Part shown: piece by piece, positions 1 to 64,000 of the stretch
Layout: the number at the start of each line of letters is the position of its first letter
Numbering within the stretch: position 1 is the first letter of the stretch
Notes under the pieces: generated by a model
What the model saw: the letters and a program-made list of their open reading frames with translations, nothing else
Told to the model about the DNA's origin: nothing
Database searches by the model: none
From: an uncultured Agrococcus sp.
Lineage (GTDB): Bacteria > Actinomycetota > Actinomycetes > Actinomycetales > Microbacteriaceae
DNA: 64,000 nt
Direction of reading: 5' to 3'
Assembly: GCF_945915485.1 (NCBI RefSeq)
Contig: NZ_CAMEFJ010000001.1
Coordinates: forward strand, 1 to 64,000
Translations under genes and position numbers: made by a program

Positions 1-63
1 CGCCTGCTCTCGTCCGGTTGTGCTCCAACGCAAGTCACGAGTCCAATCCCTCCTCAGCCCGTT

Positions 64-133
64 ACACTTCTCGGTCTATACATGGCGACACGCCGGTATA
101 TCGCGTTCACTCCACGCATGAACCGAGAAGTGT
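64..133. repeat. 70-nt palindromic dispersed repeat, copy A
   Basis: ACACTTCTCGGTC...(N44)...AACCGAGAAGTGT; shares ends and the core GGCGACACGCCGGTATA with copies at 61192 and 62287. Confidence 0.9.
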
Positions 134-289
134 ATCTGTGTGTCGCGCTGCTCGGTCACTGAACCACGCATCCACAACGATCGGAAGTGCACCAGGCGCC
201 AACTTGCTCTAAGACGCCGTAACTGAACCTGCTCGAAGGCGCATAAACTAAAGCGGAATCTACCCTCGACGCCAGCGCTGGCTCGGACT

Positions 290-368
290 CGGAGCCAGGT
301 AGGTAATCCCGCGAGGCCTCACGAGCTGTCGAGACCTATCACCACCGGCACGAACACCCCGCATCGCA
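290..368. repeat. Imperfect direct repeat, unit 1
   Basis: GGAGCCAGGTAG...ACGAGCTG...CTATC(A)CACCRCCGGCRCGAAYACCCCGCATCGC, also present at 534-610. Confidence 0.6.
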
Positions 369-533
369 GTTGCTTCACTTCGTGCTGGTGTACGGGCGCG
401 CTCGAGTTTTAGAGTGAGGGCCCTTTCGGGCCTTCACCGCGATGCCAGCGCCTGCGCGGCGCGTCCACCGTGGGAACCATTTCTGGTTGCCACTCGCGCC
501 TAGCGCCAGTCGCCGTCTCGGCGACCGAATCGC

Positions 534-610
534 GGAGCCAGGTAGTCATGTCTTCGATACTTACGAGCTGACGTAAGCTATCCACCGCCGGCGCGAATAC
601 CCCGCATCGC
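534..610. repeat. Imperfect direct repeat, unit 2
   Basis: Same block order as 290-368: GGAGCCAGGTAG / ACGAGCTGACG / CTATCCACCGCCGGCGCGAATACCCCGCATCGC. Confidence 0.6.
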
Positions 611-663
611 GGGGCCCGGTGCTCCTCGCGCTAAAGCGCTCGTCAACAAACTCAATCGCCTCG

Positions 664-687
664 GAACAGAACGCAAGCGTTCTGTTC
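664..687 (-). terminator. Candidate hairpin downstream of tRNA-Leu
   Basis: Perfect 11-bp inverted repeat GAACAGAACGC-AA-GCGTTCTGTTC, just 3' of the tRNA on the minus strand; no strong T tract. Confidence 0.45.
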
Positions 688-705
688 TCTCGGATCAATC
701 ATTTG

Positions 706-786
706 TGCCGGTGGTGGGATTCGAACCCACACTCCGTGAGGAAACGCATTTTGAGTGCGCCGCGTCTGCCGTTCCGCCACACCGGC
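706..786 (-). tRNA. tRNA-Leu (anticodon CAA)
   Basis: Minus strand GCCGGTG...CTCAAAA anticodon loop...long variable arm...GGTTCGAATCC T-loop...CACCGGC-A; 7-bp acceptor stem pairs. Confidence 0.93.
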
Positions 787-832
787 TGGAATCCGTTCTG
801 AACGGACCGTGCCATCTTCTAGACTATCGGTT

Positions 833-1459
833 ATGACCGATCCAGAGTTCACCGAGGCCCCGCCTGTCGAAAATGAATCCAGCGCACGGCGCGTTCTCGT
901 AGCAGAAGACGAGTCGCTTATCCGCATGGACATCGTCGAAACCCTACGCGACAGCGGGTTCGATGTTGTCGGCGAGGCGGGTGACGGTGAACAGGCCATC
1001 GAACTGGCCAAGGAGCTTGAGCCCGACCTGGTCGTCATGGATGTGAAAATGCCGAAGATGGACGGCATCACTGCGGCGGAGAAGCTGCAGGAGTCGCGCA
1101 TCCCCGTCGTTATGCTCACCGCGTTCAGCCAGAAGGAACTCGTTGAACGTGCCGGTGAGGCGGGCGCACTCGCGTATGTCGTGAAGCCGTTCAACCAGAA
1201 CGACCTTCTTCCCGCTATCGAGATCGCGTTGGCTCGCCACGATCAGATCGTTGCGCTCGAGGCCGAGGTAGCGGATATGAGCGATCGGTTCGAGACCCGC
1301 AAACTGGTAGATCGGGCCAAGGGTCTCTTGAACCAGCGTATGGGGCTCAGCGAGCCGGAGGCGTTCCGCTGGATTCAGAAGGCCTCAATGGATCGTCGTT
1401 TGACGATGGGCGAGGTTTCCAAGGCCGTTATCGAACAGCTCGAGGGCGGCAAGAAGTAG
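833..1459 (+). CDS. pdtaR: Response regulator with ANTAR RNA-binding domain (PdtaR-like)
   Basis: Receiver motif (LVAEDESLIRMD, VMDVKMPKMDG) and C-terminal ANTAR (AKGLLNQRMGLSEPEAFRWIQKASMDRR); ATG at 833. Confidence 0.88.
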   Translation: MTDPEFTEAPPVENESSARRVLVAEDESLIRMDIVETLRDSGFDVVGEAGDGEQAIELAKELEPDLVVMDVKMPKMDGITAAEKLQESRIPVVMLTAFSQKELVERAGEAGALAYVVKPFNQNDLLPAIEIALARHDQIVALEAEVADMSDRFETRKLVDRAKGLLNQRMGLSEPEAFRWIQKASMDRRLTMGEVSKAVIEQLEGGKK

Positions 1460-1668
1460 CCCGACGCCGTACGCCACTGTCATGCCGTGGCATCGGAGCA
1501 GGCGAATGTTTTGGTGCCGAGATTTCGCCAGGCCTCGCCCGGGGACGCGCCGACGGTTTCCTGTTCCGCTTCTCGTGCTGCATAGCTGCACGGCAGAAGC
1601 AGCAGTGCCCATCGCGGCCGCGTCAGGAACAAGTCGTCAGTTTGTGTAGCGGGAGGGGACTCGCGCCC

Positions 1669-2085
1669 TTAGCGGTCCTTCAGGAAGTTTGTGATCCTTA
1701 TGGTCGAGAGTCGGTTGCCATCGTCATCTGTGCAGACGATCTCGTGAACGCACATCGACCGTCCGAGGTGCACTGCGCGACACTCCGCTTTGACCCAGCC
1801 TTCGCGTATCGATCTCGTATGCGTCGCGTTGATGTCCACGCCGACGGCGTATTTACCGAACGGAACCGCGTGGATGTTTGCTGAGACCGAACCGAGACTC
1901 TCGCCGATGACGCAGTAGGCTCCGCCGTGGACGAGCCCGACGGGCTGGCGGTTGCCTTCCGCGGGCATCCGCGCAACAGAGTGCTCCGCCGACAGTTTCG
2001 TGAACTCAATTCCCATGCGGGCACCGAGTTCGCCCGCGCCCTGCGATTCCAAGAACTGCCGTGCCTGCTCGTCCATCTCAGTCAT
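1669..2085 (-). CDS. PaaI-family hotdog thioesterase
   Basis: MPAEGNRQPVGLVHGGAYCVIGESLGSVSA hotdog motif. Confidence 0.88.
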   Translation of the reverse strand: MTEMDEQARQFLESQGAGELGARMGIEFTKLSAEHSVARMPAEGNRQPVGLVHGGAYCVIGESLGSVSANIHAVPFGKYAVGVDINATHTRSIREGWVKAECRAVHLGRSMCVHEIVCTDDDGNRLSTIRITNFLKDR

Positions 2086-2225
2086 GGAGTCAGTCTTGCA
2101 CGATCATCGATCTGCTTTGGCAACGGGCGATGTCCCGCAGAGTGTGGCCCGCTGCCAGGCGCACAGCCGCGCATCATCGCCAACCTGCGTGTGCGTTGCA
2201 GGAACGTGACAGTAGGCTGGAATCT

Positions 2226-4871
2226 ATGTCGAACGCCGAGCAGCAGACCCTGATGGTCATCGACGGGCATTCGCTTGCCTTCCGAGCCTTCTACGCGCTT
2301 CCCCTGGACAATTTCGTCAACAAGGAGGGGCAGCACACGAACGCGATTCATGGCTTCATCTCCATGTTGCTGAAGATCGTGCGAGATGAATCGCCGACGC
2401 ACCTCGCGGTTGCGTTCGATATTTCACGATTCTCTTTCCGGACCCGGGAGTACGCGGAGTACAAGGGTACTCGCGCGGAGACTCCTCCCGAGTTCAAAGG
2501 CCAGATCCCGCTGCTGCAGGAGGCGCTCAAGGCCATGGGTGTTCCGACGCTCACGAAGGAGGACTACGAGGCGGACGACATCCTGGCGACGCTCGCGAAG
2601 CGCGGCGACGAAGCGGGCATGAAGGTTCTCGTCGTCTCCGGTGATCGAGACACCATTCAGCTGGTCAATGAAGACGTGACGCTGCTGTACCCGGCAGTAC
2701 GCGGTGTCAGCGAGCTGAAGCGCTACACACCCGAGGCTGTTGAAGATCGGTACGGCATCCGTCCCGACCAGTATCCGGATATCGCTGCGCTCGTCGGCGA
2801 GACCAGCGACAATCTCATCGGCGTCGACAAAGTCGGCGAGAAAACGGCTGTGAAGTGGATCACGAAGTACGGTTCGCTCGACAATCTGCTGGCGAACATG
2901 GACGACATCAAGGGCGTTGTCGGAGGCAACCTCCGTGATCAGCAGGATAGAGCGATTCGGAATCGCAAGCTGAACCGTCTCGTCAATGACGTCGATCTGG
3001 GGGTTGAGCCCCTCGAACTCGAGCGACGCCCAATCGATGCTGCTGCGGTGCGGGATGTCTTCTCCCAGAAGCTGAACTTCCGAACGCTGCTCGACCGCGT
3101 CCTGGAGCTTGCGGAAGGAGAGGGGCTGGATGTTCCCGCAACGCCGCAGATTTCGGCACCCGAGCCCGCGAAACTCGTCGATGAGGAGCTCGCGCTCTGG
3201 CTCGAGCGTCACGTAGACGATGTCGCAGTAGCCGTTGCGGCTCCCGCGGGAGTCTTGAATGCATTTGGGCTCGTGCAGGGTGAGGACGCCGTTTTCGTAC
3301 CCTTCGCCTCCGGGACAGGAGACTACGTCGCGCTGCAGGAGTGGCTCGCAAGCGACAATCCGAAGATCACGCACGACGCGAAGGCCGTTGAGCGGGCGCT
3401 GCAGCGCGAGGGGATGACGCTGGGCGGAGTTGTTTGGGACACGAGAACGACCGCATGGCTGCAGCGGCCCTCTGCTCCCGAGAAGACGTATGAGCTCGAC
3501 GCGCTCGCCGAATTCGTGCTGGGGGAGACGCTGCCGGAAAGCGATCCGAACCAATTGCTCCCCGATACCGAACCGGAGTCGGTGACGACACAGGCCTGGA
3601 TGATCGGTCGCATCGCCTCGGAGCAGCGCGAGGTGCTCGACGAGGGTACGAAGAACGTGCTGCAGGATATCGAGATTCCGCTGGTCCGCATTCTCGAGCG
3701 GATGGAGCGGAAGGGAATCGCGGTCGACGCCGGAAAGCTGGATGAGGTGCACGATAGGCTTCGCGAAGAAGCTGCCGAGCACCAACGGGCCGCGTTCGCG
3801 GAGATCGGTCACGAAGTCAACCTCGGCAGCCCGAAGCAGCTGCAGACCGTGCTCTTCGAAGAGCTCGAGATGCCGAAGACACGAGCGACGAAGACCGGGT
3901 ACTCGACGGACGCTGCGGCGCTTGCAGACCTGCAGGATTCGAACCCCCATCCGTTCCTCGGACTGCTGTTGAAGTACCGCGAAGCCACGAAGATCGCGCA
4001 GATGATCGAAAGCCTCCGCAAGGCCGTTCATGACAGCCGCATTCACACGACGTACGACCAGACGGGTTCGGCGACCGGACGCATGTCGTCGAACGATCCG
4101 AACCTGCAGAACATCCCCGCGCGGACGGAGGTGTCGAAGGAGATTCGTGCGGCCTTCACGCACGACGATCGGTTCGAGTCGCTGCTCACCGCCGACTACT
4201 CGCAGATTGAAATGCGCATCATGGCGCACCTCTCCGAGGACCCGGGTCTGATCGAGGCGTTCCACTCGGGAGAGGACCTCCACAGGTTCGTGGGCGCACG
4301 GATCTTCGACGTCCACCCCGAGGATGTCACGCCGGTTATGCGTACGAAGGTCAAGGCGATGAGCTACGGACTCGCCTACGGACTCAGCGCGTTCGGGCTC
4401 TCGAAGCAGTTGCGCATCCCGCAGAGCGAGGCCAAGCAGTTGATGCTCGAGTACTTCGAGCGTTTCGGTGCGGTGCGCGACTACCTTCGCGGTGTCGTTC
4501 TGCAAGCGAAAGAAGACGGTTTCACCACAACGATCTTCGGGCGTCGCAGGCCGTTCCCCGACCTCAAGTCGAGCAACCGGGTGCTGCGAGAGAATGCCGA
4601 GCGAGCAGCCTTGAACTCTCCTATCCAGGGGTCGGCCGCCGACATCATCAAGCGTGCAATGCTGACGATAGAGGGCGAACTCCGCTCACGTGAACTGCAG
4701 AGCAATATGCTGCTCCAGGTGCACGACGAGCTCGTCTTCGAGATCGCTCCGGGAGAGCTCGAGACGGTCAAGGACATCGTTGTGGATGGCATGCGAGGAG
4801 CAGCGGAGCTGTCCGTTCCGTTGGACGTGCAGCTGGGGATCGGCGACAACTGGGATGCTGCCGGGCACTAG
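2226..4871 (+). CDS. polA: DNA polymerase I
   Basis: MVIDGHSLAFRAFYALP 5'-nuclease start; DYSQIEMRIMAHLS and QVHDELVFE polymerase motifs; start at MSNAEQQ. Confidence 0.97.
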   Translation: MSNAEQQTLMVIDGHSLAFRAFYALPLDNFVNKEGQHTNAIHGFISMLLKIVRDESPTHLAVAFDISRFSFRTREYAEYKGTRAETPPEFKGQIPLLQEALKAMGVPTLTKEDYEADDILATLAKRGDEAGMKVLVVSGDRDTIQLVNEDVTLLYPAVRGVSELKRYTPEAVEDRYGIRPDQYPDIAALVGETSDNLIGVDKVGEKTAVKWITKYGSLDNLLANMDDIKGVVGGNLRDQQDRAIRNRKLNRLVNDVDLGVEPLELERRPIDAAAVRDVFSQKLNFRTLLDRVLELAEGEGLDVPATPQISAPEPAKLVDEELALWLERHVDDVAVAVAAPAGVLNAFGLVQGEDAVFVPFASGTGDYVALQEWLASDNPKITHDAKAVERALQREGMTLGGVVWDTRTTAWLQRPSAPEKTYELDALAEFVLGETLPESDPNQLLPDTEPESVTTQAWMIGRIASEQREVLDEGTKNVLQDIEIPLVRILERMERKGIAVDAGKLDEVHDRLREEAAEHQRAAFAEIGHEVNLGSPKQLQTVLFEELEMPKTRATKTGYSTDAAALADLQDSNPHPFLGLLLKYREATKIAQMIESLRKAVHDSRIHTTYDQTGSATGRMSSNDPNLQNIPARTEVSKEIRAAFTHDDRFESLLTADYSQIEMRIMAHLSEDPGLIEAFHSGEDLHRFVGARIFDVHPEDVTPVMRTKVKAMSYGLAYGLSAFGLSKQLRIPQSEAKQLMLEYFERFGAVRDYLRGVVLQAKEDGFTTTIFGRRRPFPDLKSSNRVLRENAERAALNSPIQGSAADIIKRAMLTIEGELRSRELQSNMLLQVHDELVFEIAPGELETVKDIVVDGMRGAAELSVPLDVQLGIGDNWDAAGH

Positions 4872-4929
4872 CACGTTCCGGCCGCGAAGGCGGGTCGGGA
4901 TCGTTCCCGTGCTCGCGTAGGGTTGTCCC

Positions 4930-6597
4930 ATGACACAATCTGCCGAGCAACGACGCGAACAGACACCTATCGACAAGATTGCCGAGACCTATCTGGCCAA
5001 GGCAACTGACCTGACCCCGGAGCTCAGGGTCTACCTGGGAACAGAAGGCGCCAAGTCTGAGTACTCGGACCTGTCGCCGGACGGCGTGACGGCTGGCCGG
5101 CAGCTCTTGAGCGAAACCGCCGCCGAGCTGGAGTCAGAAGAGCCGCTGGATGACATCGACTGGGTTACGAAGACGGATCTGCTGCGGGAGCTGCGCCTCG
5201 AACAGGAAGTGATCGATGCCGAATGGCATCAGCGTGACCTGAACAATCTGGAGTCCCCCGCTCAGCGCACGCGAGAGATATTCGACCTCATGCCCACTTC
5301 GTCGGAGCAGGACTGGGCAGACATCGCGGCCAGGATGCAGAACCTTCCCGCTGCGTTGGACGGCTGGCGGGAGACGCTGCGGACCGGTATCCGGGCGAAG
5401 AACACGCCCGCGCGTCGGCAGGTCGAGAATGTACTCGACCAGCTGCGGCAGTTCGACGACGGTAAGGGGTACTTCCACGATCTTGCGGAGAGTGCCGAGG
5501 TGCCGGATTCGCTGCGCAAGGAGCTCCGCGCCGGAGCAGAGACCGCGACGAGCGCTCAACACGATCTCGCCGCATTCTTCCGGGATGAGCTCCTACCCCA
5601 CGCGCGGGAAGAGGACGCGGTCGGGCGCGAGCTGTACTCGCTCATGTCCAGGCGATTCCTGGGTGCTGTCGTCGATCTCGATGAAACCTACGAGTGGGGC
5701 ATCGAGGAGCTCGAGCGGATGAAGTCCGAGCAGGAGAGGATCGCGGGCGAGATCAAGCCCGGTGCAACGGTGCAGGAGGCGATCGAGCACCTTGACCGCG
5801 ACTCCAGCAGGAAGATTCACGGAACGGATGCCCTCAAGGCCTGGATGCAGCGCACAAGCGACGAGGCAGTAGAAGAGCTCGGCAGGGTCCATTTCGACAT
5901 CGCGGAGCCGATCAAAGATCTCGAGTGCATGATCGCGCCCAGCCAGACGGGAGCGATCTACTACACGCCGCCGGCCGACGACTTCTCCCGCCCGGGCCGT
6001 ATGTGGTGGTCGGTCCCCGAAGGCATCACGGAGTTCGACACCTGGCGAGAGCTGACCACGGTCTACCACGAGGGTGTACCCGGACACCATCTCCAGCTGG
6101 CGCAGGCGGTGTACAACAAGGACAGCCTGAACTCGTGGCGTCGCATAGCGGGAACATCGGGTCACGCCGAGGGATGGGCGCTCTACGCCGAACGGTTGAT
6201 GGAGTCTCTCGGTTATCTCGACGACCCGGCGGACCGGTTGGGGATGCTCGACGGTCAGCGGATGCGGGCCGCACGCGTCGTCCTCGACATCGGCGTGCAC
6301 CTCGGCAAGCCGCGTCTCGACGGCACGGGCACGTGGGACTTCGACTACGCTTTCGAATTCATGAAGAGCAACGTGAACATGAACGAGCCGTTCGTCCGGT
6401 TCGAAGTGAACCGGTACTTCGGTTGGCCGGGGCAGGCGCCTTCGTACAAGATCGGCCAGCGTATTTTCGAACAGCTTCGTGACGAGGCCGAAGAGATGGC
6501 GGGCGCGGCCTTCGACCCCAAGGAGTTCCACATGCGGGTACTGAACATCGGCGGAGTCGGACTCGACACTCTGCGCGCGGCCGTCAAACGCGGCTAA
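4930..6597 (+). CDS. DUF885 domain-containing protein
   Basis: TVYHEGVPGHHLQLAQA (HEGxPGHH) signature. Confidence 0.9.
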   Translation: MTQSAEQRREQTPIDKIAETYLAKATDLTPELRVYLGTEGAKSEYSDLSPDGVTAGRQLLSETAAELESEEPLDDIDWVTKTDLLRELRLEQEVIDAEWHQRDLNNLESPAQRTREIFDLMPTSSEQDWADIAARMQNLPAALDGWRETLRTGIRAKNTPARRQVENVLDQLRQFDDGKGYFHDLAESAEVPDSLRKELRAGAETATSAQHDLAAFFRDELLPHAREEDAVGRELYSLMSRRFLGAVVDLDETYEWGIEELERMKSEQERIAGEIKPGATVQEAIEHLDRDSSRKIHGTDALKAWMQRTSDEAVEELGRVHFDIAEPIKDLECMIAPSQTGAIYYTPPADDFSRPGRMWWSVPEGITEFDTWRELTTVYHEGVPGHHLQLAQAVYNKDSLNSWRRIAGTSGHAEGWALYAERLMESLGYLDDPADRLGMLDGQRMRAARVVLDIGVHLGKPRLDGTGTWDFDYAFEFMKSNVNMNEPFVRFEVNRYFGWPGQAPSYKIGQRIFEQLRDEAEEMAGAAFDPKEFHMRVLNIGGVGLDTLRAAVKRG

Positions 6598-6627
6598 TGC
6601 GTAATCGAAGCTCTCCTTCCCGTGTGA

Positions 6628-6694
6628 CCCGATTTGTGTCAAGAAAGTTGCGTTGTGGACACAACACCTTGCAACTTTTTCGACACAAGCGGGG
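6628..6694. repeat. 67-nt palindromic intergenic element between the DUF885 gene and rpsA
   Basis: Arms CCCGATTTGTGTCAAGAAAGTTGC / GCAACTTTTTCGACACAAGCGGGG (19/24 complementary) with internal palindrome GTTGTG-GA-CACAAC. Confidence 0.7.
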
Positions 6695-6855
6695 AGGTTG
6701 AGGGGCCTCGGCTGACGGCGTGGCGGGCGGTTGTTCGGGGCGCTGCGGGCATGTACGATTGGTAGGTCATCCCTGGGTGGGTGACACAACCATGTCCATT
6801 GCCGGTAGCAATCCGTGCTTCCGGCCCGATTCATCCATTAAAGGTTTACCACCAT

Positions 6856-8310
6856 ATGACCACTGCAGAGACCAAGGCTCCCAAGCAGGTCGCTGTGAAC
6901 GACATCGGTTCGTCCGATGACTTCATGGCCGCCGTTGAGAAGACCCTGAAGTTCTTCAACGACGGCGACCTTATCGAGGGCACCGTCGTCAAAATCGACC
7001 GTGACGAAGTGCTGCTCGACGTGGGCTACAAGACCGAGGGCGTCGTTCCCTCGCGTGAGCTCTCAATCAAGCATGACGTTGACCCGAACGAGGTCGTCGA
7101 AGTTGGCGACAGCGTCGAGGCACTCGTCCTCCAGAAAGAGGACAAGGAAGGCCGCCTGATCCTGTCGAAGAAGCGTGCGCAGTACGAGCGCGCTTGGGGC
7201 GACGTCGAGAAGATCAAGGAAGAGGATGGCGTCGTCACCGGCACCGTCATCGAGGTGGTCAAGGGCGGCCTCATCGTCGACATCGGCCTGCGAGGCTTCC
7301 TGCCCGCATCGCTCATCGAGCTGCGTCGCGTTCGCGACCTCACACCGTACCTCGGCCAGGAGATCGAGGCGAAGATCCTCGAGCTCGACAAGAACCGCAA
7401 CAACGTCGTTCTCTCGCGCCGCGCGCTGCTCGAGCAGACGCAGTCCGAGACCCGCAGCCAGTTCCTCGACGGTCTGCAGAAGGGCCAGATCCGCAAGGGT
7501 GTCGTCTCGTCGATCGTCAACTTCGGTGCGTTCGTCGACCTCGGTGGCGTTGACGGACTCGTCCACGTCTCCGAGCTGTCCTGGAAGCACATCGAGCACG
7601 CCAGCGAGGTTGTCTCCGTGGGTGACGAGGTCACCGTCGAGATTCTGACCGTCGAGCGCGATCGCGAGCGTGTCTCGCTCTCGCTCAAGGCGACGCAGGA
7701 GGACCCGTGGCAGGTATTCGCCCGTACCCACGCAATCGGTCAGGTTGCTCCGGGTAAGGTCACGAAGCTCGTCACCTTCGGCGCGTTCGTTCGCGTTGCC
7801 GACGGCATCGAGGGCCTCGTGCACATCTCGGAGCTGTCGAGCCGTCACGTCGAGACGGCCGACCAGGTCGTCTCGGTCGGCGACGAGGTCTTCGTCAAGA
7901 TCATCGACATCGACCTGGAGCGCCGTCGTATCTCCCTGTCGCTCAAGCAGGCCAACGAGGGCGTCGACGCCGACTCGACCGAGTTCGACCCGGCGCTCTA
8001 CGGCATGATCGCCGAGTACGACGACGAGGGCAACTACAAGTTCCCCGAGGGCTTCGACCCGGAGACGAACGAGTGGAAGGAAGGCTTCGACACACAGCGC
8101 GAAGCCTGGGAGGCCGAGTACGCCGCCGCCGAGTCGCGCTGGGAGGCGCACAAGGCTCAGGTCGCAGCCGCTCGCGAGGCAGAAGCGGAGACCGCCAACA
8201 CTGGCGGTGGCACCGGTAACTTCACCTCGGATGCCGACTCGTCCGGCACGCTCGCCGATGACGAAGCGCTCGCTGCGCTGCGCGAGAAGCTGACCGGCGG
8301 AGACCGCTAG
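6856..8310 (+). CDS. rpsA: 30S ribosomal protein S1
   Basis: Four S1 repeats (e.g. GTVVKIDRDEVLLDVGYKTEGVVP, GVVSSIVNFGAFVDLGGVDGLVHVSELS). Confidence 0.97.
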   Translation: MTTAETKAPKQVAVNDIGSSDDFMAAVEKTLKFFNDGDLIEGTVVKIDRDEVLLDVGYKTEGVVPSRELSIKHDVDPNEVVEVGDSVEALVLQKEDKEGRLILSKKRAQYERAWGDVEKIKEEDGVVTGTVIEVVKGGLIVDIGLRGFLPASLIELRRVRDLTPYLGQEIEAKILELDKNRNNVVLSRRALLEQTQSETRSQFLDGLQKGQIRKGVVSSIVNFGAFVDLGGVDGLVHVSELSWKHIEHASEVVSVGDEVTVEILTVERDRERVSLSLKATQEDPWQVFARTHAIGQVAPGKVTKLVTFGAFVRVADGIEGLVHISELSSRHVETADQVVSVGDEVFVKIIDIDLERRRISLSLKQANEGVDADSTEFDPALYGMIAEYDDEGNYKFPEGFDPETNEWKEGFDTQREAWEAEYAAAESRWEAHKAQVAAAREAEAETANTGGGTGNFTSDADSSGTLADDEALAALREKLTGGDR

Positions 8311-8328
8311 GCGAAACGCATGAACGGG

Positions 8329-8356
8329 AGGGGCTCGGTTACGACCGGGCCCCTTT
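8329..8356 (+). terminator. Rho-independent-like terminator after rpsA
   Basis: AGGGGCTCGGTTACGACCGGGCCCCTTTC hairpin followed by TTTC. Confidence 0.7.
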
Positions 8357-8374
8357 CATCTGCGCCGCCATCCG

Positions 8375-9337
8375 TTACGGAAGCGGGAATCGCTCGGCTG
8401 TCGTCAAAGCGAGATCACGGAGGTACCCGTGTTCACGAGCATCCGCCCATCCATCGGCGTCTGTGTCCTCGAGCACCCACGTGCCCTCTTCCCACAGCAT
8501 GTGCCGCAGGGCGGCCGGCCAGAGACGGCGCTCACGGTCGGTCAGCGTGATGTGCTGTTCGTAGCCGCTGTAGAACGCGAGCCACTCCTCATCGCTGAAC
8601 ATCCTCGCGGGAGCATCGGGGGCCTCCCTGTGAAAGAGCACAATGGCCATGGCGAGTTCGAATAGCCGCGGTTCATAGCCACCGTTGTCGGGGTCGATCA
8701 ACACGACGCCGTGCGGCGAATGCACGATATTGGTGGCTCTGAAGTCGCTCGAAAGCACGGCGCGGGGGAGCGGTGCATTCGCATCCTCCTCTCGCAGTGC
8801 GGGGAGCGAATCGTCCCACCACAGCTGGCCGAGTGCGCGCACTGAGCGCATCGCTTGTTCTCCGAGTTGCTCGGGCAGGATGTCCGCGAGCGTGTTCAGA
8901 TCCGTCTCGACGTCGGCCCATGCGGTGTCCGGGAACTCGTACTGCCGCATCGCTGCGGTCAAGTCTTGCGGGAGCGGCACGGCATGGATGCGACCGAGCA
9001 AGTCACCCGCGGCTCGAGCATCGCCCTCCCCGCCGCGGTACGGATCACCGGCGATGAACGGATACACAACCCACCAGTCGTCTCCGACTTGCTGAGGGTT
9101 CTCCTGCGGGAGCGGAACCGGTGCCACGATGGGAACTCCATCACGCTCCACAGCGGTTGTCCAGGCCGCCATGGCCAGAGCCCGCTCACGAGAGTCTGCC
9201 GTGCGTTTGACCACGATCTGTTGACCTTCAGAGCTTCTTCCTCGCAATACGGTCGCCCACGGCGTAAGCGATTCGCTGTCGACGAAGTCCAGGCCGAAGG
9301 CCTTCGCCAGCTCCTCGGAAGTCGGAGTCTGCGTCAC
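8375..9337 (-). CDS. Phosphotransferase family protein (macrolide 2'-phosphotransferase/APH-like)
   Basis: APH-like VLSSDFRATNIVHSPHGVVLIDPDNGGYEPRLFELAMA; probable GTG start at 9337. Confidence 0.78.
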   Translation of the reverse strand: MTQTPTSEELAKAFGLDFVDSESLTPWATVLRGRSSEGQQIVVKRTADSRERALAMAAWTTAVERDGVPIVAPVPLPQENPQQVGDDWWVVYPFIAGDPYRGGEGDARAAGDLLGRIHAVPLPQDLTAAMRQYEFPDTAWADVETDLNTLADILPEQLGEQAMRSVRALGQLWWDDSLPALREEDANAPLPRAVLSSDFRATNIVHSPHGVVLIDPDNGGYEPRLFELAMAIVLFHREAPDAPARMFSDEEWLAFYSGYEQHITLTDRERRLWPAALRHMLWEEGTWVLEDTDADGWADAREHGYLRDLALTTAERFPLP

Positions 9338-9954
9338 GGTGTTGCCTCCTTTGTTGCGGGCCGGAGCCGCTGCGCTCGTTTTCGTCTGCGGCGCCGCATC
9401 ATGACGATGGTCAAGACGATGAGGACCACGACGCCGATTGCGGCTAGGACCGGCAGGACGATCGCGAGGACGCTCAAGGCGATGGCGCCGAAGTCCTCGG
9501 CCGTCGATAGCACGGGAGCCGCAGTGCCGCCGGAAACGGTGTTCGCGACGGGCCTGCTGAGTGCTTTCGTGCCGTGCACGACGAGGGCGATGAGAACGCC
9601 CACCGCGATCGGTACCCACTGGTTCGACGTGAAGAACTCCGCCGGATCAGTCACGGCGGCGGTCGTCGCGCCTGACGATGAGCCGAAGACAAGCCCGCCT
9701 GAGGCCGGGCGCACAACCGTCTGCAGGATGTCGTTGATGCTGTCGATTGCCGGAATCTTGTCGGCGACCAATTCGACGACCAGCAGAACCCCGATGATCA
9801 CGAGCACCCAGCCGTTGGAGAGCCACGCCCACCCGTCCGGAAGCGCGATGAACTGCGGCAGGAAACGATTCATCAATCCCACCATCAGGAGTGGAATGTA
9901 CGCGTTCATGCCGGCAGCTGCGGCAAGCGATGAACCAGTGAAGATCTCCAGCAC
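9334..9954 (-). CDS. DUF4126 domain-containing membrane protein
   Basis: MLEIFTGSSLAAAAGMNAYIPLLMVGLM N-terminus and multiple TM segments. Confidence 0.8.
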   Translation of the reverse strand: MLEIFTGSSLAAAAGMNAYIPLLMVGLMNRFLPQFIALPDGWAWLSNGWVLVIIGVLLVVELVADKIPAIDSINDILQTVVRPASGGLVFGSSSGATTAAVTDPAEFFTSNQWVPIAVGVLIALVVHGTKALSRPVANTVSGGTAAPVLSTAEDFGAIALSVLAIVLPVLAAIGVVVLIVLTIVMMRRRRRKRAQRLRPATKEATP

Positions 9955-10022
9955 GCTTCCAGTCTAAGGATTACGGCTGGATATTCGGTCAGGAAAAATG
10001 CAATGCGACTCGAAGCGGTGGG

Positions 10023-10643
10023 ATGCGGTTGAATGTTCCTGTGACACTTATCGGGCTTACGGGTGGAATCGCTGCTGGGAAGTCGACAGTGGCCGAGCGG
10101 TTCCGGGAACACGGGGCCCACGTGCTCGACGCCGACCAGCAGGCACGGGACGTCGTGGCCCCCGGGTCACCTGCGCTCGAGCAGATTCGAGCAAGGTTCG
10201 GCGATGGTGTGATTGACGGTGCAGGCGGTCTGAATCGAGCGAAACTCGGCTCGATCGTGTTCACCGAGGATGGCGCTCGATCGGATCTCGAAGGGATAAC
10301 GCATCCCGCCATCCGGCAATTGACGCAGGATCGCATCGCTGAGATTCGAGAACGCGACCCCGGTGCGGTCATCGTGTATGACGTACCGCTCCTGGTCGAG
10401 GCGAACGTGCGACTGCCCTTCACCGCGGTCGTTGTCGTGCATGCTGCGGCTCGAGAGCGTCTCCGCCGCCTGGTCGAACTCCGTGGCATGAGCGCGGAAG
10501 AAGCGGAACGGCGTATCGAATCGCAGGCGACGGATGAAGAGCGACTCGCGGTCGCCGACTACGTCGTCGACGCGGACGGCAGCCTCGAGGCGACGATACG
10601 CGACGCGGATCGCGTGTGGCGAGAGATAACCGCGAGCACCTGA
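10023..10643 (+). CDS. coaE: Dephospho-CoA kinase
   Basis: LIGLTGGIAAGKSTVAERFREHGAHVLDADQQARDVV; start could be the GTG at 10041. Confidence 0.95.
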   Translation: MRLNVPVTLIGLTGGIAAGKSTVAERFREHGAHVLDADQQARDVVAPGSPALEQIRARFGDGVIDGAGGLNRAKLGSIVFTEDGARSDLEGITHPAIRQLTQDRIAEIRERDPGAVIVYDVPLLVEANVRLPFTAVVVVHAAARERLRRLVELRGMSAEEAERRIESQATDEERLAVADYVVDADGSLEATIRDADRVWREITAST

Positions 10644-10767
10644 TCGAGGTGATGGGCGCAGCACCGCTGTGTCAAAGTTGCTATACGGTATGAAATCGGG
10701 TTCTCGACACTACGAGGATCGGTTTCGCCGTAGGGTTGATAGAGCACGTGTATCGACGGGAGACTGC

Positions 10768-12213
10768 ATGGCAAAGCGATCGGACGCCTTCGTTCTGGCC
10801 AGGAACGCGCTCGATTACGCATCCGGTTGGCTTACGTACAGAACGTGGCGGACTCGAGTCCCCGGCGCACAGGTCGCGGTCATGATCGGCGGGGATCTGA
10901 TAACCAATAAGGGCTACGGCTGGGCAGATCTCGAATCCAGCGAACGACTGGGAGCGGCGCACCAGTTTCGCATCGCGTCGCATTCCAAGTGGCTGACGGC
11001 GACGGCGATCATGCGGCTTGTTGAAGACGGCATGCTTCGTCTCGACGATACCGTGGGCACGCACGTGCAAGAACTCTCGGGCACGAAGGTCGCGGACCTG
11101 ACACTGCGCGAGCTGCTTTCGCACGGATCGGGCACGACCCGAGATTCCGAGGACAGCTCGTTCTGGTCTGCCGAGAGACCATTCCCCGACCGGGACGAAC
11201 TGATCGCGCTTGCCTCCGATCGACCCGACATCTACTCGGTGGGCACTGCGTTCAAGTACAGCAATATCGGCTACGGTCTGCTCGGCCTAGTGCTCGAGGC
11301 GGTTGCTGAACGAAGCTTCGATGATCTCGCACGGGAACTCATTACTCGCCCGTTGGGCCTCAGCAAAACCGTTGCCGACGTCGACGATAGGAAGAGCGCG
11401 AAGCCGGTGACCGGATACAGCGGCATCGTGACGTCGCACGGACGAAAGCCGTTTCCGAGCCCCGGGTCCGCTTCGCTCAGGGCCGCGACGGGTTTCACAT
11501 CGACGGCAGCGGAGCTCGCTCGTTTCGCTCACTCTCACGTGCAAGGCAATGACGAACTCCTGAGCGATCGTGCTAAGGCCCTCATGCGCCAACCTCTGTG
11601 GCGATACACCGACAGGTCAGGCCTCGACGTCGGCTACGGACTCGGCACCATGGTGACCTCTATCGGCGGGCGCGAGTGGATCGGCCACGGCGGGTCGTGG
11701 CTCGGGCAGTCGACGAGAACGATCGTCGAGCCGACACTCGGCATCGTCATCACGGTACTGACGAACAGCATCGACGGCCCGGCTGAAGAACTCGCCTTCG
11801 GCATCGCTCGTCTGCTGCTCGCATCCCAGGAGCGGCACACCGCGCCCTTGTCGCTTTCCGCAGCCGCTTCGATTCCGCTCGGCTCCGGGACTTCCGCTGC
11901 GACGCGAACGGCGCGCCGCGTCGATCCCAGCAGGTTCATGGGTCGCTTCGCGAATGAGTGGTCGATCACGGATGTCGTGGAACTCGGCGATCGACTGCTC
12001 GCGATTTCGCCGGCTGCGGCGGATCCGATCGAATCGGCGATCGAACTCACGGTTGTCGACGAGCATACGTTGCGGCTACCCGTCGAGAGTTCAATAGGGC
12101 CGGCAGGTGAGCTCCTCCACTATGAGTTCGACGCGAAGGACCGCATTCAGCGGATCAGCGGCGCCTGGCGCTTGAAGCCCGCTCCGCTGCTGGAACCGTT
12201 CCCGCTGCAATAG
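10768..12213 (+). CDS. Serine hydrolase (beta-lactamase/PBP4-like)
   Basis: SHSKWLTATAIMRLVEDG (SxxK), YSNIGYGLLG (YxN), HGGSWLG motifs. Confidence 0.88.
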   Translation: MAKRSDAFVLARNALDYASGWLTYRTWRTRVPGAQVAVMIGGDLITNKGYGWADLESSERLGAAHQFRIASHSKWLTATAIMRLVEDGMLRLDDTVGTHVQELSGTKVADLTLRELLSHGSGTTRDSEDSSFWSAERPFPDRDELIALASDRPDIYSVGTAFKYSNIGYGLLGLVLEAVAERSFDDLARELITRPLGLSKTVADVDDRKSAKPVTGYSGIVTSHGRKPFPSPGSASLRAATGFTSTAAELARFAHSHVQGNDELLSDRAKALMRQPLWRYTDRSGLDVGYGLGTMVTSIGGREWIGHGGSWLGQSTRTIVEPTLGIVITVLTNSIDGPAEELAFGIARLLLASQERHTAPLSLSAAASIPLGSGTSAATRTARRVDPSRFMGRFANEWSITDVVELGDRLLAISPAAADPIESAIELTVVDEHTLRLPVESSIGPAGELLHYEFDAKDRIQRISGAWRLKPAPLLEPFPLQ

Positions 12214-12264
12214 TGATCCGAGGCAGTGCGCGAGCCCACACGACAGCGAGCGTAGGCTAGTTCC

Positions 12265-14319
12265 ATGGAACCGACTCGTGCCGTACACCCCTTCGAAGTC
12301 GTCAGCGAGTTCAGCCCGAGCGGTGATCAGCCGAAAGCGATCGACGAGTTGGCCGCGGCCATCAATCGCGGCGAAACCGATGTCGTGCTGCTGGGCGCAA
12401 CGGGAACGGGGAAGAGCGCTACGACCGCGTGGCTCGTCGAGCGCATTCAGCGCCCGACCCTGGTGCTCGCGCACAACAAGACGCTTGCCGCTCAGCTGGC
12501 GAACGAGTTCCGTGAGCTGCTACCGAACAATGCTGTCGAATACTTCGTTTCGTACTACGACTACTACCAGCCGGAAGCGTACGTTCCGCAGACGGACACG
12601 TTCATCGAGAAGGACAGTTCGCTCAACGCGGAGGTCGAACGACTCCGTCACTCGGCTACGAACTCACTGCTCTCTCGTCGTGATGTCGTCGTTGTCTCGA
12701 CGGTGTCGTGCATTTACGGTCTGGGCACACCGGAAGAGTATCTGGAGGCCATGGTCGCACTCCAGGTCGGCATGCGCATTGACCGCCAGGAGCTCCTGCG
12801 CAGGTTCGTCTCCATGCAGTATCAGCGCAACGACGTCGCGTTTCAGCGCGGCACGTTTCGCGTCCGAGGAGACACGATCGAGATCATCCCGATGTACGAG
12901 GAACTTGCGATTCGCATCGAGCTGTTCGGCGATGAGATCGACAGGCTCTCGACACTGCACCCTTTGACGGGGGATCTGATCAAGAGTCTCGACGCGGTCT
13001 CGATCTTCCCCGGTTCGCACTACGTTGCCGGCGAAGAGCGGATGAAGCGTGCCATCGGCGACATCCGGGAGGAGCTCGGTGTTCGGCTCGAGGAGCTGAA
13101 GTCCCAGGACAAGCTTCTGGAAGCGCAGCGTCTGCAGATGCGCACGACGTTCGATCTCGAGATGATGGAGCAGATCGGATTCTGCTCGGGCATCGAGAAC
13201 TACTCCAGGCACATCGACGATCGGCAACCGGGAGAGGCTCCGCACTGCCTGCTCGATTACTTCCCGGACGACTTCGTCATCGTGATCGACGAATCCCACG
13301 TGACGGTTCCGCAAGTGGGGGCAATGTACGAAGGCGACGCGAGCCGCAAGAGAACGCTCGTCGATCATGGCTTCCGGTTGCCGAGCGCCCTCGACAACCG
13401 TCCCCTCAAGTTCTCGGAGTTCCAGGACCGAGTCGCGCAGACGGTATATCTCTCTGCGACCCCCGGATCCTATGAGCTGGGTCGTGCGGATACCGTCGTC
13501 GAGCAGATCATTCGACCAACGGGTCTCGTCGATCCGGAGCTCAAGATCAAGCCGACGAGGGGTCAGATCGACGATCTGCTGGAAGAGATCCGAGTGCGTT
13601 CCGAGCGCGAAGAGCGTGTGCTCGTGACGACCCTGACCAAGAAGATGGCGGAGGAGCTGACCGAGTACTTCACGGAAGCCGGCGTTCGCGTGCGCTACCT
13701 GCACTCCGACGTCGACACGCTGCGTCGTGTCGAACTGCTCACCCAGTTGCGCAGTGGCGTTTTCGACGTGCTCGTCGGCATCAACCTGCTCCGCGAAGGG
13801 CTCGACCTTCCAGAAGTATCCCTCGTTGCGATACTCGACGCGGACAAGGAGGGCTTCCTCCGCTCGACCACCTCGCTCATCCAGACTATCGGCCGAGCCG
13901 CGCGAAACGTTTCCGGTGAAGTGCACATGTACGCCGACAGGGTGACGGACTCGATGCGGGCGGCGATCGACGAGACGACTCGTCGTAGAGAGCTGCAGGT
14001 CGCCTACAACACCGAGCACGGCATCGATCCGACGCCCTTGCGGAAGCGCATCGCCGACATAACCGAAGTGCTTGCGCGCGAGGAGCAGGACAGCGAAGAG
14101 CTCCTAGCGGGCAGAAAGGCGGGGTCCCCGACGCCGCGACTGAGCGGTGATCGATCACAGCTCGACGGAGCGGAGCAGATCGAAACGCTCGTCGCGGATC
14201 TCACCCAGCAGATGCAGGCGGCGGCGGGAGAACTCAAGTTCGAACTGGCAGCCCGGCTGCGAGACGAGCTGCAGGAGCTGAAGCGCGACCTGCGTGCCAT
14301 TCGGCAGGCGGAAGGGTAG
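12265..14319 (+). CDS. uvrB: Excinuclease ABC subunit UvrB
   Basis: [41 protein letters not shown]. Confidence 0.98.
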
Positions 14320-14588
14320 CTTGAGGTTGAAGCGTAGAACAGTGTTGATGGCTGCGCTGAGCGGAATCTCATGCTGGATCGGGATCCGATGGAAGTGGCG
14401 CGGCTGAACGCATTACTTCGTCTGGGTGAGTAGCTGTTGGAGTGTGATGTGATTGATATTGGAGGGTCAGTGCTGAAGCCTGCTTGAGTACGCGTCAGAG
14501 ACACCGTGCACTGTGGCATCGTAGGCAAGGCTTGATCGCAGGTAAATTGAGGTATTAGTGCAACTCGGCGAAAGGACCTGCTCGGCGG

Positions 14589-14705
14589 GTACCGCTCTAC
14601 CCGAAGCGGCTCCTCGTGTTCGGAACAACGGCAACCGCACTGAGCATCTACATGGGCGTCCAATCGATCGGCCCGATCTTCGAGTTCCTCGGCATCGGCG
14701 CTTGA
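14589..14705 (+). pseudogene. Possible 3' remnant of a membrane protein gene upstream of pxpA
   Basis: Open frame [38 protein letters not shown] resembling a terminal TM helix, no start; flanking 14320-14588 appears non-coding. Confidence 0.4.
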
Positions 14706-14736
14706 TTCGGCTCGAGGCGAAAGGAAGGCTAGAACC

Positions 14737-15507
14737 ATGGTGTCCATCGATCTCAATTCCGACCTCGGAGAGAACACGCCCGCTCGCATCGTCGGCGACG
14801 ATGCGGCGATGCTGCAGATCGTCACGAGTGCCAACGTGTCGTGCGGCTTTCACGCGGGCGACCCCGAGGGGATCAAGAACACGCTGACCGCCGCTGTGCA
14901 CAACAGCGTATCGATAGGGGCTCACCCCGGTTACCGGGACTACGAGAACTTCGGTCGGCTCCCCGTCGACGTCGACTCCTCGACCCTGCAGGCCCACGTG
15001 GAGTATCAACTCGGAGCCATCGCGGCTCTCTCCAAGGCGGTCGGCGGAGAAGTCGTCTATGTGAAACCGCACGGCGCGCTGTACAACACGGTTGCGATCG
15101 ATGAGCGTCAAGCGCGTGACGTCGTCAATGCCGTCAAAGCGATCGACCCCGGACTCGTACTCCTGGGGCTCGCGGGTGGAGTCGTTCTCGACATCGCGGA
15201 GCGCGCGGGGCTGGAGACCGCCGCGGAGGCCTTCGCCGATCGCGCTTACACATCGGAAGGGACGCTCGTCTCGAGATCACAACCGGGTGCCGTGCTGCAC
15301 GACGTCGGCGCCGTTGCGGAACGCATGGTGAGACTCGCGAACGAAGGCGTCGTACGGTCGATCCATGGCATCGACGTACCGGTACGAGCCGACTCCATCT
15401 GCGTCCACGGCGACAGCGCCGGGGCCATCTCGATGGCGAGGGAGACACGAGCCGCTCTGCGCACAGCCGGTATAGAACTGCGTCCGTTCGCCGGGAGTCG
15501 AGCATGA
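14737..15507 (+). CDS. pxpA: LamB/YcsF family protein, 5-oxoprolinase subunit A
   Basis: [46 protein letters not shown]. Confidence 0.95.
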
Positions 15508-15553
15508 CCGGCGCGACCGGCCGCCACCCCTCTCGTGAGAACCGGGGCTCGCT

Positions 15554-17113
15554 GTGAGGCGCATTCTCACGGCATCCGACAGAGCTCTGCTCCTGGAGAT
15601 GTCGGATCTCGACGAATCGCTTCGGATGCTCCCGGCTCTCCTCGCGGCGAACATCCCCGGAGTGACCGAGCTCGTGCCGGCGGTCAGGACGATACTGGTG
15701 CACTTCGACCCCGGTGTCGTCACAGCAGAGAGCCTGCAAACGAGATTGTTGTCGATCGAGCCGAGTGAAGAGCTGGAAGGGAGCGAGGAGTCCGTCGAGA
15801 TCGCCGTTCGCTACGGAGGGGAAGACCTCGCTACTGTCGCCGAGCTCCTCGCAGTGACTGAGCGAGAACTCATCGAGCGACATCAGGCAGCGACATGGCG
15901 GGTTGCTTTCAGCGGGTTCGCCCCCGGATTCGGTTATCTCATCTGCGATGATCCGCTCTTCGATGTGCCCCGGCGCAGTTCTCCGCGAACGCGCATCCCA
16001 GCGGGCTCTGTTGCACTCGCGGGCCGATTCTCCGGCATCTACCCGCGCGAGAGTCCCGGCGGCTGGCAGCTCATCGGCCGGACCGATACTGCCATGTGGG
16101 ATCTCGACCGCGACCCGCCCGCGCTCCTCTCGCCGGGCACGGCCGTGAGGTTCACCGCGACCGATCGCGAAGTCGTGATGCGCGCTGGCGCCACCTCGAA
16201 ACCCGTCGCCTCGCAGAACTCTCTCGAAGTCGTCCGCCCGGGATTGCAGTTGCTCGTCCAGGATCTTGGACGTCCGGGGATGGCGTCACAGGGCGTCTCT
16301 TCTGCGGGCGCGGCGGATCGCGAAGCCTTGCGAGAAGCGAATCGGGCCGTCGGCAACGAGCAGAACACGGCGAGCCTGGAAATCGCCGGCGGGGGAGCCG
16401 TTCTTCGATTTCGCGGACCCACCGTAGCCTCCCTCTCAGGAGCACTCGCAACTGCGACGCTCACGGGTTCCGAAGTCGACTTCGACCGGCCATTCGCGGT
16501 TGAGGACGGCGATGAGTTGCGCATCGGAGGGGCTGCAGAGGGGATGCGCATCGTACTCGCGATTCGAGGAGGGCTCGCAATCGATCCCGTGCTCGACAGC
16601 TGCTCGGCCGACACGCTGGCGGGCCTGGGCCCGGACCCTCTGCAAGCTGGAGACGTCATTCCACTGCACGGGCCGAGCTCGGCGCCGCATCCCGTCGAAA
16701 GGACGCGCGCTCCACGACGCAGACTGCCGAAGTCCGGTGAAATAACCGAGCTTCGGATCATATTGGGGCCGAGGGACGACTGGTTCACCGACTCAGCACT
16801 GCAGGCACTGTGTTCACAGGAGTGGCAGGTGACTCCTCGCTCCGACCGGATCGGCGTGCGCTTGGCCGGTGACGCCCTGGAACGGGTACGAAACGATGAA
16901 CTCGACAGCGAAGGAGCCGTGACGGGCGCGATTCAAGTACCTGCGGACGGGCAGCCGGTGCTGTTCCTGGCCGATCATCCGTTGACCGGCGGATATCCGA
17001 TCATCGGTTCCGTCATCGACAGCGACCTGGATCTTGCCGGACAGTTACCGCCCGCTGCACGCGTCCGGTTTCGAGTCGAACCGGCCGAAGCCGGCGAGCA
17101 TGCAAGCCAGTGA
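15554..17113 (+). CDS. Fused 5-oxoprolinase subunits B and C (KipI-KipA; allophanate hydrolase subunit 1/2 family)
   Basis: GFAPGFGYL, RIPAGSVALAG, GGWQLIGRT then LQLLVQDLGRPGMASQGVSSAGAADREALREANRAVGN; GTG start. Confidence 0.92.
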   Translation: MRRILTASDRALLLEMSDLDESLRMLPALLAANIPGVTELVPAVRTILVHFDPGVVTAESLQTRLLSIEPSEELEGSEESVEIAVRYGGEDLATVAELLAVTERELIERHQAATWRVAFSGFAPGFGYLICDDPLFDVPRRSSPRTRIPAGSVALAGRFSGIYPRESPGGWQLIGRTDTAMWDLDRDPPALLSPGTAVRFTATDREVVMRAGATSKPVASQNSLEVVRPGLQLLVQDLGRPGMASQGVSSAGAADREALREANRAVGNEQNTASLEIAGGGAVLRFRGPTVASLSGALATATLTGSEVDFDRPFAVEDGDELRIGGAAEGMRIVLAIRGGLAIDPVLDSCSADTLAGLGPDPLQAGDVIPLHGPSSAPHPVERTRAPRRRLPKSGEITELRIILGPRDDWFTDSALQALCSQEWQVTPRSDRIGVRLAGDALERVRNDELDSEGAVTGAIQVPADGQPVLFLADHPLTGGYPIIGSVIDSDLDLAGQLPPAARVRFRVEPAEAGEHASQ

Positions 17114-17126
17114 GGGAGAGCAGACG

Positions 17127-18839
17127 ATGAAGAAGATCCTGATCGCCAACCGCGGTGAGATCGCGGTTCGAATCATCCGAGCCTGCGCGGAGGCAGGGTA
17201 CACGTCTGTCGCCGTGTACGCGGACCAAGACTTCGACGCGATGCACGTTCGGCTTGCCGACGAGGCCTTTGCGTTGCCGGGTACGAGCGCATCGGACACG
17301 TACTTGAACACGCAGGCGCTGCTCGCTGCGGCGCAGTCGGCGGCGGCCGATGCCGTTCACCCCGGGTACGGATTCCTGTCGGAGAACGCGGAGTTCGCGA
17401 GGGCGGTTGAACAAGCCGGTCTCGTCTGGATCGGGCCGGCTCCCGAAACGATAGAGGCCCTTGGCGACAAAGTCACAGCAAGGGAGATCGCTGTTCGAAT
17501 AGGCGCTCCTCTGGCGGCGGGAACGGATGAGCCGCTACGGGATGAGCGGGAGGCGATCGAGTTCGCGAGAGAGCACGGTGTTCCGGTCGTCATCAAGGCC
17601 GCGTTCGGCGGCGGCGGCAGGGGACTGAAGATCGCGAGATCGATTGATGAGGTTGCGAGCGCGTTCGACTCCGCCACGCGCGAGTCGATAGCGGCATTCG
17701 GGCGCCCGGAGTGTTTCATCGAGCGCTATCTCGACCGTGCTCGTCACGTCGAAGCGCAGATTCTCGGCGACGGGGATGGCAACGTCATCGTCGTCGGCGA
17801 TCGCGACTGCTCATTGCAAAGAAGAGGTCAGAAACTCGTGGAAGAAGCTCCCGCTCCGGGGCTTACGGAGCAGCAACGTTCGCGCATCCACGATGCCGCC
17901 CGCGATATCTGCTCAGCCGTGAACTATCGGGGCGCGGGCACCGTCGAGTTTCTGCTCGCGGAGGACGGCACCGTCTCTTTCCTCGAGGTCAACACTCGCC
18001 TGCAGGTGGAGCATCCCGTCACGGAAGCAGTGACGGGTGTCGACCTCGTCCAGGAGCAGTTCAGGATCGCAGAGGGGCTCGGCATGTCGTTCACCGCCAC
18101 CCCGGAGCCGCTGGGCCACGCGTTCGAGTTTCGACTCAATGCGGAGGATCCCGGGCGTGGATTTCTCCCGTCGCCCGGCAGGGTCGAAAGCCTACGGGTC
18201 CCGGGAGGGCCAGGAATCCGATGGGATGCCGGCGTCGAGGCCGGTGACGTCGTCCAGCCTGCATTCGATTCGCTCGCTGCGAAGTTGATCGTCCACGCCC
18301 GCGATCGCGATGCAGCTCTCGTGCGATCGCGACGTGCCCTGCACGAGCTCGAAGTCACCGGCATCGCCACCGTCCTCCCGTTCGCAAGCGCTGTCGTGGA
18401 AGAACGCGACTTTCAGACCAAAGCATTCAAGGTCACGACGCAGTGGATAGAGAACGAGCTCATGCCACGGCTGGATATGCAGTCACGCGCGCTCGGAACC
18501 GATGACCCCGAACTGCAGCGTCTGCCGATCGAAGTCGACGGTAGGCGTCTCGTACTCGGCATTCCAGCGGGGCTCTTCGCGCTCGGTGCACAGTCAGAGC
18601 CTCGTGAGGACGGGCCGGGCGAGCATGAGCGGATGGGCGTGCACTCGCCCGTTCCGGGCTCGCTCGTCACCTGGCTGAAGAGCGATGGCGAAACGGTGGA
18701 TGCCGGTGAGGACATTGCGGTGCTCGACGCGATGAAGATGGAGACGAGAGTCGCTGCGCACTGCGCAGGGACTCTCGAGCACACGGTGTCCGAGGGCGCA
18801 ACCGTAACCGTCGACGAGCTGATCGCCCGCATCCGGTGA
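17127..18839 (+). CDS. Biotin carboxylase / biotin carboxyl carrier protein fusion
   Basis: MKKILIANRGEIAVRIIRACAEAGY, ATP-grasp core, C-terminal DAMKMET biotinylation motif. Confidence 0.93.
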   Translation: MKKILIANRGEIAVRIIRACAEAGYTSVAVYADQDFDAMHVRLADEAFALPGTSASDTYLNTQALLAAAQSAAADAVHPGYGFLSENAEFARAVEQAGLVWIGPAPETIEALGDKVTAREIAVRIGAPLAAGTDEPLRDEREAIEFAREHGVPVVIKAAFGGGGRGLKIARSIDEVASAFDSATRESIAAFGRPECFIERYLDRARHVEAQILGDGDGNVIVVGDRDCSLQRRGQKLVEEAPAPGLTEQQRSRIHDAARDICSAVNYRGAGTVEFLLAEDGTVSFLEVNTRLQVEHPVTEAVTGVDLVQEQFRIAEGLGMSFTATPEPLGHAFEFRLNAEDPGRGFLPSPGRVESLRVPGGPGIRWDAGVEAGDVVQPAFDSLAAKLIVHARDRDAALVRSRRALHELEVTGIATVLPFASAVVEERDFQTKAFKVTTQWIENELMPRLDMQSRALGTDDPELQRLPIEVDGRRLVLGIPAGLFALGAQSEPREDGPGEHERMGVHSPVPGSLVTWLKSDGETVDAGEDIAVLDAMKMETRVAAHCAGTLEHTVSEGATVTVDELIARIR

Positions 18840-18883
18840 CCGTTCGAACGTTCCGTGTCGGATGTCAGGCTTAGACTTGCAAG

Positions 18884-21754
18884 GTGGCAAAATCGACTTC
18901 GAAACCTTCCGCCCGTACCGTGTCCAACCCTGAGCTGACCGTGAAGGGCGCGAGGGTCCACAATCTGAAGAACGTCAACGTTTCCGTGCCTCGCGATTCG
19001 CTCATCGTCTTTACCGGTCTCTCGGGCTCCGGCAAGTCATCGCTTGCCTTCGATACCGTTTTCGCGGAAGGCCAAAGGCGGTACGTCGAGTCGCTCTCGG
19101 CCTACGCACGGCAGTTCTTGGGGCAGGTGGATCGCCCCGACGTCGACTTCATCGACGGGCTCAGCCCGGCGGTGTCCATAGACCAGAAGTCCACCAACCG
19201 GAATCCCCGATCCACCGTGGGGACGATAACCGAGATCTACGACTACATGCGGCTGCTGTGGGCGCGCATCGGCATCCCGCACTGTCCGGTATGCGGTGAG
19301 CGGATTCAGCGCCAGACGGTGCAGCAGATAGCGGATGAGCTCATGGAGCAGCAGGACGGCACTCGTTACCAGCTGCTCGCGCCGGTCGTGCAGCAGAAGA
19401 AGGGTGAATTCCAGGACACGATTCGCAACTTCATCGCCACCGGGTACTCCCGGGCCGTCATCGACGGACAGCTCGTTCGACTCGACGAGGCTCCCGCGCT
19501 CAAGAAACAGGTCAAGCACGACATCTCCGTCGTCGTCGATCGTCTCGTTGCCGGCCCCGACATTCTCACGCGATTGACCGACTCTCTTGAGACCGCGCTG
19601 CGGCTCGCGGACGGACTCGTCACGGTCGACTACGTCGACGACGGCGTATCCAGGACGTTCAGCGAAAAACTCTCGTGCCCCAACCGCCACCCTGTGACGC
19701 TCACGGAGATCGAGCCTCGCACGTTCTCCTTCAACGCCCCCTTCGGCTCCTGCAAAACCTGTGACGGAATCGGAACACGCCTGCAGGCCGACGCGGACCT
19801 CGTCATCGGCGACTCGGAGCTCTCCATCAATGAAGGCGCTATCGTGCCGTGGACGCAGGGGAACAAGGGGCTGTATCGCTACTTCGAACGGCTGCTCTCC
19901 GGTGTCGCGAATGACTTCGGCTTTTCCCTCGACACCCCATGGGATCAGCTCGAGGAGGAGACGCAGCAGTTGATTCTGCACGGTGCGGAAGACAACGTCG
20001 TGGTGCAGTGGCGGAATCGTTGGGGACGCAAGCTCAGCTACTCCTCCGGCTACGAAGGTGTTCTGCCGTGGGTTCTGCGCAAGCACAGCGAATCCGAGTC
20101 GGACTGGTCGCGGAGCAAGTACGGCCAGCTACTTCGCGAAACGCCGTGTCCGACCTGCCACGGAGCTCGACTGACGGAAGAGGTGCTTGCAGTGCAGGTC
20201 GCCGGTCGCTCCATTGCCGAAGTCACGGACATGAGCCTCAGCGACTCGCACGAGTTCATGCAGACGCTCGATCTGACCGAGCGGGAGGCGATGATCGCCG
20301 CTGCCGTGCTACGCGAGATTCGCGCGCGTCTCGACTTCCTCCTGGAGGTCGGGCTCGGCTACCTGACGATGTCGAGGGCTGCCGGAACTCTCTCCGGTGG
20401 CGAGGCGCAGCGCATCCGCTTGGCGACACAGATCGGCTCGGGGCTCACGGGCGTGTTGTACGTGCTCGATGAGCCGTCGATCGGTCTCCATCAGCGTGAC
20501 AATCGGAGGCTCATCACGACCCTCGAGTCGCTCCGGGACCTCGGCAATACGCTGATCGTCGTCGAACACGACGAGGACACGATTCGGACTGCCGACTGGA
20601 TCGTCGATATCGGGCCCGGAGCAGGCGAGCACGGGGGCGAGGTCGTCCACTCCGGTTCGTACGAGCAGCTCGTCAAGCATCCCCGCTCTGTCACCGGCGA
20701 TTACCTTGCCGGCAGGAAGACGATTCCGTTGCCAGAGCAGCGCCGTGCCGTCGACAGCGAACGCATGCTGCGAATCGAGGGCGCGACGGCGAACAATCTC
20801 CAGAACGTTTCCGTCGACGTTCCGCTGGGCCTGTTCGTGGCCGTTACGGGCGTCAGCGGTTCGGGGAAGTCGACGCTGATCAACGAAGTGCTCTACAAGG
20901 TGTTGGCGAACTCCCTCAACGGTGCGAAGCAGGTGCCGGCGAAGCACAAGCGCATAACGGGGCTCGAACACCTGGACAAGGTGGTCCACGTCGATCAGGC
21001 GCCCATCGGTCGAACTCCACGCTCGAATCCGGCGACCTATACGGGGGTCTTCGACAAGATCCGCACACTCTTCGCCGAGACGGCGGAGGCGAAAGCGCGT
21101 GGCTATCAGCCGGGCAGGTTCTCATTCAACGTGAAGGGCGGCCGCTGCGAGGCGTGCCAGGGCGACGGAACCATCAAGATCGAGATGAACTTCCTACCGG
21201 ACGTGTATGTCGCGTGCGAGACCTGCAACGGGGCTCGTTACAACCGAGATACGCTCGCGGTCCACTACAAAGGCAAGAGCATCGCCGACGTTCTCGATAT
21301 GCCGATAGAAGAGGCCGCCGAGTTCTTCGAGGCGATTCAGTCGATTCATCGCTATCTCGCAACGCTCGTGGATGTCGGGCTCGGCTACGTCAGACTCGGC
21401 CAGGCGGCGACAACGCTCTCTGGCGGCGAGGCGCAGCGCGTGAAGCTCGCAACTGAGCTGCAGCGCAGATCGAACGGCAGAAGTATCTACGTGCTCGACG
21501 AGCCGACGACGGGACTGCATTTCGAGGATGTCCGGAAGCTGCTCGGTGTGCTCGATTCGCTGGTCAAGAAGGGCAATTCCGTCATCACGATCGAACACAA
21601 TCTCGATGTCATCAAGTCCGCCGATTTCATCATCGATCTCGGGCCAGAGGGTGGCGCTGGTGGTGGCACCGTAATCGCCACGGGAACACCGGAAGCTGTC
21701 GCCGAAGAGGAATCCTCGTTCACGGGGCAGTTCCTGAAGGAGCTGCTGCAGTAG
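18884..21754 (+). CDS. uvrA: Excinuclease ABC subunit UvrA
   Basis: [38 protein letters not shown] start. Confidence 0.98.
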
Positions 21755-23679
21755 TGGCCGATACCGTACCCTGGCGCCCGCGGACGGCGGACATTCCCGC
21801 CGCCCCGGGTGTCTATCGGTTCCGAGACGACAAGGGGCGCATTCTCTACGTCGGCAAGGCGAAGTCGCTCAAGCAGCGACTCCAGAACTACTTCCAGCCA
21901 CTGCCGGGTCTGCACGAGCGAACACGACGCATGGTGCTGACGGCGGCCAGCGTCGAATGGACGATCGTGGGGTCCGAGTTCGAAGCACTGCAGCTCGAGT
22001 ACACCTGGATCAAGGAGTACGAGCCCCCTTTCAACGTGCAGTTCCGTGACGACAAGTCCTACCCCTACCTGGCCGTCACGCTGGGGGAGAGCGTTCCCCG
22101 AGTCATGGTGACTCGCAATCGCGGCATCCGCGGGGCTCGCTACTTCGGGCCGTACACGAAAGTGTGGGCGATACGCGAAACGCTCGACGCACTGCTCAAA
22201 GCCTTTCCTATGCGATCGTGCTCGCAGGCGATCTTCGATAAGGCGCAGCGTGACGGGCGGCCCTGCCTTCTGGGGGACATCGGGAAGTGCTCGGCTCCCT
22301 GCGTCGAACGAGTGACAGAAGATGAACACCGGGACATTGCGAAGCGTCTCATCTCCTTCATGGCCGGCGCGGATCAGGAGTTCGTGGAAGCGGTTCGCGA
22401 GCAGATGATGGCGGCAAGCGAGGAGCTGCAGTTCGAACGCGCTGCGCGGCTCCGTGATCAGATCGTCGCGATGGAAACCGTGCTCGCGAAGACATCCGTC
22501 GTTCTTGCCGATCGAGTAGATGCCGATGTATTCGGGCTCGTGCACGACGAACTGCAGGCATCGCTGCACCTCTTCAGTGTGCGAAAGGGCCGTATTCGAG
22601 GCACTCGCAGCTGGGTCGTCGATACAGAGCTCGATCTCCCGGAGGGAGAGCTTGCGGAACAGCTGCTTCGCATCGCCTACGACACGAAAGCTGCCGACGA
22701 GCTCGCTGCTCCGGCGCGCGAAGTGCTCCTCCCCGTGACTCCGGAAAGCCCGGAAGCGGTCGAGCAGTGGCTCACCGGTCGACGGCATGCGGCAGGGCTC
22801 GGAGGCAGAGTCACGATTCGTAAGGCCCGGCGCGGTGAGAAGAAGCAGCTGACCGACTCGGCGACGGCGAATGCATCGCACGCACTGCAGGTTTCCAGGA
22901 CCAAGCGGTCGAGCGACTACGTCACCAGGACGCAAGCGCTCACCGACCTGCAGGAGGCGCTCGGCCTCGATGAAGCCCCCTTGCGCATCGAGTGCTATGA
23001 CATCTCTCACCTGGGCGGAACCGACGTTGTCGGGTCGATGGTGGTCTTCGAAGACGGACTGCCGAAGAAGGACCAGTACAGGAAGTTCTCCGTGCACGGC
23101 ACGACGGACGATACTGCGTCGATGCATCAGGTACTCACACGACGTTTGAAGTATCTCCGCGGCGTAGAGCAAGACCCGGAACAGAATGAGAACCGGTTTT
23201 CCTATCCGCCCCAGCTGCTGCTGATCGACGGGGGCCTTCCTCAGGTGAATGCTGCGCAACGCGCACTGCGGGAGTCGGGCATCGCCAGCATCCCCATCGC
23301 GGGGATCGCGAAGCGTCTGGAGGAGCTGTGGCTGCCCGGTGATGACTATCCCGTGATCCTTCCCAGAACGAGTGAGGCTCTGTACCTCGTACAACGACTG
23401 CGCGACGAAGCGCACAGGTTTGCGCTTCGCTACCAGCGCACCAAGCGATCGAGCGCCATCGAGAGTGAGCTGGGCTCCATCCAGGGGCTGGGCCCTGCGC
23501 GCGTAAAGGCGCTGCTGAAGCACTTCGGATCCGCGAAGCGGGTGCGAGCAGCCAGCGTTGAGGAGATCGCCGAGGTCAAGGGCGTCGGGCCCTCCCTGGC
23601 TTCCGCGGTCCACGATGCTCTCTCGGGCGGTAGCATGAATGAGCGAGCACAGGTTAGGGGACAGGACGAAACATCGTGA
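21754..23679 (+). CDS. uvrC: Excinuclease ABC subunit UvrC
   Basis: [53 protein letters not shown]. Confidence 0.98.
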
Positions 23680-24539
23680 GCGAAGCACGCGAAGTTCTCA
23701 TCATCACGGGGCTCTCCGGTGCGGGGCGGACAACGGTCGCGAACGCACTCGAGGACATCGGCTACTTCGTCGTCGACAATCTCCCCCCTGCCATGCTCAG
23801 GCAGCTCGTGGAGCTCGTGGGCGCTGCCGATTCTCTTCCCCGTCTCGCCATCGTCATCGACGTTCGCGGAGGGGTGCTGTTCGACGACGCGATTCAGCTC
23901 CTGCAACTCCTCAAAGTCGAGTACTCGGTAACCCTCATCTTCCTCGAGGCGAGCGACGAAGCCATCGTGCGCCGCTTCGAAGCGGTTCGCCGTCCGCATC
24001 CGCTGCAGGGTGACGGCACCATCATCGATGGCATCCGGATGGAACGGAACCGGCTCAGCGAGTTGCGTTCGCAAGCGGATCAACTCATCGACACGTCGAA
24101 CTTCAATGTTCACCAGCTGACGAAAAGGATCATCGAGCACTATTCCGATTCGGGTCGGCCGAAGTTCACACTCACGATTCTCAGTTTCGGCTTCAAGTAC
24201 GGTCTGCCCGTCGACGCTGACCTCGTGATCGACATGAGGTTCATCCCGAACCCGTTCTGGCAGCAGGATTTACGCGAGCTCACGGGCGAGGACGAACGCG
24301 TTAGCGACTACGTGCTGAATCAAGCCGGTACGACCGAGTTCTTCGAGCGTTACGTTCATGCTTTGGAGCCAGTTCTCGAGGGGTATCGGCGAGAGAACAA
24401 ACGGCACGTTATTCTCGCCGTAGGCTGTACCGGTGGCAAACACCGTTCCGTTGCGTCCGCCCGCTACCTTGGAGAGCTGCTGGCCGACACCGCGGACTCC
24501 GTTGTGCGTGTCACGCACCGTGATCTTGGAAGAGAATAG
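23676..24539 (+). CDS. rapZ: RNase adapter RapZ
   Basis: [40 protein letters not shown]. Confidence 0.96.
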
Positions 24540-24551
24540 GAGACGAACAGC

Positions 24552-25529
24552 ATGGCGTTGACCGCCGATGTGAAACACGAGCTCGCGCGGATTCGTGCCC
24601 CGAGGCCGCAAACGCGAGCCGCTGAGGCATCAGCGATGTTGCGCTTCTCGGGAGGCCTCCACGTTATCCACGGCCGAGTCGCCGTCGAGTGCGAACTGGA
24701 CACTGCGGATGCGGCACGGAAGCTCGGTATGACCCTTCTGGAGCTCTACGGTGTTAAGGCCGAGATCGCAGTCATATCCGGCAGCGGTCCCAAATCTTCG
24801 CGTTCGTACCTCGTACGCGTCGTGACGGGAGGCGAGGTCCTTGCGCGGCAAACGGGCCTCATCGACAATCGCCACCGACCTGTTCGCGGGCTGCCGAACC
24901 GCTTGACGACCGGATCGATCGATGATCTCGCCGGTGTATGGCGGGGAGCCTTCCTCGTACAGGGATCGCTGACCGACCCCGGCAGGTCGTCTTCGCTCGA
25001 AGTCATCTGCCCCACGAGCGAGGCAGGCATGGCGCTCGTCGGCGCAGCCAGCCGCTTGGGCATCCAGTCGAAGGCGCGCGAGGTGCGCGGGCAGCACCGC
25101 GTCATGATCCGCGACAGTGACGACATCGCGCAGATGCTCGAGGTCATGGGTGCCGGTCAATCGGTCGAGGCGTGGACGCAGATGCGTCAGCGGCGTGAGG
25201 TTCGCGCCAACGCTAACCGTCTCGTCAACTTCGACGACGCCAATCTGCGACGCTCGGCGCAGGCCGCGGTCGCCGCCTGCGCGCGAGTCGAGCGAGCCTT
25301 CGAAATTCTGGGGGAGGACATTCCCGATCATCTCGTGTATGCAGGGAGACTCCGCCTCGAACATCGGGAGGCGAGCCTCGATGAGCTTGGTCGTCTCGCG
25401 GACCCCCAGCTCACAAAGGATGCCGTTGCCGGACGTATACGTCGGCTGTTGGCGATGGCCGATAAGCAGGCGTCTGACAGTGGCCTGCCGGGAACGGACG
25501 CCGCGATCACCGATGACATGGAGGACTAG
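24552..25529 (+). CDS. whiA: DNA-binding protein WhiA
   Basis: [26 protein letters not shown]; position after rapZ. Confidence 0.97.
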
Positions 25530-25577
25530 CCCGGAGGCTAGACTGACAGGTAAGGCAATGAGAGAAAGCAGGTACAC

Positions 25578-26195
25578 ATGACCGTCTACACACTGCCCGA
25601 ACTCCCGTATGACTACGCGGCGCTTGAACCCCACATCTCAGGGAAGATCATGGAACTGCACCATGACAAGCATCACAAGACCTATGTCGACGGCGCCAAC
25701 ACGGCCCTCGAAGCACTTGAAGCAGCGCGTGAATCAGCCGATTTCGGCTCGATCACGAAGCTGGAGAAGGATCTCGCTTTCCATCTCGGAGGCCACACCA
25801 ACCACACCGTTTTCTGGAACAACCTTTCGCCGGATGGCGGGGGCGAACCGGATGGCGAACTCAGCGCAGCGCTGAGCGAGTTCTTCGGAGACTTCGAGAA
25901 GTTCAAGTCGCACTTCAGCCAGACCGCCACGACAATTCAGGGGTCCGGCTGGTCAGTGCTCGCCTGGGATTCCGTCGGAGAGCGGCTCAACGTGTTCCAA
26001 TTGTTCGACCAGCAGGGCAATGTCCCGGTCGGGACGCACCCGATTCTCATGCTCGACATGTGGGAGCACGCGTTCTACCTCGACTACCTGAACGTCAAGG
26101 CCGACTACGTGAAGGCATTCTGGCAGATCGTTAATTGGCAGGATGCTGCAGCTCGATTGGCTGACGCGCGTACGAAGACCGCGGGGCTCATTTAG
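25578..26195 (+). CDS. sodA: Superoxide dismutase (Fe/Mn)
   Basis: YTLPELPYDYAALEPHISGKIMELHHDKHHKTYVDGAN; DMWEHAFYLDY. Confidence 0.97.
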   Translation: MTVYTLPELPYDYAALEPHISGKIMELHHDKHHKTYVDGANTALEALEAARESADFGSITKLEKDLAFHLGGHTNHTVFWNNLSPDGGGEPDGELSAALSEFFGDFEKFKSHFSQTATTIQGSGWSVLAWDSVGERLNVFQLFDQQGNVPVGTHPILMLDMWEHAFYLDYLNVKADYVKAFWQIVNWQDAAARLADARTKTAGLI

Positions 26196-26198
26196 TAG

Positions 26199-27302
<1,104 letters not shown>

Positions 27303-27304
27303 CC

Positions 27305-28516
27305 ATGACACTGCGAACGCTCGACAGCCTCGGTCAGCTCGCCGGGAAGACGATTCTCGTGCGGTTCGACTTCAACGTTCCGCTCGACGGAGAACGCATA
27401 ACCGACGAGGGGCGTATCCGAGCCGCGCTGCCGACGATCGATCGACTCACGCGGGCCGGCGCGAAGGTCGTCGGGGTCTCACACCTGGGTCGCCCGCAAG
27501 GGCAGCCGGATGGGAGATTCACGCTGGCTCCCGTTGCCGAGCGTCTCGCAGAACTCAGCGACGCCCCGGTCGCCTTCGCCGCCGACACTGTCGGAGAGAC
27601 GGCGACCGAGGCTCGTCGCAACCAGCAGCCCGGCTCGCTGCTGCTGCTCGAGAACCTGCGCTTCGACCCCCGTGAAACGAGCGAAGACGAAGTTGAACGA
27701 CGCGCTTTCGCTGAAGAGCTCGCAGCCGGCGCTGACGCGTTCGTCTCGGACGGGTTCGGCGTCGTGCACAGGAAGCAGGCGAGCGTCTATGACCTCGCGC
27801 TGATCCTTCCTAGCGCTGCCGGGCTGATCGTGGCGGATGAAGTGGGTGTTCTCTCCGGCCTTACGGATGCACCGCAGAAGCCGTACACGGTCGTTCTGGG
27901 AGGTTCGAAAGTCAGCGACAAGCTCGGCGTCATAGAACACCTCCTGCCGCGTGTGAATGCGCTGCTGATAGGGGGAGGGATGGCGTTCACCTTCTTGAAG
28001 GCGCAGGGACACGCGATCGGGGCGAGCCTCGTGGAGGAAGACCAGCTGGACACCGTCCGCGGCTACTTGCGCAGCGCGGACGTGCAGGGGGTCGACATCG
28101 TGCTTCCTACCGACATCGTGATGGCAGCGGGGTTCGCACCGGATGCCGAGCACGCGGTGGCGTCGACGAGCGCACTTGAGCAGACGTCGCTTGGTGCTAC
28201 AGCGCTTGGCCTGGATATCGGCCCCGAGTCCGCGGAGGCCTTCGCCTCTCGTATCGTCTCGTCGAACACCGTATTCTGGAATGGCCCGATGGGCGTATTC
28301 GAGATGCCCGCTTTCGCGAAGGGCACGGAGCAGGTGGCGAAAGCGCTTGCCGAAACAGAGGCGTTCACGGTCGTCGGCGGAGGAGACTCGGCTGCCGCAG
28401 TTCGCACCCTCGGGTTCGAGGATGACGCATTTTCGCACATATCAACGGGAGGCGGTGCCAGCCTCGAGTTCCTCGAGGGCAAGCAGCTTCCCGGTCTGGA
28501 GGTACTGGGATGGTAG
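27305..28516 (+). CDS. pgk: Phosphoglycerate kinase
   Basis: [29 protein letters not shown]. Confidence 0.98.
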
Positions 28517-29295
28517 AGCAACGTGTGCCCTTCATAGCGGGCAACTGGAAAATGCAGCAGGACCACCTGCAGGCGATTGCGCTGGTTCAGAAGCTCGCAT
28601 GGACGTTGAAGGATGCGGATCACGACTTTGAAGCGGTCGAGGTATCCGTCTTCCCGCCCTTCACCGATCTGCGCAGTGTGCAGACGATCGTCGACGCAGA
28701 TAAGTACAGCATCCGATACGGGTCGCAAGACATTTCAGAACACGATGCCGGAGCTTTCACAGGAGAGATCTCAGGCGCCTTCCTCGCCAAGCTCGGTGCA
28801 TCCTACGCGATCGTGGGGCACTCAGAGCGCCGTGAGCACCACGGCGAAACGGACGCCACCATCGGGCGTAAGGCGGCTGCCGCCGTCCGCCACGGTGTCG
28901 TCCCGGTCATCTGCGTCGGCGAGACGGCCGAGGATCTCGAACAGCACGGTGCATCAGCAGTGCCGGTGCAGCAGCTGCGCGATATCCTGGCCGAGGTTCC
29001 CGCCGGCGACTTCGTGGTCGCCTACGAACCGGTCTGGGCGATCGGCTCCGGAAAGGCGGCAACGCCGGAGCAAGCACAGCAGGTCGCCGAGGCTCTGCGA
29101 AAGACGATTGCCGAGGTGCGCGACGATGAGGCTGCCGAAAGCACCCGCATCCTGTACGGCGGCAGCGTGAAGAGTGCGAACATCGCCGGTTTCATGCGTG
29201 AGCCGGACATCGACGGAGCGCTCGTGGGCGGAGCGAGTCTCGACGCCAACGAGTTTGCGGGCATCGTGCGCTATCGATCGCATGTCGGCGTCTAA
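28510..29295 (+). CDS. tpiA: Triosephosphate isomerase
   Basis: [29 protein letters not shown]. Confidence 0.98.
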
Positions 29296-29377
29296 CGCCG
29301 TACTGCGTGGTTCGATAGGGGACCGCTGGCGAGTTTGCTAGACTGGTCGCTGGTCTCCGTCATGGAAAGGCGTTTTT

Positions 29378-29626
29378 GTGGAAATTCTCCAGGTCATCAT
29401 GCAGGTCGTGCTCGGCATCACCTCGGTGTCGTTGACGCTGCTCATCCTGCTCCACAAGGGTCGCGGCGGTGGCCTCTCTGACATGTTCGGTGGCGGTATG
29501 ACTTCCGCACTCGGAGCATCCGGTGTCGCACAGCGAAACCTCAACCGTTACACGGTGTACGTGGCGTTGCTCTGGGCAGGCTCTATCGTCGCTCTCGGTT
29601 TGATCACCAAGTTCGGAGGAAACTAA
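29378..29626 (+). CDS. secG: Preprotein translocase subunit SecG
   Basis: LILLHKGRGGGLSDMFGGG. Confidence 0.95.
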   Translation: MEILQVIMQVVLGITSVSLTLLILLHKGRGGGLSDMFGGGMTSALGASGVAQRNLNRYTVYVALLWAGSIVALGLITKFGGN

Positions 29627-29982
29627 TGGCTTCTGGCGGCAGTGCAATTCGTGGTTCGCGCGTTGGCGCGGGCCCCATGGGTGAACAGGATCGCGGTTAC
29701 CACGCGGAACGACGCGCGATTTCCTACTGGGACGCACTCGGCAACGAGATCGTCCGCTACTTCGCTGCCGATCTTCCGGAAGAGGAGATCCCGGAGACGG
29801 TCGACTCGCCAACGACGGGTTTGCCCGCTGGTCGCGATAAAACCAGCCCGCCCCAAGTGCAGAAGGCAGAACCCTACAAGACGCACCTCGCATACGTGAA
29901 GGAGCGTAGGACTCCAGAGGAAGCAGAGCAGCTGCTGGACGAAGCGCTGCAGAAGCTCCGCGCTCGCCGTGGGCAAAGCTGA
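29626..29982 (+). CDS. rbpA: RNA polymerase-binding protein RbpA
   Basis: MASGGSAIRGSRVGAGPMGEQDRGYHAERRAISYWDALGNE. Confidence 0.96.
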   Translation: MASGGSAIRGSRVGAGPMGEQDRGYHAERRAISYWDALGNEIVRYFAADLPEEEIPETVDSPTTGLPAGRDKTSPPQVQKAEPYKTHLAYVKERRTPEEAEQLLDEALQKLRARRGQS

Positions 29983-30034
29983 GCTGAGGCTCCTAAGAGG
30001 TTAGGTTAATAGAGCCTTGCGGCGCGACCTCAAA

Positions 30035-30757
30035 TCAACCCTCGATAAGAGACGCTGCTGACGCATCCGCGAACAGCAGCGTCTCTTTCGTTCCGACAGC
30101 GCCCGTCACGGGAGCCGCGACGGGATCGAACTCGCCCAACGCGGCTCGCACCGCTTGCGCTTTGTCTTCTCCGGCCACGACGAGCCAGATCCGTTCGGAC
30201 GCGTTGAGCGCGGCGAACGTGAGAGAGAGCCGTTCAGGGGGCGGCTTGGGGGAGTTCCCGACAGCGATGACACCGCGTTCGCGCATCTGCGTGCCGGTGT
30301 GCTTCGGGAACAGCGACGCGACGTGCGCGTCAGGGCCCACGCCCAGGAATGTCAGCGCGAACGGCTCCGCCTCCGCGAGTTCGTTCGATGCTGCGACAGC
30401 GGCCTCACCGAGGCTCAGGCCTGCATCGCTCGCGGGAAGCTCGTGGACGAGCTGCGGCGGAATCGATAGCGCATCGAGCAGTGCCTCTCGTGCCTGCCGC
30501 TCATTTCTGTCTGCGCTGTCGGCCGGCACGAATCGATCGTCACCCCACCACCAGTGGACGCGCGAGAAGTCGATTCCGCCCAGGTCTTCGCGCTCCGCCA
30601 TCGCCGACAGCACACCGACGCCGACCGAGCCTCCCGTAAGACACACGTCCACGCGCTCACGCTGCAAGGTCAGCTCCTGCAGCAGCGCAACCGCACGAGC
30701 TGCTACGTGTGCAATGAGTTCGTCCTTCGTTGGGAATCGCTCGAGTGCCGGGGTCAT
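30035..30757 (-). CDS. pgl: 6-phosphogluconolactonase
   Basis: VDVCLTGGSVG, FSRVHWWWGDDRFVP. Confidence 0.95.
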   Translation of the reverse strand: MTPALERFPTKDELIAHVAARAVALLQELTLQRERVDVCLTGGSVGVGVLSAMAEREDLGGIDFSRVHWWWGDDRFVPADSADRNERQAREALLDALSIPPQLVHELPASDAGLSLGEAAVAASNELAEAEPFALTFLGVGPDAHVASLFPKHTGTQMRERGVIAVGNSPKPPPERLSLTFAALNASERIWLVVAGEDKAQAVRAALGEFDPVAAPVTGAVGTKETLLFADASAASLIEG

Positions 30758-30759
30758 GG

Positions 30760-31722
30760 TTATTGCTCCTCTTCTTCCAGTAGCGCGAAACTCGCAAGCA
30801 CTTCGCGGTACATCTCATCTGCGTCCAGCCTACGAAGTTCCTCCGACAGCTGGTCCCGGAGACCGCGGCGGGACAGTGCAACGCGATGATCGGGTTGCCC
30901 TGTTTGACGCATGAGGCCGGTTCCGTGTTCGATCCTGGTCAACGAATTCTCTTCTTCGCCTCGTTGGAGCACGATGCTCGAGAGTCCGCTCGACCCGATC
31001 GGCATGCCCGCCTCGGGGGACCGTAGCCGCACGGGCACATGCAATCGGCAGCGGAGCCAAGCGCTCATGAGGTGAACGCTCGGATTATCCAGGCTGCCGC
31101 AGACCGTGACTGCCGAAACGGGCGTGTAAGGAGGCTGGTCGAGCATCGCCGCAAGGTGCGCTCGCCAGTTCGTGAGTCGCGTCCAGCTCAAGTCGGTGTC
31201 GCCGGGGGCATACCCGTCCGCCAACGCGCGCAACGCCTCACGCGGCTCCTCCTGCGCACCCGTGTCGGTTATCCTCCGGTGCGCGATCGAGCCCAGTTGC
31301 GATTCCGACGGCCGCGTCGGCATGAACGTCGGCCACCACGCCACGATCGGCGCATCCGGCAGCAGAAGGCCCTGGACGACGCCGATAAGCCTTGATCCGA
31401 CCTCACCTCGGCACTGCAGCAGCACGACCTCACTCGCACCGGCGTCGCCGCCGACACGGATCTCGGCATCGAGTCGGGGGTCTTCCTCCGCGCGGACATC
31501 ATCGGTATTCCTGCTGATCACGATGACACGCATGGGGTGCTCGCGACTCGCGTCGTTGGCAGCCTCTATCGCGTCCTCTTCCGCCCCGGTCTGCGTGTGA
31601 ATCAGCAGCGTGAGCACCCTGCCGAGGGCGACGACGCCGCCCTCTTCCCGGATCTCGTCGAGCGTCCGGATGACGGCGCTCGTGTTCGTGTCTTCGAGAT
31701 GCTTGATCACGGACGCCTCCAT
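30760..31722 (-). CDS. opcA: Glucose-6-phosphate dehydrogenase assembly protein OpcA
   Basis: LLPDAPIVAWWP, DLSWTRLTNWRAHLAA; located between zwf and pgl. Confidence 0.94.
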   Translation of the reverse strand: MEASVIKHLEDTNTSAVIRTLDEIREEGGVVALGRVLTLLIHTQTGAEEDAIEAANDASREHPMRVIVISRNTDDVRAEEDPRLDAEIRVGGDAGASEVVLLQCRGEVGSRLIGVVQGLLLPDAPIVAWWPTFMPTRPSESQLGSIAHRRITDTGAQEEPREALRALADGYAPGDTDLSWTRLTNWRAHLAAMLDQPPYTPVSAVTVCGSLDNPSVHLMSAWLRCRLHVPVRLRSPEAGMPIGSSGLSSIVLQRGEEENSLTRIEHGTGLMRQTGQPDHRVALSRRGLRDQLSEELRRLDADEMYREVLASFALLEEEEQ

Positions 31723-33248
31723 GTTCGACCATCCCTGGCCAGCATGTCGTCAGCACTCTGCGGCCCCCAGGAACCAGGTTCATACTGCTCGACCGGTGCC
31801 TCCTGTTCTTCCCAGTACTGCTCGACGGGATCGAGGATGCGCCACGAGAGCTCCACCTCGCGATGCCGCGGGAAGAGGGGAGGGTCACCGAGCAGAACGT
31901 CGAGAATCAGTCGTTCGTATGCCTCCGGCGACTCTTCTGTGAAGGCGTGCCCGTATCCGAAGTCCATCGTGACGTCGCGGACGAACATTCCCGTTCCGGG
32001 TACCTTCGAGCCGAACCTGATCGAAATGCCCTCGTTGGGCTGCACGCGGATAACGAGCGCGTTCTCGCCCATTGTGCTCGTCTTCGAAGGATCGAAAAGA
32101 TACTGCGATGCCCGTTTGAACACGATCGCGATTTCGGTGACGCGACGGCCGAGTCGTTTGCCGGTCCTGAGGTAGAAGGGAACTCCCGCCCACCTGCGGT
32201 TATCGACGAACAGTGTAATCGCGGCGAACGTTTCGGTTCTGGACGCCGGGTCCATGCCGTCTTCCTCGAGGAAGCCGCGGACGTGTTTCGCTCCCTGCCA
32301 ACCGCCGGCGTACTGGCCGCGCGCGACACCGGAGGCGAGATCCTCCGGCAGTCGCGTCGCCTGCAGCACCTTCTCCTTCTCGTTCCGTAGATCGGCGGCA
32401 TCGAAAGAAACCGGCTCCTCCATCGCCGTCAGCGCGAAGAGCTGCAGCAGGTGGTTCTGGATGACGTCCCGTGCCGCGCCGACACCGTCGTAATAGCCGG
32501 CCCTGCCGCTCACACCGATGTCCTCGGCCATCGTGATCTGCACGTGGTCGATGAAATTGGCGTTCCAGATCGGCTCCCAGAGCGTATTCGCGAAGCGCAT
32601 CGCGAGGATGTTCTGCACGGTCTCTTTACCGAGGTAGTGGTCGATCCGGAAGACACTGTCCGGCGGGAACACGCTCTCGACCGTCTCGTTCAATTCGCGA
32701 GCCGATTGCAGGTCATGTCCGAACGGCTTCTCGATGACGACCCTGCGCCACTCGTTGTCCTCCGGCGCCGCGAGCCCCGAGCGCTTCAACTGCTGCGTGA
32801 CCATCTGGAATGAGTTCGGCGGAATCGAGAGATAGAACGCGTGGTTGCCCATCGTTCCGCGCTCCCGGTCGAGAGTGCGAACGGTCTCCGCGAGCCTGTC
32901 GAACGCGTCATCGTCATCGAAATCGCCCTGCACGAAGCGGATTCCCTGACGCAGGTGCTCCCACACGGCCTCCCTGAACGGGGTGCGCGCATACAGCTTG
33001 ACGTTCTCGAGGACGACATCGGCGAACTCTTCGCTCGTCCAGGCGCGGCGTCCGAACCCCGTGAGCGCGAATCCCGGCGGCAGCAGGCCCCTGTTGGCGA
33101 GGTCGTACACGGCGGGTAACAGCTTCTTCCGTGCGAGGTCACCCGTGACGCCGAAAATGATGAGCCCGTTCGGCCCTGGGATACGTGTGAGGCGCGCATC
33201 CCGAGACGAGCGAAGCGGATTCTGCCCCGGCCCGATGGGAGCGTTCAT
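31707..33248 (-). CDS. zwf: Glucose-6-phosphate dehydrogenase
   Basis: GVTGDLARKKLLPAVYDLANRG; FRIDHYLGKETVQN. Confidence 0.98.
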   Translation of the reverse strand: MNAPIGPGQNPLRSSRDARLTRIPGPNGLIIFGVTGDLARKKLLPAVYDLANRGLLPPGFALTGFGRRAWTSEEFADVVLENVKLYARTPFREAVWEHLRQGIRFVQGDFDDDDAFDRLAETVRTLDRERGTMGNHAFYLSIPPNSFQMVTQQLKRSGLAAPEDNEWRRVVIEKPFGHDLQSARELNETVESVFPPDSVFRIDHYLGKETVQNILAMRFANTLWEPIWNANFIDHVQITMAEDIGVSGRAGYYDGVGAARDVIQNHLLQLFALTAMEEPVSFDAADLRNEKEKVLQATRLPEDLASGVARGQYAGGWQGAKHVRGFLEEDGMDPASRTETFAAITLFVDNRRWAGVPFYLRTGKRLGRRVTEIAIVFKRASQYLFDPSKTSTMGENALVIRVQPNEGISIRFGSKVPGTGMFVRDVTMDFGYGHAFTEESPEAYERLILDVLLGDPPLFPRHREVELSWRILDPVEQYWEEQEAPVEQYEPGSWGPQSADDMLARDGRTWRRP

Positions 33249-34364
33249 CTACCCGTTTTCCGACTCGAGCTGGCCCCGAACCGTGTCTACGAGTTCGTTC
33301 CAGGAGACCTCGAACTTCTCGACGCCCTCTCGCTCGAGCAATTCCGTCACCTCAATGTACGACACGCCGACACCCTCGACCGCGTCGAGCACGGCGTCGG
33401 CCTCCGTGAAGCCGCCGCTGATAGTGTCACCTCGCACCTCCGCGTGATCCGCGGTTGCTTCGAGCGTGTTCTCCGGCATCGTGTTGACGACTTCATCGGC
33501 AACGAGCTCGGTCACGTACATCGTGTCGGGGTAGGCGGGATCTTTGACACCCGTGGACGCCCACAGCGGCCGCTGCCTGTTGGCTCCCGCTGCCAGGAGA
33601 GTGAGCGCGCGTTCGGAGGCGAATTCCTCCCGATAGACACGATAGGCGAGCCTCGCGTTGGCGATACCGGCCTTGCCCTTCAGCGCGGCGGCCTCCTCCG
33701 TACCGATCTCCGTGAGGCGTTTGTCGATCTCGCTGTCGACGCGCGAGACGAAGAAGGATGCAACCGAGTGGATCTTCGAAAGATCGATGCCCGCTTCCCG
33801 TGCCCGTTCGAGACCGGTGAGGTAGGCGTTGATGACCTCGCGGTATCTCGTCAGCGAGAAGATCAGCGTCACATTGACGCTGATGCCCGCCGCGATCGTG
33901 TCGGCTATTGCGAGCAGCCCCTCATCGGTAGCGGGTATCTTGATCAGCACGTTCTCGCGGCCGACGCGTTCGTGCAGACGTTTCGCCTCGGCGACGGTGC
34001 CCTCGTGATCGTTGGCAAGCAGCGGGCTCACCTCGATGGAAACACGACCGTTGAAGCCGCTGGTGCTCTTGTAGAGACCGTTGAACAGGTCGCAGGCGGA
34101 GGCGACGTCGGCCGTGGTGAGCGCCTCGATCGTCTCATCGACGCTCGCATTCCGTTCCCGTAACGATGCGACGTCCGCTGCGTAGCGCTCACCCTTCGAG
34201 AGCGCGGCTGCGAAGATCGTCGGGTTCGTCGTCACTCCGACAACGTTCCTGCTGCCGATGAGGTCCTGCAGGTTGCCGGTCTCCAGCCGGTCACGTGAGA
34301 GATCGTCGAGCCAGATGCTCACGCCGGCCGTGCTCAGTGCTGCTGTTCTGTCGTTCATAGTCAA
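33249..34364 (-). CDS. tal: Transaldolase
   Basis: [36 protein letters not shown]. Confidence 0.97.
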
Positions 34365-36451
34365 ACCTCCTGCGCTGCTGCGATCGATTCGCGTGCTGCA
34401 CGAACTACTGCGTCGGTTGTTATGTCGAAGCGCTCGTAGAGCGTTTCATAATCGGCACTCGCACCGAAGTGATCGATGCCGACGGAGCGGCCGGCGTCGC
34501 CGACGATACCGCGCCAATAGGCGGTCACGCCCGCCTCGACCGAGACTCTGGCACGAACCGTTGATGGCAGCACCGAATCCCGGTAGGCCTCTTCCTGCTC
34601 TTCGAACCATTCGATGCAGGGGGCCGATACGACACGCGCCGCTACGCCATCGGCCATGAGTCGGTCCCTCGCCTCGACAGCGAGCTGCACCTCGGAGCCG
34701 GTTGCGATCAGGATGACGTCCGGCGTGCCGCTGTCGGCATCCGCGAGGACGTAGGCGCCCCTTGCAACGTTGTCGGCGGAAGCGAATGCTCCTTCTCCGC
34801 GCTCGAATACCGGGACACCCTGACGCGTCAGTGCGATTCCGACGGGGGAGTCGCGACGCTCGAGGATCGAGAGCCAGGCCCACGCGGTTTCTGCGGCATC
34901 CGCCGGACGCACGACATCGAACCCCGGGATGAGCCGCAGCGACGCCAGTTGCTCAACCGGCTGGTGCGTCGGTCCGTCCTCTCCGAGACCTATCGAGTCA
35001 TGCGTCCACACGTGGATGGGGTGCACGCCCATGAGCGCAGCGAGTCGCAGCGCCGGCCGCTGGTAGTCGCTGAAGATCAGGAACGTTCCTCCGTATGCCC
35101 GGGTCGGCCCGTGCAGCACGATCCCGTTGAGGATGCTCGCCATCGCGTGCTCACGGATTCCGAAGTGCATCGTGCGTCCGCTGTACGAGGGGTTCGGCCA
35201 CGCTGCAGTGGCCAGATGTTCGGGTGCGAACGAGCCGTACTCGTTCAGCGTCGTGTTGTTCGACCCGGCGAGGTCCGCCGAGCCTCCCCAGAGTTCGGGA
35301 AGCAGCGGCGCGAGCGCGTTCAGAACTTTGCCGCTCGCTGCTCGCGTTGCAACCGAGCTACCGGATTCGAATTCGGGCAGCGCATCCGCGAGCCCTGCCG
35401 GGAGCTCGCCGGCCTGCAGCCTGTCCAGGAGCGCTTTACGCTCCGGGTTCGCAGCGGCCCAGGAGTCGAACGAGCGCTGCCACGCTGCACGTGCCTCCGC
35501 GGCTCTTGCGGCCGCATTCTCGCGCGTGTATTCGATGACCTCTGCATCGACTGCGAAGTGCTGCTCGGGATCCGCACCCAGCGTGGTCTTGAGGGCCGCG
35601 AGCTCCTCACCGCCCAGCTTGGAGCCGTGAATGCCTCCCGTGTTCTGCTTCTTCGGCGACGGCCATCCGATGATGGTGTCGAGCACGATGAAACTGGGCC
35701 TATCTGTCTCCCGCTGCGCGGCGCGAATAGCCTCGTGGAGCGCTTCGACGTCCTCGACGTAACCGGACTCCTGACGCCACCGCACGCGCTGCACATGCCA
35801 GCCGTACGACTCGTATCTGGCAGCTGTGTCCTCCGTGAAGGCGATGCGAGTGTCGTCCTCGATCGAGATCTCGTTCGCATCGTAGATCACCACGAGATTG
35901 CCGAGTGCCTGCGTACCGGCGAGCGAGGAGGCTTCACTCGTGACGCCCTCCTGTACATCACCGTCGGAAGCGATGACGTACGTGAAATGATCGAAAGGGT
36001 CGTCCGCCCCGCCGCCGGGGTTGAACAGCTGCGATTCGTAACGCTGCGCGTATGCGAAACCGACTGCTGAAGCGAGCCCCTGACCGAGCGGTCCGGTCGT
36101 GATCTCGACGCCGGCCGCGTGGCCGTATTCGGGGTGCCCTGCCGTCTTCGAACCCCACGTGCGCAGTGCCTTGAGGTCATCGAGCTCCATATCGCAGCCC
36201 TCGAAGTAGTGCTGCACGTACTGCGTGAGGGATGTGTGGCCGGGGGAGAGGATGAAACGGTCGCGGCCGATCCAGTGCGGATCGGCCGGATCACGACGCA
36301 TGATCTTCTGGAACAGCAGGTGCGCCACGGGCGCCAGGCTCATCGCGGTCCCCGGATGTCCGCTGCCCACCTTCTCAACGGCATCCGCCGCGAGAATCCG
36401 CGCGGTGTCAACCGCACGCCTGTCGAGATCCGTCCACGTGAACGCTGCCAT
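34361..36451 (-). CDS. tkt: Transketolase
   Basis: [41 protein letters not shown]. Confidence 0.98.
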
Positions 36452-36563
36452 CCGGCACTCCTAACGACGTTTCGTTCTGCGCGGCGGGGCCGCGTCACTG
36501 CGTACCACTCTAGTGCCGCATCGCGGGTAGGATGGGTGTAGCTCGCGCCGATCGGAAGGGTCC

Positions 36564-37487
36564 ATGTCCACAGCGTCCTCACTCACTCAGTCGCGCACGC
36601 GCATCTCTCCGCGAGAGAAGTTCGGCGCGTACGTGGCGCTCACGAAACCCAGAGTGATCGAACTTCTGCTCGTGACTGCGCTGCCGACCATGGTGCTAGC
36701 GGCAGGCGGACTGCCACCTCTCAGCGCGGTTGTGGCGACGCTCGTCGGCGGCTTCATGAGTGCCGGCAGCGCGAACGCGTTCAACATGATCATCGATCGC
36801 GACATCGATCGGGTCATGGAACGCACGAAGCGCCGCCCGCTCGTCACGGGTACGCTGAGCGTCGTCGAAGCGCACGTTTTCGCCTGGGCACTCGCCGTCG
36901 CTTCCACCCTGGTCCTCGGCTTCATGGCGAACTGGGTCGCAGCATCCTTCTCCGTTGCGGCGATCTTCTTCTACGTCGTGATCTACAGCCTCGTGCTGAA
37001 ACGGCGAACGGAACAGAACATCGTGTGGGGCGGAATCGCCGGATGCTTCCCCGTCGTCATCGGCTGGAGTGCAGTGACGGGAAGTGTCGACTGGCCCGCC
37101 TGGATCCTGTTCCTGCTCGTCTTCCTCTGGACCCCTGCGCACTACTGGCCGCTCTCGATGAAATACCGCGCCGACTACACCGCGGCCAACGTACCGATGC
37201 TCGCGGTCGTGCGGGGCAAGCGCGTCGTCGGGTTGCAGGTCATTCTCTATGCGTGGGCCAGCTTCGCGAGCACCATGCTGCTCATCCCTGTCGCAGGGAT
37301 GGGGCTGCTGTACTCCGCCATCGCGGTCGTGGCCGGCGCATGGTTCGTTGCCGAATCACACATGCTCTACAACCGGGCACTCCGGGAACACGCAGAGATC
37401 AAGGCCATGCGGGTGTTCCACGCGTCGAACCTGTACTTGACGCTGATCTTCGTCTCGGTCGGTATCGACCCGCTGCTGCCCTTCTGA
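36564..37487 (+). CDS. ctaB: Protoheme IX farnesyltransferase
   Basis: NMIIDRDIDRVMERTKRRPL; UbiA-family TM pattern. Confidence 0.97.
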   Translation: MSTASSLTQSRTRISPREKFGAYVALTKPRVIELLLVTALPTMVLAAGGLPPLSAVVATLVGGFMSAGSANAFNMIIDRDIDRVMERTKRRPLVTGTLSVVEAHVFAWALAVASTLVLGFMANWVAASFSVAAIFFYVVIYSLVLKRRTEQNIVWGGIAGCFPVVIGWSAVTGSVDWPAWILFLLVFLWTPAHYWPLSMKYRADYTAANVPMLAVVRGKRVVGLQVILYAWASFASTMLLIPVAGMGLLYSAIAVVAGAWFVAESHMLYNRALREHAEIKAMRVFHASNLYLTLIFVSVGIDPLLPF

Positions 37488-37493
37488 ACCGGA

Positions 37494-37563
37494 CAACTTC
37501 TCGGTCCCTGGGCGCCGACACGCCGTAAATCAGCCTTCCCGTCGCCAGGCGACCGAGAAGTTG
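37494..37563. repeat. 70-nt palindromic dispersed repeat, copy B (diverged)
   Basis: CAACTTCTCGGTC...CCGACACGCCG...GACCGAGAAGTTG; same length and terminal stem as copies A, C and D; 6 nt from both convergent stop codons. Confidence 0.85.
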
Positions 37564-37569
37564 GCGGGA

Positions 37570-38520
37570 TCAGCCGAGAATCGGGCGACCGCGCTTGTCA
37601 ACCAACAGGTCGAGGTTCGTCAATATGCGCCCTTCGCGCAGTGCCCACGGCGAGACGTCGAGCTCACGCACCTTGAAGGCTCGCATGGCCTCCAGCAGAA
37701 CAACAGCCCCGCCGACGATCTGAAACGTTCTGTCCTCGGTTATGCCGGGAAGCTGGTGTCTGCTCACGGCATCCATCTTCCCGATTCGCGGAGTCCAGTC
37801 CTCGAGCTGTTCACGGTAGAGCACGACGCGATCGCTGCCGCCCACCCCGGGTTGCATATTGCCGGCCAGCCGGGCGAGCGACCTGATCGTCTTCGATGAA
37901 CCCACGACGTGATCGGGTTTACCGACCTCGCGGAGCTCATCGACAACGCCTTCGATGATCTCGCGCGCGTGCTTCCTGAGACGCTTGATCTCCTTGCCCC
38001 TGGGTGGGTCGGAGGAGAAAAAGTGATTGGTGACGCGCCCTGCACCCAGCGGGAGCGAGAGCGCCCTATCGGGAAACTCGTCGGCTCCCGATGCAAGCTC
38101 AAGCGAGCCACCGCCGATATCGAAAAGCATGAGCCGCCCTGCGCTCCAGCCGAACCAGCGGCGCACGGCCAGGAAGGTCAGTTTTGCTTCGTCTTCCCCC
38201 GCCAGGATGTCGAGCTTGACACCGGTCTCCCTCTCGATGCGGGCAACGACCTCGTCGCCGTTCGCGGCTTCCCTGATCGCGCTCGTCGCCATGACGAAGA
38301 AGTCGTCCAGGCTTTCGGGGTCCGCGATGTCGACGCAATCGTTGACGGCACGAATCAGGGCATCCTGCCCCTCGACCGTGATCGCGTCGTTCTCGACGTA
38401 GCGCATGATCCTCAGCACGATCTTGTGCGAGCGTTCCGGGTTCGGACGCCCTCCCGCTCGGGCATCGACGATGAGCAGGTGCACCGTGTTGGACCCTATG
38501 TCGAGAACGCCGAGTTTCAT
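37570..38520 (-). CDS. Ppx/GppA phosphatase family protein
   Basis: MKLGVLDIGSNTVHLLIVDA; FDIGGGSLELA; start at 38520. Confidence 0.93.
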   Translation of the reverse strand: MKLGVLDIGSNTVHLLIVDARAGGRPNPERSHKIVLRIMRYVENDAITVEGQDALIRAVNDCVDIADPESLDDFFVMATSAIREAANGDEVVARIERETGVKLDILAGEDEAKLTFLAVRRWFGWSAGRLMLFDIGGGSLELASGADEFPDRALSLPLGAGRVTNHFFSSDPPRGKEIKRLRKHAREIIEGVVDELREVGKPDHVVGSSKTIRSLARLAGNMQPGVGGSDRVVLYREQLEDWTPRIGKMDAVSRHQLPGITEDRTFQIVGGAVVLLEAMRAFKVRELDVSPWALREGRILTNLDLLVDKRGRPILG

Positions 38521-39674
38521 GCCGTCTCCACGCTCATAGCGGGGCTGTTCGTTGCTGCGGCGGCAATCTTGAGTCTCATCGCAACGACCGTATAGGCCGC
38601 GGCAGAGAGAGCGGCGAGTACCATGTGGATGCCGACGAGCAAAGGGGGTAGACCGTCGCGAGCCTGCCATACCCCGACGACGATCTGCACAACGATTGCG
38701 ACAGCTAGAACGAGCAGCCACTTCAGCGGAGGAAGCCGAAGTGACCAGGCTGCGATCACTAGCGCGACGACGAGTACCGCGAGGAGGTAGCCCGGCCAGG
38801 CATGGACGTGCGACATGAACGTCGCGTCGAAGCCGTCGCGAATAACGTTCGCATCGCCAGAGTGCGGGCCCGATGCGGTCGTGAGAACCCCGAAGGAGAT
38901 CGTCGCGGCCAGGAAGAACCCGGTGATGTGCGTGAGCCCCGCGAACCAGCCGGGAACCGCCCTGGTGCGCCGGCGCGGTACTGCACGGAATCGCACGAGG
39001 TACGCCGCGGTCACACACACGAGCAGCAGCGACGACGTGTAGTGGAACCCCACGATCCACGGGTTAAGACCCGTCAAGACGGTGATCCCGCCGACCAGGG
39101 CCTGCGCGATCACTCCGCTGAAGACCACCCACGCCAGCACAACGAGATCACGTCGTCCCGGTGCAGTTCGAGTGGTGCTGATGGCCGCCCACACGACTCC
39201 TGCGAGCAGGACAGCGTTGGCCGCAACCCACGTGAACTCCTCGGCGGGGGTGAAAGAAACCACGACATAGACCGACGTAGCGGCAAGAACGGAACCGAGC
39301 GCGAACCAGCCGGTCGTGATCAGCTCGCGTCTTGCGTGTATGTGCCGCCACGTGAGCAGCAGCACCGCAAGCGCGGCGATACCAACCACCCCCGTCATGA
39401 GGCGGTTGCCGAACTCGATGACCCCGTGAATTCCTTGTTCCGGTAGTGGCACGAGCGACTCCGGCGTACACATCGGCCAGTCCGAGCATCCCAGTCCAGA
39501 GCCGGTCAGCCGAACAGCGCCGCCGGTTCCAATGATCGTGACCTCAGCGACGAAGGACACCCAGGCGAAGACGAAGAGGCTGATGCGCCGTTGGGTCAGG
39601 ACGGTCAACCGTTTGCCGAACAACGTGAGAGCGGCAACAATCCGGGTGGTTCGCGAGTGGCGAACGTCTTGCAC
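38517..39674 (-). CDS. ctaA: COX15/CtaA family heme A synthase
   Basis: GTGGAVRLTGSGLGCSDWPMC, VIEFGNRLMTG; start inferred at GTG 39674 inside a longer open frame. Confidence 0.9.
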   Translation of the reverse strand: MQDVRHSRTTRIVAALTLFGKRLTVLTQRRISLFVFAWVSFVAEVTIIGTGGAVRLTGSGLGCSDWPMCTPESLVPLPEQGIHGVIEFGNRLMTGVVGIAALAVLLLTWRHIHARRELITTGWFALGSVLAATSVYVVVSFTPAEEFTWVAANAVLLAGVVWAAISTTRTAPGRRDLVVLAWVVFSGVIAQALVGGITVLTGLNPWIVGFHYTSSLLLVCVTAAYLVRFRAVPRRRTRAVPGWFAGLTHITGFFLAATISFGVLTTASGPHSGDANVIRDGFDATFMSHVHAWPGYLLAVLVVALVIAAWSLRLPPLKWLLVLAVAIVVQIVVGVWQARDGLPPLLVGIHMVLAALSAAAYTVVAMRLKIAAAATNSPAMSVETA

Positions 39675-39854
39675 AATAAACCCTCTTCCTAGTCTGCACT
39701 TCTGGCCGGTTGACGCTAGGCTGGACAGAGTGCGATCTCCACTGATGAGCGCATAACGCAGCGCTGCCGGGTCGATATCTGTAACCAGTATCCAACGAAT
39801 TAGTCGTCGGCGCGATTCGACGAGGCCCGAAGATCGCAAGATGAGAGGGGAACC

Positions 39855-41273
39855 ATGAGCGACGTCATCCTTGACCGCCCTGAACTGGAAGGGCTGGGCC
39901 AGTACGAGTTCGGCTGGCACGATTCCGACGAGGCAGGCGCGAAAGCCCAGCGGGGCCTCAGCAACGAGGTTGTTGAGAACATCTCCAGCCTGAAGAACGA
40001 ACCTGAATGGATGTTGCAGACGCGCCTCAAGGCGCTCAAGCACTTCGACAGGAAGCCGATGCCCACGTGGGGCGCAGACCTGTCGGAGATCGACTTCGAC
40101 AACATCAAGTACTTCGTCCGTTCGACGGAGAAGCAGGCGACGAGCTGGGAAGACCTGCCAGAGGACATCAAGAACACGTACGACCGCCTCGGACTTCCGG
40201 AAGCCGAACGTCAGCGCCTCGTCGCCGGCGTCGCCGCGCAGTACGAGTCGGAGGTCGTCTTCCACTCGATCCGCGAGGACCTCGAGCAGCAGGGTGTCAT
40301 CTTCCTCGACACCGACACCGCTCTCAAGGAGCATCCTGAGTTCTTCGAAGAGTACTTCGGCACGGTCATTCCGGCAGCTGACAACAAGTTCGCGGCACTC
40401 AACACGGCCGTGTGGTCCGGTGGCTCGTTCGTGTACATTCCCAAGGGCGTGCACGTCGAGATTCCGCTGCAGGCATACTTCCGTATCAACACGGAGAACA
40501 TGGGTCAGTTCGAAAGAACCCTGATCATCGCGGACGAGGGCTCGTACGTCCACTACATCGAGGGCTGCACGGCGCCGATCTATAAGTCCGACTCGCTGCA
40601 CTCTGCCGTTGTCGAGATCATCGCCAAGAAGAACGCTCGAGTCCGCTACACGACCATCCAGAACTGGTCGAACAACGTCTACAACTTGGTGACGAAGCGA
40701 GCTATCGCACACGAGGGCGCGACCATGGAGTGGGTCGACGGCAACATCGGCTCGAAGGTCACCATGAAGTATCCTTCGATCTTCCTCACGGGCGAGCGCG
40801 CCAAGGGAGAAACGCTTTCCGTCGCCTTCGCGGGCCCCGGTCAGCACCAGGATGCGGGCGCCAAGATGGTCCACATGGCTCCTCACACGACGTCGTCGAT
40901 CACCTCGAAGTCGATCGCCCGTGGAGGGGGTCGTGCCGGCTACCGCGGAGAGATCCGGGTGGATGCCAACGCGCATCACGCCGCAAACTCGGTCATCTGC
41001 GACGCGCTGCTGGTCGACACACAATCGCGCTCGGACACCTATCCGGCCATCGACATCCGTGTCGATGACGTCGTGCTGGGTCACGAAGCGACGGTCTCGA
41101 AGGTCTCGGAAGAGCAACTCTTCTACCTCATGAGTCGCGGGATGAGCGAAACAGAGGCCATGGCCATGATCGTGCGCGGCTTCATCGAGCCCATCGCACG
41201 CGAGCTGCCGATGGAATATGCCCTTGAACTCAACACACTCATCCAGATGAACATGGAAGGATCGGTCGGTTAA
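39855..41273 (+). CDS. sufB: Fe-S cluster assembly protein SufB
   Basis: [25 protein letters not shown]. Confidence 0.98.
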
Positions 41274-42458
41274 ATGACAACGGCTGAGAAGTTCGTCCCC
41301 ATTCAGACGCGGTCCGAGCGCCCGACCTCGTTCGATCCGAACGACTACGAGCGCCCCACCGGCCGCGAGGTCAACTGGAAGCACACCGACCTGCGCCGGC
41401 TGGCTCCTCTCCTGGTCGATGAAGAGACCGAGAACGTAGGACGCGACGGCATCGAGTACGACGTAGCGTCTCTCGAAGCCGGCGGCTACCTCGTCGAGTC
41501 GGCCGGGCACGACGCTGCCCCCAGGGGAGAGCTGTTCCTCCCGGAAGACCTGCCGAGCGCTATCGCCTGGAAGCGGTGCGCGAACGCACTTCACGTGCAG
41601 ATCCCCGCGGGCGTTGCGGTCGATGAGCCGCTCATCGCCCGCCTCAAGGGCCTGGGGGCGGACATCCACGCGAACGCGCACATCATCATCGAGGCGCTTC
41701 CGGGATCGCAGGCCACCGTCGTGCTGCACCACACGGGATCTGTCGCCTACGCGCAGAATGTCGAGATCATCGTCAGGGAGAATGCCCGGCTGAATGTCGT
41801 TACGGTGCAGGACTGGCAGGACGACACCGTGCACGCCTCCGCACACCAGGCTCGCGTCGACGACGGAGCGTACCTGAAGCACATCGTCGTTTCCTTCGGC
41901 GGTGGGGTCGTACGCGTGAACCCATCGGTGCGCCTGCACGGCGAGGGCAGCGAAACCGAAATGTACGGTGTTTCGTTCGCGGACGCGGGCCAGCACATGG
42001 AGAACCAGGTCTACATGTTCCACGAGGGTGAGAACACCGTCGGCAACGTGCTCTACAAGGATGCTCTCCAGGGTGAAGGAGCGCGTTCGGTCTGGATCGG
42101 CGATGTACTGATCGGCGCAGACGCAGTCGGCACCGACAGCTACGAGAAGAACCAGAACCTCGTGCTCACCGACGGCACGCGCACCGATTCGATTCCGAAC
42201 CTCGAAATCAAGAACGGCAACATCGAAGGGGCGGGACACGCATCCGCGACGAGCCGCTTCGACGACGAGCACATGTTCTATCTGCAGAGCCGTGGTATAT
42301 CCGGAGAAGAGGCGCGTCGCCTCGTCGTCATCGGATTCCTGATGGAAATCGTTCAGAAGATCGGCATCGAATCGATCGAATCGCGAATCGCCGAACTCAT
42401 CGAAGAAGAGCTGGCCGCAGGCGCGGAACTCGCTCCCGCTTCGAAGGCGGGGGCATGA
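41274..42458 (+). CDS. sufD: Fe-S cluster assembly protein SufD
   Basis: EIKNGNIEGAGHASATSRFDDEHMFYLQSRGI. Confidence 0.97.
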   Translation: MTTAEKFVPIQTRSERPTSFDPNDYERPTGREVNWKHTDLRRLAPLLVDEETENVGRDGIEYDVASLEAGGYLVESAGHDAAPRGELFLPEDLPSAIAWKRCANALHVQIPAGVAVDEPLIARLKGLGADIHANAHIIIEALPGSQATVVLHHTGSVAYAQNVEIIVRENARLNVVTVQDWQDDTVHASAHQARVDDGAYLKHIVVSFGGGVVRVNPSVRLHGEGSETEMYGVSFADAGQHMENQVYMFHEGENTVGNVLYKDALQGEGARSVWIGDVLIGADAVGTDSYEKNQNLVLTDGTRTDSIPNLEIKNGNIEGAGHASATSRFDDEHMFYLQSRGISGEEARRLVVIGFLMEIVQKIGIESIESRIAELIEEELAAGAELAPASKAGA

Positions 42459-42808
42459 CCGCAGTCCGCGTTGCCTCCGTTGACGAGATCAGCCTGACGG
42501 ATCCCTTGAAGGTCGAGGTCGGTGGAATCCCCGTCGCCCTCGTCCGCGACTCCGCAGGCGAAATCCATGCGCTCGGCGACACGTGCACGCACGGAGAGAT
42601 CTCGCTTTCAGAGGGATTCATAGAGGGCGACACCCTCGAGTGCTGGGCCCACGGCTCACGCTTCAACATGTTCAATGGCAAGCCCGAGAACCTGCCGGCT
42701 TACGAACCGGTTCCGGTGTTTCCTGTCACGATCGACGGCGACAGTGTGCTGATCGACGTGGGGAACCCGATTGATGTGAGCGGCAACGCCGCTGGAAAGG
42801 ATGACTGA
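42455..42808 (+). CDS. Rieske-type non-heme iron oxygenase ferredoxin subunit
   Basis: CTHGEISLSEGFIEGDTLECWAHGSRF Rieske-like cluster motif (CxH...CxxH). Confidence 0.92.
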   Translation: MTAVRVASVDEISLTDPLKVEVGGIPVALVRDSAGEIHALGDTCTHGEISLSEGFIEGDTLECWAHGSRFNMFNGKPENLPAYEPVPVFPVTIDGDSVLIDVGNPIDVSGNAAGKDD

Positions 42809-43566
42809 TGAGCGTTCTGGAGATTAAGGACCTCAAGGTTTCTATCGAGACCGACGCAGGCCCCAAGCAGATCCTGAAGGGCGTTGATCTTACGATCAAC
42901 TCCGATCAGATCCACGCGATCATGGGGCCGAACGGCTCCGGGAAGTCGACGCTGGCCTACGCCATCGCCGGGCACCCGCGCTACAACGTCGATAGTGGAT
43001 CCATAACCCTCGATGGCGAAGACGTCCTGGAAATGGAAGTGGACGAGCGCGCGCAGGCCGGACTTTTCCTGGCCATGCAGTACCCCGTCGAAATCCCCGG
43101 TGTCACGGTGTCGAACTTCCTCCGCACGGCGAAGACCGCTCTCACGGGCGAGGCACCGAAGATCCGCGAGTGGGTCGGCGACGTTCGCGAGGCCATGGAC
43201 TCACTGCGCATGGATTCCTCGTTCCAGGAGCGCAACGTCAACGAAGGATTCTCCGGCGGTGAGAAGAAGCGTCACGAGATCCTCCAGATGGAGCTGCTCA
43301 GGCCTCGTTTCGCGGTTCTCGACGAAACCGACTCCGGTCTCGACATCGATGCCCTTCGCGTCGTGTCCGAAGGAGTCAACCGCGTCAAGCAAGCAAACAA
43401 GATGGGTGTCTTGCTGATTACGCACTACACGCGTATCCTGCGGTACATCCAGCCCGACTTCGTGCACGTGTTCGTGGACGGTCGCATCGCAGAAGAAGGC
43501 GGTCGCGAGCTCGCGGATCGACTCGAGGAAGAGGGCTACGACCGCTACCTGAATGCGAGTGTGTAA
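42808..43566 (+). CDS. sufC: Fe-S cluster assembly ATPase SufC
   Basis: IMGPNGSGKSTLAYAIAGHPRY; GFSGGEKKRHEILQM. Confidence 0.98.
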   Translation: MSVLEIKDLKVSIETDAGPKQILKGVDLTINSDQIHAIMGPNGSGKSTLAYAIAGHPRYNVDSGSITLDGEDVLEMEVDERAQAGLFLAMQYPVEIPGVTVSNFLRTAKTALTGEAPKIREWVGDVREAMDSLRMDSSFQERNVNEGFSGGEKKRHEILQMELLRPRFAVLDETDSGLDIDALRVVSEGVNRVKQANKMGVLLITHYTRILRYIQPDFVHVFVDGRIAEEGGRELADRLEEEGYDRYLNASV

Positions 43567-43898
43567 TGGCTCTGAAGGAACTCGACGACACGAAGTTCGA
43601 CGAGTGCACTGAAGCCCTGAAGAACGTTGTTGACCCCGAACTCGACGTCAACATCGTTGATCTGGGTCTGATCTACGACCTGGCTTGGGACGACGAAGAG
43701 GATGCCCTCATCGTTTCCATGACCCTGACGAGCGCTGGTTGCCCTCTCACGGATGTCATCGAAGCCGAGATTGCCGAGAAGCTCGATGACGTCGTTGAGC
43801 GCTTCCGCATCAACTGGGTGTGGATGCCGCCGTGGGGACCCGAGCGGATCACGGAAGACGGCCGTGAGATGATGAGGGCGCTGGGCTTTTCGATCTGA
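43566..43898 (+). CDS. Metal-sulfur cluster biosynthetic enzyme (DUF59/SufT-like)
   Basis: VVDPELDVNIVDLGLIYDL; MTLTSAGCPLTD. Confidence 0.95.
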   Translation: MALKELDDTKFDECTEALKNVVDPELDVNIVDLGLIYDLAWDDEEDALIVSMTLTSAGCPLTDVIEAEIAEKLDDVVERFRINWVWMPPWGPERITEDGREMMRALGFSI

Positions 43899-43935
43899 CC
43901 GCAGGTCAGATCGACGAATCGCCAATGGCGATTCG
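43890..43935. terminator. Two back-to-back hairpins at the 3' end of the suf operon
   Basis: TCGATCTGACC-GCA-GGTCAGATCGA (11-bp stem) followed by CGAATCGCCA-A-TGGCGATTCG (10-bp inverted repeat). Confidence 0.65.
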
Positions 43936-43938
43936 GCC

Positions 43939-43982
43939 GAGCGCCGTCGCGAGCCCTAGGCGAGCGAGTTGGGGTTCTCACC
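43939..43982. repeat. Imperfect ~43-nt repeat, unit 1
   Basis: GAGCGCCGTCGCGAGCCCTAGGCGAGCGAGTTGGGGTTCTCACC. Confidence 0.75.
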
Positions 43983-44043
43983 CAAGCTCTTCTCCAGTTC
44001 AAGGCAGGACTCAGGCAAAGCGGTCCACCGGATCGTTCGCCCT

Positions 44044-44130
44044 AAAGCCGTCGCGAGCCCTAGGCGAGCGATTTGGGCTTCTCGCTGAGCGCCGTCGCGA
44101 CCACAAGGGAGCGATCTCGGCTTCTCAGCC
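44044..44130. repeat. Imperfect ~43-nt repeat, units 2 and 3 in tandem
   Basis: AAAGCCGTCGCGAGCCCTAGGCGAGCGATTTGGGCTTCTCGCT then GAGCGCCGTCGCGACCACAAGGGAGCGATCTCGGCTTCTCAGCC. Confidence 0.75.
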
Positions 44131-44316
44131 AAAGTAGTCGTTCACTGCGGACCGCATCCCGGTCGACTTCCGGGCGCTTCGCGCCTGCAAGCCGCAGCCA
44201 GCCGACCCGAACGCGGTCCTCCGTTCACTCGCAGCGCTTGCGCGTCACCAGCCAACGTGCTGGACAAGCACACCGTGTTTCCCGGGCTCGAATCCACATT
44301 GGGATAGCATCGCGAT

Positions 44317-44580
44317 ATGGCGACGGAGCGGAGGAGGAAACTCAGCGGGTTCGAGCGGTGCGCCATCGTTGGCGGCATCGTAGTAACGGTCGGCCTGACG
44401 GTGTCGGCGCACATCCTGATGACGTTCAGCTTCACGGAACCGCCCCTCAACGCGAGCGGCGATGCCGGGGCCGCTGCGATGATCTTCCTGGCCGGGCCGC
44501 CAACGATCGGTGTTGGGCTGCTCATTGTTCTTGCAGGATTGATGGGCACCTTCGTAACGCGGCGATCAAGCAAAGCCTAA
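44317..44580 (+). CDS. Small two-TM hypothetical membrane protein
   Basis: Open frame with two hydrophobic segments (AIVGGIVVTVGLTVSAHILM; FLAGPPTIGVGLLIVLAGLMG). Confidence 0.6.
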   Translation: MATERRRKLSGFERCAIVGGIVVTVGLTVSAHILMTFSFTEPPLNASGDAGAAAMIFLAGPPTIGVGLLIVLAGLMGTFVTRRSSKA

Positions 44581-44658
44581 GTGCCCTACGCAGCGGGCGC
44601 CTGCTCCCGGCATCGCCGCTCAACCGTTGCCGCCTTCACACCGTAGGCTCGTGTCATC

Positions 44659-45378
44659 ATGGAATCGCTGATCGACGGACTCATCGCCCTGTACTCCTCG
44701 ACAGTTCCCGTCGGCGGTGGCCAGGAGCTGCTGCTGCGCGAGGTCGTCGGGAATGCATTCGGTCTCGCCAGCGCTCTCGGTGGGATGCTTCGTCGTGTGT
44801 GGGCGTGGCCAGTGGGCATTGTCGGCAATCTGCTGCTGCTGACCGTCTTCTTGGGCACCCTGCTCGACCCTGCGCAGTCCCTGCCGACCCTGTTGGGTCA
44901 AGCGGGTCGGCAGGTCATGTTCATCGCAGTTGCCGTGTACGGGTGGCGCCGTTGGCGCCGAGCCCGTTCGGCTGACGGCAAAGTTGTTCCGCAGTGGGCT
45001 AGCGGTCGGCAGCGCATCGGGCTCGTCGTCGGGCTCGTCGTCGGCACCGTCGCGCTCACTCCTCTTTTCCGCGCCCTCGGATCATTCGAACCTGTGTGGG
45101 CGGATGCTTGGACATTCGTCGGCTCGCTGCTTGCGACCTACGGGATGGCCAAGGGCTGGACGGAGTTCTGGCTCATCTGGGTCGCCGTCGATATCGTCGG
45201 AGTCCCGTTGCTGCTTAGTGCCGGCTACTGGGCGACGGGATTCATGTACATCTTCTACGGCGTCTTCACTGCATGGGGCTTCGTCGTCTGGATTCGAGCG
45301 CGTCGCAAACCGACGGTCGAAACCCTGCTGCCCGATCCGCGGCCAGGAAGCGAAACAGAAGAAGATTCCGCTCAATAG
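44659..45378 (+). CDS. pnuC: PnuC-like nicotinamide mononucleotide transporter
   Basis: VWAWPVGIVGNLLLLTVFL; GYWATGFMYIFYGVFTAWGFVVW. Confidence 0.88.
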   Translation: MESLIDGLIALYSSTVPVGGGQELLLREVVGNAFGLASALGGMLRRVWAWPVGIVGNLLLLTVFLGTLLDPAQSLPTLLGQAGRQVMFIAVAVYGWRRWRRARSADGKVVPQWASGRQRIGLVVGLVVGTVALTPLFRALGSFEPVWADAWTFVGSLLATYGMAKGWTEFWLIWVAVDIVGVPLLLSAGYWATGFMYIFYGVFTAWGFVVWIRARRKPTVETLLPDPRPGSETEEDSAQ

Positions 45379-45437
45379 AAGTCTGCCGATACGGAGCACC
45401 GGCGTCGAATTCGCTGAGGTGATGCCAGTATTGGGAC

Positions 45438-46598
45438 ATGAGCAGTCAGCCGGCGAGTGGTCCAAGCGGTCGTAATCGCGCGACACTCCTGGCCGCCCTG
45501 CGAGCAGCGGGGGAGTCTACGAGGGCCGATCTAGCGGAATCCACCGGTCTCAGCGTCGCGACGATCTCTCGCGCAGCGAACGCGCTCATCGCCGCCGGTC
45601 TGATCGTGCAGGAAAGCGAAGCGGGCCCGGGGCGGGGTCGACCCTTGGGGAGATTGCGCATCGACAAGCACGCAGCGTGCGTGCTCGCCGTTGACGTAGC
45701 CGACCGGCACACGACGCTCGCGTTCGTTGATCTCGACGGAACCGTGATGTCTTCCGACCGCCTTGACACGCCACCGACCGATCCCCGGGAACGACTGCAG
45801 CACACGCTCGAGGCGATTGTCGCCCACTGCGATTCCGACGCTCCGACACGGGGTCCGATCGCTGTCGGTGTTTCCGTTCCGGGGCCGGTTCGCGCGGACG
45901 GCAGCATCCCGTTGGCGCCGGCTCTGCAATGGCAGGATGTTCCTCTACGGCAGCTGCTGGAGGGCAGGCTGAACGTTCCCGTCGCTGTCGGCAACGACGC
46001 GAATCTGATTGCGGTAGCCGAGTCGAGATTCGGGGACTACCGTGACGTCGCCAGCCTCTTCGCACTCGCCGTTTTCGAGGGAGTCGGATCAGGCGTTGTC
46101 GAGGGTGGCACCCTCGTCGAGGGGAGCAGGGGGTTCGCGGGGCAGTTCGGTCGCATGTTCGTCAGCTTCGACTCGCAGGAGCGTCTCCTTGACGAATTCG
46201 GAGATCTGGAGTCGCAACTCGGTTCGAAGGGGCTCGCTCGACGCGCAGCCGATGCAGGCGTTCAGCTGCCGTCCGACCGGGAAGTATTCGAAGCACTGTT
46301 CGCACAGATACGGGACGATTCACCCGCAGGCGCTCTTGGACGAAAAGTGCTCGATGAGTTCGCCGTCGCACTCGCCAACGTATGCGCACTGTTGGATCCG
46401 GAGGCGATCGTGCTCGCCGGACGCTTCGCCCCGTTGACCGATGTCGTGGCACCGGAACTCGAACGCCGTCTCCGCGGTCGTGTTCTGCACATCCCACGCC
46501 TCGTGCCGACATCGACGGGCGTCGACGCAGCGCTGCTGGGAGCCGCAGCGATCGCGCTCGACGCATTCGGGTCCCTGGAACAACTGCTCCGCGACTGA
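45438..46598 (+). CDS. ROK family transcriptional regulator
   Basis: N-terminal wHTH (STRADLAESTGLSVATISRAANALIAAGLI) and ROK domain. Confidence 0.92.
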   Translation: MSSQPASGPSGRNRATLLAALRAAGESTRADLAESTGLSVATISRAANALIAAGLIVQESEAGPGRGRPLGRLRIDKHAACVLAVDVADRHTTLAFVDLDGTVMSSDRLDTPPTDPRERLQHTLEAIVAHCDSDAPTRGPIAVGVSVPGPVRADGSIPLAPALQWQDVPLRQLLEGRLNVPVAVGNDANLIAVAESRFGDYRDVASLFALAVFEGVGSGVVEGGTLVEGSRGFAGQFGRMFVSFDSQERLLDEFGDLESQLGSKGLARRAADAGVQLPSDREVFEALFAQIRDDSPAGALGRKVLDEFAVALANVCALLDPEAIVLAGRFAPLTDVVAPELERRLRGRVLHIPRLVPTSTGVDAALLGAAAIALDAFGSLEQLLRD

Positions 46599-46754
46599 CC
46601 GCTCGCGCCGGGCTATTCCGCGGCGTTTCACCCGCGCGACGAACGGTCACGATTTCATTACGCCTCTGGCGAGAGCACGATGACTGTGTACACTGGCATT
46701 ACATTTTCTCGCAGTTTGCACAAAAGTGGGAACTCGGATGCAAGGAGGCATCGC

Positions 46755-47819
46755 ATGCGCAAGCGCAAACTCGGTTTCACGGCCCTGGCAGCAACGTCTG
46801 CCCTCGTTCTGGCCGGATGCTCGACCGTTTCGAACGATGGCGACGGAGGAGGCGGCGATGAGGCAGGTCCGTTCACGATCGGCGTCAGCAACGGCTTCGT
46901 CGGCTCCGAATACCGAACTCAGATGATCGAGGACATAGAAGAGGCGGCGACCGGCTACCAAGATGAAGGCGCTCTGAACGATCTCGTATTGGAGAATGCC
47001 GACACCGATGTGAACGGGCAGATCCAGCAGGTCCGCAATCTCATCAACGCCGGCGTCGATGCGATCATCGTCGACCCCAACTCCGGGTCAGCACTCGACC
47101 AGGTGTTCCGCGAGGCCACCGACCAGGGCATCCTCGTCTTCGCGATCGATCAGGCGGTCACAGAGGAGACGGTCATCAACGTCGGCATAGATCAGGCGCT
47201 CTGGGCCGAAACGAGCGCCCTCTGGCTGGCCGATGAGGTCGGCGAAGGCGGCAGTATCGTCGCGGTCAACGGCGCCTCCGGGCACCCCGCCAACGAATTG
47301 CGCTGGGAAGCAGCGCAAGGGGTCTTCGACGATGCCGGCATTGAAGTGCTTACGACGGCAGACGGCGGCTGGGACCAAGCGACAGGGCAGCAGCAGATGG
47401 CGAATCTGCTCGCAACCTACCCGGACATCGACGGCGTCTGGACCCAGGACGGAATGGCCCTCGGAGTTCTGCAGGCCGTCATCGCGGCCGATCGGGAGGA
47501 CGACATCATCGTTTCCGGCGAAGCCAGGAACGGCTTCCTCAGGCTCTGGAGCGAGCAGGACGACGACTTCGAGTCGATCGGTGTCGTGAACCCTCCCGGA
47601 ACAGGAGCGACGGCACTCCACATCGCAATGGAGATGCTCCAGGGCGGTGAGCTGGACGAATCACAGCTGCACGACGGTCACAACATCGTGCTCGAGCTGG
47701 AAGAAGCGATCACGTCCGACAACTTCGACGATGTATGGGCGGAGGTCCAGGATCAGCCGGACACCTACGTGCTGGACTCGATTCTTTCCGCTGACGACGT
47801 ACAACGGTTCTTCCAGTAG
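46755..47819 (+). CDS. Sugar ABC transporter substrate-binding lipoprotein
   Basis: Lipobox LVLAGCS; periplasmic-binding fold (LINAGVDAIIVDPNSGSAL). Confidence 0.93.
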   Translation: MRKRKLGFTALAATSALVLAGCSTVSNDGDGGGGDEAGPFTIGVSNGFVGSEYRTQMIEDIEEAATGYQDEGALNDLVLENADTDVNGQIQQVRNLINAGVDAIIVDPNSGSALDQVFREATDQGILVFAIDQAVTEETVINVGIDQALWAETSALWLADEVGEGGSIVAVNGASGHPANELRWEAAQGVFDDAGIEVLTTADGGWDQATGQQQMANLLATYPDIDGVWTQDGMALGVLQAVIAADREDDIIVSGEARNGFLRLWSEQDDDFESIGVVNPPGTGATALHIAMEMLQGGELDESQLHDGHNIVLELEEAITSDNFDDVWAEVQDQPDTYVLDSILSADDVQRFFQ

Positions 47820-47828
47820 GAACGCACC

Positions 47829-49364
47829 GTGAACGAATCCTCTCCGCTCGTGCGGCTGCGAGACGTGCACAAGCGCTACGGCGGTGTGCGCGCGCTGCAA
47901 GGCGCGACTCTCTCAGCCGTCGGCGGCGAGGTTCACGGGCTGCTGGGGCCGAACGGTTCGGGCAAGTCGACGCTCGGCAAAGTGCTCGCCGGCTCCGTGA
48001 GACCCGATCGTGCAGACATCGCAATCGCCGGTTCGGCCGTGCAGATCGGGTCACCGCGCGCAGCTGCGAAGCTCGGTGTCTCGGCGGTGTACCAGCAGCT
48101 GAGTCTCGTTGAGGAACTGAGCGTGTCGCACAACCTGGTGCTCGGCCAGGAGCCCGGTCGCGTGGGATTCCTCTCGGATCGCGCAGCCAAGGCGAAAGCC
48201 CGACCGATATTGGAGCGGCTGGGGCCCGCACTCGGCGATGTTCAGGCCGATCAGCCAGTTCGTGATCTCACTCCAGGGCAGCAGCAACTCGTCGAGATCG
48301 GAAAGGCCCTCCTGCGGGAGCCCCGCATCCTTATCCTCGACGAGGCGACCGCGTCTCTGCACCGAGACCAGGTGCAGGTGGTGTTCGATGTCGTACGCGA
48401 GTTGAAAGAGGATGGGGTCTGCGTTCTCTTCGTATCGCACAGGCTCGACGAAATCATGGAACTCTGTGACCGTGCGACGATCCTCCGCTCGGGCGAGACC
48501 GTTGCGGAAACAGTCATAGATACGGTTTCCCCCGAAGAGATCGTCCGCCTCATGGTCGGTGATGTCCAGACTGTTGAGCGTGAGCAAGAAGAACCCGCGG
48601 AGGGCCCCGTTCGCCTAGCCGTTCGCGAACTTTCCGGGAAGGGACTCTCGGACGTTGCGTTCGAAGCGCGCGCAGGTGAGATCGTCGGGCTCGGCGGCCT
48701 CCAGGGGCAGGGGCAATCAGAGTTGCTGTCCGCGCTGTTCGGCGCGACCGCGAACTCGGGCTCGGTCAGCGTCGACGGCAGGCCGGTGCGGCTGGCATCC
48801 CCGCGATCGGCGGCAGCACGAGGAATCGCTCTGGTTCCCGGTGACAGGGGGAGCCAGGGGACACTGCCCGCTCGGCCCATCCTCGAGAACCTCACCGTCG
48901 CAAGCATGCGAAAGCGGGCCTCATTCGGCTTTCTCCGCGCCGCACGCGAGCGTGCCGCTTCGCAGCGGATGGTCGATGAGCTCTCCATCAAGGTCGGGGG
49001 CCTCGCCGAGCCGGTTTCCAGCCTTTCCGGCGGCAACGCGCAGAAGGTGGTCTTCGGCAAATGGCTGCTCAACGAACCTGACGTCATCTTGCTCGATGAC
49101 CCGACAAAAGGTGTCGATATCGGCGCTAAATCGGAGATCTACCGGATCATCCGCGGGCTCGCTCGTGCCGGCACGACCGTCATCATCAACTCCAGCGAAG
49201 ACCGGGAACTCGTGACGCTCTGCGACAGAGTCCTGGTGATGTTCGAAGGCGACATCCGTGCGGAGATCCGCGGCAGCGAGATAACGGAGGAGCGACTCGT
49301 CCAAGCGGCCCTGAGAATCGGTGAGGGCACCCATGGAGAAACGACTGCGGAGAGCGCGACGTGA
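47829..49364 (+). CDS. Sugar ABC transporter ATP-binding protein (two ABC domains)
   Basis: LLGPNGSGKSTLGKVLAG; second half LSGGNAQKVVFGKWL; GTG start. Confidence 0.95.
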   Translation: MNESSPLVRLRDVHKRYGGVRALQGATLSAVGGEVHGLLGPNGSGKSTLGKVLAGSVRPDRADIAIAGSAVQIGSPRAAAKLGVSAVYQQLSLVEELSVSHNLVLGQEPGRVGFLSDRAAKAKARPILERLGPALGDVQADQPVRDLTPGQQQLVEIGKALLREPRILILDEATASLHRDQVQVVFDVVRELKEDGVCVLFVSHRLDEIMELCDRATILRSGETVAETVIDTVSPEEIVRLMVGDVQTVEREQEEPAEGPVRLAVRELSGKGLSDVAFEARAGEIVGLGGLQGQGQSELLSALFGATANSGSVSVDGRPVRLASPRSAAARGIALVPGDRGSQGTLPARPILENLTVASMRKRASFGFLRAARERAASQRMVDELSIKVGGLAEPVSSLSGGNAQKVVFGKWLLNEPDVILLDDPTKGVDIGAKSEIYRIIRGLARAGTTVIINSSEDRELVTLCDRVLVMFEGDIRAEIRGSEITEERLVQAALRIGEGTHGETTAESAT

Positions 49365-50350
49365 CCGCGACGGACAAGGCACGTGAGATAGAAGAGCGCA
49401 CTGCGTTCTTCGATCGTGTCAAAGGTATACGCGTCGCATCCTGGGCGACGGGGTTGCTCTTAGCGGCAGCCGCTGTCGTAGCGGCCGTCCTGCAACCGAA
49501 CCTGCTCACGCCCTACGGTGTCTCATCGACGTTCGCGACCTTTCTGCCGCTCGTGCTCGTAGCCGTCGCGCAGTCCTTCGTCGTGATCGGCGGTGGTCTC
49601 GACCTCTCTGCCGGTGCGATCGTCGCGCTCTCGAGCGTGGTTGCGGTCCAGGCGATGCGCGGCGAGGAGGGCACGGCCCTCATCGGCTTCCTCGCCGCTG
49701 TCGGGACGGGATTCGCCTGCGGAGCCGTCAACGGGCTGATCGTGAGCCGATTGCGTCTGCAACCGCTCATAGCGACGTTCGCTACTGCGTCCGTGTTCTC
49801 CGGGCTGGCGCTCTTCGTGCTGCCGACTCCCGGTGGCACCGTACCCGCGGCAATGACCGAGACGTTCCGTCAGGCGATTGCCGGAGTGCCGGTCTCCCTG
49901 CTGCTCGTAGTGGCCGTGGCAATCGGATGGTTAGCGCTTCGTAAGCTCCGGGTCTTCCGCTACATCCGCGCCTCCGGCGGAAACCCTGCGGCGGCGTATG
50001 CCTCGCTCGTGCCGGTCGCGGGTGCCAGATTCGCCTCCTACGCGATTTGCGGTGCGGTATGCGGGCTGGCAGCCGTTGCCGTCCTCGGGAACTCGGGTTC
50101 GGGGGATCCGTTCATCGGCGGCGATCTCGCTCTCAACTCGATCGCGGCGGTCGTCATCGGCGGCATCGCCCTCCGCGGAGGTATCGGTTCGCCCATCGGT
50201 GCGATTGCGGGAGCGATTACGCTCTCGCTGGCATCCACCATTCTGTTCTCGGTAGGGCTGCCGACCTCATGGCGCGCACTCGCTACCGGACTGGTCGTCA
50301 TCCTCGCGCTGTCGCTCAGCGCCCTCGGAGCACCGAGGAGGCAGCGATGA
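49361..50350 (+). CDS. Sugar ABC transporter permease (RbsC-like)
   Basis: VVIGGGLDLSAGAIVALSSVV; LALNSIAAVVIGGIALRGG; GTG start. Confidence 0.93.
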   Translation: MTATDKAREIEERTAFFDRVKGIRVASWATGLLLAAAAVVAAVLQPNLLTPYGVSSTFATFLPLVLVAVAQSFVVIGGGLDLSAGAIVALSSVVAVQAMRGEEGTALIGFLAAVGTGFACGAVNGLIVSRLRLQPLIATFATASVFSGLALFVLPTPGGTVPAAMTETFRQAIAGVPVSLLLVVAVAIGWLALRKLRVFRYIRASGGNPAAAYASLVPVAGARFASYAICGAVCGLAAVAVLGNSGSGDPFIGGDLALNSIAAVVIGGIALRGGIGSPIGAIAGAITLSLASTILFSVGLPTSWRALATGLVVILALSLSALGAPRRQR

Positions 50351-51303
50351 ACAACCTCAGAAGGGTCGTACGCGACCCGCTCGTGATCGCAGCGCTTATC
50401 GCCATCGCCCTTGTCGTCGCCGGCGGCATCGTCAGCCCCGGTTTCGCGTCACCCGATCAGATCGTGAACATGCTGCGAGTGGCCTCATTCCTCGGGCTCA
50501 TCGCGATCGGTCAGACACTCGTTGTCCTCTCAGGGGGCGAAGGCATCGATCTTTCTGTCGGAACAGTAGCGACCCTCGGCGCGATCCTCGCCAGCAGGAC
50601 CATGGCCGGCGACAACGCCATGCTGATTCCCGGTGTTCTGCTCGCGCTCGTCGTCGCCGCTGCGATCGGCGTAACGAACGGTCTGGGGATCGTCTTCCTG
50701 AAGATTCCACCGTTCGTCATGACGCTGGGGATGCTCGGAGTCGTCAGCGGGCTCATTCTTGTCGTCACGGGTGGCGTCGCCGACGGCCGTGCAGCACCGG
50801 CCCTCGTCCACCTCGTCAACGGTCGGCTGTTCTTCGGCATTCCCGGCATTCTCATCGTCTGGGCCGCACTCGCGGTGCTCGTGACGCTGCTGTTGCGACG
50901 CACGACTTTCGGGAGGCAGCTCTACGCGACAGGAGCGGGAAGAGAGGCTGCGCGGCTCTCCGGTGTCCCCGTCAACCGAGTCTTGATCACGACGTACACG
51001 CTCAGCTCGGTATTCGCAGCGCTCGGCGGGATCGCCATGGTCGGCTACTCGCAGCAGGTCTTCCTGAATCTCGCCAACGACCTCACGCTGCCATCCATCG
51101 CGGCCGTCATCATCGGCGGAACACTCGTCGCCGGCGGTGTCGGCGGCTACCTCGGCAGTGCGATTGGCGCGATCGTACTCACCGTGCTCACGAGTCTTCT
51201 CACGACGCTCAGCATGCCCGAGTGGGCACGCATCGTAGTCCAGGGGGCAGTGCTCATCGCGTTGCTCGCGGTCTACGGAAGACAGCGACGGCTGCGAAGC
51301 TAA
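50347..51303 (+). CDS. Sugar ABC transporter permease (RbsC-like)
   Basis: LVVLSGGEGIDLSVGTVATLGAI; LTLPSIAAVIIGGTLVAGG. Confidence 0.93.
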   Translation: MNNLRRVVRDPLVIAALIAIALVVAGGIVSPGFASPDQIVNMLRVASFLGLIAIGQTLVVLSGGEGIDLSVGTVATLGAILASRTMAGDNAMLIPGVLLALVVAAAIGVTNGLGIVFLKIPPFVMTLGMLGVVSGLILVVTGGVADGRAAPALVHLVNGRLFFGIPGILIVWAALAVLVTLLLRRTTFGRQLYATGAGREAARLSGVPVNRVLITTYTLSSVFAALGGIAMVGYSQQVFLNLANDLTLPSIAAVIIGGTLVAGGVGGYLGSAIGAIVLTVLTSLLTTLSMPEWARIVVQGAVLIALLAVYGRQRRLRS

Positions 51304-51320
51304 CGAAAGGAAATCTAGTC

Positions 51321-52571
51321 ATGGCTCAACGTTCAGTCCTCGGCATCGGGATCGTGGGCGCCGGCTTCATCGGTGAATTCCACGTACGTTCCCTCCTCGG
51401 AGTGCGCGACGGTGACGTTGTCGGGGTCGCTTCACGGACCTCCCAGAGTGCCGAACGCCTCGCCTCGCTTGCAGAATCCATAGGGGTCGGCTCCGGGGTC
51501 AGTGCGCACGACGATGTGCGTGCGCTGGTGCGTGACGAGCGTGTTGATGCGGTGTGGGTGCTGACTCCGAATCATACGCGGCTCGACGTGGTTCGTGCCA
51601 TCGTCGAAGAGGTGCGAGCCGGGGCACGGCTCACCGGTATAGCGATCGAGAAGCCGCTCGGGCGTACGGTTGACGAGGCGAGAGAGATTCTCGACCTGGT
51701 CGAGTCCGCCGGGCTCTTGCACGCGTATCTCGAGAATCAGGTCTACTCGCCTTCGATTACGAGGGCGCATGAAGTCGTCTGGCGGCGTGGCGCATCCAGC
51801 TCTGGAACGCCGTACCTCGCAAGGTGCGCGGAAGAGCACTCTGGTCCCCATAAGGCCTGGTTCTGGGACGGTGAGAAGCAGGGCGGTGGCGTCCTGAGTG
51901 ACATGATGTGCCACTCCGTGGAGGCCGGGCGGTTTCTGCTCACGCCGCCGGGGATCGACCCGAGCGACTGGCTGCGCCCGGTGTCGGTCACAGCGAGTAT
52001 TCAATCGCTGAAGTGGGGGAGACCCGCGTACGCGCAGAAGCTCCAAGAGCTCTATCCAGGAGCCCCCGATTACCGGGAGCGCCCAAGCGAAGATTACGCG
52101 AGAGCTGCCTGGGAGTTCGTCAACGGGGATGGCGAAACAGTCATCGCCGAGGGCACGACGTCATGGAGCTATGTCGGCACCGGGCTCAGACTCTCATTCG
52201 AGTTGCTCGGGCCGGAGTACTCTATGCAGTCCGACACGCTGAGCACCGAGTCGAGGGTCTTCCTCTCGCGTGAACTCGGCCAGCAGGAGGGCGAGGACAT
52301 GCTCGAGAAGCAGAATGCCGAGCAGGGGCTCATGCCCATCGTCTCCGACGAAGCCGTCTCCTACGGGTACACGGGCGAGAACCGACACGTCACGAGCTGC
52401 TTCCTGCGCGGCGAACAGCCGCTGGAGTCGCTTCGCAACGGCCTAGCGGTCGCGGAGTTGCTCATGGCCGCTTACAAGTCGGCGCAGACGGGCGAGACGG
52501 TCAGGTGGCCGGTGGATGTCGCGGGATTCGTTCCGGATGTCGCCCAGGGCACGTGGAACCCGCGCGCATGA
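51321..52571 (+). CDS. Gfo/Idh/MocA family oxidoreductase
   Basis: GIGIVGAGFIGEFHVRSL; IAIEKPLGRTVDEA. Confidence 0.92.
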   Translation: MAQRSVLGIGIVGAGFIGEFHVRSLLGVRDGDVVGVASRTSQSAERLASLAESIGVGSGVSAHDDVRALVRDERVDAVWVLTPNHTRLDVVRAIVEEVRAGARLTGIAIEKPLGRTVDEAREILDLVESAGLLHAYLENQVYSPSITRAHEVVWRRGASSSGTPYLARCAEEHSGPHKAWFWDGEKQGGGVLSDMMCHSVEAGRFLLTPPGIDPSDWLRPVSVTASIQSLKWGRPAYAQKLQELYPGAPDYRERPSEDYARAAWEFVNGDGETVIAEGTTSWSYVGTGLRLSFELLGPEYSMQSDTLSTESRVFLSRELGQQEGEDMLEKQNAEQGLMPIVSDEAVSYGYTGENRHVTSCFLRGEQPLESLRNGLAVAELLMAAYKSAQTGETVRWPVDVAGFVPDVAQGTWNPRA

Positions 52572-52594
52572 CACGCAGCCCCTAGAGTGGGAAA

Positions 52595-52689
52595 CGTCTA
52601 AGAGGTTAAGTCAATAGGGCGATGAAGCGGGGATGCGCGCAATCACCGCACACCGCGCAGCTATCGTCCCTATTGACGAGACCTCTACG
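52595..52689. repeat. 95-nt palindromic element upstream of the UbiA gene
   Basis: Left arm CGTCTAAGAGGTTAAGTCAATAGGGCGAT; right arm ATCGTCCCTATTGACGAGACCTCTACG, near reverse complement. Confidence 0.75.
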
Positions 52690-52712
52690 TCCGCGGGGAG
52701 AGGTGGCCGAGC

Positions 52713-53537
52713 GTGCGCGTCGTCTGGCTTCTCCTGCAGTCGACGCATCCAGGCCCCACGCTCGTCGTCTCCGCGGCTACGTGCGGCCTCGGCATCGCCG
52801 CTTCGCTCGCCGCGATCGATCTCTTGGTGCTCGTCGCTACCGTGCTGCTCGGGCAGGTGTCCGTAGGGCTTTCGAACGATGCCATCGATGCTCCGCGCGA
52901 CCGCGCTGCTGGCAGAACCGACAAGCCGCTGGCGCGTGAGCCGGGGCTGCTGCGCGCCTCCTGGGCACTTTCGGTCGTTTTCGGAGTGCTCTCCATCGCG
53001 CTTTCGCTCATACTCGGCTGGGCCTTCGCGACCGCGCACCTCGTCTTCCTGCTGTCCGGCTGGCTGTACAACGCGCTGCTCAAAGCGACGCCGCTGTCGG
53101 TGCTCTCCTACGTGATCGGCTTCGGGATGCTGCCATCGCTTCCTGCCCTCGTGGCCAGCGACAGGCTTGCTCCGTTCTGGGCGACCTGCGCGGGAGCGGC
53201 TCTCGGCATCGCGATCCACTGCGCGAACGTGCTCCCCGATATCGATGACGATCGGCGCGCGGGGATTCTCGGCTTTCCGCAGCGGCTCGGTCGGCGCACA
53301 GCGGGCGTCGTAGCCGCAGCATCCCTCATCGCAGGCGCCGGCATCGTCGCGTCGAGCGCTGCAGCCAGCGCAATGGCGGTTGCATGGGCGTTCTTCGCGG
53401 CCGTTGCCGTGCTGGCGGCCGTCGTCTGCGCGCTTGTCATGCGCGGGAGAGCAACCCGGACGGTGTTCCGGATCGTGATGCTGGCTGCGGGGCTGCTCGT
53501 CGTCCAGCTGATGCTGACGGGCGGGTTCACTACCTGA
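52713..53537 (+). CDS. UbiA family prenyltransferase (SCO3242-like)
   Basis: GLSNDAIDAPRDRAAGRTDKPLARE aspartate motif; NVLPDIDDDRRAGILGFPQRLG; GTG start. Confidence 0.88.
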   Translation: MRVVWLLLQSTHPGPTLVVSAATCGLGIAASLAAIDLLVLVATVLLGQVSVGLSNDAIDAPRDRAAGRTDKPLAREPGLLRASWALSVVFGVLSIALSLILGWAFATAHLVFLLSGWLYNALLKATPLSVLSYVIGFGMLPSLPALVASDRLAPFWATCAGAALGIAIHCANVLPDIDDDRRAGILGFPQRLGRRTAGVVAAASLIAGAGIVASSAAASAMAVAWAFFAAVAVLAAVVCALVMRGRATRTVFRIVMLAAGLLVVQLMLTGGFTT

Positions 53538-54714
53538 AATCGGCGTCTCGGTCGAAGCCCATCCCGTACGCTCGCGCCGCAACACCACCGACCGGTGTTC
53601 GCAGCGCCGAAGCAACGACGATCGAACGAAGCGCGTGACCGGAGCGCGAGCGCGGCCGCCCGGCAAACGTGTTGAGCGCCGCCAGCTTGGCTGCGAATCC
53701 CGCCGACTCGAGCCGGCGACGCTCCCAACGATCCAGTTCGAGCTCAGCACCCGCGCGGTCCCGCAACAGCAGTGCAAGACGGGGCGCAAGGCTCGCGGCA
53801 TCGAGGAGACCGAGGTTCATGCCCTGGCCGCCTATCGGGCTGATTTCGTGAGCAGCATCGCCGATTGCGAAGATCCGGCTGCTGCGCATTCGACGCAGCA
53901 GCACGTTTCTGATCCGGAAGCTGCTGACGGCATCGATGCTCGCCGCCAGTTCGGCATCGCCCGTGCGCTGCTCCACGGCCGCTCGCAAACGTGTGAGAGG
54001 GTCTCGCGCTGGATCCGCGGTGCCGAACTCCGCATCCCACGCGACTACTCTGCGACCGCCCTCGGGCAGCGGCAGCGACTCGAGCACTCCGGAGCGCTCG
54101 AGTGTGATCACCGCGGTGTCCTCCGAGTCTCGACCCCCGGTCGGCACGTCGGCCATGAGGAAGTGGTCAGGGTACGTTCTGCTTTTGCTCCCGCCGGCAA
54201 CGAGGTGGCGCCCTGACGCTCCGGTCGCGATGACGGCGACTTTCGCGCGAATCTCAGTGCGACGTCCGGCAGTAACCGTCGAAAGCCGAACGGTGTCGCC
54301 TGCGTTCTCGACAGCTACGACGTCAGCATCCCGGGTAGATACCGGCCCAATCTCCGAAAGCGCTGCCTCCGTCACCGACTGCGGAACAGCGATCGAGAAG
54401 GGGAACCGCTTGCCGGGGTGATCGAACCGTACCGTGCCGAGTGTTCTCGTTCGTGTTCTCGCCTCTCCCCGTCGTATTCTGGCGGCCTCTTCCAAGATTC
54501 GATCGGTCGCGCCCGAGGGTTCGAGAGCGGCAAGGGCGGGGGAGTGGATGCCGATGGCTCGTGAACCATGCGCCGATGATGATCGCCGTTCGAGAAGGGC
54601 GACGTCGATGCCGAGACGGTGCAACTCCGCGGCGATGAACTGACCTGACGGACCCGCGCCCACAACGGCGACGTCTCGGAGGTCTCCCTCGCCGGGCCAG
54701 GTGCTAGACATCAC
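53530..54714 (-). CDS. FAD-dependent oxidoreductase/monooxygenase
   Basis: DVAVVGAGPSGQFIAAELHRLGIDVALLERR; IFAIGDAAHEISPIGGQGMNLGLLDA. Confidence 0.92.
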   Translation of the reverse strand: MMSSTWPGEGDLRDVAVVGAGPSGQFIAAELHRLGIDVALLERRSSSAHGSRAIGIHSPALAALEPSGATDRILEEAARIRRGEARTRTRTLGTVRFDHPGKRFPFSIAVPQSVTEAALSEIGPVSTRDADVVAVENAGDTVRLSTVTAGRRTEIRAKVAVIATGASGRHLVAGGSKSRTYPDHFLMADVPTGGRDSEDTAVITLERSGVLESLPLPEGGRRVVAWDAEFGTADPARDPLTRLRAAVEQRTGDAELAASIDAVSSFRIRNVLLRRMRSSRIFAIGDAAHEISPIGGQGMNLGLLDAASLAPRLALLLRDRAGAELELDRWERRRLESAGFAAKLAALNTFAGRPRSRSGHALRSIVVASALRTPVGGVAARAYGMGFDRDADFR

Positions 54715-55415
54715 GACGAGTTTCCCGGACTTCGTCGAACGGCGAACAGGCGAAACGCGCCCCCGCGTTCTACCTTCCAGCCATTCGGCACGACCGACGC
54801 GAGTTCATCGCTCGTAAAGCTCCGACGAATGCTGCGCAGCCCATCCGTGAACAAGAACGAACCGGGAGCGAGCGGCAGTATTCCACCGGAGTACAGGCAG
54901 TAGGCCATCCGACTGCGAGCGATATCCGAGTGGACCGCTATGCCGGCGGCGAGCCGCTCGGAATCTTGCATGACCCGCTCGAGGCTCTTCGCATCCAGAT
55001 GATGAAGCAGATGGTTGGAGATCACTGCATCGAAGCGTTCGTCCTCGGCTGCAAGGCGCGCGCTCGTGGTCTGGCGATAGCTGACCCCGTCGACGCAACG
55101 CGCTTCGCGCGCGACGGCAAGCGCTCTGGCATCCGGGTCGATGCCGACACCCTCGACGTCGAATCCGTCCCGCCTGGCCATCTGCACGAGGTGCCGGAGC
55201 ACGTCGCCGGCTCCGCAGCCGATATCGAGCATGCGCACGGGCCCCGGCGCAGCTGCGAGCGCGGGCCGAATGCGGCTCCGATAGACGGCGGCCCAGCCCG
55301 ACACGAGCCTGTTCACGTACTTGAAGCGTACGAGCGTACGGCGCAGCTTGGCCGGATCGCACTCCGGGTCATCCATCAGCTCTCGCAGATGCTCAGCCCT
55401 GCTCGAGAGCGTCAT
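54711..55415 (-). CDS. Class I SAM-dependent methyltransferase
   Basis: VRMLDIGCGAGDVLRHL; FDAVISNHLLHHLD. Confidence 0.92.
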   Translation of the reverse strand: MTLSSRAEHLRELMDDPECDPAKLRRTLVRFKYVNRLVSGWAAVYRSRIRPALAAAPGPVRMLDIGCGAGDVLRHLVQMARRDGFDVEGVGIDPDARALAVAREARCVDGVSYRQTTSARLAAEDERFDAVISNHLLHHLDAKSLERVMQDSERLAAGIAVHSDIARSRMAYCLYSGGILPLAPGSFLFTDGLRSIRRSFTSDELASVVPNGWKVERGGAFRLFAVRRSPGNSS

Positions 55416-56512
55416 ACGGGAGCAATTCTCGTGAACTGCGCGGTTTCGACCGTGAGGCCGGGCCCGAACGCAACTCCCAGCACGCTGGCGGCGTCCTGAA
55501 GCGAATCGTCCGCAAGGATGCGTTCGAGAATGAACAGCACGGTCGCGCTCGACATGTTGCCGAACGTGCGCAGGATCTCTCGTGACGCGGCCATGTCCCG
55601 CTCGCCGAGTTCAAGGCTGCTCTGCACGCGGTCCAGAACGGCCTTACCTCCCGGATGCACAGCCCAGGCATCGACGTCTGCTATCGATCGGTCGGCTCCG
55701 AGTGCGGTCCGTACGACCGGCTCGATCTCACGCCCCACGATGCGCGGCACTTGCGGCGTGAGCCGCATATCGAAACCGCTATCGCCGATATCCCAATCCA
55801 TATCGGCTTCGCCTTCACTCGTCGTAGCGGTCGTGAAGTCTCCCATTTCCAGCAGGGCCGTACCGCGGCGAGGCTCGCCGGATGTCACGACCGCGGCCGC
55901 GGCACCGTCGGCGAACACGGCGGACGACACGATCTGCTCTGCATCGTTCGAGGATCGGATGTGCAGTGAGCAGAGCTCGGCGCACGCCACGAGTACGACC
56001 GCTCCCTGCACGGCGTCGCAGATGCGCTTCGCTGCGCGCAACGCGGGAAACGCGGCCGCGCATCCCATGAAGCCGAGGTGGTATCGCTCGACGGTGTTCT
56101 GCAGCCCCAGATCTCGCACGAGCCGGTACTCGGGCCCGGGCGCGAAGAACCCGGTGCAGGAGGCGGTTATCACGTGCGTTACTTCATCGGGCTCGATCGC
56201 TGCCCTCGCCAGCGCTTGTTCAGCGGCCGCAGCGAAGAGCGGAGGAGCCTGCTCTCGATAGACTCTGTTGCGTTCACCCGTCGTCGGCCGCAGGAGCTTG
56301 CCTTCCGCATCCGTGAATCGCCCCGACGCATCATCGAGCAACTCGATTGCCGCATGCCGGCGATCGATGCCGGAGTGATCGAACGCGGCCGTGATGATGC
56401 GGCGCGTTCGCGCATCGATGCCCGGCTGGGATGCGAAGAAGTCACGAAGCCGACCCTGCTGCAAGCCGCCGTTCGGCACAGCGGTACCGATCGAGAGCAG
56501 CTTCGTGGCCAT
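55412..56512 (-). CDS. Type III polyketide synthase (chalcone/stilbene synthase-like)
   Basis: ITASCTGFFAPGPEYRLVRDLGL active-site Cys; AVHPGGKAVLDRVQ; FGNMSSATVLFIL. Confidence 0.93.
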   Translation of the reverse strand: MATKLLSIGTAVPNGGLQQGRLRDFFASQPGIDARTRRIITAAFDHSGIDRRHAAIELLDDASGRFTDAEGKLLRPTTGERNRVYREQAPPLFAAAAEQALARAAIEPDEVTHVITASCTGFFAPGPEYRLVRDLGLQNTVERYHLGFMGCAAAFPALRAAKRICDAVQGAVVLVACAELCSLHIRSSNDAEQIVSSAVFADGAAAAVVTSGEPRRGTALLEMGDFTTATTSEGEADMDWDIGDSGFDMRLTPQVPRIVGREIEPVVRTALGADRSIADVDAWAVHPGGKAVLDRVQSSLELGERDMAASREILRTFGNMSSATVLFILERILADDSLQDAASVLGVAFGPGLTVETAQFTRIAPV

Positions 56513-56634
56513 GCCTCACTGTAACCGCCGAACGGGTGTTTGTCCGAACGCGCACTGCCGGGATGCGCGCGCCGGGTGCTGCGGCGTATAGCATGGAAAG
56601 CTGTGCCCGAAACCGGGCCGGAAGGAGGTCGAAC

Positions 56635-58245
56635 GTGATCGAGGTACGCAACTTCGAACTGCACGTCGGTGCGCGTACGCTCATGAACGACGTCTCGTTC
56701 CGGATCGCGGCTGGAGACAAGATCGGCCTGGTCGGGAGGAACGGCGCAGGCAAGACCACGATGACGAAAGTACTCGCCGGCGTCGGCGATGATCGAGACG
56801 GTCACACCTTCCACGGCGACATCACGCGGCAGGGGCAGGTCGGCTACCTGCCGCAGGACCCCAGGACCGGGGACCCCGATCAATCGGCACGTGCGCGCAT
56901 CCTTGATGCGAGAGGGCTCGGCAGCCTTCGGAATCGGATGAACGACGCTACCGAACGCATGGCGCTCGATGGCGAAACGGGTGAGGCCGCCATGCGCGAA
57001 TACTCCCGGCTGGAAGACCGGTTCCTGTCCCTCGGCGGCTATGCTGCCGAGGCAGAAGGTAACGCGATCGCATCGAATCTGAAACTTCCGGAGCGCATAC
57101 TCGACCAACCGCTCCGCACGCTCTCCGGCGGTCAGCGGCGCCGCATCGAACTTGCTCGCATCCTCTTCTCCGGAGCGGACACGATGCTGCTCGACGAGCC
57201 GACGAACCACCTCGATGCCGACAGCGTCATCTGGCTGCGCGAGTTTCTGCAGGCGTACTCGGGCGGACTGATGATCATCAGTCACGACGTCGAACTCATC
57301 GGCGACACCGTGAATCGCGTCTTCTATCTCGATGCGAACCGTCAGCTCATTGACATCTACAACATGACCTGGAAGCACTACCTGCGTCAACGCGAAGTCG
57401 ACGAGGAACGCCGGAAGCGCGAACGTGCCAACGCCGAACGCCAGGCGACGACACTGCAGTTGCAGGCGGCGAAGATGGGGGCCAAAGCGACGAAGGCCGT
57501 CGCCGCGAAGCAGATGCTGCGCAGAGCCGAACGGATGCTTTCAGGGCTCGAAGAGGAACGCACAAGCGACAGGGTCGCCAAGATCCGATTCCCAATGCCC
57601 CTCCCGTGCGGGAAAACACCGCTCTTCGCACAGAACCTTTCGAAGTCCTACGGCTCGTTGGAGATCTTCACCGCCGTTGATCTCGCAATCGATCGAGGAT
57701 CGAAAGTCGTCGTGCTGGGCCTGAACGGAGCCGGCAAAACGACGCTCTTGCGCATCCTCTCCGGGCTCGCAGCGCCCGACACGGGAGGGGTGGAGCGCGG
57801 ATACGGTCTGCAGCTCGGCTACTACGCGCAGGAGCACGAAACGCTCGACATCGAACGCACCGTGCTGGAGAACATGATGTCCGCTTCCGACTCGCTCACG
57901 TCAACGGAAGCGCGTCGTGTGCTGGGCTCGTTCCTGTTCACGGGAGACGACACGTCGAAGCCCGCCAGAGTGCTTTCGGGAGGAGAGAAGACCAGGCTCT
58001 CGCTCGCGAAACTCGTGGTCTCGAGCGCGAACGTACTGTTGCTCGACGAACCGACGAACAACCTCGACCCCGCGAGCCGCGAGCAGATCCTGCACGCACT
58101 CGCCTCGTACGAAGGGGCCGTCGTACTGGTCTCCCACGACGAAGGCGCGGTCGAGGCCCTGAACCCCGAACGAGTGCTCATCATGCCGGAAGGCACCGAG
58201 GACCACTACGCTCCTGAGTACCTGGAACTGGTAGCGCTCGACTGA
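56635..58245 (+). CDS. ABC-F family ATP-binding protein
   Basis: Two ABC domains (LVGRNGAGKTTMTKVLAG; VLGLNGAGKTTLLRILSG; LSGGQRRRIELARIL; LSGGEKTRLSLAKLV), no TM segments; probable GTG start. Confidence 0.93.
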   Translation: MIEVRNFELHVGARTLMNDVSFRIAAGDKIGLVGRNGAGKTTMTKVLAGVGDDRDGHTFHGDITRQGQVGYLPQDPRTGDPDQSARARILDARGLGSLRNRMNDATERMALDGETGEAAMREYSRLEDRFLSLGGYAAEAEGNAIASNLKLPERILDQPLRTLSGGQRRRIELARILFSGADTMLLDEPTNHLDADSVIWLREFLQAYSGGLMIISHDVELIGDTVNRVFYLDANRQLIDIYNMTWKHYLRQREVDEERRKRERANAERQATTLQLQAAKMGAKATKAVAAKQMLRRAERMLSGLEEERTSDRVAKIRFPMPLPCGKTPLFAQNLSKSYGSLEIFTAVDLAIDRGSKVVVLGLNGAGKTTLLRILSGLAAPDTGGVERGYGLQLGYYAQEHETLDIERTVLENMMSASDSLTSTEARRVLGSFLFTGDDTSKPARVLSGGEKTRLSLAKLVVSSANVLLLDEPTNNLDPASREQILHALASYEGAVVLVSHDEGAVEALNPERVLIMPEGTEDHYAPEYLELVALD

Positions 58246-58267
58246 GGTCGTAGAAGGGCGGAGCTCT

Positions 58268-58990
58268 GTGAACCCAGAAGTGTTTTCCACCGTCGCACTC
58301 GCCTTCGAGACCGCAGGGCTCGTCGCATTCGCTACATCGGGAGCGCTGCTCGCTGCGGAACGCCGCATGGACATCATCGGCATGATCGGTCTCGCGGTCG
58401 TCACCGGAACCGGCGGAGGCATGCTGCGGGACGTACTGATCGGGGCGACACCGGTTGCCGCACTCGAGAACTGGTGGATGCTGATCGTCGCGTGCGCAAC
58501 GGGGCTGCTCGTGTTCTTCCTCTACCGACTGATCAAGCGGCTGCACAGGGCGATGCTCGTGTTCGACGCGATCGGTCTCGGTATCTTCGTCGTCAACGGC
58601 ACGCTGAAGGCCGGGCTGCTCGGGCTGAACCCTGTCGCCGGTGCGACCGTTGGGCTGCTGACGGGTGTCGGGGGAGGAATTATGCGGGATGTCATCGCCG
58701 GCGACATCCCCCTCGTATTCAAGCGCGACACGACACTGTATCTGACTCCGGCGCTGCTGGGGGCAGCCCTCACCGCAACGCTCTTCGAGCTGGGATGGGC
58801 CGAATGGTGGGCGACGCTCATCATCACGCTGGTCGTCATGGCAGTTCGATTCGCAAGCGAGTTCTGGGGGTGGCGAGCGCCTTCGCTGCGCACGCAGGCG
58901 CTCTCGATCATCCAGCAACCCGAATCCGACGAAGCCGATTCCAAAGCCGACGGAGACGGCCCTCGGAAGAAACGCAGGGGCAAGGGCTAG
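58268..58990 (+). CDS. Trimeric intracellular cation channel (TRIC/YadS) family membrane protein
   Basis: AFATSGALLAAERRMDIIGMIGLAVVTGTGGGMLRDVLIG; GVGGGIMRDVIAGDIPLVF; GTG start. Confidence 0.9.
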   Translation: MNPEVFSTVALAFETAGLVAFATSGALLAAERRMDIIGMIGLAVVTGTGGGMLRDVLIGATPVAALENWWMLIVACATGLLVFFLYRLIKRLHRAMLVFDAIGLGIFVVNGTLKAGLLGLNPVAGATVGLLTGVGGGIMRDVIAGDIPLVFKRDTTLYLTPALLGAALTATLFELGWAEWWATLIITLVVMAVRFASEFWGWRAPSLRTQALSIIQQPESDEADSKADGDGPRKKRRGKG

Positions 58991-59003
58991 AGGCGACTCC
59001 GGC

Positions 59004-59804
59004 TCATCCCGCGTCGAGCAGCGCGTCTTCCTCTTCTTCGTCACGTCGCTTCTTGCGTTTCGGCCTCGGCGCGTCGGAGTCGTGCAGTGACTCCTGCCGC
59101 AGCGCGTAGATGAATCCGCCGACGCCGATCAGCGCGAAAACGCCCCACTGGAGCGCGTAGGACAGGTGCGGGCCCTCGTCCAGCAGCGGACGCTCCTGCA
59201 CCGTGATGTCCGTCGGCACGACGCCGTCCTCGCTTTCGAGCAACCCATAGGCACCCGTGTACACCGTACTGTCGTACTGCTCGGCGAAACGTTCGAGATC
59301 AGCGCTGTACACCTGGCCCTGCGGCGCATCCTGATCACGGAGCTGTCCCTCGTCTTCGCGCAGTCTGACGAGCACGGAGACGTCGCTCGCGGGAATCTCG
59401 GGGTACGCGGCGGGCAGCTCGTTCGAATCTGCGCTGACGGGCACCCAGCCACGATCGACATAGAACACCGAACCCGCTGTCGTCAAGAACGGTACGAGCT
59501 GCTGGAAGCCGACTTGACCCGCAACCATCCGCCCTCGAATCATAACCGCATCATCCGTGAGGTACTGTCCTTCTAGTTCGACACGCTGCCACTGCTGGTC
59601 CTGATCGAAATCCTCGGGGTCGGGAAGCGCCTCCTGCAACGGGGTCGATGAAGCCGACCAGTTCGCGTCGAGCCTGGCAATCGCCGTCTGCGCCTGATCG
59701 CGTCGATCCCACTGCCACATGCCCAGCGCGCAGCACACGACGACGTAGATCGTGAGGAAGGCGAGCCAGCCGATCCAGCGAGGCGTCCGGAGCAGTCTTA
59801 GCAC
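59004..59804 (-). CDS. SURF1 family cytochrome oxidase biogenesis protein
   Basis: LGMWQWDRRDQ; VEGQYL-like ELEGQYLTDD; VDRGWVP. Confidence 0.92.
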   Translation of the reverse strand: MLRLLRTPRWIGWLAFLTIYVVVCCALGMWQWDRRDQAQTAIARLDANWSASSTPLQEALPDPEDFDQDQQWQRVELEGQYLTDDAVMIRGRMVAGQVGFQQLVPFLTTAGSVFYVDRGWVPVSADSNELPAAYPEIPASDVSVLVRLREDEGQLRDQDAPQGQVYSADLERFAEQYDSTVYTGAYGLLESEDGVVPTDITVQERPLLDEGPHLSYALQWGVFALIGVGGFIYALRQESLHDSDAPRPKRKKRRDEEEEDALLDAG

Positions 59805-59917
59805 CTACGCTCCTCTCGGATCTGCCGGGCCGAGCCGCAGCCGACCCGCGCACATCCTTGTAGCCACGCACGCGGTCGTGCGCACGGTCACCCTATGTTT
59901 CAATTCGATCCCACTCG

Positions 59918-60151
59918 CTACAGCTTCTCGACTTCGATGCCGAACGGCGTGATGCTGACGGGAAAATCGCGTGCTTGGACGAAATCATGAAGCTCATCAC
60001 GGTGTTCATCGCACGCCGCCCAGGTCTTCACCCGATCTTCCGCGTGGATGCGCGGATTGCGCCAGTTCACGGCCCACTTCGCCTCCTCGCGGCAGCCGGA
60101 TTTGGAGCACTCCGCATACACGGGCGTCATACCGAAGCCGAGCATCGTCAT
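59918..60151 (-). CDS. Small conserved Cys/His protein (actinobacterial hypothetical)
   Basis: MTMLGFGMTPVYAECSKSGCREEAKWAVNWRNPRIH...WAACDEHRDEL. Confidence 0.7.
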   Translation of the reverse strand: MTMLGFGMTPVYAECSKSGCREEAKWAVNWRNPRIHAEDRVKTWAACDEHRDELHDFVQARDFPVSITPFGIEVEKL

Positions 60152-60411
60152 TCGAGCTCCCTCGTCGGTTTCTGCACCTGCCCGGCCGGCTTGCTGAACA
60201 TGCCGACCGCGTTGGCGATGATGACCGCGAAGTACGAACTGAAGACTGCGAAGATCGCAGGAGCGACTTTCCACCAGCCGGGAACGACCAGGAAGATCAA
60301 GATGCTGAGCACACGCAGCCCCATGATGATCGAGTAAACGGTCATGCGCTTCTTGAGCTCGTCCGAGTGGGATGTCGGAAGCTCTGTCAGCGAAGGTGTT
60401 TCGTGTTTCAT
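60148..60411 (-). CDS. DUF3099 domain-containing membrane protein
   Basis: RMTVYSIIMGLRVLSILIFLVVPGWW. Confidence 0.85.
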   Translation of the reverse strand: MKHETPSLTELPTSHSDELKKRMTVYSIIMGLRVLSILIFLVVPGWWKVAPAIFAVFSSYFAVIIANAVGMFSKPAGQVQKPTRELE

Positions 60412-60459
60412 GGCCGTGACCGAGTCTACTCCTGTGTGTCACGGGATACGATCGAAACC

Positions 60460-61176
60460 ATGACCGACCTGACACCAAGAACCGTGCTCGTTACCGGCGG
60501 CAACCGCGGCATCGGCCGTGCGATTGCCGAAAGTTTTGCCAAGTCCGGCCATCGCGTCGCGGTCACGGCACGCAGCGGGGAGGGCCCGGAAGGGACCCTG
60601 ACGGTACGTGCCGATGTGACCGACAACGCTTCCGTCGATGCGGCGTTCTCGGAGATCGAGGAGAAGCTCGGCCCGGTCGAAGTCGTCGTGGCCAACGCGG
60701 GCATTACTCGGGACACCCTGCTGATGCGCATGTCGGAGGAGGACTTCTCCGACGTTCTCGAAACGAACCTGACCGGGGCCTTCCGCGTCGTTAAGCGTGC
60801 AAATAAGGGCATGCTGCGTGCGAAGTTCGGCCGTGTCGTCTTGATCTCCTCCGTTGTCGGGCAGATCGGCGGCGCGGGCCAGGTCAATTACGCAGCCTCC
60901 AAGGCCGGGCTGGTTGGCATGGCGCGTTCGATCACGCGGGAACTCGGCGGCCGCGGTATCACCGCGAATGTCGTAGCACCCGGTTTCATCGAAACCGACA
61001 TGACCGCTGCGCTGCCGGAGGAGCAGCAGCAGCAGTATAAGCAGCAGATTCCGGCGGGGCGTTTCGCGTCATCCCAGGAAGTGGCGGACGTTGTCCGCTG
61101 GGTGGCATCCGACGAGGCCGCTTACATCTCGGGAGCGATCATCCCCGTCGATGGTGGCCTCGGTATGGGCCACTGA
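60460..61176 (+). CDS. fabG: 3-oxoacyl-ACP reductase / SDR
   Basis: VLVTGGNRGIGRAIAESFA; NYAASKAGLVGMARSITREL. Confidence 0.93.
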   Translation: MTDLTPRTVLVTGGNRGIGRAIAESFAKSGHRVAVTARSGEGPEGTLTVRADVTDNASVDAAFSEIEEKLGPVEVVVANAGITRDTLLMRMSEEDFSDVLETNLTGAFRVVKRANKGMLRAKFGRVVLISSVVGQIGGAGQVNYAASKAGLVGMARSITRELGGRGITANVVAPGFIETDMTAALPEEQQQQYKQQIPAGRFASSQEVADVVRWVASDEAAYISGAIIPVDGGLGMGH

Positions 61177-61191
61177 CCCCCCTCGACGCGA

Positions 61192-61261
61192 ACACTTCTC
61201 GGTCTATGGATGGCGACACGCCGGTATAGCCCGTTCATTCCATGCATAGACCGAGAAGTGT
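61192..61261. repeat. 70-nt palindromic dispersed repeat, copy C
   Basis: ACACTTCTCGGTCTATGGATGG...CCATGCATAGACCGAGAAGTGT, 21/22 complementary arms; 2 mismatches to copy D. Confidence 0.95.
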
Positions 61262-61312
61262 TCCGTCTCAGCACGAGTGGTTGACGGGTCTGGATACCGG
61301 TGCGGACCGCTG

Positions 61313-62170
61313 CTATCGCGTGTGATCACCGCGAGCGACAATGCGGCAAATGTCGTCAAGCGCCGCTTCCAGGTGCCGCATCACCTGCCAGTACGTAAGT
61401 CGAACCACTATGTATCCGGCTGCAACCAGGCGTCTGTCCCTCGCACGGTCTTCTTCGAATCTTTGGGCACCGCTGTGGAACTCCTCGCCATCCACTTCCA
61501 CGATTAGTCGCTCTCCGATGAGAAAGTCCACACGATCTCGGCCGATTCGCACCTGCTGTCGGAATCGGATTCTTCGTCGCCTGAACCCCAACTTCGTGAT
61601 GGATTCGGCTCCAGATTCGGATTTGCTGCCACAGCGAGCCAGTGCGCGACTCGCCTTCGTGTCGCCTGAGCCAGCGAGTCTCTCGATGGACGTTCGTCCC
61701 ATGAATCCTAATTGCAATACCGATTCGAAGAGCACAACCAACCAGTCATCGGACTGGCAACGAATCGCGGTGACGAGGGCATCCTCGACGGAGTCGACCG
61801 CATGCTGACATGAGCGAGCATCCCGCTCCGGTGAGGCGCAGATAAGCACGTTGGGCAGGACGTGAGGAACCTGACGTTGTCGATATTCAGTCCGACGAGC
61901 GTGGACGTGATCGCCCTGCCTGTCAAACCAGACCGGCGTCCATACTCCATGATGAGACAGAGCTGACACGCAGCTGACAACCGCCCCGGAGCGGATCGCA
62001 GCTTCAACTCCGGCATGACAGTCAGGCAGCCCGTACCAGCCATATCGAATGCGTTTTATGCGCCCACTTTCCGCCGCCGCTTGTATTGTTCTCGGGCTGT
62101 AGCCCTGTTTGATCAAATGCGAGCGCCGGACCACGCCCCCGTATCTTCTGGGAAACTCTCGAGACAACAT
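61313..62170 (-). CDS. AbiEi-like winged-HTH plus DUF559/Vsr-like endonuclease-domain protein
   Basis: N-term RSHLIKQGYSPRTIQAAAESGRIKRIRYGWYGLP (AbiEi antitoxin-like); C-term SGAESITKLGFRRRRIRFRQQVRIGRDRVDFLIGERLIVEVDGEEFH (PD-(D/E)XK-like). Confidence 0.85.
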   Translation of the reverse strand: MLSREFPRRYGGVVRRSHLIKQGYSPRTIQAAAESGRIKRIRYGWYGLPDCHAGVEAAIRSGAVVSCVSALSHHGVWTPVWFDRQGDHVHARRTEYRQRQVPHVLPNVLICASPERDARSCQHAVDSVEDALVTAIRCQSDDWLVVLFESVLQLGFMGRTSIERLAGSGDTKASRALARCGSKSESGAESITKLGFRRRRIRFRQQVRIGRDRVDFLIGERLIVEVDGEEFHSGAQRFEEDRARDRRLVAAGYIVVRLTYWQVMRHLEAALDDICRIVARGDHTR

Positions 62171-62286
62171 GCATCGAGAATGGCGATTGAAAGCTGCAGA
62201 ATGCCGCTTTCAAAAACGCCTATGTGGAGAGTTTACGAAATCTCTAACCTGTTGGGCGCGGACCGAAACACTTGATCCGGTTGGAT

Positions 62287-62356
62287 ACACTTCTCGGTCT
62301 ATGGATGGCGACACGCCGATATAACCCGTTCATTCCATGCATAGACCGAGAAGTGT
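62287..62356. repeat. 70-nt palindromic dispersed repeat, copy D
   Basis: ACACTTCTCGGTCTATGGATGGCGACACGCCGATATAACCCGTTCATTCCATGCATAGACCGAGAAGTGT. Confidence 0.95.
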
Positions 62357-62363
62357 GCCCCGA

Positions 62364-63002
62364 CTAGGTGAGGTGGGGGAGGAGGTTTCGGAAGTCCGGG
62401 CGATCGATGATCACATCGGCTGCCTCCCGGAGCACCGTCTTGGCGCAGAACGCGACGCCCAGGCCTGCGGCCTCCACCATCAGCAGGTCGTTCGCTCCAT
62501 CGCCGATGGCCATAGTGCGCTCGGGCGGGATGCCCAGATTCGCGCTCAGAGACAGTAGCGTGTCGCGTTTGGCGGCAGCGTCGATGACAGGCCCGACGGA
62601 ACGCCCCGTCAACGCTCCGTTCTCGACCTCGAGCCGGTTCGCGCGCGTTATTCGAATGCCGAGTCGCGCGGCCAACGGATCCAGGATCTCGTGGAATCCT
62701 CCTGAAACCGCAGCAACTGCTCCTCCCGCGCCCTGAACTGCGTCGACGAACTCTTGCACCCCGTCGGTGACGCGCACACGCTCGACGACATCCACCAGCA
62801 CCGACTCGGGAACACCCTGCAGCATCAGCAGTCGCTCGCGCAGGGAGTCGGCAAAATCAAGTTCGCCGCGCATCGCCCGTTCAGTGACCTCCTCGACGTG
62901 GGCCCGAGCATCGGGGCCGACCGAATCCGCGATGAGCTCGATCACCTCGTCACGAATCAGGGTGGAGTCGACGTCCGAGACAACGAGCCATGGTTCAGCC
63001 AT
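62364..63002 (-). CDS. serB: Phosphoserine phosphatase
   Basis: VVSDVDSTLIRDEVIELIA; AVSGGFHEIL; AIGDGANDLLMVEAAGLGVAF. Confidence 0.95.
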   Translation of the reverse strand: MAEPWLVVSDVDSTLIRDEVIELIADSVGPDARAHVEEVTERAMRGELDFADSLRERLLMLQGVPESVLVDVVERVRVTDGVQEFVDAVQGAGGAVAAVSGGFHEILDPLAARLGIRITRANRLEVENGALTGRSVGPVIDAAAKRDTLLSLSANLGIPPERTMAIGDGANDLLMVEAAGLGVAFCAKTVLREAADVIIDRPDFRNLLPHLT

Positions 63003-63109
63003 CTGCCAAGTTTCCCATCGCTCTCAGGCATAGAGAAATCGAGCCCTTCATCGCGTCGTGGGCAGTCCAAAGCGTACGCCACGTACGCACTGCCCCCTTG
63101 GGCGACGCG

Positions 63110-64000
63110 CTACGCGTCGAGCTCTCGACCTTTCGGTACGACCACGATGCCGGATGCGGAAACGTAAAGCCCGCGCTCTCGATCCTCGTCGGGGTTCACG
63201 CCGATGCGTACGTCGCGGCCGATGCGCACATCCTTGTCGACGATGGCCCGGCGAATCACGGCGCCCTCTTCGACCCGTACGTGGTCGAACAGGATGGAAT
63301 CCTGCACACTCGCACCGGACTCAACGCGAACCCATCCGCTGATCACGGAGTGCACGATGGAGGCGCCTGCGATGACGGCACCGGCATCGACGATCGAGTC
63401 GATAACGCTCGACTGACGCCCGTTCACGTCACGCGTGAACTTCGCTGGAGGCATGTTCACCTGCTGTTGGAAGATCGGCCAGTCGCGGTTGTAGAGATTG
63501 AAGATCGGCAGCGGCGAGATGAGATCCATGTTCGCTTCGAAGTACGAATCGAGTGTCCCGACATCCCGCCAGTAGAAGCGGTCCCGATCAGTGGCGCCGG
63601 GCACGTCGTTGTCGTTCAGATCGTAGAAATGCGCCTCGCCTCGCTCAACGAACCACGGAATGATGTCCCCGCCCATGTCGTGCTTCGACTCTTCGATCTC
63701 GCTGTCGGTCGAGACCGCTTCCACGAGTGCATCGGCGTCGAACACGTAGTTGCCCATTGATGCGAGCACCTCGTCGGGCGCGCCCGGCAGGGGAGTCGGA
63801 TCCTTCGGTTTCTCGTGGAAGGCTCTGATGCGGCTCGTCTCTTCCGTGTCCGCTTCGATGATGCCGAACTGGTCGGCGAGTTCGATGGGCTGGCGGATGC
63901 CCGCAACGGTCGCTCGCGCACCGGAAGCGATGTGCGCGTCGATCATGGCCTGGAAATCCATACGGTACACGTGGTCGGCACCGACAACGACGACGATGTC
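63110..64000 (-). CDS. glgC: Glucose-1-phosphate adenylyltransferase (5' end beyond window)
   Basis: VVVGADHVYRMDFQAMIDAH; GNYVFDADAL; left-handed beta-helix C-terminus; frame stays open to the window edge. Confidence 0.95.
   Translation of the reverse strand, partial: DIVVVVGADHVYRMDFQAMIDAHIASGARATVAGIRQPIELADQFGIIEADTEETSRIRAFHEKPKDPTPLPGAPDEVLASMGNYVFDADALVEAVSTDSEIEESKHDMGGDIIPWFVERGEAHFYDLNDNDVPGATDRDRFYWRDVGTLDSYFEANMDLISPLPIFNLYNRDWPIFQQQVNMPPAKFTRDVNGRQSSVIDSIVDAGAVIAGASIVHSVISGWVRVESGASVQDSILFDHVRVEEGAVIRRAIVDKDVRIGRDVRIGVNPDEDRERGLYVSASGIVVVPKGRELDA

Follow-up and report, generated by a model that had tools for sequence, protein, structure and literature searches.

Private palindromes flanking AbiEi-DUF559 nuclease genes point to a REP-like mobile system without a known transposase

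The 64,000-nt stretch of Agrococcus DNA analysed here (the window) contains four dispersed palindromes, which raise the question of what they are and by what means they spread. An earlier note, made from the window's letters alone, had described them as exactly 70 nt long, and each indeed is (Table 1). Its counts of 2 differences between copies C and D and of 8 between A and C were likewise correct, and copy B, which it had called more diverged, differs from the others at 28 positions. Folded as single-stranded DNA, copies A-D reach z-scores of -5.0 to -7.1 relative to dinucleotide shuffles, with 0 of 200 shuffles folding as well. An Rfam search of the window returned tRNA only, and the palindromes match no known RNA.

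Table 1. Palindromes, genes and protein domains of the window
Feature	Position	Strand	Remarks
Palindrome copy A	64..133	+	type 1; covariance model 72.4 bits
Palindrome copy B	37494..37563	+	type 2; 76.1 bits
Palindrome copy C	61192..61261	+	type 1; 83.0 bits; at the nuclease gene's downstream end
AbiEi-DUF559 nuclease gene	61313..62170	-	ORF, 285 aa; between palindromes C and D
DUF559/MTES_1575 Vsr-fold (EDxHD-like) nuclease domain	61340..61582	-	C-terminal, residues 197-277
AbiEi-like winged-helix region	61937..62149	-	N-terminal, residues 8-78
Palindrome copy D	62287..62356	+	type 1; 82.2 bits; upstream of the nuclease gene
serB-like gene	62364-63002	-	after copy D

A dispersed palindrome family and its anatomy

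The host genome (G000) is a draft of 2.81 Mb in 170 contigs and is 86% complete. Searched as an exact pattern of 11-nt ends (ACTTCTCGGTC-N30-60-GACCGAGAAGT), the palindrome family, which we call fam70, occurs at 52 places in this genome and the reversed control pattern at none, a copy number far beyond chance. A covariance model, the kind of search that the earlier note had proposed, scored 54 places above 55 bits within 1.09 Mb of the host genome. The exact-end pattern is present 19 times in the congener G003 and has 0 copies in 58 other genomes searched. Near-identical lone copies lie at unlinked loci, where the flanks are unrelated and identity stops at the palindrome; when fam70 copies are paired by highest similarity, no two partners lie close together except those that bracket the two nuclease genes described below. 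The earlier note's preference for a mobile REP/MITE-like element over a terminator is thus supported by the high copy number, by the restriction of the family to two related genomes out of those searched, by the lack of a U-tract at copies C and D, the differences in occupancy between species and the near-identical unlinked copies. An intrinsic terminator was rejected as an explanation, with 0 short GC-rich stems followed by a T-run found around copies C and D.

Fam70 falls into two subfamilies that have in common the ends (AC/CA)ACTT..AAGT(GT/TG), which are 98.6% identical between species, and a one-sided core close to CGACACGCC. Type 1 (19 copies) carries TATGCATGG next to the end and type 2 (35 copies) carries GCTGGGCGA, and just outside the 66-nt unit type 1 has a C-G pair where type 2 has A-T. 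The compensatory change of the ends from AC..GT to CA..TG, to which the earlier note had drawn attention, is real, but it separates the two subfamilies and does not consist of scattered independent changes. Covariation, which the note had proposed to count, is present in part: 95.3% of alignment cells are paired, compared to 35-41% in slid alignments that served as a control, and 5 pairs show two-sided changes, but 11 of the 18 pairs are invariant. Because of these invariant pairs and of the conserved non-Watson-Crick positions in type 2 (T-G and G-A), part of the symmetry may reflect two-fold recognition by a protein, as opposed to a perfect hairpin. Selection on a folded structure, as the note had suggested, accordingly keeps some backing from the fixed ends and the covarying inner stem, but the variation is mostly a split between two subfamilies, and the fixed ends can equally be explained by dimeric-protein recognition or by copying. 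The palindrome at L213 7117-7195 (G000 C71) combines fam70 ends with an interior of another kind (79 nt) and may represent a third subfamily.

Copies of fam70 lie mostly between genes, and their placement is not even. Among 50 classified intergenic copies, 22 are in convergent, 24 in same-direction and 4 in divergent gaps, compared to 87, 200 and 106 such gaps (393 in total) in the same DNA; convergent gaps are thus favoured (22/50 vs 87/393, p 0.0015) and divergent gaps avoided. Copy B, for example, sits between convergent genes at about 8 nt from each. Insertion inside terminator hairpins was considered and rejected, the flanks of fam70 copies not being specifically complementary. These flanks in G000 and G003 (L159-L238 and the window) are strongly and symmetrically skewed in composition (left C 0.43/G 0.22, right C 0.22/G 0.41), and their sequences differ among copies; palindrome-free gaps show no skew (C = G = 0.30), and none is seen for the 77-nt family introduced below.

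Nuclease genes between matching palindromes

The most informative finding, which the earlier note missed, is that a nuclease gene lies between copies C and D and that such a pairing recurs elsewhere with unrelated palindromes. A fabG-like SDR gene ends at 61176 and is followed by copy C. The 285-aa protein encoded between C and D matches PF04480 (3e-11) and AbiEi_3_N (1.7e-4) in Pfam and AbiEi in PADLOC (1.5e-8). Five residues are invariant in 48 homologues (E189, D215, D227, H232 and D241), the first of which lies just before the nuclease domain. The AlphaFold2 model built with these 48 homologues has a pLDDT of 92.1, and among its best Foldseek matches in the PDB are the catalytic domain of the homing endonuclease I-Bth0305I (3r3p; TM 0.83 over the target length) and the AbiEi antitoxin of Streptococcus agalactiae (6y8q); a profile search with the nuclease returned NGO0050 (3hrl) and 3r3p. 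In Pfam, the nuclease gene matches DUF559, MTES_1575 and AbiEi only, with no DDE, HUH or serine/tyrosine recombinase domain, and Y1/HUH transposases (PF01797) have no match in the 86% complete G000, a search that does find matches in 5 of 14 control genomes. No AbiEii nucleotidyltransferase toxin gene is adjacent, the neighbouring ORFs being fabG-like and serB-like as judged from their translations. An origin from plasmids or phages was rejected, since there are only distant homologues and, in plasmids, no copy of the repeat.

The closest relative of this nuclease in the genome, 64-65% identical to it, is encoded at C14:38044-38886 and is flanked by two mutually identical palindromes of the other fam70 subfamily. 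Two sister nucleases thus each lie between copies of their own subfamily, and the flanking copies differ from one another by 0 (C14) and 2 (C and D) nucleotides. The direct repeat at the C14 locus runs about 23 nt past the palindrome, an extension that simple palindrome-limited copying does not predict and that counts against the explanation we prefer. A third homologue (C44) lies between copies of an unrelated 77-nt palindrome and a fourth (C82) between copies of an unrelated 86-nt palindrome, both of which are themselves dispersed. In a blind census of repeated palindromes in 1.09 Mb, five dispersed families were recovered, three of them with an AbiEi-DUF559 gene.

Further repeats are present. 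A 45-nt near-perfect palindrome family, GCGAAAAACTTCGAAACATGACGGTCATGTTTCGAAGTTTTTCGC, has at least 5 copies (sites at L188 14678, L200 4544, L209 18606, L215 6750, L219 7417 and L236 3758), for which no nuclease partner was found, and a small palindrome family, GTGCCGAATGTATGG..CCATACATTCGGCAC, has 3 copies (L203 94, L209 14628 and L236 5530). The window also holds a 48-nt direct repeat (43932-43979 and 44036-44083; 88%) whose copies are 104 nt apart.

Turnover of sites and recurrence across actinobacteria

Comparison with other Agrococcus genomes shows how occupancy of these sites changes. The gap between fabG and serB holds palindrome, gene and palindrome in G000, one palindrome and no gene in the sister species G003, and neither palindrome nor gene in G013, a congener that at one of its loci matches Agrococcus casei LMG 22410 with 100% identity across 3816 nt. 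Within 44 inner nucleotides, C and D each differ from the G003 copy at 5-7 positions, and the DNA flanking the palindromes is 11-19% diverged between the two genomes. This pattern speaks more for a gene that arrived recently at a long-established palindrome; loss of the gene via recombination between the direct repeats could also produce it. At the C14 locus, palindrome and gene are both missing from G003.

The surroundings of 15 G003 palindromes can be aligned with G000, which has a palindrome at the corresponding place in 14 cases. Most of these pairs show no greater resemblance than copies drawn at random from the subfamily; 5 of the 14 are inverted, in one the subfamily differs, and in only two is it clear that the copy is the same. 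At several shared sites, the alignment of the flanks reaches the palindrome itself on one side or both. Comparisons of filled and empty sites showed no short target-site duplication, as far as their diverged flanks allow one to judge. A search of the 78% complete G003 assembly found no close fam70 nuclease, yet the palindromes are kept there. Two sites differ in other ways: at L182 9257-10140 (G000 C4), about 870 nt beside a palindrome in G000 are absent from G003, a stretch without a match in the nuclease (DUF559) searches, and at L205 9005-9275 (G000 C40), G000 has a hairpin, GGTTTTTATGGGTC..GACCCATAAAAACC, where G003 has a fam70 palindrome.

The pairing of nuclease gene and palindrome extends well beyond this genome. 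At 106 AbiEi-DUF559 loci (from the best 80 matches in GTDB genomes and 30 in the genus), the DNA to the left of the gene was compared with that to its right, and a flanking repeat was counted at a score of at least 20; mispaired flanks and shifted segments served as controls. A repeat common to both sides is present at 56 of the 106 loci, compared to 0 of 106 mispaired flanks and 0 of 73 shifted segments (Fisher 1e-21 for real versus mispaired flanks, a value that is only indicative because the loci are related to each other). The other 50 of the 106 loci have no detectable flanking repeat, which speaks against the explanation that we favour. The repeats are mostly 60-90 nt long, form hairpins and occur in more than ten genera, among them Microbacterium, Leucobacter, Agrococcus, Gulosibacter, Protaetiibacter, Schumannella, Herbiconiux, Brachybacterium, Mobiluncus and Jongsikchunia. 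Those of Microbacterium oleivorans and Jongsikchunia recur elsewhere in their own genomes, 3 more times in the former and at least 6 more in the latter, and have none or weak partial matches only in the other genomes searched.

Across non-syntenic loci, similarity between palindromes rises with similarity between nucleases (Mantel r 0.49, 0 of 2000 permutations). The Leucobacter-type loci L065 and L104 have different flanks and become similar from the left palindrome's outer edge onwards. In other Agrococcus species, the palindromes beside relatives of the C44 nuclease keep the inner plan CTGAGCG..GGATAATCC..CGCTCAG, and their outer ends differ yet stay self-complementary; within Agrococcus alone the link to clade is not significant (7/18 vs 0/7, p 0.13). 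In some Microbacterium loci (L056 2662-2845, L070/L079 2568-4201 and L081) the nuclease gene lies within small tandem arrays of palindromes, the number of which varies between close strains. We considered L070/L079 as a bounded mobile block and rejected this, since the two are syntenic with differing palindrome numbers.

A proposed mechanism, its rivals and its nearest relatives

Private palindrome families, their linkage to nuclease genes, the matching of subfamily to nuclease, the presence or absence of the gene and the exchange of occupants all emerge from comparison of the genomes. On balance we consider it probable that palindromes and AbiEi-DUF559 nuclease belong together in a single selfish REP-like mobile system, with the Vsr-type nuclease in the role that a transposase would otherwise have. 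The autonomous unit would be a nuclease gene with a 60-90-nt palindrome on either side, both in direct orientation, and the lone palindromes between genes would serve as non-autonomous units and landing sites. We infer that the nuclease binds, cuts, copies and homes into the palindrome: the AbiEi-like winged-helix part, probably dimeric, would recognise the palindrome through its two-fold symmetry, and cutting, of a duplex, cruciform or hairpin form, would fall to the Vsr/EDxHD domain. Repair of the break from another copy would replace the inner sequence in either orientation and leave the ends uniform, and occasional repair from a gene-bearing copy would generate the palindrome-gene-palindrome arrangement. 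I-Bth0305I, a relative in fold, binds its long target of nearly 60 bp as a dimer (PMC3943268), with which a two-fold symmetric site of 66-90 nt is in keeping. A point against this account is that the nuclease gene, in contrast to classical homing genes, lies between two intact copies of its presumed target, so that self-cutting must be controlled.

Other accounts of the same observations can be weighed against this one. The palindromes could be REP/MITE-like units moved by another enzyme, with the AbiEi-DUF559 gene a passenger that landed in or became trapped between them. The 50 nuclease loci without a flanking repeat, the persistence of palindromes in G003 without a close nuclease and the two small palindrome families for which no such gene was found are what this reading would lead one to see; we nevertheless regard it as unlikely, because each nuclease has its own palindrome family with correlated similarities, the two subfamilies match two sister nucleases, the genome yielded no Y1 transposase, and only pairs bracketing nuclease genes are close neighbours among the most similar fam70 copies.

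Two further alternatives give the palindromes a cellular role, and both appear improbable to us. They might be selected regulatory or structural sites (bidirectional terminators, operators or nucleoid-protein sites) that the nuclease gene exploits for insertion, in keeping with the bias towards convergent and away from divergent gaps, the near-uniform ends and the covarying inner stem. Against such a role stand the lack of a terminator pattern at C and D, the absence of fam70 from nearly all congeners and from the G013 fabG-serB gap, the exchange or inversion of occupants between sister species and the different palindromes in other genomes. AbiEi antitoxins are DNA-binding autoregulators, and the N-terminal similarity of the nuclease to them would suit a defence or toxin-antitoxin-like gene whose flanking palindromes are operator and terminator and whose dispersed copies form a regulon or self-recognition (decoy) sites. 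Vsr-type REases do occur in defence proteins (PMC3710099). However, the copy after the stop codon is nearly identical to the upstream one, copies lie mostly at 3' ends and in convergent gaps and not at promoters, and the neighbouring ORFs do not encode an AbiEii toxin.

With the palindromes and nuclease taken as one selfish system, the data point to REP-like selfish DNA of a sort not described before, which would move without any known transposase. In the open-access literature, no paper treats DUF559 and AbiEi together, none of those found links DUF559 to palindromes, and a description of this system was not found. How REPs without a RAYT spread was left open by Di Nocera and colleagues (PMC3733652). 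If our reading is right, it supplies a concrete enzyme type for at least one such group, gives REP-like palindromes a second type of enzyme partner besides Y1/HUH RAYTs, and assigns a role to a common protein family that has so far lacked one, DUF559 joined to an AbiEi-like part, usually annotated as antitoxin or endonuclease. The many nuclease-palindrome pairs, each with its own recognition sequence, would also be a natural series for the DNA-recognition rules of long-target homing-type nucleases. That the enzyme is unrelated to RAYTs makes a class of its own a serious possibility, and we see the case as evenly balanced for one in which an AbiEi-DUF559 nuclease homes into a private multi-copy palindrome and drives exchange among its copies, the target being also the mobile unit, with co-evolving specificities, a wide spread in actinobacteria and possibly the role of enzyme for transposase-less REPs.

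The closest comparison is with REPIN-RAYT systems, in which REP doublets are associated with tyrosine Y1/HUH transposases (PMC3116915, PMC3733652). Common to both are dispersed intergenic palindromes in tens of copies, enriched at gene ends, and an enzyme gene flanked by its own palindrome family in a family-specific manner, with lone copies outnumbering that gene. Here, by contrast, the enzyme is an AbiEi-DUF559 Vsr-fold nuclease in a genome where no Y1/HUH transposase was found, the units are 66-90 nt without a GTAG/CGTC tag at the stem foot, and the gene is flanked by direct, near-identical copies. REPs with a CGTC tag, reported without a dedicated transposase (PMC3733652), are similarly dispersed palindromes without a known HUH partner but are shorter (8-9 bp stems) and tagged; in a small sample of seven plasmid records, three DUF559 matches had no adjacent CGTC repeat of the searched form.

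EDxHD homing endonucleases (I-Bth0305I, 3r3p) resemble the present enzyme in the Vsr/EDxHD fold with conserved acidic and His residues and in a gene that is present or absent at its cognate site (here fabG-serB, G000 vs G003). They differ in that the gene here is intergenic between two intact copies, with no intron and the site undisrupted, that the presumed targets are multi-copy intergenic palindromes and not one conserved gene, and that the DNA-binding part is AbiEi-like and not of NUMOD type. With the AbiE type IV toxin-antitoxin system (AbiEi, 6y8q) the protein shares its N-terminal region, but it has a fused nuclease domain, private dispersed palindromes and no AbiEii alongside. MITEs and insertion sequences likewise combine short dispersed non-autonomous copies with an enzyme-bearing version; the system here differs in having no DDE, HUH or serine/tyrosine recombinase domain and in that its whole unit is one palindrome.

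Follow-up and report, generated by a model that had tools for sequence, protein, structure and literature searches.

The window analysed here is a stretch of 64,000 nt from the genome of an uncultured Agrococcus sp. (G000). A fabG-like and a serB-like gene converge in it on a segment that holds a single intact open reading frame, and this frame lies on the minus strand between two near-identical palindromic repeats, copies C and D. The features of the window are as follows.

64 to 133, plus strand: solo palindromic repeat, subfamily A
37494 to 37563, plus strand: solo palindromic repeat, subfamily B (cognate to the paralogue on contig C14), between two convergent genes
60460 to 61176, plus strand: fabG-like gene, left flank of the insertion site
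61192 to 61261, plus strand: copy C of the palindromic repeat (subfamily A), bracketing the nuclease gene on its downstream side and lying 3' of fabG
61262 to 61312, no strand: spacer of 51 bp from copy C to the nuclease stop codon
61313 to 62170, minus strand: nuclease gene, 285 aa, AbiEi-like winged helix plus DUF559 / PD-(D/E)XK, EDxHD-type nuclease
62171 to 62286, minus strand: segment of 116 bp from the start codon to copy D, presumed from its position to hold the nuclease gene's own promoter
62287 to 62356, plus strand: copy D of the palindromic repeat (subfamily A), bracketing the nuclease gene on its upstream side and lying 3' of serB
62364 to 63002, minus strand: serB-like gene for a HAD phosphatase, flanking the insertion site on the right

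Copies C and D are in the same orientation and identical at 68 of 70 positions, and alignment bears out the sequence-only reading, which had given two differences and a single minus-strand gene between the repeats. The further copies it had placed at 64 and 37494 are both real; the first is 89% identical to copy C, but the second belongs to subfamily B rather than to subfamily A, with the same outer arm. With up to three mismatches, the arm ACACTTCTCGGTCTATG occurs six times in the window, against an expectation of 0.13. Folded as RNA together with short flanks, copy C reaches -51.3 kcal/mol (z = -9.5), and the single-stranded DNA z-scores are -8.5 for C, -7.3 for D, -4.0 for the copy at 37494 and -6.1 for that at 64, so that all four fold far more stably than shuffled sequence. 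A search of Rfam at the repeats gave no match. The nuclease gene is less GC-rich than its neighbours at third codon positions (GC3 of 0.60 vs 0.75–0.77).

The encoded protein matches DUF559 (PF04480) at 3e-11, with 43.6 bits against a Pfam cut-off of 20.6. An AbiEi match over residues 8–77 is found in PADLOC (1.5e-8), the winged helix being placed at about residues 8–78, while AbiEi_3_N and AbiEi_4 stay below their Pfam cut-offs; the proposed combination of an AbiEi-like winged helix with DUF559 therefore stands fully for the second domain, and by PADLOC but not by Pfam for the first. NCBIfam has no family for the protein. The nuclease domain spans residues ~187–280 and contains E189, D215, E225, D227, H232 and D241; across 106 proteins there is no variation at E189, D215 or D241, and 95–99% keep E225, D227 and H232. 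In the C-terminal half of an AlphaFold model, whose confidence is moderate (pLDDT 58), helices and strands follow one another as alpha-beta-beta-beta-alpha-beta-alpha, the order of the PD-(D/E)XK fold. The best match of this moderate-confidence model among solved structures is the catalytic domain of the homing endonuclease I-Bth0305I, followed by the DUF559-like 3hrl, and its N-terminus is matched by an AbiEi structure; the fold match to 3r3p has a probability of 1.00 and an E of 0.025, and no structural match passes E 0.001. By sequence, phmmer reaches 3hrl at 9e-4. Conserved E, D, H and D residues in a Vsr-like / PD-(D/E)XK fold, the fold being that of the moderate-confidence model, make this an EDxHD protein. 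Enzymes of the I-Bth0305I type in that group dimerise on targets of nearly 60 bp (PMC3943268), a length close to that of the palindromes described here (61–70 nt). The alignments thus place the protein in a large actinobacterial family with a predicted AbiEi-like winged helix and, as judged from its residues, an intact EDxHD / PD-(D/E)XK active site. Proteins of this kind carry the annotation 'AbiEi family antitoxin domain-containing'. Relatives occur once in phage records and five times in plasmid records, and a plasmid search with the whole repeat-gene-repeat unit gave no match.

The key result is that the bracketing recurs: the window case is one of a recurrent architecture. The closest paralogue, at G000:C14:38044-38886, is 65% identical to the window protein and lies between two direct subfamily B copies, which are separated by 1125 bp and show no difference over 66 nt. 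A set of 106 distinct homologous proteins was drawn from Agrococcus and from other families of the Actinomycetales; the genes of 49 are flanked on either side by palindromes that have at least 9 nt of arm in common. Controls gave far less, at 1.7% for mismatched upstream and downstream flanks and 0/23 for serB, and direct flank-to-flank alignment agrees with the count. The upstream palindrome typically ends 60–140 bp before the start codon, and the downstream one starts around or just after the stop. By the same shared-arm test 57 of the 106 homologues have no bracket, and none was found at three Tsukamurella plasmid relatives.

Several further arrangements were seen. Two other nucleases of the window genome, on G000:C82 (L127) and G000:C97 (L128), are bracketed by other repeats, namely an 86-nt GTCACGAAAAGTTGATCGTGCCGT...GTCAACATTTCGTGAC and a GCTTCTTTT...AAAAGAAGC element. 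In G012 (Candidatus Agrococcus pullicola), the nuclease nearest the window clade adjoins a divergent hairpin TTTCTCGGTCT...AGACCGAGAAA (L130, G012:C322 6811-6873), and a second bracket is not visible there because the contig ends just past the gene. The strongest palindromes found, two of 72 nt with 32-bp perfect arms, bracket a nuclease at L202/L280 in G026, from another family of the order.

The window palindrome is itself a dispersed repeat. BLAST with the 70-mer finds 22 loci in the window genome, and a pattern built on the arm, which takes in subfamilies B and C as well, finds 57 exact-arm palindromes there, against none for the reversed-pattern control. Ca. A. pullicola has 21 copies in an incomplete assembly, and BLAST with the 70-mer gave no match in the other 22 Agrococcus genomes. 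A pattern scan of GTDB r220, from which records of or near the window's own genome may be absent, found Ca. A. pullicola only. The family is confined to two Agrococcus species, and both genomes with subfamily A are incomplete. The elements measure 66–70 nt and have arms ACACTTCTCGGTC. A third subfamily, C, has arms ACTTCTCGGTGC and a length of 69 nt, and occurs at L144:11212 and L139:1791 in the window genome and on contigs C194 and C367 of G012. Of 32 placeable copies in the window genome, 19 are at convergent junctions, 11 are co-directional, two divergent and none inside a gene, whereas only 7 of the 51 gene junctions in the window are convergent (binomial 2e-9); these placements rest on a simple purpose-made gene caller, which on a 400-kb stretch returned 383 genes and 90% coding. 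Of 10 orthologous subfamily A sites compared between the window genome and G012, three (L003/L097, L005/L100 and L010/L101) are conserved as sites but have the asymmetric core of the palindrome turned round with respect to the neighbouring genes.

Each clade of the nuclease has its own palindrome. The families, among them the ACTTCTCGGTC type of the window clade and the CTCAAC-, GCAGGCGAT-, GCACAACGCAAGCC- and GCTGAGATGTGCAC- types, follow the protein tree. Over the 49 bracketed loci, protein identity is correlated with the shared arm word (Mantel r = 0.59, with 0/2000 permutations as high), and a shared word of at least 9 nt is found in 88% of pairs above 60% protein identity but in 1% of pairs at 20–30%. 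Dispersed copies behave in the same way. The GCAGGCGAT family has 51 copies in G007, 26 in G008 and 35 in G014, all of which carry the cognate clade, and zero copies in 16 of 18 genomes without it; the CACAACGCAAGC / GCACAACGCAAGCC family has 4–23 copies in six genomes with its cognate clade and 0–5 elsewhere (rank tests, p = 9e-5 and 3e-4). Orphan palindromes without a cognate nuclease occur in a few genomes, above all G010 (5 and 6 copies). The expectation that repeats would track the presence and clade of the nuclease is therefore upheld clade by clade, but not for the protein family as a whole, as DUF559/AbiEi nucleases are also present in Agrococcus that lack the window repeat.

The palindromes also appear to be maintained as palindromes. 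Brackets of clade III are nearly all exactly 61 nt long, from TCAAC to GTTGA, though their cores differ, and in clade I the arms are conserved and the cores variable. Within the 17-bp arms, both sides have changed at 12 of 17 pairs (76 cells vs 27.9 +- 3.9 when shuffled), and such compensatory changes are far above those in slid registers. By this measure the arms are under selection for pairing. Such constancy of length and paired change would follow from the binding of both arms by one protein surface at a set distance, or from a hairpin or cruciform serving as substrate. Nuclease and palindrome very probably form a specific, co-evolving pair, as judged from these sequence comparisons.

Comparison of related genomes reveals three states of a site. 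Between fabG and serB the window genome has repeat-gene-repeat, G012 has one repeat and no nuclease, and G005 has no repeat, so the single-repeat, empty-site allele that had been proposed as a check at this junction was found in Ca. A. pullicola, and a repeat-free one in another Agrococcus. At L159, G009, G018, G023 and G016 have the repeat-gene-repeat form with a different arm sequence in each, G003 has a solo palindrome, and G013 and G014 have no repeat; L164 is filled in G015 and G003 and empty in G001. At each of the sites fabG-serB, L159 and L164 the gene is thus present in some genomes and missing in others. Turnover is also evident over a 400-kb stretch that is syntenic between G007 and G008 (~91% identity) and has ~18 GCAGGCGAT palindromes in the former and two or three in the latter. 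Some doublets of one genome correspond to a single copy in the other, and eroded remnants stand at two sites of G008. One nuclease of G008 has no counterpart at the matching place in G007, with 96% identity between the flanks. Across the genomes compared, sites switch from having no repeat to having a solo repeat or the gene between two repeats. In the loci searched, solo palindromes have no nuclease remnants beside them, and solos therefore need not be excision scars. No target-site duplication was found, the G007/G008 junctions being too eroded to define one.

Two details of the G007/G008 comparison may be added. Facing a G008 nuclease unit, G007 has an unrelated long palindrome, CGTCACGAGACCACGCGA...TCGCGTGGTCTCGTGACG, at G007:C1 ~2319930-2320020, so one site can host different palindrome families. 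On the same contig two palindrome subtypes, with inner lengths of 55 and 57 nt, often stand side by side ~92 nt apart in a BIME-like manner (e.g. 2145073-2145220, 2226098-2226246 and 2326141-2326289), and G008 has single copies at two of these.

The segment between fabG and serB is probably one copy of a selfish repeat-nuclease element. Many of its relatives, on the sequence comparisons above, share two direct copies of a fixed-length palindrome around the gene, arms that co-diversify with the protein, and further copies scattered over intergenic, mostly convergent, sites of the genome. We lean towards regarding them as a new class of mobile element of the Actinomycetales, in which winged-helix EDxHD nucleases would recognise, copy and disperse long palindromes, one palindrome to a lineage, as an independent invention of a REPtron-like system with a hydrolytic PD-(D/E)XK enzyme. 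The nuclease would act as a dimer, its winged helices bound to the two arms of the cognate palindrome in cruciform or duplex form, and would cut within the core or close to it. Break repair with a repeat-gene-repeat copy as donor would then bring the gene into a solo palindrome, and RecA or single-strand-annealing recombination between the direct copies would remove it again and leave a solo palindrome. Recognition of the cognate palindrome is a strong inference from the pairing of clades and arms; cutting and copying are inferred from the active site and the three-state sites, and the homing step in particular is put forward tentatively. Homing into solos together with loss by recombination between direct copies would explain the architecture and the alleles. 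Homing alone does not account for palindromes at sites that previously had none.

Palindromes may reach such new sites by a hairpin route like that of REPs. That the whole element uses such a single-strand route, with the hairpin excised and inserted by the nuclease at replication, the solos being non-autonomous and the bracketed gene autonomous, is rather unlikely. It would fit the dozens of solo copies at unrelated sites, the conserved pairing and length, and the core orientation flipped at 3 of 10 orthologous sites. The location of copies at gene 3' ends and convergent junctions (19/32 vs 7/51) is likewise that described for REPs (PMC3733652). However, there is neither a GTAG-like tag nor a Y1 domain. 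PD-(D/E)XK enzymes hydrolyse DNA and are not known to form a covalent intermediate, so strand transfer would need host factors.

A domesticated role, with the palindromes as operators, terminators or chromosome-architecture sites to which the protein binds and with its own brackets serving autoregulation and termination, is improbable. AbiEi-type winged helices do regulate their own operon, most palindromes lie just 3' of genes or between convergent genes, and the arms of clade I are conserved around variable cores. Regulation would have no need of the conserved nuclease active site, however, and the lineage-restricted families, species-level presence and absence and rapid turnover look selfish; one genome can also hold several paralogues, each with its own repeats. 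It is very improbable that C and D do no more than terminate fabG and serB, with the nuclease gene incidental, as the sequence-only reading had offered in competition with its own proposal. Both copies are at convergent gene ends and could terminate transcription, but the same two genes have one copy in G012 and none in G005, and bracketing recurs with different sequences at 49 of 106 homologues and with another subfamily at the paralogue in the same genome, which contradicts that account. The palindromes could lastly be MITEs, or could travel with an unrelated transposon of which the transposase is absent or has escaped notice, the nuclease being a passenger. Palindrome families without a known transposase do exist, such as the CGTC REPs (PMC3733652), and both subfamily A genomes are incomplete; but each palindrome family goes with a clade of its own within one and the same nuclease family, also in the single-contig, near-complete genomes G007 and G014, which makes this explanation extremely improbable.

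If the repeat-nuclease element is read as proposed, it bears on the origin of bacterial dispersed palindromes, a long-standing question, since several families (e.g. CGTC REPs) have no known enzyme. It provides many natural enzyme-palindrome pairs with co-evolved specificity, with empty, solo and filled alleles and with paralogous pairs in one genome, and recognition, cutting and spread are therefore directly testable. A common protein for which 'AbiEi antitoxin domain-containing' or DUF559 is the sole annotation would gain a function, and the family would be a source of long-site nucleases, with the sequences flanking each gene showing the specificity of its enzyme.

The kind of element is apparently undescribed. 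The open-access literature searched, which covered no preprints and few subscription journals, holds no description of DUF559/AbiEi proteins with palindromic repeats, mobile elements or REPs; as the tests for REP/RAYT also fail, we rate it as new within that literature. REPs are defined as palindromes of 20–40 bp with a GTAG tetranucleotide at one end (PMC3733652). The elements of the window genome have no GTAG tag, and the Y1 (HUH) transposase PF01797 was found in 0/24 Agrococcus genomes by a search that detects it in 5/14 known genomes, so the system is not REP/RAYT; the comparison with REP/RAYT made from the sequence alone survives as an analogy. Integron attC sites were also considered and dropped, as the ends do not fit.

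The likeness to REP/REPIN-RAYT systems (REPtrons) lies in dispersed intergenic, often convergent palindromes, in a single dedicated nuclease gene flanked by them (found here at 49/106 loci) and in one lineage-specific repeat family per nuclease. In contrast to REPtrons, the nuclease is of PD-(D/E)XK / EDxHD type with an AbiEi-like winged helix rather than a Y1 HUH transposase, and the palindromes are longer (61–90 nt), of fixed length and without GTAG, with brackets that are direct copies. By analogy with REPs and RAYT, the constant length and the compensated changes of the arms point to the entire palindrome as the substrate, though of an unrelated enzyme. With EDxHD / Vsr-like homing endonucleases it shares the best structural match, I-Bth0305I, which binds a long target (about 60 bp) as a dimer (PMC3943268), and the E...D...E-x-D...H...D residues; unlike I-Bth0305I, these are free-standing chromosomal genes between two copies of a many-copy palindrome, with an AbiEi-like DNA-binding domain and no intron or intein, and they are rare in phages and plasmids. 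The N-terminal winged helix recalls AbiEi, the antitoxin of a type IV toxin-antitoxin system, but here it is fused to a nuclease and the window gene has no adjoining AbiEii nucleotidyltransferase; an AbiEi/AbiEii system was rejected, with AbiEi below its cut-off and fabG- and serB-like neighbours. As with MITEs and solo LTRs, short non-coding copies outnumber the coding element and solos stand at sites occupied in relatives; in contrast to both, no IS transposase is seen, the terminal direct copies are complete palindromes and the coding gene is a nuclease.
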